Below, one piece after another: positions 1-64,000 of a DNA stretch of 64,000 nucleotides. Origin of the DNA: Candidatus Rokuibacteriota bacterium (GTDB lineage Bacteria; Methylomirabilota; Methylomirabilia; Rokubacteriales; CSP1-6); contig QHSP01000048.1 of assembly GCA_003220495.1 (NCBI GenBank), positions 1 to 64,000 on the forward strand, in the 5' to 3' direction. Both the position numbers and the translations under genes were made by a program. The notes below the pieces were generated by a model that was not told the DNA's origin, searched no databases, and saw nothing but the letters and a program-made list of their open reading frames with translations. Positions within the stretch are counted from its first letter, which is position 1, and every line of letters begins with the position of its first letter.

Positions 1-1454
1 CCGCCGGCGGCCAGATATTCCGCCTTCATCGAGGCGATCTTGTCGGTGGTGATCCCGTGCTGTGCTAGCCTCGGCTTGAGGCCATAGATCCGCGTGGCGT
101 TGCCCGCGAAGATCGCGCGCTTCACCGGGCCGTCCGCCGGGCCGAGCGGCTTGAAGCCGTGCTTCTTCTGCATGTCCTCGGGGATCTCGAGACGGCGCAT
201 CGCCTCGATCTGCCACTGGGGCGAGCCATACCAGAGTGAGTCCGTGCCCCAGATGACGTGGTCGGCGCCGAGGCCCTTGATCAACGTGCCGATGAAGGCC
301 GCGGCGAAGCGCGGGTTGGCGACGGCGGCCGTCGCGAAGGCGGTGCCAATCTCGCCGTAGACGTTCTTCACGCCGGACTTGGCGGGAATCTCGGCCAGGT
401 CGCTCGCCCACTTGATCTTCCCGGTCTGCTCGAACTCGGCCAGCGCCGCGTCGGGCGTCTCCAGGAAGTTGCGAAGCGCGCCGTGATAGATCATGAAGTT
501 GAGCTTCGGCCAGTCCTTGGCGGCCTTGCCCAGGTCTCGCACCGTGGCGTATTCCCACACCTTGGGCCACGAGGTCTCGTAGTCGGCCGGCAGCAGGCCC
601 TTGTGGATGCAGATCGTCGTGATGTTCGACTTCACGGCCTTCTCGTAGAACGGATAGACGAGCTTCTCGTCGTCGAGCCACCAGTACGACTCGAGCTTGG
701 ACGGGAACAGCGGATCGCCGATCGTATAGCCCTTCCAGCTGTCCGGCTTGAGCGTCGAGATCGCGCGGTCGACCTGGTCCATCCATCCGTCCTTCTTCGG
801 CGTGAACACGGAATGGCCGAGCAGGCGGCGCGAGCCGGCGAACTTGTTGATCGACATGCGGGCGGCGACGATCTGATCGTTGCTGAGCAGATCCCAGCTC
901 GAATCGTCGAACGGCGCACCCGAGAGCAGCGCCACCTTCGTGTCGCTGTCGACGAAGATCTCCTTCACGTAGTTCTCGAACTTGTAGCGCTCCAGCTTGC
1001 TCTCGCCCCACAGCTTCGGGTTCCAGTTCGTCTTGGCGTACTTCGCCAGATCGAGGAGCCCCTCCTGCTTGAAGTCGTCGCGCACGAAGTGCGTCTGGCA
1101 GTCCACGATGAACTGGCCCGAGAGCGCCTGCGCGCGCAGGTCGGCGACCCCCGGCATCGCCGCCTCGGCGCGGCTCACCTCGAAGATTGGGCCGAACACA
1201 TCGTTCATGGCGATGAACGCGGCGGCCATGCCCGCGCTCGTGGCCAGGAACTTGCGCCGGCTTAGACCGTGCTTCGGCGCGAGGTCGCTGGCCAGCTGCG
1301 TGACGCGGGCCTCGACCTTGCGTTGCTCCTGGGTCTGGGGCAGCGGGTTGTATTCGCCGTTCGAGACGATCTGGGTCGGAATCGGCCCTCGAAACGCCGC
1401 GACTTCGGCTGGTGCGGTACGCTTGAGCTCAGCGTCGCTGAGATAGTGCGGCAT
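1..1454 (-). CDS. Tat-exported amidohydrolase (3' end outside window)
   Basis: Metal-dependent amidohydrolase of the TIM-barrel PF04909 type; the true substrate cannot be told. Translation from ATG 1454 gives 484 residues and is still open at base 1, so the C-terminus is missing. A GGGAGG ribosome site lies about 8 nt upstream. Around residue 58 there is a twin-arginine signal, LSRRKFLATSAG followed by alanine-rich hydrophobic sequence, after an unusually long N-region. Later segments fit the family: VDCQTHF (metal-binding start), NFMIYHGALR and HVIWGTDSLWYGSP near the C-terminal metal-site strand. It stands alone downstream of the glycolytic pair, with its own promoter. The family includes decarboxylases and lactonases, so hydrolase is a family-level statement. 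Confidence 0.82.
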   Translation of the reverse strand, partial: MPHYLSDAELKRTAPAEVAAFRGPIPTQIVSNGEYNPLPQTQEQRKVEARVTQLASDLAPKHGLSRRKFLATSAGMAAAFIAMNDVFGPIFEVSRAEAAMPGVADLRAQALSGQFIVDCQTHFVRDDFKQEGLLDLAKYAKTNWNPKLWGESKLERYKFENYVKEIFVDSDTKVALLSGAPFDDSSWDLLSNDQIVAARMSINKFAGSRRLLGHSVFTPKKDGWMDQVDRAISTLKPDSWKGYTIGDPLFPSKLESYWWLDDEKLVYPFYEKAVKSNITTICIHKGLLPADYETSWPKVWEYATVRDLGKAAKDWPKLNFMIYHGALRNFLETPDAALAEFEQTGKIKWASDLAEIPAKSGVKNVYGEIGTAFATAAVANPRFAAAFIGTLIKGLGADHVIWGTDSLWYGSPQWQIEAMRRLEIPEDMQKKHGFKPLGPADGPVKRAIFAGNATRIYGLKPRLAQHGITTDKIASMKAEYLAAG

Positions 1455-1551
1455 CACGCGCCTCCCTCTTCGGTGAGTCCCGGAGACTCGCCTCGTCCCT
1501 CCTCGTCACTGAGCGCGGGCCCGGGAGCCCGCGATGGGGACCGGGCCGACG

Positions 1552-1578
1552 ATTATCGCTGTTGAGCGGGGAAGTCAA
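1552..1578 (-). promoter_or_regulatory. sigma70-like promoter for the Tat amidohydrolase
   Basis: On the minus strand TTGACT (1578-1573) is followed after 15 nt by GATAAT (1557-1552). The predicted transcript starts near 1545 and leads to the ATG at 1454. A GCGGGC/GCCCGC hairpin sits in the leader near 1515-1532. The short spacer is the weak point. Confidence 0.45.
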
Positions 1579-1594
1579 GGGGCAGCGCGACCGT

Positions 1595-2848
1595 CTACAG
1601 GCTCTGGCGGCCCGGCGTCACGAGATCGCCGAACCGCTTGAGCAGCGTCGCCTCGTCGAGCGCGCCGGCGTGGGCCAGGGCGCTGACCTGCTTGGGATCG
1701 TCGAGGTCCGCGCGGGTGAGTCGAATCATGTAGGCGGCGAGCATCTGGTAGGCTTCCGACTCCACGTCGACGTGACGCACGCGGAATCGCCCGGTCTTGG
1801 CGTCGATCAGATCGCGGAACGGGACCGGCACGAAGGTATCGCCCTGCATCGTCACCATCGCGTCGCTACCGCCCGCGACCAGAAACCGGGTCGCCCAATA
1901 ACCGAGCCCTCGACAGTAGTGGATGTCGAACCCCCCGGGCGGCGCGCATCGAAGCTCGTAGCCGATGTCCTTCGCGACGATGCTGGTCACGACCCCGCGC
2001 GCCCGCAGATTTGCCGCCACCCGTTCCTTGAGCAGGCGCGAAAGCTCCAGCTCGGCCAGCCGGACATTTCCGTACGGATCGCGCTCGACCTGGCTCAGGG
2101 TGTCCGGATCCAGCCGCTCGATGAGCCCCTCGGCGAGCAGCGCCACACCGTGCTCTCGCCCCAGGACGCGCCGCTTGATGATCGCCCCTTCGAGGATATC
2201 GGCGATCTGGTCGAGGCTGACCGGGCCCGCGGAGAACTCCTCGCCGATGATGGTCAGCGTCGCGCCCGCGGCGCTGCCGATGCCGAGGGCGAGGTGGCCG
2301 GCGTGACGACCCATGATCGTGACGAAGAACCACTTGTCGGTCGTCGCCGCGTCCTTCATCAGGTTGCGCACGAGATCCTTGCCCACGTCGACCGCGGTCG
2401 TGAAGCCGAACGTCGGGACGCCGGGCGGCAGCGGCAGGTCGTTGTCGATCGTCTTCGGCACGTGGGCGACCGCGAGCTTGCCGCCCAGCACCCGCGCCAC
2501 GGCCGCAGCGCCGGACGCGGTGTCGTCGCCGCCGATCGTCAGGAGGTACGAGGCGCCGAGCTGCCGCAAGGACTCCGCGACATTCTGCAGCGTCTGGGCC
2601 GAACGCGCCGGGTTCGCGCGGGAAGTCCGGAGCACCGAGCCGCCCTCGAAGTGGATCCGGGAGAGCGAGGCGATCTCGAGCTCATCGACGTGGCTCGTGT
2701 CCTTCTTCATCAGCCACTGGTAGCCGTCGTGGCACCCGAGGACTGTGAGTCCGCGGTTGCGCGCCTCGATCGTGGCCGCCGCGATGACGGCATTGATCCC
2801 GGGCGCCGGGCCGCCCCCGACGAGGATCGCGAGCGCCCCGGCGCTCAC
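1595..2848 (-). CDS. pfp: pyrophosphate-dependent 6-phosphofructokinase
   Basis: Phosphorylates fructose 6-phosphate, probably with pyrophosphate, reversibly, in cytosolic glycolysis/gluconeogenesis. The 417-residue protein has GGGPAPGIN at 11-19, IGGDDTASGA at 105-114, PKTIDND at 131-137 and MGRHAGHLALG further on. In this superfamily GGDD (rather than GGDG) and PKTIDND (rather than PGTIDND) are the residues that mark PPi enzymes. The start is GTG 2848, overlapping the aldolase stop as GTGA; a longer reading frame upstream is only the aldolase gene in another frame. It forms a two-gene operon with the class I aldolase. A PFK accepting ATP despite these motifs cannot be excluded. Confidence 0.88.
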   Translation of the reverse strand: MSAGALAILVGGGPAPGINAVIAAATIEARNRGLTVLGCHDGYQWLMKKDTSHVDELEIASLSRIHFEGGSVLRTSRANPARSAQTLQNVAESLRQLGASYLLTIGGDDTASGAAAVARVLGGKLAVAHVPKTIDNDLPLPPGVPTFGFTTAVDVGKDLVRNLMKDAATTDKWFFVTIMGRHAGHLALGIGSAAGATLTIIGEEFSAGPVSLDQIADILEGAIIKRRVLGREHGVALLAEGLIERLDPDTLSQVERDPYGNVRLAELELSRLLKERVAANLRARGVVTSIVAKDIGYELRCAPPGGFDIHYCRGLGYWATRFLVAGGSDAMVTMQGDTFVPVPFRDLIDAKTGRFRVRHVDVESEAYQMLAAYMIRLTRADLDDPKQVSALAHAGALDEATLLKRFGDLVTPGRQSL

Positions 2849-3876
2849 CGGACGCTCCTCTCGAGCTCCGCGGAGTAGGCCCCGGCGCGCGCCGCGCTGT
2901 TGCAGCGCGCCCGGTGGCGGAACGCGCGTTGCCCGTCGTCGACCCGCGTCGCGTCGCCGGCCCAGGCCGTCAGGGGTGCGGCCTGCAGCGCCCGCGCAAA
3001 GGAAAAGCTGAGAGGCCAGGGCGCTTGCTCTGGCAGACGATTCATCGCGTTGAGGTGGGCGGTCGCGAGCTCGTCCGACTGCCCACCCGAGAGGAACACG
3101 ATTCCGGGCACCGCGGACGGAACTGTGCGGCGCAGGCATCGTACGGTCGCCTGCGCCACGGCCTCCACCGAGGCCGGGCGAGCCGACGCCGCGCCCGGCA
3201 CCACCATGCTCGGCTTCAGGAGCATTCCCTCCAGCAGGACCTTGTGCTCCCACAATGCATGGAAGACCGTGTGCAGCGTCGCTTCGGTTACCTCGAAGCA
3301 CCGCTCGAGCGAGTGCCCGCCGTCCATCAGCACCTCGGGCTCGACGATCGGGACGATCTCAGCCTCCTGGCACAACGCCGCGTAGCGCGCGAGCGCCGTC
3401 GCGTTGGCCTCGAGGGCGAGCCGTGTGGGCGTACGGCCATCGTCGCCGATCCCGATCACCGCCCGCCACTTGGCAAAGCGCGCGCCGAGTTTCTTGTAGT
3501 CGGCGAGGCGCTCGCGAAGTCCGTCGAGCCCCTCGGTCACCTGTTCGCCCGGCGTCCCCGCCAACGGTTTCGTCCCGCGGTCCACCTTGATCCCCGGGAT
3601 GATCCCCTCCTTGACCAGCACGTCGACGAAGGGTCGCCCGTCGTCGGCCGCCTGGCGAATGGTCTCGTCGAACAGGATGACGCCGCTGATGAGCTCGCCG
3701 ATGCCCTTGGTCGTCAGGAGCATCTCCCGGTAGCGCCGGCGGTTCTCCTCGCTGTTGGCGATTCCGAGCGGCTCGAAGCGCCGGCCGATCGTGGCGTGGC
3801 TCTCGTCCGCTGCAAGAATCCCCTTACCCGGAGCAACCAGAGCGCGTGCGGTCCCTTCCAGAGTCGTCGTCGCCAT
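2845..3876 (-). CDS. fba: class I fructose-bisphosphate aldolase
   Basis: Cleaves fructose 1,6-bisphosphate to dihydroxyacetone phosphate and glyceraldehyde 3-phosphate through a lysine Schiff base. The 343-residue protein is of the animal/plant class I type: GKGILAADES at 17-26, IVPIVEPEVLMDG at 174-186, and the active-site signature LLEGMLLKPS, whose Lys221 is the Schiff-base residue. ATG 3876 is preferred to the GTG three bases upstream because AGGAGG lies 8 nt before the ATG. The stop overlaps the pfp start (GTGA), so the two are translationally coupled. Class I aldolase with PPi-PFK gives a reversible hexose module. Divergent from the suf operon. Confidence 0.93.
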   Translation of the reverse strand: MATTTLEGTARALVAPGKGILAADESHATIGRRFEPLGIANSEENRRRYREMLLTTKGIGELISGVILFDETIRQAADDGRPFVDVLVKEGIIPGIKVDRGTKPLAGTPGEQVTEGLDGLRERLADYKKLGARFAKWRAVIGIGDDGRTPTRLALEANATALARYAALCQEAEIVPIVEPEVLMDGGHSLERCFEVTEATLHTVFHALWEHKVLLEGMLLKPSMVVPGAASARPASVEAVAQATVRCLRRTVPSAVPGIVFLSGGQSDELATAHLNAMNRLPEQAPWPLSFSFARALQAAPLTAWAGDATRVDDGQRAFRHRARCNSAARAGAYSAELERSVR

Positions 3877-4074
3877 CACCCTTGCCTCCTTCCGCCACTC
3901 CAGCGTACCGAGTCAGGCTAGTCCCCTCCCAATCTTGAAGAGAGCCTCCCGGCCAAGGTCGACCCTCGTGGCGCGGCGCCGAGATCTCAGAACCCTCTGG
4001 GCGAATCCGCAAGAAGCTAATTTAGTTGACCTATTTCTATGTAGCAGCGATCGGCGTCTGCTGAGACCGGCTAA

Positions 4075-4099
4075 ATAGGCGACCGATTTGATCGGATAT
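4075..4099. promoter_or_regulatory. IscR/Rrf2-like operator upstream of sufB
   Basis: A 25-bp imperfect dyad starting ATAGGCGACC and ending GATCGGATAT, centred on GATTT. It resembles the enterobacterial IscR type 1 site (ATA..YGAC....GTCR..TAT as remembered): the ATA/TAT ends, CGAC, the A/T centre and the TCGG part fit, several inner bases do not. It lies 35-59 nt before the sufB ATG, over a weak promoter (TTGATC 4088-4093, TATAGC 4109-4114). A second half-site-like TTAGTTGACCTATTT is at 4022-4036. No Rrf2 regulator gene is in the window, so control by one is inferred. Confidence 0.45.
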
Positions 4100-4133
4100 A
4101 AATCCGGGTATAGCCTTTGATGTGGAGGTCTCG

Positions 4134-6348
<2,215 letters not shown>

Positions 6349-6352
<4 letters not shown>

Positions 6353-7682
6353 CCTCCATCGGTGCCGGCACGGATCGCTACCTGGCGGAGTTCGAGAGCC
6401 TCGAGCGAGGCGCGGACCGCGCACCCGCATGGCTGGCCGCCTTGCGGCGCGAGGCCATGGCCCGATTCGCCGAGCGGGGCTTCCCCACCACCCGTGACGA
6501 GGACTGGCGCTACACGAACCTCGGGCCGCTGGCGGCGACGCCGTTCCGAGCTGCCGGCGCGGTCGCTTCCCTCAATCTGTCCAGCGAGACGGTCGATCGC
6601 GCGGCCATCGGTCCCAGCGCCTGGCCTCGCCTGGTCTTCGTCGACGGGCGATACGCGCCGGAGCATTCGTCTCGACAGCGCTTACCCGGCGGCGCCTGCC
6701 TCTCGAGCCTCGCCGAAGCGATGACCACCGACCCAGAGCTCGTCCAGCGGCATCTGGCGAGGCATGCCCACTGGGACGCCGACGTCTTCGCCGCTCTCAG
6801 CACCGCGTTCGTTCAGGACGGTGCCTTCCTGCACATACCGGCCGAGACGGCGATTACGGCGCCGATCGAGCTCCTGTTGCTGACCACGGTCCCAGGCGCG
6901 CTGGCCCAGCCGCGAATCCTCGTCGTGGCCGGACCCCACAGCCGATTCACCGTCGTCGAGCGCTACGTCGGGCTCACGGACGACACGTGCTTCGTCAACG
7001 CGGTGACGGAGATGGTCGTGGGTCCCGGAGCCTCGGTGGACCACTACGTGCTCCAGGAACAGGGAGCGTCCACCTTCCATATGGCGACGATCCACGCCGC
7101 CCTCGAACGCGACAGCGCGTTCTCCACCTGCGAGGCGACCTTCGGCGCGCGGCTTGCCCGCACGACGCTCACCGTGCGCTTCGGCGGCGAAGGCGGCCGC
7201 GGCTCCCTCGCCGGCCTCTATGTCACGAGCGGCCGCCAGCACGTCGATCACCACGTGACGGTCGACCATGCGGTCCCACGCTGCTCCAGCCGGCAGCTCT
7301 ACAAAGGTGTGCTCGACGGCTCGGCCCGCGCCGTTTTCAACGGGCGGGTCATCGTGCGCCCGGACGCCCAGAAGACCGACGCCAGCCAGACCAACAAGCA
7401 TCTGCTCCTCTCCGACGGCGTCGAGGTCGACAGCAAGCCCCAGCTCGAGATCTTCGCCGACGACGTCAAGTGCACCCACGGCGCGGCCGAGGGGCAGCTG
7501 GCGCCGGAGGCGATCTTCTACCTGAGAAGCCGGGGCCTGGACGACACCGCGGCGCGAAGGCTCCTGACCCTGGGGTTCGTGCGCGAGGTCGTCGACCGCA
7601 TCACGGTGGAGCCGATCCGCAGCTATCTCGACCGCACGCTCGAGGCTCGGCTGGGTACGGAACGCGGCAGCAAGGAGATGCC

Positions 7683-7686
<4 letters not shown>
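6349..7686 (+). CDS. sufD: Fe-S cluster assembly protein SufD
   Basis: Partner of SufB in the SufBCD scaffold, needed for iron acquisition into the cluster. 445 residues. It shares the SufB/SufD beta-helix core: KGVLDGSARAVFNGRVIVRP, DASQTNKHLLLS, and CTHGAAEGQLAPEAIFYLRS, where the CTHGA segment carries the Cys and His expected at the SufB-SufD interface. The N-terminal RDEDWRYTNL is typical of SufD. ATGA overlap with sufC upstream and sufS downstream. Confidence 0.96.
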
Positions 7687-8947
<1,261 letters not shown>

Positions 8948-8948
<1 letters not shown>

Positions 8949-9406
8949 TGAGCGATCTGCGCGACCTCTACCAGCAGGTGATCCTCGATCACAACCGGAA
9001 GCCGCGGAACTTCCGCGTGCTGGAGGGCGCCAACCGGACCGCCGAGGGCTACAACCCTCTCTGTGGGGACAAGATCAGGCTCTATCTGAGCGTGGAGGAT
9101 GGCGTGATCAAGGACGCCGCATTCCAGGGCAAGGGCTGCGCCATCTCCAAAGCCTCGGCCTCGATGATGACGGCCAGCGTGATCGGCAAACCTCTGGACG
9201 AGGCCGAGGCCTTGTTTCATCGCATCCACGCCATGCTCACCGGCGAGGCCACGTCGACCATCGACGCCGCCGGCGACGGCCTCGGCAAGCTGGCCGTCTT
9301 CGCCGGCGTTCGCGAGTTCCCCAGCCGCATCAAGTGCGCCACCCTCGCCTGGCACACGCTGCGTTCCGCGCTGAGCGGGGCCGCCGAACCGGTGTCGACG
9401 GAATAG
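8948..9406 (+). CDS. sufU: SufU-type sulfur transfer/scaffold protein
   Basis: Zinc-containing IscU-like protein that accepts sulfur from SufS. 152 residues with the three conserved cysteines in YNPLCGDKI, GKGCAISKASASMM and SRIKCATLAW. The insertion between the second and third Cys is longer than in IscU, as expected for SufU. The start overlaps the sufS stop (TGATG). Its presence, with no sufE or sufA in the operon, makes this a Gram-positive-like SUF set in a genome that otherwise looks Gram-negative. Confidence 0.94.
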
Positions 9407-9433
9407 GTGTCGGCGCAGAAGCAGGAGACGGAT

Positions 9434-9748
9434 ATGGCTGACCAGGCGGTGATCGAGCGCGACGTGATCCAGGCGCTGCGCAGGTGCTACGACCCCGAGA
9501 TCCCTGTCGACATCTATGAGCTCGGGCTCATCTACGGGCTCCGCGTCACGGCCGACGGAGCCGTCGACGTCCGCATGACGCTGACGGCGCCCAACTGTCC
9601 CGCGGCCCAGGAGCTGCCGGCCCAAGTCGAGCAAGCGGTGCGCTCGGTCCCGGGAGTGACCGGCGCCCGCGTCGAGATCACGTTCGACCCACCCTGGGAT
9701 AGCTGCAAGATGTCTGACGCCGCGAAGCTGAAGCTCGGCCTGCTGTAG
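9434..9748 (+). CDS. sufT: MIP18/DUF59 family Fe-S assembly protein (SufT-like)
   Basis: Small cytosolic protein linked to Fe-S cluster maturation. 104 residues from ATG 9434, preceded by AGGAGA; a GTG at 9407 is possible but poorly placed. The DUF59 core is intact: DPEIPVDIYELGLIY, VRMTLTAPNCP with the conserved Cys, and the C-terminal FDPPWDSCKMSDAAK. It lacks the N-terminal extension of some SufT proteins, so the name rests on family plus last position in the suf operon. Its stop is 17 nt from the convergent glycosyltransferase stop. Confidence 0.88.
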   Translation: MADQAVIERDVIQALRRCYDPEIPVDIYELGLIYGLRVTADGAVDVRMTLTAPNCPAAQELPAQVEQAVRSVPGVTGARVEITFDPPWDSCKMSDAAKLKLGLL

Positions 9749-9764
9749 GTCCCCGGACCGCCGG

Positions 9765-11285
9765 TCAGCTCCGGCGGACGACGCGGTTGGTCTTCACCGG
9801 CTCGAATCGACCGGTGCGGGCGATCGACCACAGCACGCGCCAGGCGCCGCGCGTGGCGAGGAGCCAGTAGGTCTGGCACCGGAAGATGCCCCAGAACTTG
9901 GCTTTCAGCGTGGTGCGGGCGACGTTCACGCGGCGCGGAAAGTGCGGCGTGAGGCTCTCGATCAGATCTTGTGTCACGATGCCGCCGACCCACACGGTGA
10001 GGCCGAGGGAGATCGACGGAAACGCGACGCCCAAGAGGAACCACGCCGGGTGATACGAGAAGCGATAGGCCAGATGCCACCCGAGGAATCCGAGCACGGG
10101 ATAGACGACGGCGGCGATCGGCCACTCGACGACCTTGTTACCAACGTGCCGGCAGAGCTGCGCCAGATTGTAGGGCGAGGGCCGAGCCCGCCAGACCCCT
10201 CGGAGGAACGCGACGTCGTCCAGCACGCCCTTGTACCAGCGCGCGTTCTGGCGAATCATGCCGTCGCTCGATTCGGGCATGTCGACCAGCTCCAGCATGG
10301 GCATCGCGGCCATGAGGACGCCGCGGGCGCCCAGCGCGTAGCCGAGCGTCGAATCTTCCGTCGCGCCCGACGTCGGAAAGCCTCCGAGGCTCTGCAAGGT
10401 GTCCAGGCGCACGAACTGGTTGTGGCCGAGGCAGATCTGCGAGCGCCGGAAGCAGAGCTCGAAGAGCGGCCGGAGCAGGCGCGCCACGCGCGGAGACCGC
10501 GCCTGCAGCCGCGCGAACGCGTCGATGCGCCGGCGCTCGTTGATCAGGCGCGCGATCGAGACGCGGATGAAGATCGACGACTGCTGCACGGCGCACACGC
10601 GGCCGCGGACGTCGAGCCGGTCGAAGTTGGCCAGCGAGAGCGTCACGCCCTGATAGGCGAGCCGGCCGCGATGCTGAGCCAGATCGGCGGCGATCCACCG
10701 GTAGACGTTCGGGTCGGGAATCGAGTCGGCGTCGCTCAGCCCGATCCAGACGCGCGCCGGATCGTAGCGCAGATCGAGCAGCGGCTTGAGGATCTCGGGC
10801 CGGAGCGCCCAGTTGAGCTGGTGCGCCTTGCGGCCCTCGCCCGGCATCGCGACGACCGAGAGCATCTTCTGCTGCCAGGGCGGCAGGCCTTCGCGGAAGC
10901 GGCGGACCACCTCGGCGGTCGGGACCTCCATCGCCGGATGGGGCAAACGCTCCTCGTCTTCGCGGGCGGCGACGACGACGTGGAGCTTGGCGTGCGGATA
11001 CCGCGAGTCGAGCAGCGCGCGCAAGGTTGTCGCGATCTCGGGCTCCTGCCACACGGGCACCAGGTGCACGAAGACGGGCGCCGCCCCATCGCGTTCGAGC
11101 GCCGCCTCGTCCGGCAGCGCGGCGAGATCCTCGTAGGCGCGCTCGACGAAGCGACACGTGGTGAGCATGCCCTTCCAGTCGAGCAAGAGCTTGAAGGCCG
11201 CGCGGCCGTTGACGAGCAGGGCCGCCCAGAACATCGTGAACCAGAACCAGCCGGCGCCCCAGAACCAGGCCCAGAACGCGTCCAC
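9765..11285 (-). CDS. membrane glycosyltransferase family 2
   Basis: Processive-type GT2 enzyme, probably making or extending an envelope polysaccharide. 506 residues: an N-terminal aromatic membrane segment (residues 5-30), cytosolic catalytic domain with VWIGLSDADSIPDPN (DxD), ATEDSTLG (ED of the TED motif) and QNARWYKG (QxxRW), then three to four C-terminal hydrophobic segments. This domain order is that of cellulose-synthase-like or glucan synthases. It starts at GTG 11285, 8 nt after the ftsB stop, so it is the last gene of the housekeeping operon. The product cannot be told from sequence. Confidence 0.85.
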   Translation of the reverse strand: MDAFWAWFWGAGWFWFTMFWAALLVNGRAAFKLLLDWKGMLTTCRFVERAYEDLAALPDEAALERDGAAPVFVHLVPVWQEPEIATTLRALLDSRYPHAKLHVVVAAREDEERLPHPAMEVPTAEVVRRFREGLPPWQQKMLSVVAMPGEGRKAHQLNWALRPEILKPLLDLRYDPARVWIGLSDADSIPDPNVYRWIAADLAQHRGRLAYQGVTLSLANFDRLDVRGRVCAVQQSSIFIRVSIARLINERRRIDAFARLQARSPRVARLLRPLFELCFRRSQICLGHNQFVRLDTLQSLGGFPTSGATEDSTLGYALGARGVLMAAMPMLELVDMPESSDGMIRQNARWYKGVLDDVAFLRGVWRARPSPYNLAQLCRHVGNKVVEWPIAAVVYPVLGFLGWHLAYRFSYHPAWFLLGVAFPSISLGLTVWVGGIVTQDLIESLTPHFPRRVNVARTTLKAKFWGIFRCQTYWLLATRGAWRVLWSIARTGRFEPVKTNRVVRRS

Positions 11286-11293
11286 AGTGGAGC

Positions 11294-13786
<2,493 letters not shown>

Positions 13787-13790
<4 letters not shown>

Positions 13791-14026
13791 TGATCCCGCT
13801 CGGGCTCCCAGGCGAACGGCCGCGCGCCGAGCGCGCCGCTCTCGTCCTTGGCGAGCACCTCGATGCGCTTCTCGGCGTCCTCGAGGTAGCGGGCGCAGCT
13901 CCGCGCCAGCCCGATGCCCTCCTCGAAGATCTTCAGCGATTCTTCGAGCGGCAGATTGCCGGTCTCGAGCCGGCCCACGATCTGCTCGAGCCGCGCCAGG
14001 CAGTCCTCAAACTTGAGGTCGGTCAT
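13787..14026 (-). CDS. xseB: exodeoxyribonuclease VII small subunit
   Basis: Small subunit of exonuclease VII, which degrades single-stranded DNA from both ends. 79 residues containing the family core FEDCLARLEQIVGRLETGNL PLEESLKIFEEG and LARSCARYLEDAEKRIEVL, predicted as two helices. Starts 20 nt inside the 3' end of xseA and its stop overlaps the ispA start (ATGA). Confidence 0.95.
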
Positions 14027-15296
14027 CCTGCTCCTTCGTGTCGGTCACGTGCGCGTCGAGGCTCCCGCGGTGCAGGAGCACGCGAATGGCGTCGCCGATC
14101 CGCACCTGAGCCGGGCTATGGACGACCTCGCCAGTCGGCGTGCGCGTCAGGCTGTAGCCGCGGCCGAGCACCGCCAGCGGCGACAGCGAATCGAGCCGGC
14201 CGACCGCGCTCCGAAGACTGTAGCGCGCGCGGTCACGCCGGCGGGTGAGCGCCGTGACCAGTCTCGACTGGAGACTCTCCAGACGATGGCGGTCGCCGGC
14301 GACCCGCGCGACCGGATCGGAGGCGCGAAGCGCTCGGGTCGCCAGCGCGACGCGGTGGCCGGCGCGGCCGAGCTCGCCGCGCATCTCCCGGCGCAGGCGC
14401 GTCGTCAGCTCGTCCACCCGCCGCTCGAGATCGCGCAGCGGCCGCGCGGCGAATCGCTCGAGCCGCGCACGGAGCTGGACGAGGCTGTCCACCACCGCCT
14501 GCTTTTCGCGCACGACCAGCTCGGCCGCCGCCGAGGGCGTGGGCGCGCGCAGATCGGCGACGAAATCGGAGATCGTGAAATCCACCTCGTGGCCCACCGC
14601 CGACACCACCGGCACCTTCGAGGCGGCGATCGCGCGCGCGACCGCCTCTTCGTTGAAGGCCCAGAGATCCTCGAGCGAGCCGCCGCCGCGGCCGACGATG
14701 ATGATGTCGACGCCGCCGAGCGCGTTGAGGTCGCGGAGCCCCTGGGCGATCTCCTCGGCCGCACCGTCTCCCTGCACCCGGCACGGCGCGATCACGATGT
14801 GGAGCTCGCCGAAGCGCCGGCCGATCACCCGCAGCATGTCGCGGATCGCGGCGCCGCTGGGCGAGGTCACGATGCCGATCTTCCGCGGAAATCGCGGCAG
14901 CTCTCGCTTGCGCGCCTGGTCGAAGAGCCCTTCGGCCTGCAGGCGCGCCTTCAGCTGCTCGAAGGCGAGCTGCAGCGCGCCGAGCCCCTTGGGCTCCAGG
15001 AGCTCGATCACCAGCTGGTATTCCCCGCGCTGCGGATAGACCTCGATGCTGCCGAAGGCCATGACGTGCAGGCCGTCGGCCGGCTCGAACTTGATGCGGC
15101 GGCCACGATTGCGGAAGAGGACGGCGCGGATCTGCGAGTCGGCGTCCTTCAGGGTGAAATACGCGTGCCCCGAGCCGTAGAGGCGATAGTTCGAGATCTC
15201 GCCCTCGACCCACACGGCCGGGAAGCGCTCTTCCAGCGTTTCCTGTAAGCGCCGCGTCAGCTCGGAGACGGTCAGGACCGCGCGGCCCGTGCTCAT
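14007..15296 (-). CDS. xseA: exodeoxyribonuclease VII large subunit
   Basis: Catalytic subunit of exonuclease VII. 429 residues from ATG 15296 (overlapping the folD stop as ATGA). N-terminal OB-fold (TVSELTRRLQETLEERFP, VWVEGEISNYR), then the catalytic core GIVTSPSGAAIRDML, IIIVGRGGGSLEDLWAFNEE and SAVGHEVDFTISDFVADLRA. A much longer open frame upstream belongs to folD in another frame and is not part of the protein. Confidence 0.96.
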   Translation of the reverse strand: MSTGRAVLTVSELTRRLQETLEERFPAVWVEGEISNYRLYGSGHAYFTLKDADSQIRAVLFRNRGRRIKFEPADGLHVMAFGSIEVYPQRGEYQLVIELLEPKGLGALQLAFEQLKARLQAEGLFDQARKRELPRFPRKIGIVTSPSGAAIRDMLRVIGRRFGELHIVIAPCRVQGDGAAEEIAQGLRDLNALGGVDIIIVGRGGGSLEDLWAFNEEAVARAIAASKVPVVSAVGHEVDFTISDFVADLRAPTPSAAAELVVREKQAVVDSLVQLRARLERFAARPLRDLERRVDELTTRLRREMRGELGRAGHRVALATRALRASDPVARVAGDRHRLESLQSRLVTALTRRRDRARYSLRSAVGRLDSLSPLAVLGRGYSLTRTPTGEVVHSPAQVRIGDAIRVLLHRGSLDAHVTDTKEQDDRPQV

Positions 15297-16144
15297 GCGG
15301 CGCCCAGCTGCCGCTCGGCCGCGCGCACCGTGTTGCGGAGCAGCATCGCGATCGTCATCGGTCCGACGCCGCCGGGCACCGGCGTGATCGCATGGGCGCG
15401 CGGCGCCACGCTCTCGAACTCGACGTCGCCGACGAGCTTGCCGGTCTGCAGGCGATTGATCCCGACGTCGATCACCCAGGCGCCGTCCTTCACCATCTCG
15501 CCGGTCACGGTGCGCGGCTGCCCGGCGGCGACGCAGAGGACGTCGGCGCGGCGCGTGTGCGCGGCCAGCTCGCGCGTCCGCGTGTGGCACATCGTGACGG
15601 TGGCGTGGCGCGCGAGGAGGAGCTGGGCGAGCGGCTTGCCGACCAGACGCGAGCGGCCGATCACGACCGCCTCGGCGCCCTTGAGGTCGCACCCGTAGTG
15701 GTCGAGGATCTCCACGCAGCCGGCCGGCGTGCACGGCACGACGCTCGGGGCGCCGGCGAGCAGTCGCCCGAGGTTGGTCGGGTGGAGACCGTCGGCGTCC
15801 TTCTCGGGCGCGATCGCCGCGATCGCCTCGTCCTCGTCGAGCCCGGCCGGCAGCGGCAGCTGGAGCAGGATCGCGTGCACCTTGGGATCGGCGTTGAGCC
15901 GTCGCAGCAGGCCGAGCAGCGCCGCGCGATCCAGCCCCTCGGGATGGATGTGATCCTCGGAAGCGATGCCGACCGTGTCGGCGGCGCGCTTCTTGTTGGC
16001 GACGTACACCTTCGACGGCACGAAATCGCCGACGAGCACGACGGCGAGCGTCGGCGCGACACCGGAGCGCTCCTTGAGACGCACGACCCTCGCGCGCACG
16101 TCGTCCAGGACCTTCTGGGCTACGACCTTCCCGTCGAGGGTCAA
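15293..16144 (-). CDS. folD: bifunctional methylenetetrahydrofolate dehydrogenase/cyclohydrolase
   Basis: Interconverts methylene-, methenyl- and formyl-tetrahydrofolate. 283 residues with YVANKKRAADTVGI (catalytic Lys of YxxxK), LLQLPLPAGLDEDEAI, DADGLHPTNLGRL, the Rossmann GRSRLVGKPLAQLLL and PVPGGVGPMTIAML. The start is a TTG at 16144 overlapping the ymdB stop (TTGA). No better start exists before the conserved region, so TTG is well supported. Confidence 0.95.
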   Translation of the reverse strand: MTLDGKVVAQKVLDDVRARVVRLKERSGVAPTLAVVLVGDFVPSKVYVANKKRAADTVGIASEDHIHPEGLDRAALLGLLRRLNADPKVHAILLQLPLPAGLDEDEAIAAIAPEKDADGLHPTNLGRLLAGAPSVVPCTPAGCVEILDHYGCDLKGAEAVVIGRSRLVGKPLAQLLLARHATVTMCHTRTRELAAHTRRADVLCVAAGQPRTVTGEMVKDGAWVIDVGINRLQTGKLVGDVEFESVAPRAHAITPVPGGVGPMTIAMLLRNTVRAAERQLGAA

Positions 16145-16917
16145 GCCGGGACGCGGAGCCGCCGGATCGACGTCGCGCGGCCGGTCTCGGGCTCGACCAC
16201 GATCACGACTCCCTGCAGGGCCGCGGGGCCCTTCGCCGTCTCGAAGCGGATCGGCATCTGGTTCAGGAAGCGCTGGATGATCTGGTCGCGGTCCACGCCG
16301 ATCACACCGTCGGTCGGCCCGGTGAGGCCGAGGTCCGTGATGTAGGCGGTGCCGCCCGGCAGCACGCGCTCGTCGGCCGTCTGCACGTGCCGGTGCGTCC
16401 CGACCACCGCGCTCGCCCGGCCGTCGAGGTACCAGCCCATCGCGAGCGACTCCGAGGTCGCCTCGCAGTGCATGTCGACCAGGATGATCGGCGTCTCCTT
16501 GCGGAGCTCGGGGAGGATCTCGTCGGCCTTCCGGAACGGGCAGTCGATCGGCAGCATGAACACGCGCCCCATCAGGTTCAGCACCGCGATCTTGTGCGGG
16601 CCCGCCTTCACGGTGACGTGCCCCACGCCCGGCGTCCCCGCCGGAAAGTTCGCGGGCCTGAGCAGGAGGTTCTCCTTGGTGATGTACTCGACGATCTCGC
16701 GCTTGTCCCAGATGTGGTTGCCCGAGGTCATGACGTCGGCGCCGGCCTCGAGGGTCTGGCGGGCGATGGCCGCGGTCACGCCGAAGCCGCCCGCGGCGTT
16801 CTCGATGTTGACGACCGCGAAGTCGATCGCGTGCTCCTGGCGGAGTCGCGGCACGAGCTTGGCGACCGCCTGCCGGCCCGGCTCGCCGTAGACGTCGCCG
16901 ACCATCAGGATGTTCAT
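16141..16917 (-). CDS. ymdB: YmdB-family metallophosphoesterase
   Basis: Calcineurin-like phosphoesterase of the TIGR00282/YmdB family, known as cyclic-nucleotide phosphodiesterase in Bacillus. 258 residues with MNILMVGDVYGEPGR (Asp metal ligand), VNIENAAGGFG (the Glu-Asn of the family), TSGNHIWDKRE (GNH) and GTHRHVQTADE (GTHxHV). It lies directly after rny, as in many phyla, suggesting a link with RNA turnover. The in vivo substrate here is unknown. Confidence 0.92.
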   Translation of the reverse strand: MNILMVGDVYGEPGRQAVAKLVPRLRQEHAIDFAVVNIENAAGGFGVTAAIARQTLEAGADVMTSGNHIWDKREIVEYITKENLLLRPANFPAGTPGVGHVTVKAGPHKIAVLNLMGRVFMLPIDCPFRKADEILPELRKETPIILVDMHCEATSESLAMGWYLDGRASAVVGTHRHVQTADERVLPGGTAYITDLGLTGPTDGVIGVDRDQIIQRFLNQMPIRFETAKGPAALQGVVIVVEPETGRATSIRRLRVPA

Positions 16918-16923
16918 GAGCGG

Positions 16924-18483
16924 CTACTTCGCCACTTCGACGGCGCGTGTCTCGCGAATGACGATCACTTTGATGTGACCGGGGTACTGCATCTCGGCTT
17001 CGATGCGCTTGCTGATGTCCTTCGCGAGCTGGTGAGCGTCGAGGTCGGAGACGATGTCGGCCTTCGTCATCACGCGCAGCTCGCGCCCGGCCTGGATCGC
17101 GTAGCACATCTCCACGCCCTTGTACGAGAGCGCGATCTCCTCGAGCTTCGCCAGGCGCTTGATGTACGACTCGAGCACGTCGCGGCGAGCGCCCGGACGC
17201 GCCGCCGAGATGCCGTCGGCCGCCTCGACCAGCACCGCCTCGACCGTTTCCGGCGCGACGTTCTCGTGGCCGCAGAGCGCGGCGTTGATCACCTTCGCCG
17301 ATTCGTTGTACTTCGTCAGCACCTGCAGCGAGAGCTCCGGGTGGCTCCCTTCCTGCTCGTGCGTGAGCGCCTTGCCGATGTCGTGCAGGAGACCCATGCG
17401 CTTGGCGAGCTTGACGTCGGCCTTCACCTCGGCCGCCATCATGCCGGCGAGCCAGGCGACTTCCTTCGAGTGCTGCAGGCAGTTCTGGCCGTACGAGGTG
17501 CGGAACTTCATCCGGCCGACCAGTTTCACCAGCTCCGGGTGCAGGCCGTGCACGCCCACCTCGAAGCAGGCCTTGTCGCCTTCCTCCTTGAGGTGCTGGT
17601 CCATCTCCTTCTTGACCTTCTCGACGACTTCCTCGATGCGGGCCGGATGGATCCGGCCGTCGGCGATCAGGACCTGAAGGCTCCGTCGCGCGATTTCGCG
17701 TCGATAGGGATCGTACGCGGAGATCAGCACCGCCTCGGGCGTGTCGTCCACGATGAGGTCGACGCCGGTGTGCAGCTCGAGCGCCCGGATGTTGCGTCCC
17801 TCGCGGCCGATGATGCGGCCCTTCATGTCGTCGGAGGGAAGATCCACGACCGAGACCGCAGTCTCGACCGTGTAGTCCGGGGCCAGCCGCTGGATGGTCG
17901 ACGCGAGCACCTCGCGCGCCTTCACCTGGGCCGTCTCGCGCGCTTCCTCCTCGAGGCGCATCGCGATCAGCTGCGCCTCGCGCCGCGCCTCGGTCTCCAT
18001 CTGGGTGAGGAGCTGGCGCTTGGCTTCCTCGGCCGTGAGGCTGGCGATCGACTCGAGCTTGCGCCGCTGCTCGTCGAGCGCGATCGCGAGCCGGCCTTCC
18101 TTCTCGGCGACGGTCTTCTCGCGGCCGGCGACCTCGCGATCCTTCGCGATCGACTCGTTGAGCCGGCGATCGAGCTGGTCGAGCTTGCGCGCGAGCTCCT
18201 CTTCCTTCGAGAGCACGCGCTGCTCGATCTGCTGGATCTTGCCCTCGCGCTGCCGGGTGTCGTCGTCGAAGATCGAGCGCGCTTTGAGCGCGGCTTCCTT
18301 GACCTCGAGCTCGGCAGTCTTCACGCGGTTGGCCGCCTCGCGCTCGGCCTCGTGGACGATGCGCTCAGCCTGGGTCGCCGCGTCGCCGATCTTTCGTTCG
18401 CTGATCCACTTGTGCAGAATGAAGCCGAGCACCAGGGCAAGGACCGCAATGATCGAGTCGGCAATGAGCCAAATCCCTTGCAT
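16924..18483 (-). CDS. rny: ribonuclease Y
   Basis: Membrane-anchored endoribonuclease that starts mRNA decay. From ATG 18483 the protein has 519 residues: one N-terminal membrane span (IADSIIAVLALVLGFIL), a long charged coiled coil to about residue 205, KH domain with IGREGRNIRA, and HD domain with LLHDIGKALTHEQEGSHPE. The frame also opens at a TTG 36 nt upstream, but that TTG lies at the 3' end of the 6S RNA, so ATG is chosen. No clear ribosome site precedes it. Confidence 0.95.
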   Translation of the reverse strand: MQGIWLIADSIIAVLALVLGFILHKWISERKIGDAATQAERIVHEAEREAANRVKTAELEVKEAALKARSIFDDDTRQREGKIQQIEQRVLSKEEELARKLDQLDRRLNESIAKDREVAGREKTVAEKEGRLAIALDEQRRKLESIASLTAEEAKRQLLTQMETEARREAQLIAMRLEEEARETAQVKAREVLASTIQRLAPDYTVETAVSVVDLPSDDMKGRIIGREGRNIRALELHTGVDLIVDDTPEAVLISAYDPYRREIARRSLQVLIADGRIHPARIEEVVEKVKKEMDQHLKEEGDKACFEVGVHGLHPELVKLVGRMKFRTSYGQNCLQHSKEVAWLAGMMAAEVKADVKLAKRMGLLHDIGKALTHEQEGSHPELSLQVLTKYNESAKVINAALCGHENVAPETVEAVLVEAADGISAARPGARRDVLESYIKRLAKLEEIALSYKGVEMCYAIQAGRELRVMTKADIVSDLDAHQLAKDISKRIEAEMQYPGHIKVIVIRETRAVEVAK

Positions 18484-18518
18484 TGCCGCAGTATAGGGGG
18501 CGTTGAGCGAGGGAGTCA

Positions 18519-18697
18519 AATCCCCGCCTCTGCCGTGTGCCGTGGTGTTTCGAACCTGGTATCACCAGGTGGGCGCCGTTAATTGAGGGCTTCAGGCTTC
18601 CCCTTCGAGAGGGGCTTGCACACCACCCTCGTCCACAGCTCCCAATTTGTTAACGAGGTTGAAACTTCCCTCCGGCATCACGAGCAGCGCAGGGACA
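18519..18697 (-). ncRNA. ssrS: 6S RNA
   Basis: About 179 nt that binds sigma70 RNA polymerase. The 5' arm (TCCC, CTGC, CGTG, TGCCG with single bulges, about 18695-18673) pairs with the 3' arm (CGGCA, CACG, GCAG, GGGGA, about 18543-18521), giving the long closing stem of 6S RNA. Between them, in order, are GTGCAAGCCCC with its hairpin to GGGG, the block GAAGCCTGAAG (compare GAAGCCTTAAAA in E. coli) and the apical hairpin CACCTGG/CCAGGTTC (compare CACCTTGAACC/GGTTCAAGG). Position between zapA and rny is common for ssrS in deltaproteobacteria. Ends are approximate. A search with the Rfam 6S model would confirm it. Confidence 0.85.
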
Positions 18698-18702
18698 CTC
18701 CT

Positions 18703-18732
18703 TTGGTACCCTACGGCTCTACGACGCGTCAA
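18703..18732 (-). promoter_or_regulatory. candidate 6S RNA promoter
   Basis: TTGACG at 18732-18727 and TACCAA at 18708-18703, 18 nt apart, would start RNA near 18696, where the 6S closing stem begins. The -35 is good, the -10 weak; it is supported mainly by position. Confidence 0.4.
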
Positions 18733-18740
18733 GTTCATTG

Positions 18741-18765
18741 TACGCGGACGCGCGACGTCCGCGTA
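18741..18765. repeat. perfect 10-bp inverted repeat between 6S RNA and crotonase gene
   Basis: TACGCGGACG and CGTCCGCGTA face each other across CGCGA. There is no U-tract on either side, so it is not an intrinsic terminator. It lies between the minus-strand 6S promoter and the plus-strand crotonase gene and could be an operator or an RNA hairpin in either leader. The rest of 18484-18819 outside the 6S RNA shows nothing else recognisable. Confidence 0.6.
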
Positions 18766-18819
18766 TCGTCGCCGCGACGTCTCTTCGATCGCACGCCCAT
18801 TCGGGGGGAGAACACCATC

Positions 18820-19590
18820 ATGGAGCGACCGAGTGTCAGATCCGACCGGCAGGGTGCCGTCACCACCATCATCCTCGACCGACCGGACCGCCGGAACGCG
18901 ATCGACCGGCCGACCGGCCAGGCGCTGGCGGCGGCGTTCCGCGCCTTCGAGCAGGACAAAGGTGCGCGGGTCGCAGTGCTCTGGGGCGCGAACGGCACCT
19001 TTTGCGCCGGCGCCGATCTGAAGGCGGTGGCGGCAGGGCCAAAGAAGCGCAGGATCACTTTTGGGGACGGGCCGATGGGGCCGACGCGCATGCTCCTGAA
19101 GAAGCCCGTGCTCGCCGCGGTCTCGGGCTACGCGGTCGCGGGTGGCTTCGAGCTCGCGCTCTGGTGCGACCTCCGCATCGTCGAGGAAGACGCGGTGATG
19201 GGCGTCTTCAACCGGCGCTGGGGCATCCCGCTGATCGACGGCGGCACGGTGCGCCTGCCCGCCTTGGTCGGGCTAGGGCGCGCGCTCGATCTGATCCTGA
19301 CCGGCCGACCCGTGAACGCGCGTGAAGCCCTCGCGATCGGCCTGGCCAACCGCGTCGTGGCGCGCGGCCAGGCGCGCCACGAAGCCGAAGCCCTCGCCGC
19401 CACGATCGCGGCCTTCCCGCCGCACAGCGTCCGCAGCGACCGCCGCTCGGCCCACGAGTCGCTGGGCGCTCGCCTCCCCGCCGCCCTCCGCCGCGAGTAC
19501 CTGATCGGCGCCGCCACGTTCAACACCGGCGAAAGCCTCGCGGGCGCCCAACGCTTCGCCGCGGGCGACGGCCGCCACGGCAAGTTCTGA
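18820..19590 (+). CDS. enoyl-CoA hydratase/isomerase (crotonase) family protein
   Basis: Crotonase-fold protein acting on an acyl-CoA; exact reaction unknown. 256 residues from ATG 18820 with GGGGGGAG 10 nt before. Oxyanion-hole segments are present: NGTFCAGADLKAV (about 60-72) and AAVSGYAVAGGFELALW (about 98-114), and GGTVRLPALVG follows. By eye the first catalytic Glu of true hydratases is missing: the segment reads FNRRWGIPLIDGG where QPEI would be expected. It may therefore be an isomerase or other crotonase. It is the only plus-strand gene inside the housekeeping block and is followed at once by a long hairpin, so it may be an insertion into that block. Confidence 0.83.
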   Translation: MERPSVRSDRQGAVTTIILDRPDRRNAIDRPTGQALAAAFRAFEQDKGARVAVLWGANGTFCAGADLKAVAAGPKKRRITFGDGPMGPTRMLLKKPVLAAVSGYAVAGGFELALWCDLRIVEEDAVMGVFNRRWGIPLIDGGTVRLPALVGLGRALDLILTGRPVNAREALAIGLANRVVARGQARHEAEALAATIAAFPPHSVRSDRRSAHESLGARLPAALRREYLIGAATFNTGESLAGAQRFAAGDGRHGKF

Positions 19591-19740
19591 GTCGACGGGA
19601 CGGGGCTGGGGGCGGCGGGATGCGCGAGCGACTCCGTCACCCGCTCGCCCGTTGCCGCAGCTCTTCGAGCTGCGGGCGGGACGAGGGGGTCCCACTCCGC
19701 TGCTCGCGCATCCCGCCGCCCCCAGCCCCGTCCCGTCGAC
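19591..19740. repeat. 150-bp palindromic element with perfect 39-bp arms
   Basis: Bases 19591-19629 are an exact reverse complement of 19702-19740. Inside, CCGCAGCTC/GAGCTGCGG around TTC makes a second stem at about 19655-19675, and further bases (CTCG/CGAG, CCCG/CGGG) can pair, so nearly the whole 150 bp can fold as one rod. It begins right after the crotonase stop. No oligo-T tail is obvious, and both strands are equivalent. It may be a MITE/REP-like element or a strong two-way transcription barrier. The remaining 19741-19861 shows nothing recognisable. Confidence 0.85.
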
Positions 19741-19861
19741 CCCTTTGTTCTTAGCGCTCCGCGAACGGTGCGAGTTGACGCCCACGGCACCTGCGCGCAT
19801 CGAGTCGGAGAGGATGTCGTGGAAACGCGCACCCCCGCCACCCCCGACGCCGTCCCGCCGG

Positions 19862-20167
19862 CTAGCGCTCGGAGCTAGGATCCCGCGGCGTGACTTTTTC
19901 GAGCAAAGCGACGAGAGCGCCGAGCCGCGCGCCCACGTCGCCTGCGTCGCGATTCTTGTCCTCGCGCGCGCGAAACAGCTCGTCGGTGATGTCGAGCGCC
20001 GCGAGCGACAGCGCCGTCAACGGATCCTTGACGCCCGAGCGCTTGAGCTGCCCCACGCGCTCCTCGAGATACTTCGCGAGCCGGCGCAGATAGTCGGCCG
20101 ACGCCTCGGAGCGAATCGTCAGCGTCTGGCCGAGCAGATTGAGCTCGATCCGCCGTGGCTCGCTCAT
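19862..20167 (-). CDS. zapA: cell division protein ZapA
   Basis: FtsZ-ring-associated protein. 101 residues beginning MSEPRRIELNLLGQTLTIRS, followed by ADYLRRLAKYLEERV and LTALSLAALDITDELFRARED and a C-terminal coiled coil: the ZapA family pattern. The start (ATG 20167) overlaps the stop of the upstream coiled-coil gene (ATGA). The 6S RNA gene lies downstream on the same strand. Confidence 0.9.
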   Translation of the reverse strand: MSEPRRIELNLLGQTLTIRSEASADYLRRLAKYLEERVGQLKRSGVKDPLTALSLAALDITDELFRAREDKNRDAGDVGARLGALVALLEKVTPRDPSSER

Positions 20168-20370
20168 TCCTGCGGCCTGTCGAGATCGAGCTTGCCGATG
20201 TCCTTCAAGATCATGTCCACCTGGGCGACGATCTGGCGACGCTCGTCGCCCAGCCGCCTCACCTCGCGCTTGAGCTGCGCGTTCTCCTCGCGCATGCGCG
20301 CGAGCGCTTCGGCCGCGCGCTTTACCGCGCCTTCGAGTTCGGTCAGTCCCTCGACAATGCCATCGCCCAT
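20164..20370 (-). CDS. ZapB-like coiled-coil protein
   Basis: 68-residue protein, almost entirely one amphipathic helix (EGLTELEGAVKRAAEAL, REENAQLKREVRRLGDERRQ). Between pheT and zapA, overlapping both by 1-4 bases, it is in the position where many deltaproteobacteria carry a zapB-like gene. Function in division is inferred from this place and the coiled coil; there is no catalytic motif. Confidence 0.7.
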   Translation of the reverse strand: MGDGIVEGLTELEGAVKRAAEALARMREENAQLKREVRRLGDERRQIVAQVDMILKDIGKLDLDRPQE

Positions 20371-22778
20371 CAGCCGCTCCGCAGAGTGATGTGGAAGGTT
20401 TCGGTGACCCGCCGGACCACACGCTCCTGGATCGCGTTCACCTCGGCGTCGGTCAGCGTCCGGTCCTCGGCCTGGAAGAGTAGTCGCCACGCGAGGCTCG
20501 TCCGGCCGTCCGGAAAGCGGAAGACGTCGAAGAGCACGAGCCGGCGCAGGAGAGGTCCGGCCTCCTCCCGGAGCGCCGACTCGATCCGAGCCGCGGTCAA
20601 GGTCTGGTCGCCGCCGATGACGAATGCGAGATCGCGCTCGACCGCGGGGAAGCGGGGCAGCGCCTGATAGCGCATCGGCGCGGCGACCGCCGCCCCGACC
20701 GCGTCGAGCGAGACGACCGCCGCGAAGACCGGCGTCGGGATGCCAAAGCTCTCGCGCAAGGCCGCCGCGACCTCGCCGAACTCGGCGACGATCGCGCCGC
20801 TCTCGGCCACGAGAGTCCCGTGGCAGTCGGGCTCGAATCCGCTCAGCACGCCGGCCTCTCCGGTGGAGGCGCGCACCGCGAGCGCGTCGAGCGTGTGCTC
20901 GGCCAGCCCTTTGGCGTCGTACACGTCGACCGGCTCCGGAGCTCCCGCCCAGCCCGGCCCGCTCCGCGCGCCGGTCAGGGCGATCGCGACCCAGCGTGGC
21001 TCGGTCGTGCCCGTGTCGCCGTTGCCCCATCGGTAGGTCTTGCCGACCTCGAACACCCTCACGTCCACCTGCTGGCGCCTCACGTTCGTCGCGACCGCGC
21101 TCAGCACGCCTTCGAGGGGATTCACCCGCAGCAGCGACGCGTCCTGGGCCAGCGGATTCATGAGCTCGACGGGCTTCGGATCGACGGAGCGACGGAGGAG
21201 CTCGGCCCTCGCCGGGTCGGTGAACGCGTACGTGACCACCTCCGCGAGCCCCGCGCCGACCAGCGCCCGCCGGACGGTCTGGCCCTGGCGCAAGGCGGCC
21301 GGGTGCGTGACCAGCGAGATCGCGCCGCCCGGCAAGGTGGACGGAATCCGGTCGTAGCCCCAGACGCGGATGATCTCCTCGACGAGGTCGTCCTCTATCG
21401 AGAGATCGCGCCGGAAGCTCGGCACGGTGACCTCGAGGTCGGCGCCGCGGGGCTTTACCGGCAGGCCGAGCCCGGTGAGGACTTTCCTGGCCTGCGCCGC
21501 CGAGGGCGCCACGCCGAGGACGCGCTTGACCCGCGACATCCGGAGGCGCACGTGCTCCGGCTTGCGCTTGCGCGGATACGCGTCGACCACGCCGCGCGCG
21601 ATCGTGCCGCCGGCGAGCTCGGCGATGAGCGCCGCCGCGCGGGCCGAGGCGGCCACGAGCCCCTCGACGTCGGCGCCGCGCTCGAACCGGTACGCCGCGT
21701 CGGTGCGAAGACCGAGCGCGCGCGACGTGCGCCGGATCGAGGCCGGCGCGAACCAGGCGCTCTCCAGCAGCACGCGCGTCGTCCGGTCGGTGACCTCGGT
21801 GTTGGCGCCGCCCATCACGCCGGCCAGACCGATCGCCCGCCGCGGGTCGGCGATGAGCAGCATCGACGCGTCGAGCACGCGCTCCTGGCCGTCCAGCGTC
21901 GTGAAACGCTCGTCGGCCCGCGCGCGCCGCACGACGATCGTCGCGTCGGCCACCGCCTCGTAGTCGTACGCGTGCAGGGGCTGGCCGAGCTCCCAGAGGA
22001 CGTAGTTGGTCGCGTCGACGACGTTGCTGATCGGGCGCAGCCCGATGGCGCGCAGCCGCGCGCGCAGCCACGCCGGCGAGGACCCGAGGGTGACGCCGCT
22101 GATCACGCGAGCCGTGAACCGGTGGCAGAGGTCCGCCGCCTCGATGCGGACGCGCGCGAGGCTCCTGGCGCTCGCGCCGGATTCTTTCAGCGCGATCTGG
22201 GGCGGCCGCAGGCGGGCTCCGGTCAGCGCCGCGAGCTCGCGCGCGATGCCCAGGACCGAGAGGCAGTCCGGCCGGTTCGGGGTGATCTCGACCTCGAGCA
22301 CGTGGTCGTCGAGGCCGAGCGTCGCGACGAGGTCGGCGCCGGGACGGGCGTCCCTCACCTCGAGGAGGCCCGCCTCGTGCTCCTCGCCGATCCCGAGCTC
22401 GCGCTCGGAGCAGAGCATGCCCTGGGACTCCACACCGTGGATCTTCGCGGCAGCGATCCGCTGTCCGCCCGGCAGCACGGCGCCCGGCGGCGCGAACGCG
22501 GCGCGGACGCCGACCCTGGTGTTCGGCGCGCCGCACACGACCGAGTAGCGATCACGGCCGGTGCTCACGCGGCACAGGAGCAGCGGATGGCCGGCGTGGC
22601 CGCGGCCGAGCTCGCGCTCGATGGCCTCGATCTCGCCGACGATCACGCCCTTGAGGTCGGGAGCCAGCGGGGTGACGGACGCGACCTCGATACCGGCGTT
22701 GACGAGGCGATCGGCGGCCTGCGAGGCCGTCAGCCGCAGATCGACGAACTCGCGCACCCATCCGTACGGGATCTTCAT
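20370..22778 (-). CDS. pheT: phenylalanyl-tRNA synthetase beta subunit
   Basis: Forms the (alpha beta)2 enzyme with PheS. 802 residues in the usual order: N-terminal module MKIPYGWVREFVDL, EMAP/tRNA-binding OB domain (GVIVGEIEAIERE, VVCGAPNTRVG), B3/B4 editing domain (ITPNRPDCLSVLGIARELAA, NVVDATNYVLWELGQPLHAYD), B5 domain (VPSFRRDLSIEDDLVEEIIR) and C-terminal FDX-ACB domain (RFPAVERDLAFV). It starts 4 nt after the pheS stop. Confidence 0.97.
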   Translation of the reverse strand: MKIPYGWVREFVDLRLTASQAADRLVNAGIEVASVTPLAPDLKGVIVGEIEAIERELGRGHAGHPLLLCRVSTGRDRYSVVCGAPNTRVGVRAAFAPPGAVLPGGQRIAAAKIHGVESQGMLCSERELGIGEEHEAGLLEVRDARPGADLVATLGLDDHVLEVEITPNRPDCLSVLGIARELAALTGARLRPPQIALKESGASARSLARVRIEAADLCHRFTARVISGVTLGSSPAWLRARLRAIGLRPISNVVDATNYVLWELGQPLHAYDYEAVADATIVVRRARADERFTTLDGQERVLDASMLLIADPRRAIGLAGVMGGANTEVTDRTTRVLLESAWFAPASIRRTSRALGLRTDAAYRFERGADVEGLVAASARAAALIAELAGGTIARGVVDAYPRKRKPEHVRLRMSRVKRVLGVAPSAAQARKVLTGLGLPVKPRGADLEVTVPSFRRDLSIEDDLVEEIIRVWGYDRIPSTLPGGAISLVTHPAALRQGQTVRRALVGAGLAEVVTYAFTDPARAELLRRSVDPKPVELMNPLAQDASLLRVNPLEGVLSAVATNVRRQQVDVRVFEVGKTYRWGNGDTGTTEPRWVAIALTGARSGPGWAGAPEPVDVYDAKGLAEHTLDALAVRASTGEAGVLSGFEPDCHGTLVAESGAIVAEFGEVAAALRESFGIPTPVFAAVVSLDAVGAAVAAPMRYQALPRFPAVERDLAFVIGGDQTLTAARIESALREEAGPLLRRLVLFDVFRFPDGRTSLAWRLLFQAEDRTLTDAEVNAIQERVVRRVTETFHITLRSG

Positions 22779-22782
22779 CGGC

Positions 22783-23808
22783 TCACGCGAACTGCTCGAG
22801 GAAGCGCAGGTCGTTCTCGAAGAACAGCCGGAGATCGTCGATGCCGTACTTCAGCATCGCGATGCGCTCGATGCCCATCCCGAAGGCCCAGCCCGTGAGC
22901 TCCTCCGGATCGTAGCCGACATTCTCCAAGACCCTGGGATGCACCATCCCGCAGCCGAGAATCTCGAGCCAGCCCCCCTCCTTGCACAGCCGGCAGCCGT
23001 CCCCGTGGCAGAGGAAGCACACCACGTCCACCTCGGCCGAGGGCTCCGTGAACGGGAAGAACGAGGGCCGGAAGCGGATCCGCGAGCGCGGCCCGAACAT
23101 CTCGCGCGCGAACAGCTCGAGGGTGCCCTTCAGGTCCGCCATCGTGATCCCGTGGTCGACCGCCAGCCCCTCGACCTGATGGAACATCGGCGAATGCGTC
23201 ATGTCCACGACGTCCCGGCGGTAGACCTTGCCGGGCACGATGATCCGCACGGGGGGCTTCTGCGCCAGCATCGCGCGGATCTGCACCGGCGAGGTGTGCG
23301 TGCGCAGGAGCGTGCTCTCCGAGAGGTAGAACGTGTCCTGCATGTCCCGGGCAGGATGGTCCCGCGGGATGTTGAGGGCCTCGAAGTTGTGATAGTCGGT
23401 CTCGATCTCGGGCCCCTCGGCGACCGAGAAGCCGAGCCCGGCGAAGATCGCGACGATCTCGTCGTGCACGCGGGTCAACGGATGGAACGACCCCTTCGGC
23501 GGGCGGCGCCCCGGGAGCGTGAGATCGAGCCGCCGGCGGCTCCGGTCGGCCTGGCGCTCCGCCTCCGACGCCGCGGCGAGCCGGGCGTCCAGCAGGCCCT
23601 CGAGCGCGCGCTTGGCCTCGTTGGCGGCGGCGCCGACGAGCGGACGCTCCTCCGGCGCCAGGCTGCCGAGCGATCGCAGGAGCTGCGTCAGCGAGCCCTG
23701 GCGGCCGAGCACGCCGACGCGGACGGCTTCGAGCTCGCTGGACGACTGCGCCGCCGCGACGGCCGCCCGCGCCTGCTCCACGATGGCGTCGACGCGCGGG
23801 TGCGCCAC
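22783..23808 (-). CDS. pheS: phenylalanyl-tRNA synthetase alpha subunit
   Basis: Catalytic subunit of PheRS. 341 residues: N-terminal coiled coil, then class II motifs including [80 protein letters not shown] and [14 protein letters not shown]. Start is GTG 23808, 3 nt after the rplT stop. Confidence 0.97.
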
Positions 23809-23811
23809 GAA

Positions 23812-24168
23812 CTACCGGCTCTGGGCTTTAGCGGTCTCGGTGAGCTTCGCGAACGCCGACGGATCGGTGACCGCCAGCTCCGCCAGCACCTTGCGGTCGA
23901 GGTTGACGCCGGCCTTCTTCAGCGCGGCTATGAACGTCGAGTAGGAGAGCCCCACCTGGCGGCACGCGGCGTTGATCCGCACGATCCAGAGCGACCGCGC
24001 CTCACGCTTCTTCTGCTTGCGCCCGCTGTAGGCAAACGCGCCCGCGCGCAGCACCGTTTCGGCTGCCGTCTTGTAGAGCTTGCGCCGCCCGCCGAAGTAG
24101 CCCTTCGCCTTCTTGAGGATCTTCTTGCGCCGTCGGCGCGTCTTCGCTCCACCCTTTGCCCGTGGCAT
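23812..24168 (-). CDS. rplT: 50S ribosomal protein L20
   Basis: 118-residue 23S rRNA-binding protein and assembly factor. Typical basic N-terminus ([20 protein letters not shown]), then [20 protein letters not shown] and [15 protein letters not shown] precedes the ATG. In other bacteria L20 represses the infC-rpmI-rplT operon through its mRNA; the spacer hairpin at 24418-24435 is a candidate for such control. Confidence 0.97.
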
Positions 24169-24189
24169 TCTCCGACTCCTCCTCGACGA

Positions 24190-24387
24190 TTATAGGTAGG
24201 GGACGAGCACCTTGAGCCGGGCCTCGTCCGCCTTGTCGATCAACTTCCCCTTGCGCAGCTTGCGGCGACGCTGCGGATCCTTGCCTTCGAGCTTGTGCTG
24301 CTTCCAGCCGCCGGCGCGCTTGAGCTTGCCCGAGCCCGTGCGCTTGAGCCGCTTCCGCGCCCCGCGCTTCGTCTTCATCTTCGGCAT
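24190..24387 (-). CDS. rpmI: 50S ribosomal protein L35
   Basis: 65-residue basic ribosomal protein with MPKMKTKRGARKRLKRTGSG and LRKGKLIDKADEARLKVLVP. It lies between infC and rplT, the universal order. Confidence 0.96.
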   Translation of the reverse strand: MPKMKTKRGARKRLKRTGSGKLKRAGGWKQHKLEGKDPQRRRKLRKGKLIDKADEARLKVLVPYL

Positions 24388-24417
24388 AAGAATTCCTTTA
24401 TAGGCTCGCCTCGGACG

Positions 24418-24435
24418 GCGGGGCCCCAGCCCCGC
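24418..24435 (-). promoter_or_regulatory. GC hairpin in infC-rpmI spacer
   Basis: GCGGGGC and GCCCCGC with a four-base loop, in the 66-nt spacer just before rpmI. It may belong to an L20-type autoregulatory leader or act as an mRNA processing/stability structure. No U-tract follows, so it is not a terminator. Confidence 0.4.
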
Positions 24436-24453
24436 GACGTCCTGCGGCTCGCT

Positions 24454-24975
24454 TTAGTTATGGGCCTTCGGGCTCAGGATGATGTGCAGCATCCGGCCCT
24501 CGAGCCTCGGATTATTCTCGGGGTTGGCGATGTCCTGCGTCGCCTCGAGCATCTTGTTCAGCATCTTCCAGCCGAGCTCCGTGTGGGCCATCTCACGCCC
24601 TTTGAAGCGCACCGTGACCTTGGCCTTGTGGCCTTCCTCGAGGAAGCGCCGCACGTGCTTCAACTTGAAGTCGAAGTCGTGCTTCTCGGTCTTCGGGCCC
24701 ATCTTGACTTCCTTGACCTGGATCGTCGTCTGCTTCTTGCGCGCTTCCTTGAGCCGCCGGGCCTGCGTGTACTTGTACTTGCCGAAGTCCATGATACGGC
24801 AGACCGGCGGGGACGCCTCGGGCGCGACTTCGACGAGGTCGAACTCTTGCTGGCGGGCCGTCTCGAGAGCCTGGGTGATCGGCATGACGCCGAGCTGCTC
24901 GCCGGTCGCGCTAACCACGCGCACTTCACGGACGCGGATACCTTCGTTGATACGGATGTCCTTGGCTTGGCTGAT
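24454..24975 (-). CDS. infC: translation initiation factor IF-3, ATC start codon
   Basis: IF-3 prevents 30S-50S joining and checks the start codon. From ATC 24975 the protein has 173 residues: (M)SQAKDIRINEGIRVREVRVV, GEQLGVMPITQALETA, EASPPVCRIMDFGKYKYTQA, RFLEEGHKAKVTVRF and the C-terminal LHIILSPKAHN. No ATG, GTG or TTG precedes the conserved RINEGIR segment, while AAGGAG lies 8 nt before this ATC. E. coli infC starts with AUU, and IF-3 discriminates against such codons, giving autoregulation; the same is inferred here. An in-frame GTG at 24924 would cut off the conserved N-terminus. Confidence 0.93.
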   Translation of the reverse strand: MSQAKDIRINEGIRVREVRVVSATGEQLGVMPITQALETARQQEFDLVEVAPEASPPVCRIMDFGKYKYTQARRLKEARKKQTTIQVKEVKMGPKTEKHDFDFKLKHVRRFLEEGHKAKVTVRFKGREMAHTELGWKMLNKMLEATQDIANPENNPRLEGRMLHIILSPKAHN

Positions 24976-25017
24976 AGGCGTGTCTCCTTGTTCTCTAGTG
25001 GGTCACGGGCCGGTCGA

Positions 25018-26802
25018 TCACGAGCGGCCTACGGCGAGGCTGACATCGCGCGAGCCGATCTCGCGGGCGAGGTCGGCGAGCACGCGGTCGAGGGGCACGG
25101 CGCCGAGATCGTCGCCGGTGCGGTGGCGGAGGCTCACGGTGCCGTTCTCGGCCTCGCGCGCGCCGACGACGAGCATGTACGGCACCTTGCGGAGCTGGGC
25201 GTCGCGGATGCGGTAGCCGAGCTTCTCGTTGCGGTCGTCGAGCTCGGCGCGGATGCGCGCCGCGCGCAGGCGGCCGTGCACCGTGCGCGCGTAGTCGATG
25301 TGCTTCTCGCTGATCGGCAACACGCGCGCCTGGACCGGGGCGAGCCAGGTCGGGAACGCCCCGGCGTAGTGCTCGACCAGCACGCCGACGAAGCGCTCGA
25401 ACGAGCCGAAGATCGCGCGATGGATCATGACCGGCCGCTTGGCCTGTCCGTCGCTGTCGATGTACTCGAGCCCGAAGCGATCCGGCTGCTGGAAGTCGAC
25501 CTGGATCGTCGCCACCTGCCAGCGCCGCCCGAGCGCGTCCTGCACGTCGACGTCGATCTTGGGGCCGTAGAACGTCCCGTCGCCCGGATTGAGCTCGAAC
25601 GCGAGGCCGTTGGCGCGCAGCGCGTCCTGAAGGGCCCCCTCCGCCGCCTGCCACTGCTCGTCGGTCCCCAGCGACTTCTCGGGCCGCGTCGAGAGCTTGA
25701 AGAAGGGCTCGAGCATGAAGGTCTTGTACCACTCGCGGACCAGCTCGAGCATCGCGGTGATCTCGTCCTGGATCTGATCCAGCCGGCAGTAGATGTGGGC
25801 GTCGTCCTGCGTGAACTGCCGCACGCGCATGAGGCCGGTCAGGGTGCCCGACCGCTCGTTGCGATGCAGCCGGCCCATGTCCGCGTAGCGCAGCGGCAGG
25901 TCGCGGTACGAGCGCAGGGCGTGGCGATAGACCAGCGTGGACTCCGGGCAGTTCATCGGCTTGAGACTGAAGACCTGCTCCTCGGACTCCACCAGGAACA
26001 TGTTCTCGCGGTAGTGCTCCCAGTGGCCGGACTGCTCCCAGAGCCGCTGGTTGACGAGGATCGGCGTCGAGATCTCCTGATAGCCGCGCGCGTCGAGAAC
26101 CTCGCGGACGAAGCGCTCGAGCTCGCGCACCATCATCCAGCCGTTCGGGAGCCAGAAGGGCGCCCCGGGCGAGACGTCGTGGAAGGCGTAGAGGTCGAGC
26201 TCGCGCCCGAGCTTGCGGTGGTCGCGCTTCTTCGCCTCCTCGAGCCGCCAGAGATGCTTGTCGAGCTCTTCCTGGGTGAGCCAGGCGGTGCCGTAGATGC
26301 GCTGGAGCATCGCGTTGCGCTCGTCCCCGCGCCAGTAGGCGCCCGAGGACGACAGGAGCTTGAAGTGCTTCACGTGGCCCGTCGACGGCACGTGCGGCCC
26401 GCGGCAGAGATCGATGAAGTCACCCTGATGGTAGAGCGACACGCGCGGGGCGTCGATACCCTCCAGGATCTCGACCTTGAAGGGCTCGTTCCGCTCGCGG
26501 AAGAACCGGATCGCCTCCTCGCGCGACATCTCCTGCCGCTCGAAGGGATAGTTCGCCTTCGCGATCTCCCGCATGACCTCCTCGATCTTCAGGAGGTCCT
26601 CCGGCGTGAACGCCTCGGCCTTCGCGAAGTCGTAGTAGAAGCCGTCCTCGATCGAGGGGCCGATCGCGACGCGCACGGCGGGGAAGAGCCGCTTCACCGC
26701 CTGCGCCATGACGTGCGACGTGGAATGACGCAGGGTCGCGAGCGGCGAGGGATCGCAGTCGAAATCGCCGGTCAGCTTGAGGTGACGATCTTCTTCAGAC
26801 AG
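25018..26802 (-). CDS. thrS: threonyl-tRNA synthetase without TGS domain; start uncertain
   Basis: Charges tRNA-Thr. The editing domain (LRHSTSHVMAQAVKRL with HxxxH; MCRGPH-like LCRGPHVPS) and the class II core are intact: KPMNCPES, RVRQFTQDDAHIYC, IHRAIFGSFERF (zinc ligands Cys, His, His), and the anticodon-binding C-terminal domain. The N-terminal TGS domain is absent: in-frame sequence stops at a TGA at 26818-26820, and the tRNA gene ends at 26857. The first ATG (26709) falls after the editing HxxxH, which would remove it. No GTG or TTG is available upstream, so translation probably begins at CTG 26802 or CTG 26817. About 594 residues against a usual 640. Confidence 0.9.
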   Translation of the reverse strand: MSEEDRHLKLTGDFDCDPSPLATLRHSTSHVMAQAVKRLFPAVRVAIGPSIEDGFYYDFAKAEAFTPEDLLKIEEVMREIAKANYPFERQEMSREEAIRFFRERNEPFKVEILEGIDAPRVSLYHQGDFIDLCRGPHVPSTGHVKHFKLLSSSGAYWRGDERNAMLQRIYGTAWLTQEELDKHLWRLEEAKKRDHRKLGRELDLYAFHDVSPGAPFWLPNGWMMVRELERFVREVLDARGYQEISTPILVNQRLWEQSGHWEHYRENMFLVESEEQVFSLKPMNCPESTLVYRHALRSYRDLPLRYADMGRLHRNERSGTLTGLMRVRQFTQDDAHIYCRLDQIQDEITAMLELVREWYKTFMLEPFFKLSTRPEKSLGTDEQWQAAEGALQDALRANGLAFELNPGDGTFYGPKIDVDVQDALGRRWQVATIQVDFQQPDRFGLEYIDSDGQAKRPVMIHRAIFGSFERFVGVLVEHYAGAFPTWLAPVQARVLPISEKHIDYARTVHGRLRAARIRAELDDRNEKLGYRIRDAQLRKVPYMLVVGAREAENGTVSLRHRTGDDLGAVPLDRVLADLAREIGSRDVSLAVGRS

Positions 26803-26818
26803 TGGTGCGCTCGTCAGT

Positions 26819-26840
26819 CAGTACGCGTCCAGTACGCGTC
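26819..26840. repeat. tandem 11-bp repeat before thrS
   Basis: CAGTACGCGTC occurs twice head to tail between the tRNA-Val gene and thrS. It might come from slippage or be a protein site in the thrS leader. Confidence 0.6.
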
Positions 26841-26856
26841 GTGCGCGACTATAAAG

Positions 26857-26931
26857 TGGTAGGCTCGGGCGGTTTCGAACCGCCGACCTCCTCTGCGTCA
26901 GAGAGGCGCTCTCCCACTGAGCTACGAGCCT
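26857..26931 (-). tRNA. tRNA-Val (anticodon GAC)
   Basis: 75 nt with encoded CCA. Acceptor arm AGGCTCG/CGAGCCT (7 bp), D arm GCTC...GAGC, anticodon stem CCTCT/AGAGG with loop CTGACGC (anticodon GAC), T arm GGCGG/CCGCC with loop TTCGAAA, discriminator A. It reads Val codons GUC/GUU. Same strand as thrS and could share a transcript with it. Confidence 0.95.
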
Positions 26932-27003
26932 ATCCAGAGTGACGCTCATGCTACATGCGACGCGGCGAGGCTGTCAAGGCAAGGTCCCGGAATTACGAGC
27001 GTT

Positions 27004-28005
27004 TCAACGAAGGATGTTGGTGAGCGAGCTCTCGACCAGCACGTACTGGAACGCCGCCACGATCTTCACGCCCGAGCTGCCAGATTTCGCCGTCGCCATG
27101 AGCGACGCCGGAACGGGCGGAAACGGCTGGGCGAGCCGGATCGCGTTCGCCGCGTAGTCGTCGTAGACCGCGTAGCCCGACTGTTGCGCCACTTCGAGCA
27201 TGGGAACGCGCCCGTCCTTCAGGATGCCGAACACGATCACGAGACGGGCCGACTTGTAGTCGCAGTGGCCGGTCGCGATGTCCTTGATGCAGGGATAGCC
27301 CCACTTCTCCTTGATCATCCGCCGCACGCGCTCGAGGTAGTCGTTGTATTTCGGATCGCTGGAGTCGAGCGGAATCGGCTCGCCTTCGATCCCGGCCCAG
27401 CCCTCGCCCGAGCCGCCGGCGCCACCCGGTCCGCCTCGACGCAGCGCGGTTCGGCTGTCGACCAGGGGTGGTTGCGGTGGGACCGTCGCCACCCTGGGCT
27501 GCGGCGGGCTCGCCTCGCGCGGCGGCGTTTCGGGAGCGCGCGCCGGCTCGTTGACCATCGGCTCGGCGGCCGTCGGGGGCGGCGTCGGAGCCTGGAGCCC
27601 GTCGGGCGCGGGCGGCTCGGGCGTGGCCGGCCGGGCCGGCGGGCTCACGGCAGCCGTCTGCTCGGGAGCGCGTGGCTGCTGGGGCGCGCGGGCTTCCCGT
27701 GGGCTCGGCCGGGGTGGGCTCGGGGCCAATCTGGGTTGCGGCTGGGCCTTGACCGCCGGCGGCGCGGGCGGCGTCGCCATGGCCTTCGGCGCCGAGGCGG
27801 GCGCAGCCGGGGCTCCCCGCTGCGCCAGCTCGTCGGCCTGCGGGAGCTCGACGAAGAGCGGCTCGCCCCGCTTCATCGCGGGCGTATTTGCGGGCGGCCG
27901 TACGAGAAGCGCCACGGCCAGCAAAAGAAGGTGAAAACCGACCGAGACCCCGACGGCGACGGCAAGCGGACTCTGGCTCACGCGCCTGGGGGAATGCACA
28001 CGCAT
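27004..28005 (-). CDS. TonB family energy-transducing protein
   Basis: Carries inner-membrane proton-motive energy to outer-membrane receptors, by family. 333 residues: N-terminal membrane anchor (VSVGFHLLLLAVALLV), a long Pro/Ala-rich periplasmic spacer (about residues 45-200) and a C-terminal TonB-like domain (YLERVRRMIKEKWGYP, ARLVIVFGILKDGRVPMLEV, AANAIRLAQPFPPVP). The start may be ATG 28005 or TTG 28014; the TTG lies inside a TATAAT box, so ATG is preferred. No exbB/exbD in the window. TolA-like use is an alternative. Confidence 0.83.
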   Translation of the reverse strand: MRVHSPRRVSQSPLAVAVGVSVGFHLLLLAVALLVRPPANTPAMKRGEPLFVELPQADELAQRGAPAAPASAPKAMATPPAPPAVKAQPQPRLAPSPPRPSPREARAPQQPRAPEQTAAVSPPARPATPEPPAPDGLQAPTPPPTAAEPMVNEPARAPETPPREASPPQPRVATVPPQPPLVDSRTALRRGGPGGAGGSGEGWAGIEGEPIPLDSSDPKYNDYLERVRRMIKEKWGYPCIKDIATGHCDYKSARLVIVFGILKDGRVPMLEVAQQSGYAVYDDYAANAIRLAQPFPPVPASLMATAKSGSSGVKIVAAFQYVLVESSLTNILR

Positions 28006-28013
28006 CTCCGGCA

Positions 28014-28019
28014 ATTATA
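28014..28019 (-). promoter_or_regulatory. TATAAT box directly before the TonB-like ORF
   Basis: A perfect TATAAT ends 8 nt before the ATG at 28005, so RNA would begin within a base or two of the start codon. This suggests a leaderless transcript. No good -35 is seen, so it may be a chance match. Confidence 0.4.
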
Positions 28020-28034
28020 GCCCCTGGGCGCCTG

Positions 28035-29051
28035 CTAGAGGTCCCGGTCCATCGCCCTGGCGACCTTGCGCGCGCGCTGCATCAGCGCGGCGAAGCGCTC
28101 GGGCTTGAGCGACTGAGGGCCGTCGGACAGCGCATCCTCGGGGCGCGGATGGACCTCGATGATCAGTCCGTCGGCGCCCGCCGCGATCCCGGCCATCGCC
28201 ATCGCCTCCACGAACTCCCAGTGGCCCGTCCCGTGGCTCGGATCGACCAGGATGGGCAAGTGCGAGAGCTTCTTGACCGCGGGCACCGCGTTGAGGTCGA
28301 GCGTGAACCGCGTCGAGGCCTCGAACGTCCGGATCCCGCGCTCGCAGAGGATGACGTTCGGATTGCCGCGCGCCAGCACGTACTCCGCCGACAGCAGCCA
28401 CTCCTGGATCGTGGTCGCCATCCCTCGCTTGAGGAGGACAGGCTTGCCGGCGTCGCCCACCCGCCGCAGCAGGGGGAAGTTCTGCACGTTGCGAGCGCCG
28501 ATTTGTAGGATATCGGCGTGCTCCGCGACGAGATCGACCTTGTCGGGCTCCATGACCTCGGTGACGATCGGCAGCCCGGTCTCCCGCCTCGCCTCCGCCA
28601 GGAGCTTCAGCCCATCGTCCTCGAGGCCCTGGAAGGCGTAGGGCGAGGTGCGCGGCTTGAAGGCTCCGCCGCGCAGGATGTGCGCGCCCGCGGCCTTCAC
28701 CTTCTCGGCGGCCTCGAGCAGCTGCAGTCGTGACTCGACGGAGCACGGCCCCGCCATGACGACGAGCGACTTGCCGCCAATCGTGACGTCACCGACGCGG
28801 ATCTCGGTCGGCTCGCCGCGAACCTCGCGGCTGGCGAGCTTGTAGGGCTTGAGGATCGGCGTGACGGACTCGACGCACTCGAGGGACTCCAGGCTGCGCA
28901 GCGCGTCCTTGCCGCGATCGTCGCCGACGGCGCCGATCACGGTGCGTAGCGCGCCGCGGATCGTGTGGGGGCTGTAGCCCATCGCGGAGATGCGATGACA
29001 CACATCCTCGACCTGCGCGTCCGAGGCTCCCGACTTCAGCACGATGATCAT
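28035..29051 (-). CDS. aroF: 3-deoxy-7-phosphoheptulonate (DAHP) synthase
   Basis: First step of the shikimate pathway: phosphoenolpyruvate plus erythrose 4-phosphate to DAHP. 338 residues with an N-terminal ferredoxin-like regulatory domain ([20 protein letters not shown], to about residue 70) and a type I-beta barrel: [60 protein letters not shown]. The extra N-terminal domain is the Thermotoga-type arrangement, usually feedback-controlled by Tyr or Phe. No ribosome site is visible before the ATG; instead a tandem structured repeat ends 9 nt upstream. Confidence 0.95.
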
Positions 29052-29060
29052 GACTAGGCT

Positions 29061-29140
29061 GTTGTAGCGGGTGCGTTTGAGGCCGGCTCACACCGAGGGT
29101 GGCCTGAGATAGGCGCGACCCGGCTCCGCTCGCCCGCTCC
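29061..29140 (-). repeat. 80-nt structured repeat, copy next to aroF start
   Basis: One of two nearly identical 80-nt units, 109 nt apart, in the aroF leader. Each can fold with AGCGGG/CCCGCT closing the ends and AGGCC/GGCCT inside. This copy ends 9 nt before the aroF ATG, where a ribosome site should be. Between the copies is a GAGCCGT/ACGGCTC hairpin (about 29144-29165). No known riboswitch was recognised. It could be a cis-acting RNA, or a repeat family copied locally. Confidence 0.8.
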
Positions 29141-29169
29141 TTTCCGAGCCGTTTTCTCACGGCTCTGTT

Positions 29170-29249
29170 GTTGTAGCGGGTGCGTTTGAGGCCGACTCAC
29201 ACCGAGGGTGGCCTGAGATAGGCGCGACCCGGCTCCGCTCGCCCGCTCC
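29170..29249 (-). repeat. 80-nt structured repeat, distal copy in aroF leader
   Basis: Second copy of the unit at 29061-29140, differing at one position (GGCCGA for GGCCGG on the plus strand). The near identity implies recent duplication or selection on both copies. Of the long gap 29052-29543, the repeats take 29061-29249, hairpins and a terminator take 29347-29421, and nothing was recognised in 29250-29346 and 29422-29543. Confidence 0.8.
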
Positions 29250-29346
29250 GTCCGCTGTCCCGAGGTCCCCTGGCTATCCTCCCGCTCTCTGTCGGCGGTG
29301 CTTCTGGCTTCTGCGCCCGATCGTTTCTACACGCTGTCGGGTCGGT

Positions 29347-29380
29347 AAAAAAGAAAAGGCCGCGGGGAGAGCCCGCGGCC
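29347..29380 (-). terminator. intrinsic terminator downstream of TVP38-type gene
   Basis: Minus-strand stem GGCCGCGGG/CCCGCGGCC (9 bp, loop CTCTC) followed by TTTTCTTTTTT. It closes transcription from the amidase-TVP38 genes and makes the aroF leader downstream of it a separate unit. Confidence 0.88.
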
Positions 29381-29394
29381 TGGAGTCGATCGGC

Positions 29395-29421
29395 GCCGCG
29401 GGCTTTCGGTCCGCCCGCGGC
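29395..29421. repeat. second hairpin sharing stem sequence with the terminator
   Basis: GCCGCGGGC/GCCCGCGGC with a 9-nt loop. Its arms are almost the same as the terminator arms, so the two hairpins can swap partners. This could allow antitermination, or only reflect sequence duplication. Confidence 0.6.
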
Positions 29422-29543
29422 CCCTGCTTATCTCAAGTCAGAGCGCCTGGGCGGACCTCGCCGAAGAAGTAAAAGTAGAAGCCGAAGTGCCGCGTCGAAG
29501 CGCTCATAGCGTGTCGGGAGTCTATCGGGCGCCGGAACGGCCG

Positions 29544-30263
29544 TCAAGGGCTTTCTGGCCGCTGCTCCTGCTCGGTCGGCGGCTTGTGGAACCGCTTGAG
29601 GATGCGATCGCGATGGTAGTAGAGCGGCAGGCAGAGCGCGACCACGACCGCCATGAACGCGATCGCGTAGATGTACTGCTGCTCGGCCACGTGCGCGCCG
29701 AAGTACGACGAGATCCACGTGCCCGGAATCCGCGCCACCGTCGAGACGACCGCGAACAACCAGAAGGGCATCGGGCTGATCCCGAACAGGTACGAGACGA
29801 TGTCCTTCGGGAAGCCGGGGATCAGGTACAAGATGAAGCAGATGATGGCGCCTTCCGCTTCGAGGATGAAATTCATCTGATTCCAGTGGTGCACGCTGAG
29901 CCACGGCCGCACGAGCGGTTCGCCCCACTTCCGTCCCACCCAGAAGCAGAACAGGGTCCCGACCGTCAGGCCGATCGTCGAGTAGATGAGCCCGAGCCAG
30001 GTGCCGAAGAGCGCGCCGCCCACCGGCCCGGTAATCTCGCCGGGGATCGGCGAGATGATGACCTGGAGCGCCTGGATCGCGATGAAGACCAACGGCGCCA
30101 TCCAGCCCCACGAGCGGACCGTTTCCTTGAGGAACTTCTTGTCCTGATAGAGGCGGACCGTGAACCGGATGATCGCAGCGTCGGCGGCCACGAGCCAGAT
30201 GACGATCGCCAGCAGCGCCAACAGCACCGCCGTGACGATCGCCCATCGAGCGCGGTCAGTCAT
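29544..30263 (-). CDS. TVP38/TMEM64 (VTT domain) membrane protein
   Basis: Integral membrane protein of the DedA/VTT group, thought to act in lipid movement or membrane homeostasis. 239 residues with an N-terminal span, then the family core: ISPIPGEITGPVGGALFGTW (the P-E-x-x-G re-entrant region), FCFWVGRKWGEP, LYLIPGFPKDIVSYLFGIS and PGTWISSYFG. Follows the amidase by 18 nt and ends before the terminator at 29347-29380. Confidence 0.86.
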   Translation of the reverse strand: MTDRARWAIVTAVLLALLAIVIWLVAADAAIIRFTVRLYQDKKFLKETVRSWGWMAPLVFIAIQALQVIISPIPGEITGPVGGALFGTWLGLIYSTIGLTVGTLFCFWVGRKWGEPLVRPWLSVHHWNQMNFILEAEGAIICFILYLIPGFPKDIVSYLFGISPMPFWLFAVVSTVARIPGTWISSYFGAHVAEQQYIYAIAFMAVVVALCLPLYYHRDRILKRFHKPPTEQEQRPESP

Positions 30264-30281
30264 CGGCGATGGAGCGCAGTC

Positions 30282-31679
30282 TCAAATGGCCGGACGGCGA
30301 TCCCTCCAGGGCGACGCCGCCTCGAAGGCGGCCGACGCGGCGAGCACTGTGCCATCGGCGTGGCGGCGCCCGACGATCTGCAGACCGACCGGAAGGCCTT
30401 CGTCGGTCCATCCGGCGGGCACGCTCGCCGCGGGTTGGCCCGTCAGGTTGAACGGATAGGTGAACGGCATCCAGCCGAGCACCGAGACGTCCTGCCCGGC
30501 GATCTCGCGCGGCGGGTGCGCGCCCGCGGCGAACGGGAGCGTCGCCACCGTCGGCATGAGCAACACGTCGAAGCGCTCGAGGAACGTCTGCGCCTCACGC
30601 CAGTATTCCTCGACGCGCGCGACAGCGCGCAGGTAGTCGCGCGCGCTGACCGCGCCGCCGCGGCGGATGAACCGCACGAGCGAGGCATCCATGTGCGGCT
30701 CGGCGTCGGGTAGCCGATCGGACCAGGCGGCGTAGAACTGCGCGGCGATCATCGTCGCGAAGATCTCCTCGGGGTTCTCCCATCCGGGATTGACGACCTC
30801 GACGTGACAGCCGAGCGTCTCGAACGTGCCCGCGGCGTTCTCGCAAACCGCCAAAATCTTTGGATCCACCGCGGCGTAGCCGAGATCGGGCGTCCACGCC
30901 ACGTGCAGTCCCTTCACCTCGCCGTCACACGCCTCGAGGAACGAGCCGACCTCGCGCGGCAGCGAGCCGCGGTCGCGGTCGTCGCCGCCGGCCACGACGT
31001 CGAGCACCGCCGCCGCGTCGCGAACCGTGCGCGTGATCGGCCCGACGTGATTGACGCGCTCGAAACCGCCAAACACCGCGCGGTCCGGGACACGGCCGAA
31101 CGAAGGCTTGAGGCCATAGAGACCGCAGAACGCCGCCGGGATACGGATCGAGCCGCCGGCGTCGCTCCCGAGCGCGATCGGTCCCACGCCGCTCGCCACC
31201 GCGGCCGCGCCGCCGCCGCTCGAGCCGCCGGGCGTCAAGGTCGGATCCCAGGGATTGCGCGTGACGCCGAAGAGCGGACACTCGGTGAACGCCTTGTGGC
31301 CGAACTCGGACGTGTTGGTCTTGCCGAGGAGAACCGTTCCGGCGGCCTTCAGCCGACCGACCGCAAGCGCGTCCTCGTCGGGCACGAAGTCGGCGAAGAG
31401 CCGCGAGCCGCCCGTGGTCACGAGCCCGCGCGTCGGCAAGACGTCTTTGACCGACAGGGGCACGCCGTGGAGCGGGCCGATCGGCTCGCCCTTCATCACG
31501 GCGATCTCCGCCTCGCGCGCGGCGACTCGCGCGACGTCGGCCGTCACCAGGCAGAACGCGTTGAGCGCGGGGTTGACCGCGTCGAGCCTGGCCAGGATTG
31601 CGTCGAGCACCTCGAGGGGCTTGACCGCTTTACGCCGGACGAGATCGGCGATCTCGAGCGCGGAGAGCCACGTCTCCAT
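30282..31679 (-). CDS. amidase signature enzyme
   Basis: Hydrolyses an amide, substrate unknown. 465 residues from ATG 31679 with the Ser-cisSer-Lys triad: Lys in GVPLSVKDVL, cis-Ser in TPGGSSGGGAAAV and nucleophile in LGSDAGGSIRIP. It is not GatA by context: no gatB/gatC nearby. The start sits only 12 nt from a candidate -10, so the mRNA may be nearly leaderless. Divergent from the unknown 392-residue protein. Confidence 0.88.
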   Translation of the reverse strand: METWLSALEIADLVRRKAVKPLEVLDAILARLDAVNPALNAFCLVTADVARVAAREAEIAVMKGEPIGPLHGVPLSVKDVLPTRGLVTTGGSRLFADFVPDEDALAVGRLKAAGTVLLGKTNTSEFGHKAFTECPLFGVTRNPWDPTLTPGGSSGGGAAAVASGVGPIALGSDAGGSIRIPAAFCGLYGLKPSFGRVPDRAVFGGFERVNHVGPITRTVRDAAAVLDVVAGGDDRDRGSLPREVGSFLEACDGEVKGLHVAWTPDLGYAAVDPKILAVCENAAGTFETLGCHVEVVNPGWENPEEIFATMIAAQFYAAWSDRLPDAEPHMDASLVRFIRRGGAVSARDYLRAVARVEEYWREAQTFLERFDVLLMPTVATLPFAAGAHPPREIAGQDVSVLGWMPFTYPFNLTGQPAASVPAGWTDEGLPVGLQIVGRRHADGTVLAASAAFEAASPWRDRRPAI

Positions 31680-31690
31680 TGACAAAACGC

Positions 31691-31700
31691 ATTGTATCAT
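31691..31700. promoter_or_regulatory. overlapping divergent -10 elements
   Basis: ATTGTATCAT reads TATCAT on the plus strand (31695-31700, RNA start near 31707, GTG at 31709) and TACAAT on the minus strand (31696-31691, RNA start near 31684, ATG at 31679). One ten-base element could therefore serve both genes with almost no leader. No convincing -35 on either strand. Confidence 0.4.
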
Positions 31701-31708
31701 TGCGCTTC

Positions 31709-32887
31709 GTGCAGATCGTGGATCGCGGGGGGACGCTCGTCACCGTCCTTCGCCCGACGGCCACGGGGTCGCTGGAAAGCGCGTGGGTTCGGATTCCCGA
31801 CGGCTCGTGGCTCGGCATCGAGCCGCGCGCGACGCGCGAGGCGCCGTGGGGCTGGTCGGATCGCCTCTGGCATGCGGCGGAGCCGCCCGCCAACGGCTGG
31901 CAGGGAGTGCGGCTCACCCTGTTCGAGGCGCTCGACTGGGCGCGGATCGACCGCATTCCCGTCCTCGGCGAGCCCGCGCGCTTGCCGCTCGGCGGCGGGA
32001 CCGCCGTGCTGAACCTCATCGCCGCGCGCGCGGCCGAGCAGGGCGCCGGTCCTCTCGCCTACCGCGGCCCCTACCCGACCGAGCAGCTCTTCCTGGCGCT
32101 GCTCGAGTCGTTCCGCTACGAGCCGGACGTGACCGATCCGCTCGCGACATTCATGGCCGGCGGTCTCAGCTGGCGGCCCGCGCCCTCCGAGCGCCTGTTC
32201 GTGGGCGACGATCTCTACGTGCAGCTGCGCGAGCGGGTCGAGAAGGTCGTCTGGCGCGGCATCACCTACTATCGGCCGGGGTGGCAGGGCGTCGTGCGCC
32301 ACGCCCCTCGGCGCATCGTCGACGCGCCCGACGGCGTGCGGTGCGGGCTCTGGGCTCTCGCCCGACCGCTCGAGGACGCGCTCCTGCTCCGAGCCGACGG
32401 CGGCCTGGACGCGATCCTCGCCGGTGAGCCCGCGCCATCGCCGAGTCAGCCCGTGCCGGCCGGGGTGTGGGCCGGCGTGGCCGCGGTCGTCGCGGCGCGC
32501 GGCGCCGCGCAGCTGGCGCCTTTCGTGGAGTCGGTTGCCCGGGCGTTCTCGCTCGAGTGGGGACCGGTCGCGAGGGATCTCGTTCAGATCGGACGGGGCC
32601 GCGTGAGAATCTCCGGGCGGCTGCGCGACGCGCTCGCGGCGGGGCTGGCGGCGGCGCCGGCCGCGGCGGACCGCGCGGCGCTCGGGCTGGCCGCGATCGT
32701 GGAGATGGCGGCGCTCGTGGGCGATGCGCTCCGGGCGCGCGCTCAGGCCGAGATCGTCGAGCTCGGCAAGACCGAGCTCCCGCCGAGTCTGTCGGGCCCC
32801 GCGGCCTCCGGTGCACGGGGCGGCGCCGAGCGGGCGCGAGACATCACCGCGGGGGTGGAGGCCCTGCTCGCCGACCTCGCCGGCTGA
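31709..32887 (+). CDS. hypothetical protein, conserved-looking
   Basis: 392 residues from GTG 31709; a TTG at 31679 in frame would overlap the divergent amidase ATG. Not recognised. The N-terminal part looks folded and soluble (aromatic-rich, with WGWSDRLWHAAEPP, YRGPYPTEQLFLALLESFRY and WRGITYYRPGWQGV), a loop with Pro follows (near residue 250) and the C-terminal 140 residues are Ala-rich and helical. No signal peptide, membrane span or catalytic motif was seen. It is convergent with the RRE-M50 gene, stops 3 nt apart, so it may belong to that module, but this is only context. Confidence 0.7.
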   Translation: MQIVDRGGTLVTVLRPTATGSLESAWVRIPDGSWLGIEPRATREAPWGWSDRLWHAAEPPANGWQGVRLTLFEALDWARIDRIPVLGEPARLPLGGGTAVLNLIAARAAEQGAGPLAYRGPYPTEQLFLALLESFRYEPDVTDPLATFMAGGLSWRPAPSERLFVGDDLYVQLRERVEKVVWRGITYYRPGWQGVVRHAPRRIVDAPDGVRCGLWALARPLEDALLLRADGGLDAILAGEPAPSPSQPVPAGVWAGVAAVVAARGAAQLAPFVESVARAFSLEWGPVARDLVQIGRGRVRISGRLRDALAAGLAAAPAAADRAALGLAAIVEMAALVGDALRARAQAEIVELGKTELPPSLSGPAASGARGGAERARDITAGVEALLADLAG

Positions 32888-32890
32888 GCC

Positions 32891-34114
32891 TCAGTGCGTG
32901 GCGCTGAAGATGATCCAGACGTTGAAGGCGATGAACGCGGCGACGGACAACGTCGAGAGCACGACGTAGGCGATCCAGAGGAGCTCCTCGCGGCCCTCCC
33001 GCATCCGCCCGGCGCCGGTCAGGAGCCTCTTCGCGTACGTGATCGCGTCGTGCTTCAGCGTGGGCACCCCGAGGGCGTCGACGAGGATGTGGTAGCCGTC
33101 CATCTCGATGAAGCAGAAGGGATAGAGCGCGACGACCAGCGCCTGCCACTGGATGATCCCGGAGGCGGCCGCGAAGGCTTGCGTGAAGCCGCCCGCCGGG
33201 GCTTTGGCGGCGACGATGAAGGCGACGGCGCCGAGGACCAGATGCACGAGCGCGCCCGTCACCGCGGTGACGACGCGGGCGCGGCGGCTCGCCATGAAGA
33301 TGTCGGTGACGTCGATGTAGAACGTGGGCACGAAGCCGTGCAGGAAGGTGAAGCCGAACTCGCGCACGCGACGCCGATAGTGGATGCAGGCCAGCCCATG
33401 CACGAACTGGTGGAGCGCCACGCTGGCGAAGAAGAGCAGCTTGACGCTCAGGATGCCGAGCAGGGCGCGACCGCCGAATCCCTCGAGCATGTCGCGCACG
33501 TCGCGGAAGAGGACCAGCGCCGCCGCGGCGCCCAGGACCGCCAGCACGGCGCACGCGATCGCGGCGATCGGCGTGAAGACGAGGAACCCGCCGTAGTGAT
33601 AGAGCGCCTGGAAGAACCCCTGGACGTTGTGGCTCGAGATCCGGATGCGCTCGAGGCTGGTCAGCGCGAGCTCGAGCGCCCTCACGATGACCCGGCCTCG
33701 GTTGCGCGCCAGCGCCGCCCGGAGCCGCGACCGCGGCTCGAACGTCAGGAGCTGCGCGCGCTGGAGCTTGCGCAGCAGGCTCGGGATGATCTCGAAGTCG
33801 AACTCGCCGTACTTCAGGACGTACGCGGTCGCGATCTCCTGTAGTGAGGTGGCGCCGTCCATCTGATCCCAGAGGAAGCGCTCCTGCGCGGAGAGCAGGA
33901 GGAATCGGTCCGTCGTCGTGTTCTTGAGTACGAAGCCGGGCGCGACGGCCAGTCGCGAGCGGAGCTCGGAGACCTCGTACGATTCCAGCTCGACCCGGCG
34001 CGGGCGCGAGTTGAGGTAGCCGACGACGCTCGCCACCTGGCGGAGCTCGAAGTCTTCCTCGTCGTCGCGCCGGACGAGCAGCTCGAACTTCGCGGGCGCG
34101 GGTCTCTGCATCAC
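32891..34114 (-). CDS. PqqD-like (RRE) and M50-like membrane protein with altered zinc motif
   Basis: 407 residues. Residues 60-125 resemble PqqD-type peptide-recognition domains (TDRFLLLSAQERFLWDQMDG, IIPSLLRKLQRAQLL). The rest has about six hydrophobic segments and the layout of peptide zinc metalloproteases of the M50/YydH type: the HExxH place reads LHQFVHGL, REFGFTFLHGFVPTFYIDVTD follows, and the second motif is EMDGYHILVD. The catalytic Glu is Gln, so proteolysis is doubtful; metal binding by both His and the later Asp is possible. It overlaps the cNMP-binding gene (ATGA). Transport or maturation of the small peptide encoded upstream is inferred, not shown. Confidence 0.75.
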   Translation of the reverse strand: MMQRPAPAKFELLVRRDDEEDFELRQVASVVGYLNSRPRRVELESYEVSELRSRLAVAPGFVLKNTTTDRFLLLSAQERFLWDQMDGATSLQEIATAYVLKYGEFDFEIIPSLLRKLQRAQLLTFEPRSRLRAALARNRGRVIVRALELALTSLERIRISSHNVQGFFQALYHYGGFLVFTPIAAIACAVLAVLGAAAALVLFRDVRDMLEGFGGRALLGILSVKLLFFASVALHQFVHGLACIHYRRRVREFGFTFLHGFVPTFYIDVTDIFMASRRARVVTAVTGALVHLVLGAVAFIVAAKAPAGGFTQAFAAASGIIQWQALVVALYPFCFIEMDGYHILVDALGVPTLKHDAITYAKRLLTGAGRMREGREELLWIAYVVLSTLSVAAFIAFNVWIIFSATH

Positions 34115-34611
34115 CGGGCCTCGACGTCGAAGCCCGTGGCCTCGAGACCCCAGCGGGTCGCCTCGGCGACCTGCAAGGTCGAGCGCCGCAGTCGCTCCAT
34201 GAAGACCTGGACCATCGCGTAGAAGAACTCGGCGGCCGCGCGCGGCGCGGTCTCGGTCATCGCGTGCAGACTGTCACGCCCGAGGATGAGCAGCTCGACG
34301 TCCGTCTCGGCCTGGGCGGTCGCGGACCGCGGCGAGCCATCGAACAGGCTCATCTCGCCGAAGAAGTCGAAGGGCTCCACGCGGACCAGGACCTGCTCGA
34401 CCTTTCCGGTCACCGACTTGGAGATGAGGATCGTGCCGCGCCGAACGATGAACATCTCGTCGCCGCGATCGCCCTCGCGAAAGAGAATCTGGTGCCGGCG
34501 CAGGTCACGCTCGCGCAGCCGTTCGGTCAGGGCGACGAGGTCCGCATCGGAGAAGGATTCGAACACGCGAACGTCGCGCAGGAATGCGAGTGTTTCGGCC
34601 GACGCCTGCAC
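34111..34611 (-). CDS. cyclic-nucleotide-binding domain protein
   Basis: 166 residues, one CRP-type beta-barrel (FREGDRGDEMFIVRRGTILI, VRVEPFDFFGEMSLFDGSPR with the phosphate-binding cassette GEMSLFDGSPRSAT) and C-terminal helices but no helix-turn-helix. So it senses a ligand without binding DNA itself, perhaps acting on the membrane protein it overlaps (ATGA). In NHLM-type peptide systems cNMP-like domains accompany the exporter; that parallel is family knowledge, and its role here is inference. Confidence 0.85.
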   Translation of the reverse strand: MQASAETLAFLRDVRVFESFSDADLVALTERLRERDLRRHQILFREGDRGDEMFIVRRGTILISKSVTGKVEQVLVRVEPFDFFGEMSLFDGSPRSATAQAETDVELLILGRDSLHAMTETAPRAAAEFFYAMVQVFMERLRRSTLQVAEATRWGLEATGFDVEAR

Positions 34612-34631
34612 GGGCGGGATTCGAGCGAGGC

Positions 34632-34850
34632 CTACGTGGCCACGCGGCTGATGAGGCTACTGCGGAACTCGTGCCGCCGCTGACTCGACGGCGTCTTGGC
34701 GAGCCGGACCAGGGCCTGATCGACCGTCGCGCGCTCGGCGTCGCTCAGCTCGTACTCGGCGAGGAGCGGTGCCGGCGTGCGCTGGAGCTCCGCGAGAAAT
34801 TCCGGATCGATCATCACGCGCCCCACCAGCTCTCGCAGCCCTTGCGCCAC
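34632..34850 (-). CDS. small NHLP/Os1348-like peptide, possible RiPP precursor
   Basis: 72 residues from GTG 34850. LRELVGRVMIDPEFLAELQR and PAPLLAEYELSDAERATVDQ match the pattern of nitrile-hydratase-like leader peptides and Franean1_4349/Os1348 proteins (D-x-x-F-x-x-x-L, then A-x-x-x-L-S-x-x-E). The tail (KTPSSQRRHEF, RSSLISRVAT) is basic and Ser/Thr-rich without Cys, and could be a core peptide. Upstream of, and 20 nt from, the cNMP gene. TATGAT ends 6 nt before the GTG, so it may be leaderless. A non-RiPP regulatory role is equally possible. Confidence 0.6.
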   Translation of the reverse strand: MAQGLRELVGRVMIDPEFLAELQRTPAPLLAEYELSDAERATVDQALVRLAKTPSSQRRHEFRSSLISRVAT

Positions 34851-34856
34851 GGGCGG

Positions 34857-34862
34857 ATCATA
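34857..34862 (-). promoter_or_regulatory. -10 box of the small-peptide operon
   Basis: TATGAT 6 nt before the GTG start, with a weak CTATCA 18 nt upstream. The transcript would start at the start codon. The plus-strand ABC_sub_bind gene starts only 46 nt away, so promoters are back to back. Confidence 0.4.
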
Positions 34863-34895
34863 CCAATTTCCCCGACCGTTTGATAGGCTCCGTGC

Positions 34896-35891
34896 ATGCG
34901 AGGTGGTTCGCGCCGTGCACTCCTCGCCGGCGTCGCGCTGCTGGCTGTCGCGACGGTCCTCGCGGCGCCGCGGGCGCCGGTGGCGCAGCCGGACCCGCGC
35001 ATTCCCTGGATCGGGTACCTCGCCAACGAGCCCACGACCGACTCGGCCCCGGTCTTGCGCGACGGCCTTCGCGAGCGCGATTGGGTCGAGGGTCAATCGG
35101 TCAAGATCTGGTACCGCTACGTCCAGGGCAAGCCCGAGCTCTATCCGCAGCACGCCGAAGATCTCGCGCGGCTCAGCGTGGCCGTGATCGTGGCCGTCGG
35201 GCCCGAGGCGATCGAGGCCGCGCGGCAGGCGACGAAGACGATCCCCATCGTCATGGTCTCCCTGGACGACCTCGCCGCCGGCGGACTCACCGCCGAAACC
35301 AAAGATCCGAGCACCAACCTCACGGGGATCACCACGTTCGTCCCCGAGCTGGCCGCGCGCCGTCTCGACCTCTTGCGCGAGGTGGTGCCGCGGCTCGCGC
35401 GCGCGGCGGTGCTGTGGCGCTCCGCCGGCGCGAGCGCGGCTGCGGACCTGCGCGCGACGCACGTCGCCGCGAGCGCGCGCGGCGTGAAGCTGACGCCCGT
35501 GGAGATCACCGGCGACAGCGACGTCCGCGAAGCGTTGACCGAGATCGGAAAGCTGCGCCCGCAGGGGCTGATCGTGCTGGCCGACGCGGTCGCGCTCGCG
35601 CACCGGCAGCGGCTCGCGACCTTCGCGAGTCGCGCAAAGCTGCCGGCGGTGTTCCCGTCCCGTGACTACGCCGACGCCGGCGGCCTCCTCGCGTACGGCG
35701 CGAACTGGGCCGACGTCTTCCGGCAGGCCGCCGCGCTCGTCGACCAGATCTTGCGCGGGGCCAAACCAGCGGACCTCGGGGTACGACGCGCATCGCGGCT
35801 CGAGCTCGTGATCAATCTCCGCGCCGCGCGGGCGCTCCCGGTCGTGATGCCAGCGTCCCTGTTGCGGCGCGCGGACCGGGTCATCGAGTGA
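34896..35891 (+). CDS. ABC transporter substrate-binding protein (PF04392 type)
   Basis: Periplasmic solute-binding protein of the ABC_sub_bind family, linked to aromatic, tryptophan or unknown ligands. 331 residues: signal peptide (ALLAGVALLAVATVLAAPRA), then IPWIGYLANEPTTDSAPVLR, GLRERDWVEGQSVKIWYRY, PIVMVSLDDL, STNLTGITTFVPELAARRLDLL and the C-terminal LVINLRAARALPVVMP. No permease or ATPase next to it, so an orphan. The TGA overlaps the next gene (TGATG). Confidence 0.88.
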   Translation: MRGGSRRALLAGVALLAVATVLAAPRAPVAQPDPRIPWIGYLANEPTTDSAPVLRDGLRERDWVEGQSVKIWYRYVQGKPELYPQHAEDLARLSVAVIVAVGPEAIEAARQATKTIPIVMVSLDDLAAGGLTAETKDPSTNLTGITTFVPELAARRLDLLREVVPRLARAAVLWRSAGASAAADLRATHVAASARGVKLTPVEITGDSDVREALTEIGKLRPQGLIVLADAVALAHRQRLATFASRAKLPAVFPSRDYADAGGLLAYGANWADVFRQAAALVDQILRGAKPADLGVRRASRLELVINLRAARALPVVMPASLLRRADRVIE

Positions 35892-36136
35892 TGCGACGCG
35901 TGGCGGTGCTCCTCTGCGCGACGGCGTGGCTCGTCGGGTGCGCGACACAGCAATGGGTCTACGACAAGCCGGGCACGACGCCGGCGAAGCTCGGCCACGA
36001 CATGGCGATCTGCCGGAAGGAGGCGAACGATCCCCAGACGGTCACGCTACCGGGATCGCCACGCGTGGACCGGACGGTCTTCAACCGCTGCATGGAGCGA
36101 AAGGGGTACACGGTGCGGCCGGAGAAGTCCGGCTGA
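35891..36136 (+). CDS. small lipoprotein, hypothetical
   Basis: 81 residues with a lipoprotein signal (VLLCATAWLVGC, lipobox LVGC, lipidated Cys at 17) and a mature part with two more Cys (AICRKEAND, RCMERKGYTV) that may form a disulfide. The pattern HDMAICRKEA...FNRCMERKGY is seen in many small proteobacterial lipoproteins of unknown role. Coupled to the ABC_sub_bind gene by TGATG. Confidence 0.8.
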   Translation: MRRVAVLLCATAWLVGCATQQWVYDKPGTTPAKLGHDMAICRKEANDPQTVTLPGSPRVDRTVFNRCMERKGYTVRPEKSG

Positions 36137-36183
36137 CGGAACCCGTACCCATGGTGCCGAGTTTTCGATGCGGAGGTGCGCCG

Positions 36184-36564
36184 ATGCGTCGGGCTCGTCT
36201 CGCTCTGGTGATCGCGGTGGTGACGTTGTCTGGCGCCGGCAGCGCGGCGGCGGCGAACTACGCGCAGGAGACCCTCGATCGATACTTCCGGATCGAGTAT
36301 CAGGTGGCTTCGAGCGGCGCGCGGCCCGTCGTCAGCGGCTACGTCTACAACCTGCACCCCGGCACGCCGGCCGAGCGCATGCAGCTCTCCATCGAGAGCC
36401 TCGACGCCTCTGGCAACGTCGTCGGGACGTCGTCGACCTGGGTCCTCGGCAACGTGCCTCCGGGCAATCGCGCCTATTTCACCGCGCGGGCCGTACCGGG
36501 CGTCTCGTATCGGGTCCAGGTGCTCTCCTTCGACTGGGGCAGTCGCGGCGGCTCAACCAACTGA
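36184..36564 (+). CDS. exported FxLYD-like domain protein
   Basis: 126 residues from ATG 36184 (GGAGG 8 nt before). Signal peptide (LALVIAVVTLSGAGSAAA), then one beta-sandwich-like domain: VVSGYVYNLHPGTPAERMQL, NVVGTSSTWVLGNVPPGNRA, VSYRVQVLSFDW. This resembles FxLYD domains of secreted proteins. Role unknown. An ATG at 36151 in frame would give a poor signal peptide. Confidence 0.7.
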   Translation: MRRARLALVIAVVTLSGAGSAAAANYAQETLDRYFRIEYQVASSGARPVVSGYVYNLHPGTPAERMQLSIESLDASGNVVGTSSTWVLGNVPPGNRAYFTARAVPGVSYRVQVLSFDWGSRGGSTN

Positions 36565-36665
36565 CACGCGCGGACGGCGAAGGTGACCGTCCCCCCACCC
36601 TCCCCGTAAGCGTGGTAGCGCCCGGTGGTATCGTGATGGTGCCAAGACTCCCCCGGAGGTGACAC

Positions 36666-37034
36666 ATGATGCGACGTATCGTTGTGCTCCTAGTCCTGTT
36701 GGCGCTGGTGGGTTCGAGCGCGCCGAGCTGGGCCAGTTCCGAGTCTACCGCCGTCGAGATCGGATCCTCGGCGGGGAGCGCGTTCGGGACGGTCATCTAC
36801 GCTCCGCTCAAGGCGACGTTCTGCATCCTCGGCGGAATCGGCAGCGGATTCACCGCGATCGTCTCGCCGCCGACGGCGGGCAAGGTGGCGTTGGCGACCT
36901 GCGGCGGAGCCTGGACCGTGACCCCCAACGTCATCCGAGGCCGCGAACCCCTGAAATTCGTCGGGGATACGTCCCAACACCGGACGACCGCCGCCGGGGA
37001 TACGTCCCGACACGGGAAGACCGCCGCCCGCTAG
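36666..37034 (+). CDS. exported hypothetical protein with C-terminal 11-residue repeat
   Basis: 122 residues; GGAGG before the ATG. Signal peptide (IVVLLVLLALVGSSAPSWA), a Gly/Ala-rich hydrophobic middle (GSAFGTVIYAPLKATFCILG), which may associate with membranes, and two copies of GDTSxHxxTAA made by a 33-nt tandem duplication at 36962-37027. The middle resembles small exported proteins of unknown function in related genomes, by impression only. Confidence 0.65.
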   Translation: MMRRIVVLLVLLALVGSSAPSWASSESTAVEIGSSAGSAFGTVIYAPLKATFCILGGIGSGFTAIVSPPTAGKVALATCGGAWTVTPNVIRGREPLKFVGDTSQHRTTAAGDTSRHGKTAAR

Positions 37035-37162
37035 GGTCACGCGCGGGGCGCGCGCGACATCGGGACGTGCCGGCTCCGCGTCGGCGGGCTCGCTGGTGGT
37101 GCGCGCCGCGGGCCGGCGCGAGGCTGGGGCCGCGCCGGCCGCGGCGCGACCATAAATTCCTG

Positions 37163-37552
37163 GTGGGGCTCGGTCTCGCCCTGGTCGCGGTGACGGCGTC
37201 GGCATGCGCCTCGACGAAGCCGACCCGCACGACCACCGCGGTGCCGGCGCCCGGAACCCGCATCGTGGGACTTGCCTCGTGGTACGGACAACGCCACCAG
37301 GGACACGCGACCGCGTCGGGCGAGCTCTACGACACGGGCAAGCTCACCGCCGCGCACCGCACGATGCCCTTCGGCACCCGCTTACGAGTGACGAACGCCG
37401 AAAACGGGCGGACCGTGGTGGTTCGGGTGAACGATCGAGGACCGTGGGTGAACGACCGCGTCCTCGACGTCAGCCAGGCGGCCGCGAAGACCCTCGGCAT
37501 GGTCGGCGGGGGCGTGACCAAGGTCGAGATCGTCGTCCTCGGCGCGGAGTGA
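37163..37552 (+). CDS. rlpA: RlpA-like double-psi beta-barrel lipoprotein
   Basis: Septal peptidoglycan lytic protein family. 129 residues from GTG 37163: a short signal with lipobox TASAC, then the DPBB core VGLASWYGQRHQGHATASGE, LTAAHRTMPFGTRLRVTN, VVVRVNDRGPWVNDRVLDVS and VEIVVLG. The conserved Asp in NDRGP is present. No SPOR domain follows, so a short form. The start is uncertain because the signal peptide is very short; the frame is open far upstream but has no good start. A CATAAATT box lies just before the GTG. Confidence 0.82.
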   Translation: MGLGLALVAVTASACASTKPTRTTTAVPAPGTRIVGLASWYGQRHQGHATASGELYDTGKLTAAHRTMPFGTRLRVTNAENGRTVVVRVNDRGPWVNDRVLDVSQAAAKTLGMVGGGVTKVEIVVLGAE

Positions 37553-37580
37553 TCCCAGATGGGCCGTTCTCGGCAGTCTG

Positions 37581-38888
37581 CTAGACCGCGGGCATGCCTC
37601 CGAGGACTTCTCGGCTCAAACCGGAATGCGTGACGCCCGCCCTGCGAAGCTCGCGCGTCGCCTCGATCCAGTCGGCGTTGTGCGGGAGCACGACACCGCC
37701 CGACCTCACGGCGTACACGCTCGGATCGTCGACCCCCGGCGGAACCTTCCCGCTGTCCCGTAGCGCTTTCGCCGCGTCGATCAGCCGCTTGCGCGTCCTG
37801 ATGACCATCGCGTCGCTGCTGCCCAGACGCTCGTTCGTGCGGTCGTAGATCGGGCCCATGCTCTCGGTGACCGCCTGGTCCTGGAGGAAGATGGCGTCGA
37901 GGCCCGTGTAGCTGATCGTCTTCTGCGCCTTGCGGTCGATCTCGTAGTCGTTGCCGGCGTTGGCGACGCAGCGGAAGCGCCCGTACCAGTCGGTGGTGTT
38001 CGGCAAGGTGCGCGGCGGGCTCACGATCTGGCGCCCGGCGTTCCGGGTACCTTGTGAACCGCGCGAGACGGTGATGGCCAGGGTGTGCTCGTCGTCCATC
38101 GGCACCCACGCCCGCACCCGAATCTCGAGCCCGAGCACGCCCGTCGGCACCATCGCGTAGAACGGAAACAGGAAGTTGGCGATCCGCCAGTAGTTCGTGT
38201 CCGCCTCGGCCGGACGATAGGCGCCGTACATGACGCCGAAGTCCATGTCGCTCACCTCGTACCGGGGCGCCCGATCGGCGAGCGCGTAGCGGGCCCAGGT
38301 GCCGGGCGGGGCTTCGTCGGCGCTCACGCTACCGAGGTGCAGGAACACCGTGTGGCAGGTGTCGATGTCGCCCTCGAGCGCCTGCATCCAGTTGCACTCG
38401 CGCTGATAGACCTGGACGCTGCTGTCGGCCAGCAACGTGGGCTCGAGCTCCGGCAGGGGCGGCGGCGTCTCGCGAGGCCCGAGATAGGCCCAGATCAGGC
38501 CGGCGCGCTCCATGCAGGGATACGCGACGGCCCGCACCTTCTGCTTGAAGTTGCTTTCCTCGGGCTCGTTGGGCATGTCGACGCACCGGCCGCCGACGTC
38601 GAACTTCCAGCCGTGGTACACGCAGCGCAGGCCTTCGGCTTCGTTGCGGCCGTAGAAGAGGCTGGCGCCGCGGTGGGGGCAGCTGTTGCGCACGAGCCCG
38701 ACGGCTCCGGACGACGTGCGGAACGCGATCAGATCCTCGCCCAGCAGTCGCACGCGCAGCGGGGCGCCGTCGCGCGCCGGCAGCTCGCTCGACAGGGCGG
38801 CCGGCATCCAGTACTGGCGCATCAGCTCGCCCATCGGAGTTCCGCGCCCGACCCGACACAGGAGCTCGTTGTCTTCACGACTCAGCAT
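37581..38888 (-). CDS. Rieske non-heme iron oxygenase, alpha subunit
   Basis: Dioxygenase or demethylase of the phthalate 4,5-dioxygenase type. 435 residues: Rieske motif CPHR...CVYHGW (about 70-94) and mononuclear iron motif in EGDIDTCHTVFLH (about 170-182, two His; third ligand later). N-terminal MLSREDNELLCRVGRGTPMG is typical of that group. No reductase or ferredoxin gene beside it. The substrate cannot be told; the nearby LigB enzyme and amidohydrolases suggest aromatic-compound breakdown. Confidence 0.88.
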   Translation of the reverse strand: MLSREDNELLCRVGRGTPMGELMRQYWMPAALSSELPARDGAPLRVRLLGEDLIAFRTSSGAVGLVRNSCPHRGASLFYGRNEAEGLRCVYHGWKFDVGGRCVDMPNEPEESNFKQKVRAVAYPCMERAGLIWAYLGPRETPPPLPELEPTLLADSSVQVYQRECNWMQALEGDIDTCHTVFLHLGSVSADEAPPGTWARYALADRAPRYEVSDMDFGVMYGAYRPAEADTNYWRIANFLFPFYAMVPTGVLGLEIRVRAWVPMDDEHTLAITVSRGSQGTRNAGRQIVSPPRTLPNTTDWYGRFRCVANAGNDYEIDRKAQKTISYTGLDAIFLQDQAVTESMGPIYDRTNERLGSSDAMVIRTRKRLIDAAKALRDSGKVPPGVDDPSVYAVRSGGVVLPHNADWIEATRELRRAGVTHSGLSREVLGGMPAV

Positions 38889-38954
38889 GTCATGTTCCTC
38901 TCACCGGAGAGTCTCCGCGCGCCCCGCGCGTCGTCGTTCGCGTAAACGTTAGCA

Positions 38955-38960
38955 TATAAT
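38955..38960 (+). promoter_or_regulatory. TATAAT box upstream of MBL hydrolase
   Basis: Perfect TATAAT about 180 nt before the MBL start, in the divergent spacer with the Rieske gene. No recognisable -35 at the right distance. Confidence 0.3.
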
Positions 38961-39138
38961 CCGGTGCCGCCATGGCGCTGCGAGGACGGCCAACGGCGGC
39001 GCCGGAGGAGACTCCCCCATGATGTGGATGCCGTGAGCGAAATCGGCGGCGATGGAGGTCCGGCTGGCGCGGCGGCGGGGTCTCTTGTACAGTCTCGGCG
39101 CTGAGCGTCGTCAATCTGCGGGAGCCTCGGAGGCCGGC

Positions 39139-39975
39139 ATGGCGAGCAATGTGGTCCGCGTCGGTGATGTGGAAATCATGATGCTGTCGGACGGGATGCT
39201 CGAGTTCGACCTCTGCAACTTCTTCCCGACCATCCCGGAAGACAACTGGAACCCGTACGAGGCGCATCTGCACGAGCACAAGGTGCGCTTCAATCTCGGC
39301 TCCTACCTGATCCGCGCCGGGGGGCGCACGGTCCTCATCGACACCGGGCTCGGACCGAAGCCAGCCGAGACTCCCGACGTGCCGTGGGGCCAGCTCATGA
39401 GCGATTTCAAGGACAAGGCCGTCAAGCCGGAAGACATCGACATGGTGGTCATGACGCATCTGCATCGCGACCACGTCGGCTGGAACCTCAAGACCGAGGG
39501 CGGCAAGTACGTGCCGACGTTCCCGCGCGCGCGCTACTGGATGCCCAAGAAGGACTGGGATTCGTGCCACGACCCCGCGCTCCAGCCGACGCGCTGGGTG
39601 AACGCGCCGCAGTGTGTGTGGCCGCTGGCCGATCTCGGCCTCTGCGAGTTCATGCAGGGCGAGCAGAGCCTCACGCGCGAGCTCACGGCGGTGCCGACGC
39701 CCGGCCATACGCCCGGGCACATGAGCATCCTCGTCACCTCGAAGGGCGAGCGCGCGCTCGTGCTCGGCGACGCGGCGCACAGCCCGGTGCAGGTACTCGA
39801 GCCGGACTGGGTCTCGCGCGCCGACATGGATCCCGATCTGACCCGGCAGACTCGAAAGGCTCTGATCGACCGCCTGGAGCGCGAGCAGATCCTCGTCGCC
39901 GCCGGGCACTTCGAGGCGCCGGGCTATGGCCGGATCGTGCGGCTCGAGGGGCGTCGCTACTGGAAGGGGCTGTAG
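39139..39975 (+). CDS. metallo-beta-lactamase fold hydrolase
   Basis: 278 residues from ATG 39139 (GGAG 9 nt before). Zinc motif VMTHLHRDHVGWN (HxHxDH), PTPGHTPGHMSIL (His), LGDAAHSPVQ (Asp) and a terminal His in AGHFEAPGYG: the complete binuclear site, as in lactonases and similar enzymes. A frame extension back to 39052 adds Arg-rich sequence and is probably not translated. Exact substrate unknown. Divergent from the Rieske gene. Confidence 0.85.
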   Translation: MASNVVRVGDVEIMMLSDGMLEFDLCNFFPTIPEDNWNPYEAHLHEHKVRFNLGSYLIRAGGRTVLIDTGLGPKPAETPDVPWGQLMSDFKDKAVKPEDIDMVVMTHLHRDHVGWNLKTEGGKYVPTFPRARYWMPKKDWDSCHDPALQPTRWVNAPQCVWPLADLGLCEFMQGEQSLTRELTAVPTPGHTPGHMSILVTSKGERALVLGDAAHSPVQVLEPDWVSRADMDPDLTRQTRKALIDRLEREQILVAAGHFEAPGYGRIVRLEGRRYWKGL

Positions 39976-40014
39976 CCGGCTCGGGCTAGCGCGGCGGCGT
40001 CACGCGAGTCGCGC

Positions 40015-41628
40015 TCAAGCGCTTAAGACCACCAGCAGGCGCGCCGGGTCGACGGGCTTCAGCAGGTGGTCGTCGAAGCCGGCGTCGAAGGCTCGCTCCC
40101 TGTCCTTCTGCTGGCCGTAGCCGCTGAGCGCGATCAGTCGGGAGCGATCGCGGAGCTTCGCGCGGATCTGCCTGGCGACCTGGTAGCCGTCGATTCCAGG
40201 CAGGCCGATGTCGATCAGGACGACATCGGGCTCGAGCTGCACCGCGAGCTCGACGCCGCTCACGCCATCCGCTGCCTCGTGGACCTCGTGCCCTCCGCTC
40301 TCGAGCAGGACGCGCATCATCTCGCGGTTGTCGGCGTTGTCCTCGACGACCAGGATGCGTTGGCGTTGCGCTCTGGCCGGCGCCTCGACCGACGGTCCGG
40401 GCGCGGGCGGCGCGTCCACCATCGCCGGGAGACGCACGGTGAACACGCTTCCCCGTCCCTGGCCCGGACTGGCCGCCTCGACCCGGCCGCCGTGGAGCTC
40501 GACGAGACGGCGAACGAGACTCAGGCCGACGCCGAGCCCGCCGGCCCGCCGATCGAGGTTCCGCTCGCCCTGCACGAACAGGTCGAACACGACCGGCAGA
40601 AGCTCGGCCGAGATCCCCGCGCCCTCGTCGGCAACGCGCAGGACCGCGTCGTCCCCTTCCCGGCGCACCGCCACCTTGATGGCGCCGCCTCGCGGGGTGA
40701 ACTTCAGCGCGTTCGACATGAGGTTCATGACGATCTGCTCGATGCGCACACCATCGGCCTCGACCCAGACCGGTTCCGCGTCGACGGTGACGACGTGCTG
40801 CCCGAGTTTTTCCGTGCTGTCGAGCGTGGCGAGGCAACGCCGGACCGCGGCGGCCACGTCGATCGCGGTGCGGACCAGCTCGATCTTGCCGAGCGTTCCG
40901 CGCGTGACGTCGAGCAGGTCCGCGACGAGTCGCGACAGGTGCTCGGTCTGGTGGGCGATCACCTCGCGGGCGCGGCGATCGTGCCCGGGCGTCGATGACT
41001 GACCGAGCACCGAGACCGCGGAGCTGATGGCGCCCAGGGGATTGCGCAGCTCGTGGCCGAGCATCGCCAGGAACTGATCCTTCGCCTGGCTCGCGGCCTC
41101 GGCTTCCGCCCGGGCGGCGCGCGTCCGGATCAGCTCGATCAGATCGGTCACCACGAGACAGAGGCTTTCGACGCCGTCGGCCACGAACGTGCCGACGGAG
41201 AAGAGCGCGGGCACCGCGCGGCCGTCGACGGCGAGCACGTGGCCCTCGTACTTGCCGCGTCCGGCTCCCAGCGCCGCGGCCAGGAGGGGCCGGTCGGCCT
41301 CGGCGACGAAGGGACCGATCGGCCCGCCGACGATCGTCTCGGGCGCCGCGCCGACCAGCTCGGCGAAGCGACGATTGCAGTAGAGGACGTCGCCCGCGGG
41401 TGTCAACGTGAGGGCGCCCTCTTGCATCTGCTCGACGAGCATCCGGTAGGGCTGTTCGGCGCTCTTGAGCGTGAACAGCTGAGCGCCGTGCGGGCTCTCG
41501 ACCACGAGCGCGTCGACTTCGCCCTGGCGAATCGCGCGCAGCGTCTCCTGAGCTTCCTCGAGCTCACGCTGCAGCTTCGGCGCCTGCTCGGGATCCAGCG
41601 CGCCGTCGGCCATGCCGGGGGCTGTCAT
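40015..41628 (-). CDS. hybrid histidine kinase (PAS-HisKA-HATPase-REC) of the Kai cluster
   Basis: 537 residues. Coiled start (LQRELEEAQETLRAIRQGEV), PAS domain about 60-180, HisKA with phosphoacceptor His in FLAMLGHELRNPLG, HATPase with NLMSNALKFT, VADEGAGIS and GLGVGLSLVRRL, and C-terminal receiver with DNADNREMM and phosphoacceptor Asp in VVLIDIGLPGIDG. It has no KaiB-like sensor domain, so it is not SasA. Its ATG overlaps the second kaiB stop (ATGA), which strongly suggests it is the output or input kinase of the Kai proteins. No DNA-binding domain; target unknown. Confidence 0.9.
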   Translation of the reverse strand: MTAPGMADGALDPEQAPKLQRELEEAQETLRAIRQGEVDALVVESPHGAQLFTLKSAEQPYRMLVEQMQEGALTLTPAGDVLYCNRRFAELVGAAPETIVGGPIGPFVAEADRPLLAAALGAGRGKYEGHVLAVDGRAVPALFSVGTFVADGVESLCLVVTDLIELIRTRAARAEAEAASQAKDQFLAMLGHELRNPLGAISSAVSVLGQSSTPGHDRRAREVIAHQTEHLSRLVADLLDVTRGTLGKIELVRTAIDVAAAVRRCLATLDSTEKLGQHVVTVDAEPVWVEADGVRIEQIVMNLMSNALKFTPRGGAIKVAVRREGDDAVLRVADEGAGISAELLPVVFDLFVQGERNLDRRAGGLGVGLSLVRRLVELHGGRVEAASPGQGRGSVFTVRLPAMVDAPPAPGPSVEAPARAQRQRILVVEDNADNREMMRVLLESGGHEVHEAADGVSGVELAVQLEPDVVLIDIGLPGIDGYQVARQIRAKLRDRSRLIALSGYGQQKDRERAFDAGFDDHLLKPVDPARLLVVLSA

Positions 41629-41957
41629 GTGTGCTCCACGAGATCGAGTCCGGCCAGGACCCGCGCGGTGTTGGACATGTCGCCGATGACCCGGCGCGCC
41701 GGCAGCGGCAACGCCTTCACGCAGGTCGGCGCCGCGATGATCTGTTCGCCGGTCGCGAGGGCCGGCTGCTCGTACAGATTGATCACTTCGAGCTCGTACG
41801 CGCCGGCGAAATGCTCCTCGCAGATCGCCCGGATGTTTTCGACCGCCCGGGTCGAGCGCGCGGTCATCCCGGCCACGAAGAGTCGCAGGACGTAGGCCTG
41901 GCGCGGCCCCTGCACAGCGAGGTCTCGGCTCGTCTCAGGAGTATTCGAGGATTCCAC
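41625..41957 (-). CDS. kaiB: KaiB-like protein, divergent copy
   Basis: 110 residues from GTG 41957, one base after the first kaiB stop; a start at 41996 would overlap kaiB1 by 38 nt. An N-terminal tail of about 15 residues precedes the KaiB fold: AYVLRLFVAGMTARSTRAVE, ELEVINLYEQPALATGEQII, AAPTCVKALPLPARRVIGDM, NTARVLAGLDL. It is less like cyanobacterial KaiB than copy 1 (Cys in APTC for the usual Leu). Such second copies often differ in partner choice; that is inference. Confidence 0.88.
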   Translation of the reverse strand: MESSNTPETSRDLAVQGPRQAYVLRLFVAGMTARSTRAVENIRAICEEHFAGAYELEVINLYEQPALATGEQIIAAPTCVKALPLPARRVIGDMSNTARVLAGLDLVEHT

Positions 41958-41958
41958 G

Positions 41959-42249
41959 TCACGAAGCCGGTCGGATGTCCAACCCGACGAGGACACGGTC
42001 GGTATTCGAGAGGTCGCCGATGATCTTGCGCACCGGCTCGGGCAGCCGACGGACGAGCGTCGGCACCGCGAGGATCTGATCGCCCGCGGCCAGCTGCGGG
42101 CTCTGAATCAGGTCGATGACCTCGACCCGGTACTTGCCGGTCAGGTGGGTCTCGCAGATCTTCTTGAGATTGGCGAACGCCTTGATCGATCGCGGCGTCT
42201 GGCCGGCGATGTACAGCCGAAGGACCTGGCCTTCAAAGTTCGGCTCCAT
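41959..42249 (-). CDS. kaiB: KaiB clock-type protein, canonical copy
   Basis: 96 residues very close to the KaiB family pattern: [73 protein letters not shown]. In cyanobacteria KaiB switches fold to bind phosphorylated KaiC. It lies 28 nt after kaiC and one base before the second kaiB, so one operon. Confidence 0.95.
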
Positions 42250-42277
42250 CTTTCACTGTGCCCCGCTTCGCCGATCG

Positions 42278-44035
42278 TCAGTCACTCTCGTCCCCTTGTC
42301 TTCGTCCGTTGCCGCTTTGGGCCGCGTCGGCCCTCCGACGCTCCGCAATCGCGCGGCGGTCGTCACGCAGACGCGTGGCGCCCGACCGCTGCTCGTCGAT
42401 ACCGGTGGCCAGATCGGCCTGGTCCGCCTCGAACCTGGCCCGCAGCGACGCCACCTCCGCGTCGAACGCGGCGCGCAGACGCGCGAGCGCCCGCTCCCTG
42501 CGCTCGAGCTCCTGCTCATGCGCGAGCGCGGCGGCCCGCTCCTCGGCTTCCTGGGTCAAGCGCGCCGACCCCGTGACAACTCCGCTCGGGCCCGCGTAGA
42601 CGTCCACGAGCTCGACGCCGTGGTCGGTGAGGAGAAACTCACGGATCTGGTTGGAGTGGCCCATCCCGCGCGACTTGAGCACGTAGAGCCCGCGGTTCCG
42701 CTCGCCGCTCGACTCGAGCGTGACCAGCAGGAGCCAGGTGTCGACGATCGAGGAGATCTCGACGTCGGTCTGCTCCAGCTCGGTCCTTCCGTGAGTGAGA
42801 CTGGTCAAGAGCGCGGTGATCCCCTGCATCTTGAGGTAATCGACCAGCCGGGTCAGCGTGGCCTGAACATCCCCCTGCGTCGCCACCGAGATCAGGCTGC
42901 TGACGGGGTCGAGCACCACGACGCGTGGCCGAAACCGTTCGATCGCGCGGTGCATGCGCGAGAGATGCATCTCGAGACCGTGCACCGAGGGGCGAGCGGC
43001 CTGGAACTCGAGCAGGCCACGATCGACCCACGGCTGGAGGTCGATCCCGATCGATCGCATGTTGCGGACCACCTGCTGCGGCGATTCCTCGAACTCGAAC
43101 GCCAGGCAGCGTTCCCCCCGCCGGCAGGCGGCGTCGACGAAGTGCGCCGACACGCTCGACTTGCCGGCTCCGGCGGTGCCCGACACGAGGATCGTGCTGC
43201 CGCGGAAGTAGCCCCGGCCACCGAGCATCGTGTCGAGGCGCGCGACGCCCGTCGAGATTCGCTCGGACGGCGCCGCATGGGTGAGGCCGATCGAGGTCAC
43301 CGGCAAGACCGCGATGCCTTCCTCGTCGATCAGGAACGGATACTCATTCGTTCCGTGCGCCGAGCCTCGATACTTCACGATCCGCAGCCGCCGCGTGGAA
43401 ACCTGCTCCGTCACGCGGTGGTCGAGCAGGATCACCGCGTCCGACACGTATTCCTCGAGGCCCTGCCGCGTCAGCGTGCCGTCGCCTCGCTCACCGGTGA
43501 TCACGGCCGTCACGCCCCTGTCCTTGAGCCAGCGGAACAGGCGGCGCAGCTCGGCTCGGATAATCGACTCGTTCGCGAGGCCCGAGAAGAGCGATTCGAG
43601 CGTGTCGAGCACGACGCGACGGGCTCCGATCGAATCGATCGCGAAGCCGAGCCGGATGAAGAGCCCTTCGAGATCGTAGTCGCCGGTCTCCTCGATCTCG
43701 CTGCGCTCGATGCGGACGTGATCGAGCACGATCTTTTTCTTCTCGATCAGCCCCGGCAGATCGAAGCCGAGCGAGGCCACGTTCTGCGCGAGCTCGTCGG
43801 TGCTCTCCTCGAAGCTCATGTACACGCCCGGCTCGTCGAAACGGGTCGCGCCATGGACGAGGAAGCTGAGGGCGAAGAGGGTCTTGCCGCAGCCGGCTCC
43901 GCCACAGACGAGGGTGGGCCGGCCCACCGGAAGGCCGCCCTGGGTGATTTGATCGAAGCCGTCGATACCGGTGGGCGATTTCGGTAAACGCGCCACGATG
44001 CGTGAATGATGCCCATGGATTCCCGGAATTGCCAT
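42278..44035 (-). CDS. kaiC: KaiC-like double-domain ATPase/autokinase
   Basis: 585 residues. CI domain: P-loop GGAGCGKT (45-52), Glu pair in SFEES (76-77). CII domain: P-loop GTAGAGKS (286-293), Glu pair in EFEES (316-317). In the phosphorylation segment cyanobacterial KaiC has ISTITD; here it is VEISSIVD, so Ser428-Ser429 replace Ser-Thr. After the CII end (about 490) there is an Arg/Glu-rich coiled coil to the C-terminus in place of the KaiA-binding tail, and no kaiA is present. Its ATG follows the amidohydrolase TGA without a gap (TGAATG); AAGGTG upstream is a weak ribosome site. A role in timing or stress response is family inference. Confidence 0.94.
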   Translation of the reverse strand: MAIPGIHGHHSRIVARLPKSPTGIDGFDQITQGGLPVGRPTLVCGGAGCGKTLFALSFLVHGATRFDEPGVYMSFEESTDELAQNVASLGFDLPGLIEKKKIVLDHVRIERSEIEETGDYDLEGLFIRLGFAIDSIGARRVVLDTLESLFSGLANESIIRAELRRLFRWLKDRGVTAVITGERGDGTLTRQGLEEYVSDAVILLDHRVTEQVSTRRLRIVKYRGSAHGTNEYPFLIDEEGIAVLPVTSIGLTHAAPSERISTGVARLDTMLGGRGYFRGSTILVSGTAGAGKSSVSAHFVDAACRRGERCLAFEFEESPQQVVRNMRSIGIDLQPWVDRGLLEFQAARPSVHGLEMHLSRMHRAIERFRPRVVVLDPVSSLISVATQGDVQATLTRLVDYLKMQGITALLTSLTHGRTELEQTDVEISSIVDTWLLLVTLESSGERNRGLYVLKSRGMGHSNQIREFLLTDHGVELVDVYAGPSGVVTGSARLTQEAEERAAALAHEQELERRERALARLRAAFDAEVASLRARFEADQADLATGIDEQRSGATRLRDDRRAIAERRRADAAQSGNGRRQGDESD

Positions 44036-45274
44036 TCAGGTATTCACCTTAGGAGCGGCCAGAACCTGCTGGCCCATCGGGGTTTCCTGGAGGTGGAAGT
44101 ACCCGAGCATGTTGCCCGCCGCGATCTTGAACGCTTCGTCGGCCGGGACGCCCGTGAACAGTCGCTCGGCGAACGGCCGCGTGTTGGGCCAGTCGCACTC
44201 TATGTGCGGGAAATCGGTGGCGAACATGATGCGGTCGACGCCCATGTGATGGCGGAGCTCCACGGCCACCCGCTCGACGTGCTGCACGCTGAAGAAGATG
44301 TGCTCGCGGACGTAGTCGCTCGGCCGCTGCTTGAGTGGCTTGAAATTGAGAAGCCGCGCCGCCCAGTGGCGATGGCGCTCGTACCAGTAGTCGGCCTCCT
44401 CCATCCAGAACGGCACCCAGCCCAGGCGGGTCTCGGCGAAGAAGATCCTGAGGTCGGGGATGCGATCGAAGACTCCGGACAGGATGAGCTGGGCGAAGCT
44501 CATCGACGGCGCCGTGCCGAGGAACGGCAGCGCCACCCACTCGACGAGCTTGCGCGGCCCGAGCTTCGCGAGGATCGCCGGGTCGGCGCCCGGATATTCG
44601 AACGTCGGCTGCGACGCGCGCGGTCCAAGGCGGTCGAAGCCGACGTGCACGGTCAGCGGCATCTTCATGTCGACCGCCGCCGCCCAGAAACGATCGTCGG
44701 CCGGGCTCGGATAGGCCTTGCCGCTCGGGAACACGCCGAGGTTGACGCCCTTGAGTCCGAGCTTCGCGCAGTGCTCGAGCTCGGCGATCGCGTCGTCGAC
44801 GTTGGTCCACGGGATCACGCCGAGCCCGATGAGGCGATCGCGCGACACAGCGCAGTACTCCTCGCCGAGCCAATCGTTGTACGCGCGCACCGTCGCGCGG
44901 TACACGTCCTGGTCCGCCAGAGTGCTCCAGAGTCGCGGCCCCACCTGCATGTTCGGGAAGAGCACCTCGGCGTGGAGCGCGTCCATGTCCTGCTCGCGCA
45001 GGCGCTGCTCGGGCGGCCCGACGCCCGCCGTGTCGTCGACCGTCACGCCGATGGGCTCCCACGTCTCGTTGGTCCGGCCGGCCCTGAGATCGAGGAACGG
45101 CGCGGGATACGGTGGCTGGCCTTCCACGAGGATCGCGTCGCCGCCGTCCGGGAGCTTGATGGTTCGCGGCGCCTTCTCGCGAAGCTTGGCGGGCATGTGC
45201 GGCGTCCACCGCTCGGGACGAACTTCCAGGTGACCATCGCTCGAGATCAGGGGCGGAAGACTGGAGGTAGTCAT
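44036..45274 (-). CDS. amidohydrolase family protein, first gene of Kai operon
   Basis: 412 residues from ATG 45274 (AGGAGA 9 nt before). PF04909-type: ISSDGHLEVRPERW (a DGH start replacing HxH), PLTVHVGFDR, FAETRLGWVPFWMEE, FATDFPHIECDWPN (Asp ligand) and AAGNMLGYF. This form is close to aromatic decarboxylase-like hydrolases of aromatic degradation. Why it stands directly before kaiC is unclear; the two are translationally coupled, so clock or redox control of catabolism is possible. It is divergent from the LigB dioxygenase gene. Confidence 0.87.
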   Translation of the reverse strand: MTTSSLPPLISSDGHLEVRPERWTPHMPAKLREKAPRTIKLPDGGDAILVEGQPPYPAPFLDLRAGRTNETWEPIGVTVDDTAGVGPPEQRLREQDMDALHAEVLFPNMQVGPRLWSTLADQDVYRATVRAYNDWLGEEYCAVSRDRLIGLGVIPWTNVDDAIAELEHCAKLGLKGVNLGVFPSGKAYPSPADDRFWAAAVDMKMPLTVHVGFDRLGPRASQPTFEYPGADPAILAKLGPRKLVEWVALPFLGTAPSMSFAQLILSGVFDRIPDLRIFFAETRLGWVPFWMEEADYWYERHRHWAARLLNFKPLKQRPSDYVREHIFFSVQHVERVAVELRHHMGVDRIMFATDFPHIECDWPNTRPFAERLFTGVPADEAFKIAAGNMLGYFHLQETPMGQQVLAAPKVNT

Positions 45275-45297
45275 GGCGGCTCTCCTTTTATTCGGGC

Positions 45298-45313
45298 GCG
45301 ATGGTACCATCGC
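45298..45313. promoter_or_regulatory. perfect 16-bp palindrome between amidohydrolase-kai operon and ligB-like gene
   Basis: GCGATGGTACCATCGC is identical on both strands and lies 24 nt from the amidohydrolase ATG and 80 nt from the dioxygenase ATG. This is a good size and place for a dimeric repressor that controls both directions. Confidence 0.5.
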
Positions 45314-45392
45314 CCCGCGGACTCGTGACGGGCCGTGCCGCGGCGCGGCAAGCAGGGCTAGCAGTAACGGGCTGAACAAGAGGGAGGCGGTC

Positions 45393-46451
45393 ATGGGCGC
45401 GATCCTCGGTCTCGGAGTCACGCATTACCCGCCGCTCGCCGGACAGGACGAACATATGGCGCGCATCCTCAAGCGCGTCCTTCAGGATCCCGACCTTCCC
45501 GAGCGCTACCGGCGACCGGAAGGCTGGCCCGAGCCGATGCGCCAGGAGTACGGCTCGGATCAGGGGCTGAGCGCCGCGAAGCGCCATCGCGAGGCGCTCG
45601 TGACAGGATTTCGTGACGCGCGACGGCGCCTCGACGAGTTCGCGCCGGACGTCGTGCTGATCTGGGGCGACGACCAGTACGAGAACTTCAAGGAAGACAT
45701 CATCCCGCCCTTCTGCGTGCTGGCCTACGAGTCGATCGAGCACCGGCCGTGGGCGGAGGGCCGCTGGCAGAAGGCAAAGAACGCGTGGGACGAGGCGAGC
45801 GACGCGACCTTCGTCTACAAGGGCCACCGCGCCGCCGCGAAGTCGCTGGTGACGGGGCTGCTCGACGCCGGCATCGACGCGTCGTACGCGTACCGGCCAC
45901 TCCACCATCCACTCGGCCACGCGTTCATGAACACGCTGCTCTTCCTCGACTACGATCGGCAGGGCTTCCCCTATCCGGTCATCCCGTTCTCGATCAACTG
46001 CTACGGGCGGAAAGTCATCTCCCAGCAGGGAGGCGTCTCGAGCTTCGCCGATCTGCCGACCGAGGCGCAGCTCGATCCGCCGTCGCCGGCGCCGTGGCGC
46101 TGCTTCGATCTGGGCCGCGCCACCGCCCGCGCGATGGCCAAGAGCCCGTGGCGCGTGGCGCTGGTCGCCTCGTCGAGCTGGTCGCACGCGTTCCTCACGC
46201 CGAAGAACCATCTGCTCCATCCCGACGTCGAGGCCGATCGCGCGCTCTACGACACGCTGCGGGTCGGCGACTACGAGGCGTGGCGCAAGACGCCGCTGGC
46301 GAGCCTCGAGGAGAGCGGCCAGCAGGAGATGCTGAACTGGATGTGCCTGGCCGGCGCGATGGCCGAGCTCCAGCGGCGGCCGGACGCCACGAAGTTCGTC
46401 GAGACCTACATCTTCAACTCGAGCAAGTGCTTCGCGTCGTTCCCGGCCTGA
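45393..46451 (+). CDS. LigB-type extradiol aromatic ring-opening dioxygenase
   Basis: 352 residues from ATG 45393 (GAGGGAGG before). LigB superfamily (PF02900), iron(II) enzymes that open catechol-like rings. Candidate ligand and catalytic His: GVTHYPPL (near residue 11), RPLHHPLGHAFM (mid-protein) and VASSSWSHAFLTP (later); VVLIWGDDQYENF is the typical strand. No LigA alpha subunit is visible. With the adjacent amidohydrolase, LLM oxidoreductase and Rieske enzyme it suggests an aromatic or gallate-like pathway. Frame upstream of 45393 is not translated. Confidence 0.85.
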   Translation: MGAILGLGVTHYPPLAGQDEHMARILKRVLQDPDLPERYRRPEGWPEPMRQEYGSDQGLSAAKRHREALVTGFRDARRRLDEFAPDVVLIWGDDQYENFKEDIIPPFCVLAYESIEHRPWAEGRWQKAKNAWDEASDATFVYKGHRAAAKSLVTGLLDAGIDASYAYRPLHHPLGHAFMNTLLFLDYDRQGFPYPVIPFSINCYGRKVISQQGGVSSFADLPTEAQLDPPSPAPWRCFDLGRATARAMAKSPWRVALVASSSWSHAFLTPKNHLLHPDVEADRALYDTLRVGDYEAWRKTPLASLEESGQQEMLNWMCLAGAMAELQRRPDATKFVETYIFNSSKCFASFPA

Positions 46452-46467
46452 CGGCCGGGAACGCGCG

Positions 46468-47628
46468 TCACTTCCGGTTCGCGAAGTGCGGCTTGACCTC
46501 CTTCGCGAACCACGCGAGCTGCTCCAGCATGATGTGCTGGGGCGTACCCATGCTGTTGCTCACGTGCACGTACTCGAGCCCCGGATACTTCTGCTCGAGC
46601 GCTCGCAGGTGCGCCACAAACGCCTCGGGCGTCCCCGCGAACCACGCGCCGACCCTGGCATAGTGCTCGACGGTCGGCACGCCGGCGGCGCCCCAGCCGC
46701 CGCGCCCCATCGCCGCGGCGTTCTGCTCGGGGGTGAGGCCGGGCACGAAGCCGAGCGGGCCGAACATCTTCACGTGCTCCTCGTACCACGGCGTGATCTC
46801 GCGCACGGCGCGCTCCCGCGACTCCGCCAGGTGGAAGAAGATCCCGAGGCTCAGCCCCTCGCCGAGCTCGTAATCGAGACCCGCGCGCTGCGCGGCCTCC
46901 TGATAGGCGTGAATCGAGCGCTCGGCCATCGTCGCCGCGCCGCCGCCGATCAGCCCCTTGATGCGGTGCTTCATCATGAAATCGAGTCCGCGGGCGCTGG
47001 CGCTCACCACCGGCTGCCAGCACTCGACCGGCTGCCGTAGCGGCCGCGGCACCAGCGTGAGCTCGCGGAGCTCATAGCCGCGGTACGGCACGGCCGGTGG
47101 CAGCGTGTAGTGCGGGCCCCGGTGCGAGAACTTCTCCGAGTGGAACGACTTCATGATGACGTCGACCTGTTCCTCGAAGAGCGCGCGGTTCGCCTCGGCG
47201 TCGAGCATCGGGCTGCCGAACGTCTCGACTTCGCGCGTGTGATACCCGCGGCCGACGCCGAACACCACGCGCCCGCCGGTCAGGATGTCGGCCGTCGCGA
47301 AGTCCTCGGCCAGCCGGAGCGGGTGCCACATGGGCGTGATGTTGAAGCCGCAGCCGATGCGCAGCCGCGTCGTGAGATGCGCCAGGTGCACGGCCACCAT
47401 CAGAATGTTCGGGATGCACTCGTAGCCCTCGTGCTGGAAGTGATGCTCGGCCAGCCAGAGGATGTTGTAGTCGTGCTCGTCCATGCACCGCGCGATGGCC
47501 TCGGTCTTGTCGAACACGGATGAGAGGTGCTCGTTGGCGTAGCGGCGCTCGTTCGCGGGCGTGGCCATCTGGCCCATGTCGCCCAGATCGACGTGCCCGG
47601 CATAGACGGTCGAGAACCTGGTGATCAT
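46468..47628 (-). CDS. LLM-class flavin-dependent oxidoreductase
   Basis: Bacterial-luciferase-like monooxygenase, FMNH2- or F420-dependent. 386 residues with YNILWLAEHHFQHEGY, TTRLRIGCGFNITPMWHPLR, LAEDFATADILTGGRVVFGV, GRGYHTREVETFG and CWQPVVSASARGLDF: the barrel pattern of the family. Convergent with the LigB gene, 16 nt between stops. Substrate unknown. Confidence 0.9.
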   Translation of the reverse strand: MITRFSTVYAGHVDLGDMGQMATPANERRYANEHLSSVFDKTEAIARCMDEHDYNILWLAEHHFQHEGYECIPNILMVAVHLAHLTTRLRIGCGFNITPMWHPLRLAEDFATADILTGGRVVFGVGRGYHTREVETFGSPMLDAEANRALFEEQVDVIMKSFHSEKFSHRGPHYTLPPAVPYRGYELRELTLVPRPLRQPVECWQPVVSASARGLDFMMKHRIKGLIGGGAATMAERSIHAYQEAAQRAGLDYELGEGLSLGIFFHLAESRERAVREITPWYEEHVKMFGPLGFVPGLTPEQNAAAMGRGGWGAAGVPTVEHYARVGAWFAGTPEAFVAHLRALEQKYPGLEYVHVSNSMGTPQHIMLEQLAWFAKEVKPHFANRK

Positions 47629-47695
47629 GTCGCCCTCCGCGGGCGCGAGCCTAGCAGCCGCGTCGTTCGATCGTCAAGCGACCGGAGGGCCCGGC

Positions 47696-47723
47696 TTGAC
47701 GATATCGACCTGGCGAGTATTAA
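47696..47723 (+). promoter_or_regulatory. sigma70-like promoter for second hybrid kinase
   Basis: TTGACG (47696-47701), 16-nt spacer, TATTAA (47718-47723). RNA would begin near 47730, 21 nt before the ATG. Confidence 0.55.
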
Positions 47724-47750
47724 TGGAACTCTACGGACGCTGGACAGGGA

Positions 47751-49313
47751 ATGCCGCCGTCTTATCGCGACGAGGAACCGGAAGCCGTATCCCGAGCACG
47801 GCTCGCCGCCATCGTCGAGTCGTCGGACGACGTCATCGTGAGCAAGACGCTCGACGGGATCATCACATCCTGGAACCGGGCCGCCGAGCATCTTTTCGGC
47901 TGGACGGCGACGGAGGCGATCGGACGACATATCATGCTGATCGTCCCCGAGGAACGGCGGGCGGAAGAGGACGACGTGCTCGCGCGCATCCGCCGTGGCG
48001 AACGGGTGGACCACTTCGAGACGGTCCGCCGCACCAAGGACGGCCGGCTCATCGACATGTCGATCACGGTATCGCCTATCAAGGACGCCGCCGGCCACAT
48101 CGTCGGCGCCTCCAAGGTCGCCCGTGATATCACCGAGCGCCGGCGCATAGAGGATCTGCGGACACTCCTGCTGGCCCGCGAACAGGAGGCGCGCCGTCAA
48201 GCCGAGGCCCTCAACAACGCGAAGGACGAGCTGCTCGCCACCGTGTCGCACGAGCTCCGGACCCCTCTGAACTCGATTTTCGGCTGGGCGCGCATGCTAC
48301 AGAGCGGCCAGCTGGATGAGGCGGCCCGCGCGCGAGCCATCAACACCATCCTGCGCAACGCCTCGGCCCAGGCTCGCCTCGTCGAGGACCTCCTCGATCT
48401 CGCATGGATCTCGACAGGCCGCCTGCGGCTGGATTTCGACCGCGTGGACCTCAACGCGACCATCGAGGCCGCGCTCGAGACCGTGCGACCCGCCGCGGGC
48501 GCCAAGGACATCACGCTCGTGGCCGTGCTCGACCGGTCGCTCGGCGCCGTGGAGGGCGCGGCGGACCGGCTGCAGCAGGTGGTCTGGAACCTCGTGATGA
48601 ACTCCGTCAAGTTCACTCCGGCCGGCGGCCGGGTGGAAATCTCTTCGCAACGCACGGCTGGCTCCGTGGTCATCACCGTGAGCGATACGGGTCGGGGTAT
48701 CAGCGCAGAGGTTCTTCCGCACGTGTTCGAGCCGTTCCGGCAGGAGGACAGCTCGAGCACGCGCGCGCAGGGCGGCCTTGGCCTCGGTCTGACCCTCGTC
48801 CGTCGTCTCGTGGAGCTACACGGAGGAGAGGTGGTCGCCCAGAGCCCTGGCAAGGACCGGGGAGCCACGTTCACGGTGACTCTCCCGATGTCGCGACAGA
48901 AGCGGGAAGCAGCCGAGGATAAACAGATGCCCGACGGGGCGCGCGTACTCATGGTCGACGACGACCCGGAGTTTCTCGACCTGACCGCGATGGTCCTCAG
49001 CCGTGCGGGTGCTGAGGTGCGCGCAGTATCCTCGGCGGCTAAGGCCTACGAGCTAGTCAACTCCTGGCTGCCCAATGTAGTGCTCGCCGATCTGGCCATG
49101 CCGAGCGAAGACGGCTTCATGCTCTGTAGCGCGATGCGCACGATCTTCTCCCAGCGGCGCGCGCACGTCGCAATCATCGCGGTGACGGCGTATGGGACCC
49201 CCGACAGTCGCGCTCGCGCAACCCTTGCTGGGTTTGATCTGTACTTGACGAAGCCGGTCGATCCGGTTGACCTGGCGGGCGCCGTCGCGGGGGTCATTCG
49301 CCGGCAAACCTGA
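47751..49313 (+). CDS. hybrid histidine kinase (PAS-HisKA-HATPase-REC)
   Basis: 520 residues. PAS domain about 18-130 (IVESSDDVIVSKTLDGIITS, GWTATEAIGRH, GHIVGASKVARDITERR), HisKA with His in LLATVSHELRTPLNSIFGW, HATPase with NLVMNSVKFT, VSDTGRGIS and GLGLGLTLVRRL, and C-terminal receiver with VDDDPEF and Asp in VVLADLAMPSEDG. Same domain order as the Kai-cluster kinase and related in sequence (LVRRLVELHGG in both), so probably a duplicate with another input. No membrane spans, so cytosolic. Convergent with a single-domain receiver gene. Confidence 0.92.
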   Translation: MPPSYRDEEPEAVSRARLAAIVESSDDVIVSKTLDGIITSWNRAAEHLFGWTATEAIGRHIMLIVPEERRAEEDDVLARIRRGERVDHFETVRRTKDGRLIDMSITVSPIKDAAGHIVGASKVARDITERRRIEDLRTLLLAREQEARRQAEALNNAKDELLATVSHELRTPLNSIFGWARMLQSGQLDEAARARAINTILRNASAQARLVEDLLDLAWISTGRLRLDFDRVDLNATIEAALETVRPAAGAKDITLVAVLDRSLGAVEGAADRLQQVVWNLVMNSVKFTPAGGRVEISSQRTAGSVVITVSDTGRGISAEVLPHVFEPFRQEDSSSTRAQGGLGLGLTLVRRLVELHGGEVVAQSPGKDRGATFTVTLPMSRQKREAAEDKQMPDGARVLMVDDDPEFLDLTAMVLSRAGAEVRAVSSAAKAYELVNSWLPNVVLADLAMPSEDGFMLCSAMRTIFSQRRAHVAIIAVTAYGTPDSRARATLAGFDLYLTKPVDPVDLAGAVAGVIRRQT

Positions 49314-49330
49314 GCCGGAGCCGGTCCGCA

Positions 49331-49885
49331 TCAGCGGCCCACCGCCCGAGCCACCGCCAGGCACAGCGCCTCCGGGTCCACCGGTTTCACGAGGTGGTCA
49401 GCGAAACCCGCGGCCAGCGCTCGGCTGCGGAAGTGCTCCCGGCCATAGGCGGTGACGGCCACCACCGGTAAAGTCCTGACGCGATCGTCAGCCAGGTTTC
49501 GGATTTCGTTGACGAGCCAGTAGCCGTCGGCGCCGGGCATGGCGAGATCGGTCACGACGACGTCTGGTGCCTCTGCGGCCAGCGCGCGCAGCGCGTCGGG
49601 CGCGCTGGTGGTGGTGACGACGCGCGCGCCGCAGGCCGAGAGCGCGGCCGCGAACAGTTCCGCCGTGTCCGGATCGTCGTCGACGACCAGCACTCGCACC
49701 CCTCGCAACACGCGCGGCAATGGAGATCGATGCGAGGCCGAAAGCTCGGGTGATCCTGCGACAGATTCTTCGTCGTCCTCAGGCGGCTCGCCAATCGACA
49801 CGCGTATCGCGCGACGCCGACCGGACGGTCGGGGAAGAGCCTCGAATGTAGAAGGCCGGCGGATGGGGTCAGCGAGATTCCGCAT
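49331..49885 (-). CDS. single-domain response regulator
   Basis: 184 residues: 55 residues of low-complexity N-terminus, then a complete receiver domain (RVLVVDDDPDTAEL; phosphoacceptor Asp in VVVTDLAMPGADGYW; Thr/Ala in VVAVTAYGRE; Lys in HLVKPVDPEALC). No output domain. It looks like the receiver ends of both hybrid kinases here (KPVDP in all three), so it may be a phosphate sink or relay for them. The start could lie later than 49885, as the first 55 residues look untypical. Confidence 0.85.
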   Translation of the reverse strand: MRNLADPIRRPSTFEALPRPSGRRRAIRVSIGEPPEDDEESVAGSPELSASHRSPLPRVLRGVRVLVVDDDPDTAELFAAALSACGARVVTTTSAPDALRALAAEAPDVVVTDLAMPGADGYWLVNEIRNLADDRVRTLPVVAVTAYGREHFRSRALAAGFADHLVKPVDPEALCLAVARAVGR

Positions 49886-49958
49886 GACTGGAATCTTATA
49901 CCGCCTGCCGAGAGGCGCATGCGATGCGACGCGTTTTTTTCGACCGAGACGCGATAGG

Positions 49959-51182
49959 ATGTGCGTCGTGCGCCTCGCCTCCGTCCCGCTGCTCCAACTC
50001 TGGCGACTTCACGGCCTCCGCTGTCTCGGCGTCTGCGTCTTCTTTCACTCGATCGGCATGGTCGGCGAGCAGGTCGTGCTCGGCTGGTACATCCTCGAGA
50101 TCACCGACTCGGCGTTCATGGTGGGCGTGGCGCTGGGCGTGCGGAACCTTCCCTTGTTGTTCGCCGGCATCCCGGCCGGGGTCGTCGCCGATCGCGGCGA
50201 CCGCGTGCGGCTGCTCCGGATCTCCGGCGTCACGATGGCGGTCGCCGCCGCGCTGCTCGGCGCGCTCGTCGCGGCCGGACTCGGCGGCGTCGGGCCGGCG
50301 CTGATGCTGACCTTCTTCACGGGATGCGCGCGCGCCCTGCATCAGACCGCGCGGCAGGGCTACGCGCACGACATCGCGGGCGGCCGCAGCGTGGTCCACG
50401 CGCTCGCGCTCGTGGCCCTCACCTCGCGTCTGGGCGGTCTGCTCGGCTCCCTGATGACGGGATTTCTCATCGCCAGATTCGGCTCCGCCGCGGCGTTCCT
50501 GCTCGTCGCGGCCGGCTATCTGGTGAGCGCCGTCGCCATGCTGCCGGCGCGATCGAGCAGCCGGCCGCGCGAGGCGACCGCCGGCTCCGTGCGCGACGAC
50601 GTGTTCGGCTTCCTTCGCACGATCCGGCGCGATCGCGTGCTCCTGCACCTGATGAGCCTCACCGCCATCGCCGAGGTGCTCGGCTTCTCCCACCAGGCCC
50701 TGCTCCCGAGCCTCGCCCGCGACGTGCTCCGGGTGGGGCCGGAGGGGCTCGGCGTGATGACGGCCGCGCGTCAGGTCGGGGGGCTCGCCGGCATCGCGTT
50801 CACCTCGGGGCTCGGCGGCGCGCGCGGCTACGGGCCGTTGTTCCTCTCGGTGCTGATCGCCTTCGGCGCGTCGCTCGTGGCGCTCGGGTTCGCGCCGAGC
50901 TTCCCCGTGGTGCTGCTGGTCCTCGTCGCCGCCAACGCGCTCGGCGCGGTGACCGACGTGCTCGCCCAGACGTTGATCCAGCTCGCGGTGCCGAGCGGGC
51001 TCCGCGGGCGCGCGGGCGGCGCGTGGGTGGTGTCGATCGGGATGGCGCCGCTCGGACAGTTCCAGGTGGGCGCGCTCGCGTCGCTCTTCGGCGTGGGCGC
51101 GGCGCTCGGGGTGAACGGCCTCGCGCTGATGGCGGTCGGCGCCGCCGCGGCGCTGCTGGTGCCGAGGCTCCGCCGGCTCTGA
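49959..51182 (+). CDS. MFS transporter (enterobactin-exporter-like, PF05977 group)
   Basis: 407 residues with about 12 hydrophobic segments. LPLLFAGIPAGVVADRGDRV is the MFS motif A-like loop between spans 2 and 3. The group holds efflux pumps for siderophores and macrolides, but the substrate here is unknown. ATG 49959 is chosen because it starts the first span (CVFFHSIGMVGEQVVLGW) region; GATAGG overlaps the start, so it may be leaderless. The TGA overlaps the next ATG (TGATG). Confidence 0.87.
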   Translation: MCVVRLASVPLLQLWRLHGLRCLGVCVFFHSIGMVGEQVVLGWYILEITDSAFMVGVALGVRNLPLLFAGIPAGVVADRGDRVRLLRISGVTMAVAAALLGALVAAGLGGVGPALMLTFFTGCARALHQTARQGYAHDIAGGRSVVHALALVALTSRLGGLLGSLMTGFLIARFGSAAAFLLVAAGYLVSAVAMLPARSSSRPREATAGSVRDDVFGFLRTIRRDRVLLHLMSLTAIAEVLGFSHQALLPSLARDVLRVGPEGLGVMTAARQVGGLAGIAFTSGLGGARGYGPLFLSVLIAFGASLVALGFAPSFPVVLLVLVAANALGAVTDVLAQTLIQLAVPSGLRGRAGGAWVVSIGMAPLGQFQVGALASLFGVGAALGVNGLALMAVGAAAALLVPRLRRL

Positions 51183-51970
51183 TGGCCTCGTCGCTCGAGC
51201 GGCGGGTGGCGATCGACGCGGCGCGCGCCGCCGGCGACATCTTGCGCACGGAGTTTCGCGCGGCGCATCGCGTCGCGTTCAAGGGGCAGACGATCAACCT
51301 CGTGACCGAGATGGACGAGCGCGCCGAGGAGCTGATCGTCGGCCGGCTCGCCTCGGCGTTCCCCGACGACGCGATCCTCGCCGAGGAGCGCGGGGCGGCC
51401 CGCGGCCGCTCGGGACGCCGCTGGATCGTCGATCCGCTGGACGGAACGACCAACTACGCCCACGGGCTGCCGGTCTTCGCGGTGTCGATCGCGCTGGAAG
51501 TCGACCGGCGGATCGTGCTCGGCGTCGCCTACAACCCGAGCGCCGACGAGCTCTACGTCGCCGAGCGGGGCCGCGGCGCGACCGTCAACGACGAGCGGCT
51601 CGCGGTGTCGACCACCGCGACGCTCGAGGAGAGCCTGCTCTCGACGGGCTTCCCCTACAACATCCGCGAGACACCCGACACGAACTTGAAGGAGTACGCG
51701 GCGTTCGCGCTCCGGTGTCGCGGCGTGCGCAGGCTCGGCTCCGCCGTCCTGGATCTCGCCTGGGTCGCCGCCGGTCGGCTCGACGGCTTCTGGGAGCTCC
51801 GCCTGGGGCCGTGGGACGTCGCCGCCGCCAGCCTCTTCGTCGAGGAGGCCGGCGGGCGAATCACGAATCTGGTCGGCGGCGCCGTCGACGTGGACGCGCC
51901 CGCGGTGGTGGCGAGCAACGGCCGGATCCACGACGAGATGCTCGGCGTCCTGAGGGACGTCCGAGCCTAG
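51182..51970 (+). CDS. inositol monophosphatase family protein
   Basis: 262 residues, Mg-dependent phosphatase of the IMPase/SuhB family. Metal motifs are complete: LAEERG (Glu), WIVDPLDGTTNYAHG (DPLDGT) and GPWDVAAASLFVEEAGG (WD). Substrates in the family include inositol phosphate, histidinol phosphate and fructose bisphosphate; here it may dephosphorylate a sugar. Coupled to the MFS gene by TGATG. Confidence 0.92.
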   Translation: MASSLERRVAIDAARAAGDILRTEFRAAHRVAFKGQTINLVTEMDERAEELIVGRLASAFPDDAILAEERGAARGRSGRRWIVDPLDGTTNYAHGLPVFAVSIALEVDRRIVLGVAYNPSADELYVAERGRGATVNDERLAVSTTATLEESLLSTGFPYNIRETPDTNLKEYAAFALRCRGVRRLGSAVLDLAWVAAGRLDGFWELRLGPWDVAAASLFVEEAGGRITNLVGGAVDVDAPAVVASNGRIHDEMLGVLRDVRA

Positions 51971-52009
51971 TCGCGGAGCTTGAGGCGGGCGGGGGCTGGC
52001 GCAGGAGGC

Positions 52010-53185
52010 TCATCGCGCATAGTGACCGCAGACTTTGTCGAGAGCCCTCAGCACGTCGTCCTGATCCTCCGCGGTCATCGCCGGGAAGAGCGGCAAGGTC
52101 ACCAGGCGCGCCTCGACCGCCTCGGCGATGGGGCAGAGTCCTGGGGCGTAGCCGAACTGGCGGGCGTAGAACGGATGGCGATAGACGAGGGGATAGTGCA
52201 TCGTGGCGCCGATGTTCTCGGCGCGCAGCGCCTGGAGGACCAGGTCGCGGTCGGCCGTCAGGTGCTCGAGGTGCAGCATCACGACGAACAGGTGCCAGCC
52301 GTGTCGTACGCCGTCGGGAAGCGCCGGCAGCTCGATGAAGGGCGAGCGGGCGAGCCGCTCGCGGTAGCGGAGTGCCAGTCGTTCACGGCGGCTCCAGAAG
52401 CGCTCGAGCTTGCCGAGCTGCGAAAGGCCGAGGGCCGACTGGAAGTCGGTGAGACGGTAGTTGTTCCCGGGCTCGGGGATCTCATACTTCCAGGGACGCG
52501 TCGGGTCGTGACGAATCCCGTGATGTCGCATCGCGCGTAGACGCTCGGCGAGGTCTTCGCGATCGGTGAGCACCGCGCCACCCTCGCCGGTGGTGATCAG
52601 CTTCGCGGGATGAAACGAGACGGTGGTCATGTCGGCGAGCGCGCCGACCGGCCGCGCGCCGGCGGCGCCGCCGAACGAGTGCGCCGCGTCGGCGATGACG
52701 ATCCAGCCGTGCTCTTGGGCGAGTGCAAGCAACCGGTCGTACTCGCAGGGGAGCCCCGCGAAGTCGACCGGCAGCAGCGCACGCGTCCGCCCGGTCGCCA
52801 CGCGCTTGACCGCGTCCGGAGCGAGGTTCAGCGTGGCGCCGTCGACGTCGGCGAACACGGGTCTGGCACCCTGGTAGACGACCGCGTTGGCAGTCGCCGC
52901 GAAGGTCAGCGCGGTCGTAATCGCGTCGTCGCCGGGGCGGAGGCCTGCGGCCCAGCACGCCGCATGCAGCGCCGCCGTGCCGTTGGCCACCGCCACCGCG
53001 TGCTTCACGCCGGCGCGTTCGGCCAGCGCGCGCTCGAAGCGGGCGACCGTAGGTCCCTGCGTGATCCAGTCGCCAGCGAGGGCGTCGGTGACCGCGGCGA
53101 TGTCGTCCGGTTCGATTGTCTGGTGCGCGTACGGCAGCCGTGCAGGGCGCACCGGAGGTCCGCCCAGGAGCGCTAGCTTCTCCAT
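52010..53185 (-). CDS. DegT/DnrJ/EryC1 sugar aminotransferase (ArnB/PseC-like)
   Basis: PLP enzyme transferring an amino group to a nucleotide keto-sugar. 391 residues; PLP lysine in SFHPAKLITTGEGG, ADAAHSFGG (Asp ring contact), GDWITQGPTVARFE, VANGTAALHAA and NYRLTDFQSALGLSQL are the family landmarks. Given the split ArnA, ArnC and ArnD genes on the same strand upstream, the ArnB step (UDP-4-keto-pentose to UDP-L-Ara4N) is a sensible guess; PseC or other sugar specificity is possible. The upxY gene on the other strand separates it from the arn block. Confidence 0.88.
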   Translation of the reverse strand: MEKLALLGGPPVRPARLPYAHQTIEPDDIAAVTDALAGDWITQGPTVARFERALAERAGVKHAVAVANGTAALHAACWAAGLRPGDDAITTALTFAATANAVVYQGARPVFADVDGATLNLAPDAVKRVATGRTRALLPVDFAGLPCEYDRLLALAQEHGWIVIADAAHSFGGAAGARPVGALADMTTVSFHPAKLITTGEGGAVLTDREDLAERLRAMRHHGIRHDPTRPWKYEIPEPGNNYRLTDFQSALGLSQLGKLERFWSRRERLALRYRERLARSPFIELPALPDGVRHGWHLFVVMLHLEHLTADRDLVLQALRAENIGATMHYPLVYRHPFYARQFGYAPGLCPIAEAVEARLVTLPLFPAMTAEDQDDVLRALDKVCGHYAR

Positions 53186-53250
53186 ACCGTGAAGGTCCTC
53201 GAACCGCCGTAGGCGGATTCGGCGGGAACGGCAGCGCTCCCGTCGATGTT

Positions 53251-53442
53251 CTATATAGTTGGCGCGCGACGGACCTCGAGGCCCCCGAGCGCACCCGGCA
53301 CGCCGCGCAGGGTGATTTGCACGGAGGACCGCGAGTCAGGTTGGCCGAAAACGATCACGTCGACATCGACCGCTTCGGCTGCTGTCAGGACTTCCTCGAG
53401 CCACTCCAGGAACGGGCCTGTCTCGAACGGTTGCTGTGTCAT
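53251..53442 (-). CDS. possible small acidic protein
   Basis: 63 residues (MTQQPFETGPFLEWLEEVLT, then AAEAVDVDVIVFGQPDSRSS and VQITLRGVPGALGG). Balanced, protein-like composition with no antisense gene to explain it, in an otherwise empty 350-bp gap (53186-53535). A weak AAGG lies 12 nt before the ATG. It ends 65 nt before the aminotransferase gene. No family recognised; may be spurious. Confidence 0.35.
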   Translation of the reverse strand: MTQQPFETGPFLEWLEEVLTAAEAVDVDVIVFGQPDSRSSVQITLRGVPGALGGLEVRRAPTI

Positions 53443-53467
53443 GTTGGCTTCTGCCTTCAGTTCGGAA

Positions 53468-53496
53468 TTGGCTATTTTCGGAAACTGCCCTATAAT
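53468..53496 (+). promoter_or_regulatory. strong sigma70-like promoter for upxY-like gene
   Basis: TTGGCT (53468-53473), exactly 17 nt, TATAAT (53491-53496). RNA would start near 53503, leaving a 33-nt leader that holds the 17-nt tandem repeat. Confidence 0.7.
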
Positions 53497-53509
53497 CCGC
53501 ACCTTGTTC

Positions 53510-53543
53510 GGTCTTCCGATGATGTTGGTCTTCCGATGATGTC
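53510..53543 (+). repeat. tandem 17-nt repeat with short upstream ORF at the upxY start
   Basis: GGTCTTCCGATGATGTT then GGTCTTCCGATGATGTC. The first copy supplies ATGATG at 53519, giving a six-codon ORF whose TGA (53537-53539) overlaps the second ATGATG (53536), the start of the antiterminator gene. This may couple or damp translation, or be a simple duplication. Confidence 0.6.
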
Positions 53544-54108
53544 GGTGTCCGCCCAGACCGTTCCCGAGAGGATCACGCGCGTGGAGACTGCGGCGATGGA
53601 CGACCTGAGGTGCATCCCTTTCTGGTACGTGGTGCGCACCCGCTCGCGCCACGAGAAAACCGTGCGCGACCAGCTCGTGGGCCGCGAGGTCGAGACCTTT
53701 CTGCCGATCGTCGAGCGCTGGAGCCGGTGGAAGGACCGCCGAAAGAAGATCGCGATTCCGCTCTTCCCTGGCTATTGCTTCGCGCGCTTCCCGCTCGTTG
53801 AGCGCCTCCGCGTCCTGAACGCGGTCGGCGTCGCCGATCTCGTCGGCACCTGTGGCCGACCCGAGCCAGTGCCCGACGCCGAGATCGAATCGCTCCAGCG
53901 CCTGGCGAGAACCACGCTGCAGTACGATCCGCATCCGTTCCTCACCGAGGGCATGGACGTCGAAGTGGTGCGCGGCCCGCTCGCCGGGGTCCGGGGCAAG
54001 CTCCTGCGCAAAGATCGGGTGACCCGGCTCGTCCTGTCCGTCACGCTCATCCGCCAGGCCGCGGTGGTGGAGATCCATCCCGCCGACGTCGCCCACGTCC
54101 CCACCTAG
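53536..54108 (+). CDS. NusG-like antiterminator of the UpxY/RfaH kind
   Basis: 190 residues from ATG 53536 (171 if ATG 53596 is used). NusG N-terminal domain PFWYVVRTRSRHEKTVRDQL, VETFLPIVERWSRWKDRRKK, IPLFPGYCFARFPL, then a KOW domain (LTEGMDVEVVRGPLAGVRGK). Specialised NusG paralogues like this let RNA polymerase read through long polysaccharide operons. It faces away from the arn/FAS operon and may act on it, or on the aminotransferase side, in trans. Stop overlaps the convergent lipoprotein stop in a shared CTAG. Confidence 0.88.
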   Translation: MMSVSAQTVPERITRVETAAMDDLRCIPFWYVVRTRSRHEKTVRDQLVGREVETFLPIVERWSRWKDRRKKIAIPLFPGYCFARFPLVERLRVLNAVGVADLVGTCGRPEPVPDAEIESLQRLARTTLQYDPHPFLTEGMDVEVVRGPLAGVRGKLLRKDRVTRLVLSVTLIRQAAVVEIHPADVAHVPT

Positions 54109-54935
54109 TTTCTCAGCAGGATTCGCGCCTGGCGGGCCGCCGCGGTCGACGGGTAGTCCCCCACGACGCGCTCCCACGTTCGCTTCGCGCGTTCGCCGTC
54201 ACCGAGGTCTCTCTCGCACAGACCGATCTTCACGAGCGCGTCCGGCACCTTCTCGCCGCGCGGGAGCGCACTCACCAGCGCCTCGAACTCGCCGAGCGCG
54301 CCCCGATAGTCTTTCTGCGTGTAGAGGATGTCCGCCACCAGGAACTGCGCGCTCTCGCGCAGCGGATGATCCGGATAGGTCGTGATCAGGTCGTAGAAGG
54401 TGAGGATCGCCGCATCGAGCTGTTTCGCGCGTAATTTCTCGGTCCCTGCGCGGTACAGATCGGCCGCCGGAGTCGTGGTCGCCGAGACCGTGGGCCGCGG
54501 CGCGGCCGCCGCTGCTGGCGGCGGCACTGGGGCTGCCGGGGCAAACCCGCTCGGCGCGGCCGGCAGGCGCCCGCGGTTCTGCGACTCGAGCTCATCTACC
54601 CGACGGCGGAGAAACGTGAGCTGGTCGTCTTGCTGCCGTGAGCTCGCGATGAGCTTGGCTACGGCGTTCTGCAGATCGTTGAGCTCGCCGGCAATCCTCG
54701 TCATCTGGTCGGCCAGACGCGCCTGGTCGGACGCGGGCGCCGACGGCTTGTCGGCAGTTGCCGAAGGCTTGTCGGCAGGCGCAGAAGGCTTGGCGGTTGA
54801 AGCCGCCGGGTCCGACGAGCGGATCGCCTCGAACGTGCCCGTCGACTTGGTAGCGCCCCCGCAGCCCGCCAGAGCAAATGCCAGCAGCATCACGGCGAAC
54901 GCCATCAGCCTCACGCTGAGCCCTGACCGACTCAC
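54105..54935 (-). CDS. CpoB/YbgF-like TPR lipoprotein
   Basis: 276 residues from GTG 54935 (GTGA overlap with the gene upstream). Lipoprotein signal AVMLLAFALAGCGG, a low-complexity stretch with three copies of DKPSA-type repeats, a coiled coil (residues about 70-115), a Pro/Ala linker and a C-terminal TPR domain (AADLYRAGTEKLRAKQLDAA, TTYPDHPLRESAQFLVADIL, GDYPSTAAARQARILL). This is the YbgF/CpoB layout (Tol-Pal linked coordination of peptidoglycan synthesis), but no tol genes are here and it ends the glycolipid operon. Confidence 0.82.
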   Translation of the reverse strand: MSRSGLSVRLMAFAVMLLAFALAGCGGATKSTGTFEAIRSSDPAASTAKPSAPADKPSATADKPSAPASDQARLADQMTRIAGELNDLQNAVAKLIASSRQQDDQLTFLRRRVDELESQNRGRLPAAPSGFAPAAPVPPPAAAAAPRPTVSATTTPAADLYRAGTEKLRAKQLDAAILTFYDLITTYPDHPLRESAQFLVADILYTQKDYRGALGEFEALVSALPRGEKVPDALVKIGLCERDLGDGERAKRTWERVVGDYPSTAAARQARILLRN

Positions 54936-55444
54936 GGAACTCCGACCGTGGTGACGGAGACCCAGGCGAGCGGCCACTGGGCGGGCGCGCGAAGCTGGAG
55001 CGTCACAGTCCCCTCGCGGCTCAGCGGGACTTCGACGAGCCAGAGCCAACCCTCCGGCACCGTGAGCGACGGATAGCTTCTGACGATCGCACCGCGGGCG
55101 AACACGTAGCGATGCTCGCCCGCCTCGCGGGTGTGGACACGCTCGCCGAGGACGAGGGTGCCGCCATTCGTGACGCAGAGGAGATAGTCGATCGCCTGGG
55201 GCGGCGACGCCCGGATGACACGGACGGGCGCGGCACGGTTCGTGTCGGCCGTTGTGATGCCCGTAGAGATCTGCTCGAGCGTCGAATAGGCGACCGGCGC
55301 CTCGCGCATGACGATCAGCTCGTTGCCGTTGCTCTCGAGCTTGATCGCCGACTGATCCAGGACGATCGGCGGCCGCGGCTGGGTCACGGCAGGCGTCGAG
55401 ACGAACACGAGCGCGGCAACAGTCGCGACGATGCACCGGGTCAT
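54932..55444 (-). CDS. exported protein of unknown function
   Basis: 170 residues. Signal peptide (CIVATVAALVFVSTPAVT), then a mature part with even hydrophobic spacing suggesting beta structure (ELIVMREAPVAYSTLEQIST, GTLVLGERVHTREAGEH). No family recognised. ATGA overlap with arnD upstream and GTGA overlap with the lipoprotein downstream tie it to the glycolipid operon. Confidence 0.75.
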   Translation of the reverse strand: MTRCIVATVAALVFVSTPAVTQPRPPIVLDQSAIKLESNGNELIVMREAPVAYSTLEQISTGITTADTNRAAPVRVIRASPPQAIDYLLCVTNGGTLVLGERVHTREAGEHRYVFARGAIVRSYPSLTVPEGWLWLVEVPLSREGTVTLQLRAPAQWPLAWVSVTTVGVP

Positions 55445-56361
55445 CGCAGCGCCGCCGTGCGATGCATGCCAACCCGTCCGCGCGCCGATATCCAGCCGCT
55501 GCGACCGTCCACCGAGCCGCGGACCACCGGAGCGACGGGCAGCTCGTCGCCAGCTCCCAACGCCTGGACGGCGACGTCGTCGAGCCTGACGAAGCGGACG
55601 CCGGTGCGCCGGAGCTCGCCGAGGAACACCTCGAACGCCGCGAGCAAGCGCCCGCCCTCCACCTCCGCGTGGAGCGTGAAGACGTTGACGCCGGGCCGAA
55701 CGGCCTGCGCGAGTGTCCCCGGAACGTCCGGCACTCGCCCGAGGAGCTCGTCCATCGTGGGCATCGTGGTCGGCACCTGGAGGGTCGCGAGCACGCCGTC
55801 GGCGACCTCGGGCCGGAACGGCGCCTCGCCGCGCGTGTCGCTCGCGTAGCGAAAGCGGAAGGTGTCCTGGACGGCGAGCGCCGACGCGGAGGTCCGCCAA
55901 CCCGGTGCCGCGCTCGCGTGCGGGGCGACGCCGACCGCCACCTCGAACGCGCGCGCGGCCCGATTCAGATCCGCACGGATCGCGGAACGACTGAGACGGT
56001 GTATACCGTCCTGCCAGCCGACATGGTCCCAGCCGTGAGGCCCAAGCTCGTGGCCAGCGTCGGCAATCTGTCGGAGCAGCGCCGGCGCGCCCGCGCCCAC
56101 CAGGCGCGCCGGCAAGAGGGTCCCGGAGAGCAACGTACGCAGTCCGTAGAGCGCGAGCGGATTCGTGCGCCACATCTTCACGAGGAAGCTCGGGCGCAGC
56201 GCTCGTCGGATCGCCAGTCCCGAGCGATCCGGGCCCATCGTCACGAAGAAGGACGCGCGAAGCTCGCTGCGCCGGAAAAGCTCCAGCAGTCGGGGGACAC
56301 CCTCCGCCAGCCCACGACGCGTGTCGACGTCGACGCGTAGCGCTACTGTCGCTTGAACCAT
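55441..56361 (-). CDS. arnD: polysaccharide deacetylase family protein, ArnD-like deformylase
   Basis: 306 residues. NodB-fold: ALRVDVDTRRGLAEGVPRLL (catalytic Asp pair DVD), LRASFFVTMGPDRSG, DAGHELGPHGWDHVGWQDG (metal His motif HGWDH) and NVFTLHAEVEGG. ArnD removes formyl from undecaprenyl-phospho-Ara4FN at the membrane, and placing next to ArnC- and ArnA-like genes supports that step. The 5' end overlaps the epimerase gene by 19 nt. Confidence 0.88.
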   Translation of the reverse strand: MVQATVALRVDVDTRRGLAEGVPRLLELFRRSELRASFFVTMGPDRSGLAIRRALRPSFLVKMWRTNPLALYGLRTLLSGTLLPARLVGAGAPALLRQIADAGHELGPHGWDHVGWQDGIHRLSRSAIRADLNRAARAFEVAVGVAPHASAAPGWRTSASALAVQDTFRFRYASDTRGEAPFRPEVADGVLATLQVPTTMPTMDELLGRVPDVPGTLAQAVRPGVNVFTLHAEVEGGRLLAAFEVFLGELRRTGVRFVRLDDVAVQALGAGDELPVAPVVRGSVDGRSGWISARGRVGMHRTAALR

Positions 56362-57296
56362 TCGATCGTCTGCCCGAGCCCCACGTCGAGCGTGGTCTCG
56401 GCTCGCACGCCCAGGAGCGCCCGCATCCGGCTCAGCGACGGCACGCGCCGCGGGATGTCCTCGTATCCGTGCGCGTACACGGCGTCAGATGGCACGAAAA
56501 TGATCGGTGAGGAAGAGCCGGCGATCCGGACCATGCGCGAGGCCAGATCGCGGATCGAGACTTCCTCTTCCGAGCCGACGTTGATCGCCTGCCCCTCGGC
56601 CTCCGCTCGAAGACCGGCCTGGACCGTCGCGCGCACGGCGTCGTCGACGTAGGTGAACGTTCTCGTCTGGGAGCCGTCGCCGATCACGGTCACCGGCTCG
56701 CCCCGCAGCAGCTGACCGATGAAGATCGACACGACCCGGCCTCGATCCTTCTGATCGAGCCGTGGGCCGTAGACATTGAAGTATCTGAGGACCACCACGC
56801 GAAGCCCCATGCGCGCGAACGCGAAGCAGAAGTGCTCGCCGGCGGCTTTCGAGGTCGCGTAGCACCAGCGGTCCGTTTGCGTCGAGCCGAGCACGCGGTC
56901 GCCGTCCTCCTCGAACGGCACCGCGGTGCTTCGCCCGTAGACCTCGGAGGTCGAGCTGAAGACGACTTTCTTCTGATGGCGGAACGCCGCGGCCAGCACA
57001 TCCTGGACGCCGTTGATGTTGACGGTGAGCACCTGATAGGGGTCGCCCACGTAGTGCTCGACCCCGACCACGGCCGCGAGGTGGTACACCAGGTCGGACC
57101 ACGCGACGAGGCCGTCGAGGATCTCCCGGTTCAACACCGTCTCGCGGATCGCCCGAAACCGCGGATTCGGACGCAGGTGGCGGACCTTGAGATCGCCGGC
57201 GGGGTCGAGGATAGTCACCTCCTGTCCTCGCTCGAGCCACGCCTCGGCGAGATGCGAGCCCAGGAATCCAGCTCCCCCGGTGATCAAGACCCTCAT
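56343..57296 (-). CDS. NAD-dependent sugar dehydratase/decarboxylase (ArnA C-domain-like)
   Basis: 317 residues, extended SDR. NAD motif MRVLITGGAGFLGSHLAEA, SSTSEVYGRS (Ser and Glu matching the ArnA/UXS decarboxylase pair), RWCYATSKAAGEHF (YxxxK), LRYFNVYGPR and RTFTYVDDAV. Known ArnA C-domains oxidise and decarboxylate UDP-glucuronate to UDP-4-keto-pentose; the TSEVYG and RWxYxxSK match supports that. ATGA overlap with the formyltransferase. A UDP-glucuronate decarboxylase making UDP-xylose is the alternative. Confidence 0.85.
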   Translation of the reverse strand: MRVLITGGAGFLGSHLAEAWLERGQEVTILDPAGDLKVRHLRPNPRFRAIRETVLNREILDGLVAWSDLVYHLAAVVGVEHYVGDPYQVLTVNINGVQDVLAAAFRHQKKVVFSSTSEVYGRSTAVPFEEDGDRVLGSTQTDRWCYATSKAAGEHFCFAFARMGLRVVVLRYFNVYGPRLDQKDRGRVVSIFIGQLLRGEPVTVIGDGSQTRTFTYVDDAVRATVQAGLRAEAEGQAINVGSEEEVSIRDLASRMVRIAGSSSPIIFVPSDAVYAHGYEDIPRRVPSLSRMRALLGVRAETTLDVGLGQTIEWFKRQ

Positions 57297-58228
57297 ACAA
57301 GTTTTCCCGGGCGCAGACCCCGCCGCAGCGCCCACGCGTCCGCCGGCTCCTCGACGCCGCCGGCACTCTGTACGCGCGTGATCAATACGACGCCAGCACC
57401 CGTCATGATCGTGATCCCTCGCGACGGCACGATGTCGATGAGCGTCCCTGGCACGGCGCCGCTCGAGGCGTGCGGGATGGGCGACCCGGCCCACAGCCAG
57501 AGCCGCCCGGGGCCATCGCCGACGAACGCGCCGGGATACGGGTGAGTGACCGCTCGAATCATGTCACCGATCCTGGTGGCCGGCCACCCCCAGTCGACGC
57601 GACCGTCCTCGGGACGGCGCCTCGGGACCACCGTCGCGTGCGCGTGGTCCTGGGGCGTGCGCGGCGCGGTGCCCGCCAGCACGGCCGGATACGATTCGAG
57701 CAGGAGATCGACGCCGACCTTGACCATGCGCGTGTACAGCGTCACGGCCGTGTCGTCGGGCTCGATATCGATCGGCCGCTGAGCGACGATGTCGCCGGCG
57801 TCGGCCTCGACGGTCATGTGGTGGAGCGTGACCCCGGTTCGCCGCTCGCCATTCACCAGGACCCAGTTGAGCGGGGCGCGCCCGCGATAGGCCGGCAGGA
57901 GCGAGCCGTGCAGGTTGAGCGCCGCGACGCGAGGCAGCGCCAGGAGCTCGGGCCCGAGGAGCCGGCGATACCACACGGACACGATGAGATCGGGCGCCAG
58001 GCCTCGCAGCGTCTCGACCACGCCGGGAAGGTTCGGCGAGGCGGGCGCGAGACAGGGGATCTTATGGATGCGCGCGAGCTCGGCCACTGACTCGAACCAA
58101 TCGCCCTCGGCGGGATCATCCGGATGGGTCACGACGGCCACCACCGCCTCGTCGCGAGCCAGCAGCGCGTCGAGCGCTCGGGCGCCGAAGGTGTGGTAGG
58201 CGAAGACGACCCAGCGAGCGGGCGTCAC
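57293..58228 (-). CDS. UDP-Ara4N-type formyltransferase (ArnA N-domain-like)
   Basis: 311 residues. Formyltransferase motif ALNLHGSLLPAYRGRAPLNW (Asn-x-His) and HHMTVEADAGDIV (Asp), as in ArnA and Fmt, then a C-terminal domain ending GGVEEPADAWALRRGL. Start is GTG 58228, overlapping the ArnC stop (GTGA). In enterobacteria this domain and the decarboxylase are one protein; here they are two adjacent genes with an ATGA overlap. A tRNA-fMet formyltransferase is unlikely given the operon. Confidence 0.88.
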   Translation of the reverse strand: MTPARWVVFAYHTFGARALDALLARDEAVVAVVTHPDDPAEGDWFESVAELARIHKIPCLAPASPNLPGVVETLRGLAPDLIVSVWYRRLLGPELLALPRVAALNLHGSLLPAYRGRAPLNWVLVNGERRTGVTLHHMTVEADAGDIVAQRPIDIEPDDTAVTLYTRMVKVGVDLLLESYPAVLAGTAPRTPQDHAHATVVPRRRPEDGRVDWGWPATRIGDMIRAVTHPYPGAFVGDGPGRLWLWAGSPIPHASSGAVPGTLIDIVPSRGITIMTGAGVVLITRVQSAGGVEEPADAWALRRGLRPGKLV

Positions 58229-59160
58229 TCGAGCACCTCGCTGATCACGTACCGCGGCCGCCGCCGCACTTCCTGATAGATCCGTCCCACGTACTCGCCG
58301 ATCAGCCCCAGCGCCAGGATCTGCAGGCCGGCGAAGAAGAACAGGATCGCGAACAGGGTGAACACGCCTTCGACCTCCGGCCCGAGCAGGAGGCGACGCA
58401 GGCCGAGGAAGAGCGCGAAGCCGAGGCCCATCAGGGCCACGACGATTCCGATGAGGCTGACGATCTGGATGGGCAGGAGCGAGAAGCCCGTGAGCAGGTC
58501 GAAGTTGAGCCTGAGGAGTCGGAAGAGGCCGTAGCGCGAGCGCCCGTGCTCGCGCACGGTGTGCCCGACCGGGATCTCGGACACCGCCGTCGCCAAGCTG
58601 GCCCCGAGCGCCGGGATGAATTGCGACACGCCGTGGCAGGCCACGATCTGATCGACCACAGAGCGGCGGTAGGCTCTCAGCATGCAGCCGTAGTCGCGGA
58701 GCCTCACGCCGACGACGGCCGACGTCACGCGATTGACGAGCCAGGACGCGACTCGGCGCGCCCACGGGTCGTGACGGCCGGCCCGCCACCCGCCCACCAC
58801 GTCCACACCGTCCGTCAGGGCGGCCAGGAGGCGCGGAATTTCCTCCGGGGGATTCTGCAGGTCGGCGTCGAGCGTCAGGACGACGTCTCCTTTCGCCCGC
58901 TCCATCCCGGCGAAAACCGCGGCGTGCTGCCCGTAGTTGCGGTTGAACCGGATCACCTTCACCGCTGGGTCCTGCGCTCGGAGTGCGCGCAGGACGTCCG
59001 CCGATCCGTCGCGGCTCCCGTCGTCGACGAAGATGATCTCGTAGGCCTGGCCGAGCTCCTTGAGGGTCAGCGCCAGGCGATGGTGGAGGTCGCCGAGGCT
59101 CCGCGCCTCGTCGAAGACGGGGACCACGACCGACAGGATCGGGCGGGCCCCGTCGCTCAG
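58225..59160 (-). CDS. arnC: undecaprenyl-phosphate Ara4FN transferase-like glycosyltransferase
   Basis: 311 residues: GT2 domain (LSVVVPVFDEARSLGDLHHR, IIFVDDGSRDGSADVL, VVLTLDADLQNPPEEIPRLL) and two C-terminal membrane helices (LLPIQIVSLIGIVVALMGLG, LFAILFFFAGLQILALGLIG), then GEYVGRIYQEVRRRPRYVI: the ArnC/DPM1-like layout. No ATG, GTG or TTG lies before the conserved start, and a CTG at 59160 overlaps the upstream stop (CTGA), so CTG is the probable start. It should load a formylated aminosugar on undecaprenyl phosphate. Dolichol-phosphate-mannose-like transfer is the alternative. Confidence 0.87.
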   Translation of the reverse strand: MSDGARPILSVVVPVFDEARSLGDLHHRLALTLKELGQAYEIIFVDDGSRDGSADVLRALRAQDPAVKVIRFNRNYGQHAAVFAGMERAKGDVVLTLDADLQNPPEEIPRLLAALTDGVDVVGGWRAGRHDPWARRVASWLVNRVTSAVVGVRLRDYGCMLRAYRRSVVDQIVACHGVSQFIPALGASLATAVSEIPVGHTVREHGRSRYGLFRLLRLNFDLLTGFSLLPIQIVSLIGIVVALMGLGFALFLGLRRLLLGPEVEGVFTLFAILFFFAGLQILALGLIGEYVGRIYQEVRRRPRYVISEVLE

Positions 59161-60473
59161 GGCGCGATCTCCCGCACGAGCAAGCAGTCGTTGTGTCCGC
59201 CGAATCCGAACGAATTCGAGATGGCCGCCCGGATGCGGCCGGCCACGGGCGTGTTGGGCACGTAGCCCAGATCGCATTCGGGATCGGGCACGCGGTAGTT
59301 GATCGTCGGCGGCGCGATCTGGTCGCGCACAGCCAGGATCGTCGTCGCCAGCTCGATGGCGCCGGCGGCCGAGATCGTATGGCCGATCATCGACTTGGTC
59401 GAGCTCACCCGGAGCCGCGCCGCGTCGGCGCCGAACACGGTCTTGATCGCCGCGGTCTCGACGCGGTCGTTCATCGGAGTCGAAGTGCCGTGGGCGTTGA
59501 CGTAGTCGACGTCCGCCGGGCCCAGGCCTGCGTCGGCGAGAGCCCGGCGCATGGCGCCGATCGCCCCGCGGCCGTCGGGCGCCTCGTCGGTGACGCGGTA
59601 CGCGTCGCAGGTGGTCCCATAGCCTGCGAGCTCGGCGATGGCCGCGGCACCTCGACGCTCGGCGTGGTCGGCCGCTTCGAGGATGACGAACCCGGCGCCT
59701 TCGCCGAGCACGAAGCCGTCGCGGCGCGCGTCGAAGGGGCGGCTCGCTGTCTCGGGTGTGGCGTTCTGGCGCGACATGACCCCGAGCAGGCAGAAGAGCT
59801 GCACCTCGATCGGCGACACGATGCACTCGGCGCCGCCCGCCAGCGCCACGTCGATCGCCCCGCGGCGAATCGCACGATACGCCTCGCCGATCGCCTGCGC
59901 CGACGAGGTGCAAGCGGTCTGGATCGTCGCCGTCGGCCCCTCGATGCGGAAGTGCCCGGCCAGCCGCGAGGCGAGGTATTGCGGCCACGTTCGGTAAAAG
60001 GCCCGGGGCGCCGCACGGCGCCCAAGCTCGTTGAGGAAGCCGGCCGGAGTCGCCCGGCCGCCGGCCGGACGACTGACGTACGCGATGTCGCCAAGCTCGC
60101 GCAGGTCGTGGCGCTCACCGCTGGTGCCGACGAAGACGCCCGCGCGCGGCGACGCGAGCACCGGGCGGACGCCGGCCCCCGCGACGGCACCGCGGGCGGT
60201 GCGCACGCCGACGACCACCCCGCGGGGCTCCGGCGGGTCCAGCCCGGCCTCGAGCCGGAACTCTTCGATCAGCGCGCGGTCGTCGAGCGCGGCGGCGATC
60301 TGGGTCGGCAATCCCTCGGGGTCGAAGTGCGCGATCCGCTTGACGCCCGACACCCCCGCGAGCGCCGCTTTCCAGAACGCCTCGAGATCGGCGCCGATCG
60401 GCGTGACCACGTCGAGGCCGGTCACGACCACGCGCCGGCGCGCTCTCGTCTCACGCGAGGAGCGAGTAGCCAC
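59157..60473 (-). CDS. fabF: beta-ketoacyl-ACP synthase II family (active Cys form)
   Basis: 438 residues. Condensing enzyme: nucleophile in IQTACTSSAQAIGEA, first His in DYVNAHGTSTPMNDRVE, Lys-His in VSSTKSMIGHT, and SNSFGFGGHNDCL at the end. It has about 45 extra residues in the N-terminal half against FabF. Starts at GTG 60473 overlapping fabL by 23 nt; a GTG nearer the conserved VVVTGLD is possible. It is the catalytic partner for the Cys-less KAS upstream in the operon. Confidence 0.9.
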   Translation of the reverse strand: MATRSSRETRARRRVVVTGLDVVTPIGADLEAFWKAALAGVSGVKRIAHFDPEGLPTQIAAALDDRALIEEFRLEAGLDPPEPRGVVVGVRTARGAVAGAGVRPVLASPRAGVFVGTSGERHDLRELGDIAYVSRPAGGRATPAGFLNELGRRAAPRAFYRTWPQYLASRLAGHFRIEGPTATIQTACTSSAQAIGEAYRAIRRGAIDVALAGGAECIVSPIEVQLFCLLGVMSRQNATPETASRPFDARRDGFVLGEGAGFVILEAADHAERRGAAAIAELAGYGTTCDAYRVTDEAPDGRGAIGAMRRALADAGLGPADVDYVNAHGTSTPMNDRVETAAIKTVFGADAARLRVSSTKSMIGHTISAAGAIELATTILAVRDQIAPPTINYRVPDPECDLGYVPNTPVAGRIRAAISNSFGFGGHNDCLLVREIAP

Positions 60474-61203
60474 CGTCCACCGTCACGACCTGCCCCTGGA
60501 TCGCCTGCGCCCCCGGGCTCGCCAGGAAGAACACGACCTCGGCCACGTCCTCCGGTGTCACGAGCGCGCCGCCGGGCGTGCGCGCCCGGATCGCCGACAG
60601 CGCGGCCGCGCCGTCGGGAATCGCCTGCCACACGTCGGTCTCGACGGCTCCGGCCGAGACCGTGTTGACGGTGATCCCTCGAGCGGCCAGCTCGGTGGCC
60701 AGATATCGAGTGAGAGCTTCGAGCGCCGCCTTCGAGACGCCGATCGCCGCGTAACCCGAGATGACGCGGCGGCTCCCGAGGCTCGACAGCGCGATGATCC
60801 GGCCGCCGGCGGCCATGAGCCGGGCTCCCTCCTGGGCGAGGATCATGAGGGCGCGCGCGTTGGTCGCGATCACCCAATCCCATTGCTTGGGCGAGAGCTC
60901 GAGCCCTGCCCGTAGCACGCCCGACGCGGCGTTACTCACGAGCACGTCGAGACGTCCGGCCCGATGCTCGACCTCGGCCATCAGGCGCTTGATCTCCGCC
61001 GGCTCCTTGAGGTCGGCCTGCAGCAGGTGAGCGGTGCCGCCACGCAGCTCGACGTCGCGAGCCGTCTTCTCCGCCGCCTCGCGGTTCACGAAGAAGTTCA
61101 CGAAGACGCGCGCGCCGGCCTCGCCGAAACGCAGCGCGATCGCACGCCCGATGCCGCGGCCGCCGCCCGTAACCAGGACCGTGCGCGGGATCACGTCACT
61201 CAC
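60451..61203 (-). CDS. fabL: FabL-like enoyl-ACP reductase (SDR)
   Basis: 250 residues, SDR fold with GGGRGIGRAIALRF. Closest by eye to Bacillus FabL: VLVSNAASGVLR, SSLGSRR, then YAAIGVSKAALEALTRYL, near-identical to the FabL segment YTTVGVSKAALEALTRYL with catalytic Tyr and Lys. Hence an enoyl reductase that saturates the chain, rather than a ketoreductase like the other SDR here. Starts at GTG 61203 (GTGA overlap with the dehydratase). Confidence 0.8.
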   Translation of the reverse strand: MSDVIPRTVLVTGGGRGIGRAIALRFGEAGARVFVNFFVNREAAEKTARDVELRGGTAHLLQADLKEPAEIKRLMAEVEHRAGRLDVLVSNAASGVLRAGLELSPKQWDWVIATNARALMILAQEGARLMAAGGRIIALSSLGSRRVISGYAAIGVSKAALEALTRYLATELAARGITVNTVSAGAVETDVWQAIPDGAAALSAIRARTPGGALVTPEDVAEVVFFLASPGAQAIQGQVVTVDGGYSLLA

Positions 61204-61664
61204 ACTACCCCCTCGGTCGAGCGCTGGAGCTCGCGCGCCAGCGCGCGCAGCCGTTCGGCCTGCCGCGCCGCGTCCGTCCCCGGCTGCGCCGGCTCGAGCG
61301 TGTACTCGAGCGTCGCCGTCGCGGCCCGCCGGCCCTCCACCGTGGCGCTCGCGTCGAGCACCCAGGCCTCATCGCCGGGGCGTCGCTCGCACCGGATCCA
61401 GAGCTGATCGCCCGGACGGACCTGACGGCGGAACGCGACGCGCGAGAGCCGGCTGAGCTGGCCGATCGCGGCGAAATCGTGGCTCATCCCGATCAGGAGC
61501 TGGGAGGCCTGCGCGAAGGCCTCGACGACCAGCGCCCCCGGGAAAACGGGATAGCCGGGAAAGTGGTCCGCAAAGACGTCTTCGGTGGCGCTCACGTTTT
61601 TCAGCGTCTCGATGTGATGGCGCGGCTCGGCGCTGACGAGACGGTCGACGAACACGAAGCGCAT
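61200..61664 (-). CDS. fabZ: FabZ/FabA-like 3-hydroxyacyl-ACP dehydratase
   Basis: 154 residues, hotdog fold. Motif FADHFPGYPVFPGALVVEAFAQ carries the catalytic His and, further on, Glu, as in FabZ. Later strands (RVAFRRQVRPGDQLWIRCE) fit. Followed by the ER gene with a GTGA overlap. It may serve only this operon's chain. Confidence 0.88.
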   Translation of the reverse strand: MRFVFVDRLVSAEPRHHIETLKNVSATEDVFADHFPGYPVFPGALVVEAFAQASQLLIGMSHDFAAIGQLSRLSRVAFRRQVRPGDQLWIRCERRPGDEAWVLDASATVEGRRAATATLEYTLEPAQPGTDAARQAERLRALARELQRSTEGVV

Positions 61665-61706
61665 CGGGGTGACGACTCCCGCCGCGGATCGCCCGGGGCG
61701 GTGGCC

Positions 61707-62315
61707 TCAGGTCCCGGGGGCGAGACGCCCGGCGGCCGCAAGCTGTTTCACGAGGTACTCGGTGATGGCGCGCACCGTCAGGCGGTTCATGACGACCTCG
61801 ACCGCCTCGGACGAGTGCAGGTTTTGCTCGAGATAGCGCGCGAGCCGGTCGACCGTCAGATCAGACAAGTCGAGCGGCGTGGGCGCCAGGTCGGCCAGGA
61901 TCCGCTCGACGAGCGCGCGGACGACCGCCTGCTCGTCGCCGGCGGCTCGGGCCACGCCGTGCTTCGCCGCCAGGTGCGCGAGCACCGCGCCGACCGTCGC
62001 CGGCGACACCGTGCGCAGCTCGTCCGCCGCCACTGCGATCTGGTAGCGCGCCTGGAGCACCCCGGCCAGCACGCTCAGGTCGCGCCACTCGATGCGACGC
62101 TCCTGGATCAGCCGCATCGGCAGATCGACGCCGAACGTCTGCTGGCACTTGAAGCTCAGGTCGAGGAAGTCGATCGACTCGGCGCCGAGATCGCGGACCA
62201 GCGCGGCGTCGGACGTCACCTTTGCCTCGTCGATGCCGAGCGACTCGACGATGAGCTTGCCCACGCCCGCCTGCACCTCCGGGCGAGTCCAGATCTTCGC
62301 GGTGTCCGGTTCCAT
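61707..62315 (-). CDS. acyl carrier protein, double length
   Basis: 202 residues, against about 80 for a normal ACP. The first domain has the phosphopantetheine site RDLGAESIDFLDLSFK (Ser47) with KLIVESLGIDEAKVTSDAAL before it. The second half (about 100-200, with ALVERILADLAPTPLDLSDL and LTVRAITEYLVKQL) looks helical and ACP-like but has no DSx site, so it may be a degenerate carrier or a docking domain. Operon place between dehydratase and ketoreductase fits a dedicated carrier. Confidence 0.82.
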   Translation of the reverse strand: MEPDTAKIWTRPEVQAGVGKLIVESLGIDEAKVTSDAALVRDLGAESIDFLDLSFKCQQTFGVDLPMRLIQERRIEWRDLSVLAGVLQARYQIAVAADELRTVSPATVGAVLAHLAAKHGVARAAGDEQAVVRALVERILADLAPTPLDLSDLTVDRLARYLEQNLHSSEAVEVVMNRLTVRAITEYLVKQLAAAGRLAPGT

Positions 62316-62331
62316 GCGCTTGCCGGCCTCC

Positions 62332-63084
62332 TTAGCCGATGCCGCCGTCCACGGCGATGATCTGGCCCGTGATGTAGCCCGCGTCCTCCGACGCGAGGAA
62401 CACCGCGAGCGCGGCCACTTCCTCGGGCCGCCCGACGCGCCGCATCGGGATCCACTCCCGGATCTTCGACGCGGACATGCCGATGAAGGGCCGGCTCATG
62501 TCGGTCTCGATCAGACCCGGCGCGATGGCGTTCACCGTCACGCCGCGGGGGCCGAGCTCGGTCGCAAGCGCGGTCGTCAGCGCGTTCACGCCCCCCTTCG
62601 ACGCGGCGTAGTTCACCTGGCCGCGCCCGGCCCGCGACACCAGCACCGAGCTCACGTTGATGATCCGGCCCCAGCCCTGCCGGAGCATATGGTGAGCGCC
62701 CTGGCGCGCGCAGTGATAGACGCCGCCCAGGTTCGTCTCCAGCACCGACGTCCACTCGCCGTCGGACATCTCGACGAACAGCCCTTCGCGGCTGATGCCG
62801 GCATTGTTCACCAGGATGTCGAGGCGGCCGGCACGACCAACGACGGCGCCGATCAGCGCGTCGGCCTGAGCGCGGTCGCTCACATCCGCCTGATGGACGA
62901 AGGCGTGGCCGCCCGCCGCCTCGATCGCCTGCAGCGTCTCCTTCGCCCGCTCGTGCTGCTGGCGATAGTTGATGCAGACCGTCGCCCCTGCACGCGCGAG
63001 ACCCGTGGCGATCGCCCGGCCGATCCCGCGCGACGCGCCGGTCACGAGCGCGACCCGACCGGTCAGGTCGATCTGCGCGGGCAT
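62332..63084 (-). CDS. fabG: 3-oxoacyl-ACP reductase
   Basis: 250 residues, classical SDR: GASRGIGRAIATGLARAG, ILVNNAGISREGLF (NNAG), INVSSVLVSRAGRGQVNYAA with SKGG (Ser, Tyr, Lys) and VNAIAPGLIETDM. Typical FabG, using NADPH. ATG 63084 is two bases downstream of the KAS stop. It reduces the keto group made by the condensing enzymes of this operon. Confidence 0.92.
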   Translation of the reverse strand: MPAQIDLTGRVALVTGASRGIGRAIATGLARAGATVCINYRQQHERAKETLQAIEAAGGHAFVHQADVSDRAQADALIGAVVGRAGRLDILVNNAGISREGLFVEMSDGEWTSVLETNLGGVYHCARQGAHHMLRQGWGRIINVSSVLVSRAGRGQVNYAASKGGVNALTTALATELGPRGVTVNAIAPGLIETDMSRPFIGMSASKIREWIPMRRVGRPEEVAALAVFLASEDAGYITGQIIAVDGGIG

Positions 63085-63086
63085 CG

Positions 63087-64000
63087 CTAGCGCCGCACCA
63101 TCAGCGCCGAGCACTCGCCGAAGAGTCCGAGCGAGAGCACCAGGGCCGACTGGAACGTCGAGGTCGCGGACCGCGGAGACTCGGAGACGACACGCGGAAG
63201 TGTAGCGTGCTCGAGCACCGCCGAACAAGCCAGGAGCTCCACCGGACTCGCCGCCGCGCCGAGATCGGCGTGGGCCTGCTTCATCTTGAGACGGGGCGGC
63301 GACGACGCGCCGGCGCCCAGCGCGCGCGCGAGCGCCGCCGCCTCGGCGTCGTCGTGGGCGGCAATGCCGTCACCGTGCAGGCTCACGAGATCGGGAACGG
63401 CCTGCGCTTGCTCCAGCACGCTGTCGATCACCCGCTCGAGGCGCTCGGCCAGCCGCGCCGCGTCGTCGCCGCCGAGGCGGCCGTCGCCCGCGGCCGAAGC
63501 GAAGCCGGCCAGCTCGCCGTGAACCGCCGCGCCCCGCGCGAGCGCGTGCTCGGCCTCTTCGAGCACGAGGAGGCCGCTGCCCTCGCCGGGGACGAGTCCG
63601 GGCCGACCGTCGTCGGAGGCGATCACGCCCGCGCCCCAGTACGTCGTGAAGAACAGCTCCTCGAGCTGGTCGTCGGCGCCACCGCAGAGCGCCACGTCGA
63701 GATCGCCCTCGGCGATGAGCAGCGACGCGTCCCCGATCGCCCGCGCGCCGCCCGCGTGGCCTTCGGTCATCGCGCGACAGAATCCCTGGCTGTCGTTCGC
63801 GATGGCGAGGTGGCCGGCCACCAGGTTCGGCAGCGTCTTGAGCGAAAAGTCGAGAGGGTTGATCGACCGCATGCAGTAGGCATTGGCGCGCGCCATGTCG
63901 AGCACGCCCGGCGTCTCTGCCGACTCCGACGCCACAAGATACTGGACCATCGAGGCCAGATCCCAGGCGAGCATGTTCACACCGAGGAGGACGCCGAAGC
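63087..64000 (-). CDS. beta-ketoacyl synthase-like protein lacking the active Cys (5' end outside window)
   Basis: At least 304 residues, open to the window edge. KAS fold: CGGADDQLEELFF, VPGEGSGLLVLEEAEHA, SLHGDGIAAHDDAEAAALAR (compare the HGTxTxxND loop) and LKMKQAHADLGAAASPVELL (compare KSMIGHTLGAAG). At the nucleophile position the sequence is AMTEGHAGGARAIGDA where TACxxGAxAIGEA is expected, so the Cys is gone. This suggests a chain-length-factor-like partner of the Cys-containing KAS encoded later in the operon. A loading or decarboxylating role is possible. Confidence 0.82.
   Translation of the reverse strand, partial: FGVLLGVNMLAWDLASMVQYLVASESAETPGVLDMARANAYCMRSINPLDFSLKTLPNLVAGHLAIANDSQGFCRAMTEGHAGGARAIGDASLLIAEGDLDVALCGGADDQLEELFFTTYWGAGVIASDDGRPGLVPGEGSGLLVLEEAEHALARGAAVHGELAGFASAAGDGRLGGDDAARLAERLERVIDSVLEQAQAVPDLVSLHGDGIAAHDDAEAAALARALGAGASSPPRLKMKQAHADLGAAASPVELLACSAVLEHATLPRVVSESPRSATSTFQSALVLSLGLFGECSALMVRR

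Follow-up and report, generated by a model that had tools for sequence, protein, structure and literature searches.

Does an operon that is assembled from parts familiar from RiPP pathways have to make a RiPP? RREs are known chiefly from RiPP enzymes and serve as a flag for natural-product clusters. The question is raised by three adjacent genes in the window, a stretch of 64,000 nucleotides (contig QHSP01000048.1, positions 1 to 64,000) from a Candidatus Rokuibacteriota bacterium, a member of a soil and groundwater group of uncultured bacteria, of which we know no cultured representative. An earlier note on this DNA had read the three genes as a possible RiPP-like module, perhaps ligand-gated. 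The features of the locus are as follows:

34857..34865, minus strand: putative extended -10 promoter element TGGTATGAT, 6 nt 5' of the peptide GTG, recognised by its consensus
34632..34850, minus strand: small peptide of predicted LigA/Os1348 (NHLP-clan) fold, 72 aa, GTG start (NF038399; profile and fold matches)
34111..34611, minus strand: stand-alone cyclic-nucleotide-binding (cNMP) protein, 166 aa (PF00027 at 1.9e-22)
32891..34114, minus strand: membrane protein of 407 aa with a predicted PqqD-fold (RRE) domain and an M50/site-2-protease (S2P)-like part, apparently catalytically degenerate (NF041824; TbiB1 and SpoIVFB fold matches; HQxxH)

The three open reading frames lie on the minus strand in the order that the earlier note had given. 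Its gap of 20 nt between the peptide gene and the cNMP gene also stood, but the second junction is not literally ATGA; it reads GTGATG, so that the cNMP and RRE-M50 genes overlap by 4 nt with a GTG start or by 1 nt with an ATG start. Purifying selection acts on all three genes, with dN/dS values of 0.08-0.36 between close pairs. An extended -10 element resembling TGNTATNAT is located 6-10 nt upstream of the peptide start in 25 of 30 loci, one of which reads TAGAAT, and its conservation at this distance fixes the start codon of the peptide. If the element acts as a promoter, as its sequence suggests, its closeness to the start implies that the peptide gene comes first in the operon and that the mRNA would be leaderless or nearly so. 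Four of the five deepest loci have a purine-rich Shine-Dalgarno-like stretch instead, and three have an upstream TATAAT; judged from these motifs, the family seems to have undergone a switch in how translation is initiated.

When the three proteins were used in tblastn searches all three genes were returned co-linear in 30/30 whole-genome loci. A scan of about 85,000 species genomes by short conserved motifs, which distant versions in other phyla may escape, gave 47 trio loci, and order and strand were kept, with near-constant length, in all 46 intact ones, the 47th being cut by a contig end. Because the genes are co-linear in every one of these whole-genome and intact collection loci, the arrangement is not due to chance. 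The loci of the collection are titled Candidatus Rokubacteria/Rokuibacteriota or Methylomirabilota in 46 cases and Actinobacteria in one. The contig titled 'Actinobacteria bacterium isolate AC_69' (L042) carries a Rokubacteria trio at 82% identity, and its title probably goes back to a mistake made in binning or naming the public record.

When 95 genomes of the phylum were searched with a profile, the trio was recovered, through a full or split orthologue, in 55 of the 57 members of the host's family and in none of the 38 other genomes. The two exceptions within the family are G027, a 1.7 Mb genome without an orthologue, and G030, which has a distant paralogue only. Likewise, a protein search of 59 relatives detected the RRE-M50 protein in most same-family genomes and no match of comparable score outside the family. 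Failure of the three genes to co-occur elsewhere had been named as evidence against the earlier reading; they do co-occur, throughout the host's family.

Next to the trio are genes for an ABC substrate-binding protein, an unknown 402-aa protein, an amidase, a VTT-domain protein and DAHP synthase. The downstream series (402-aa protein, amidase, VTT protein, DAHP synthase, and thrS-infC-rpmI-rplT, named here from their sequences) is conserved in synteny; the upstream flanking genes vary, and tight coupling of the trio is nonetheless retained in nearly all loci. The trio is a vertically inherited chromosomal core operon and not a mobile cluster. The 402-aa protein (31679-32887, plus strand) has no Pfam match, is convergent to the trio with 3 nt between the stops, and adjoins it in 42 of 48 loci.

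The peptide is 72-73 aa long with a mean column identity of 72% among 30 genomes, in which M1, L8, G10, M13, D15, F18, L22, P26, L30, L35, E39, A46, R69 and T72 are invariant. It ends in a conserved [AS]-T, with Thr72 in 30/30. Major-residue identity averages 73% over the last ten residues, the alignment being looser only at a linker (53-62), and neither a hypervariable core nor a cleavage motif was found in it. Close pairs gave dN/dS values of 0.10-0.36. A search with the family profile revealed no credible second copy in the genome, i.e. the peptide is single-copy.

A match to the NHLP clan, on which the earlier reading had been made to depend, was obtained with NF038399 (Os1348 NHLP clan), which matches 30/30 peptides at E<0.01 (best 7.5e-11), although the window copy scores 29.4 bits against a curated cut-off of 40. 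In a profile search of solved structures the peptide matched 6lk7, an NHLP-like 'nitrile hydratase alpha' chain, at 2e-4, followed below significance by LigA-like domains including SonA. The model of the peptide (pLDDT 74) resembles the LigA-like part of DesB as well as SonA and OphMA, two borosin precursors, with E-values that are weak, yet consistent as a set, and a LigA-like fold is thus supported by the modeling. The small helical domain so predicted resembles that of borosin SonA and of Os1348/NHLP peptides (NF038399), but SonA-type borosins have a methyltransferase and a variable core tail, and the trio has neither. In addition, the Os1348 model matches other loci in the same genome, at least one of them adjoining a LigB-type dioxygenase, and an Os1348 match alone does therefore not mean RiPP. 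A stronger Os1348/NHLP match of 61.4 bits, over the cut-off, is present at L141 (G000:C71:5539-5700); it contains one internal TGA and is possibly a decayed NHLP peptide or a LigA subunit.

The third protein had been described as an RRE fused to an M50-like membrane protein, and this call, like those of the peptide and the cNMP domain, was right. PqqD and M50 are weak in Pfam (PqqD at E<0.05 in 11/30 members), but the daptide RRE-M50 model NF041824 matches all 30 members, the window protein at 2.7e-27 (95.9 bits over residues 67-387; cut-off 300), and NF058609 (YydH/LiaK/EpeP) also matches 30/30 (32.9 bits; cut-off 225). No solved structure was found by sequence search. The single-chain structure model is of moderate confidence (pLDDT 69, below 50 in the D339 region). 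Its N-terminal domain matches the lasso RRE TbiB1 (probability 1.00, TM about 0.70 on the target, E about 0.05), which supports a PqqD-fold RRE at the N-terminus, and its membrane part matches the S2P SpoIVFB (probability 0.97, E about 0.05).

The active site of this membrane protein is altered at several positions. HExxH is replaced by HQxxH in 64/64 trio loci where the motif was read. It was compared with 15 PqqD-M50 paralogues of these and related genomes, every one of which has HE..H. Against them the trio protein has Q236 and H291 in place of Glu, Y331 in place of the Asn at D-8, and H342 in place of Tyr, each in 15/15, and residue 334, the Pro position of NxxP, is mostly Cys in the sequences shown. 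The zinc ligands H235, H239 and D339 are invariant; of the hallmarks of an active M50/S2P protease these are thus present, and the Glu of HExxH and NxxP are absent. In SpoIVFB an E-to-Q exchange in the same motif completely abolished proteolysis while the substrate was still held, as seen by cryo-EM (PMC11486902), and the Asn and Pro of NxxPxPxLDG have roles in substrate binding and correct processing (PMC9672952). The loss of the catalytic residues is thus old, fixed and multiple.

The nearest homologues found, at 24-32% identity, are large PqqD-M50-HlyD 'peptide zinc metalloprotease' proteins in the same genomes. These share the PqqD-like start and the M50 core, but their HE..H and NxxP are intact and at least one has an HlyD/biotinyl-lipoyl extension, unlike the trio protein. 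An intact HExxH is seen at L117 (8144-10285), L120, L121, L123, L124, L133 and L134, and no peptide/cNMP trio was detected beside the large proteins. YydH/LiaK/EpeP have a homologous S2P domain; unlike the trio protein they are active HExxH proteases in a radical-SAM epipeptide cluster. The plant S2P pseudoprotease EGY3 is a non-proteolytic homologue that stabilises other proteins (PMC10978774). It is a chloroplast protein without the zinc-binding motif, whereas the trio protein keeps the zinc ligands and has a fused RRE.

In the cNMP protein the phosphate-binding cassette (G85, E86, R95, S96, A97) is invariant among 30 genomes, and so is a C-terminal tail, TRWGLEATGxD (window 34111-34160), which surpasses the greater part of the cNMP domain in conservation and is a possible docking motif. 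The TRWGLEATG tail was not seen on the others of six cNMP-profile hits in the genome, as judged from those translations that were displayed. The genome contains 15 class III nucleotide cyclase domains, which makes a cyclic nucleotide plausible as ligand; with the conserved pocket residues, the predicted ligand-gating is plausible as well.

Taken together, we favour a reading that we hold to be evenly poised, namely that the three proteins form a membrane complex that responds to cyclic nucleotides and is built on an S2P pseudoenzyme, working as a switch or scaffold and not as a RiPP factory. The RRE-M50 protein, with the S2P scaffold and metal ligands retained and the catalytic Glu and substrate-binding Asn lost, should for that reason bind and hold its partner rather than cut it. 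Its RRE would most likely capture the LigA-fold peptide, or else the invariant tail of the cNMP protein, and once the translationally coupled cNMP subunit had bound cAMP or cGMP, this capture would change and the complex would thereby be switched. We infer the physical interaction, the nucleotide ligand, the gating, the absence of proteolysis and the downstream output. Against a pseudoenzyme scaffold speak the usual place of RREs in RiPP enzymes and the moderate confidence of the RRE-M50 model. In addition, a pure scaffold does not need the zinc ligands that have been kept, and the new invariant histidines could mean new chemistry, not none.

Exactly these residues give rise to the main rival, a new metalloenzyme derived from the S2P site. 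In it H235, H239 and D339, together with H291, H342 and possibly H259, would form a different metal centre at which the peptide is modified, perhaps on its C-terminal Thr, and the RRE would bring in the substrate. Zinc ligands retained despite loss of the catalytic Glu, and His at positions that are invariantly Glu (291) and Tyr (342) in the paralogues, are in line with such chemistry. The best hint is the C-terminal Thr: in daptides an RRE-S2P protein is coupled with an invariant, modified C-terminal Thr (PMC10036551). The daptide protein MpaP/DapP (NF041824) likewise joins an RRE at its N-terminus to a membrane domain of the S2P type, and its partner peptide shares the invariant Thr with the trio peptide, which may be a coincidence. 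On the other hand, the operon encodes no redox or transferase partner, and the model is poor in the region that would have to place the new histidines near the metal. We consider a new metalloenzyme unlikely.

The NF041824 match and the C-terminal Thr had pointed to an active pathway of the daptide type, which was rejected. Daptide clusters have an HExxH protein, the DapB/C/D/M enzymes and several short hydrophobic cores, whereas the trio has HQxxH, no such enzymes nearby and one conserved hydrophilic peptide, and no match to the DapB-type RRE protein (NF041823), which serves oxidative decarboxylation, was obtained in the genome at E<=1.

More broadly, the RiPP-like module of the earlier note would consist of a peptide precursor, an RRE-M50 leader protease or exporter and a cNMP gate, with the modifying enzymes encoded elsewhere. 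The parts themselves do fit, as NHLP-clan peptides, RREs (here the TbiB1 fold match) and M50 proteins are all RiPP-associated, M50 proteins work in daptide, epipeptide and pearlin pathways, and TIGR03896 ('bacteriocin-type transport-associated', with cNMP domains) matches the cNMP protein, albeit below its cut-off. A processing module, however, is not supported: it would have to include a core and a maturase as well as something to cleave or export the peptide, and none of these was found. The membrane protein carries HQxxH in all loci read and has lost the Asn of NxxP, and the peptide is conserved and single-copy, with no leader followed by a variable core. As the earlier note had remarked, no maturase or exporter is nearby: among the syntenic neighbours scanned there was no maturase or other modifying enzyme, no leader protease and no NHLM exporter. 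The C39-type NHLM exporter model (TIGR03796) gave many ABC hits, none over the cut-off and none covering its first 130 positions, so that the matches begin only beyond the C39 peptidase region, and an NHLM exporter was rejected on these grounds. Searches against PHROGs gave no significant match. A pearlin-type scaffold peptide with an M50 carboxypeptidase (TglG/TmoG) was also rejected, as no LanB-type enzyme (PF04738) was found, a weak negative given that the control genomes likewise gave nothing. In view of this, the earlier RiPP reading is supported in part only, and we regard a RiPP module as improbable.

Equally doubtful is that the trio consists of three co-inherited housekeeping genes with no joint function, in which case the peptide would belong as a small subunit to something else: core genes share the synteny of the locus, vertical descent can preserve linkage and LigA-fold proteins also act as enzyme subunits, but the coupling stays tight while the upstream flanks change, a promoter-like element precedes the peptide, and the protein distances within the trio correlate (r 0.78-0.87), although shared phylogeny alone yields such values.

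The trio is built from known parts in a new combination, and from a limited literature search we know of no report in which an RRE is fused to a bacterial S2P pseudoprotease. If the switch or scaffold reading is carried one step further, RiPP parts may, somewhat more tentatively, have been turned into a lineage-wide signalling complex around a cyclic-nucleotide-gated S2P pseudoprotease that makes no natural product. If this is true, an RRE-peptide pair can be ordinary cell machinery outside natural-product clusters, and genome miners would be warned of a class of RRE false positives. The S2P pseudoproteases would moreover gain a bacterial example, and cyclic nucleotides would be linked to a protein of the S2P fold.
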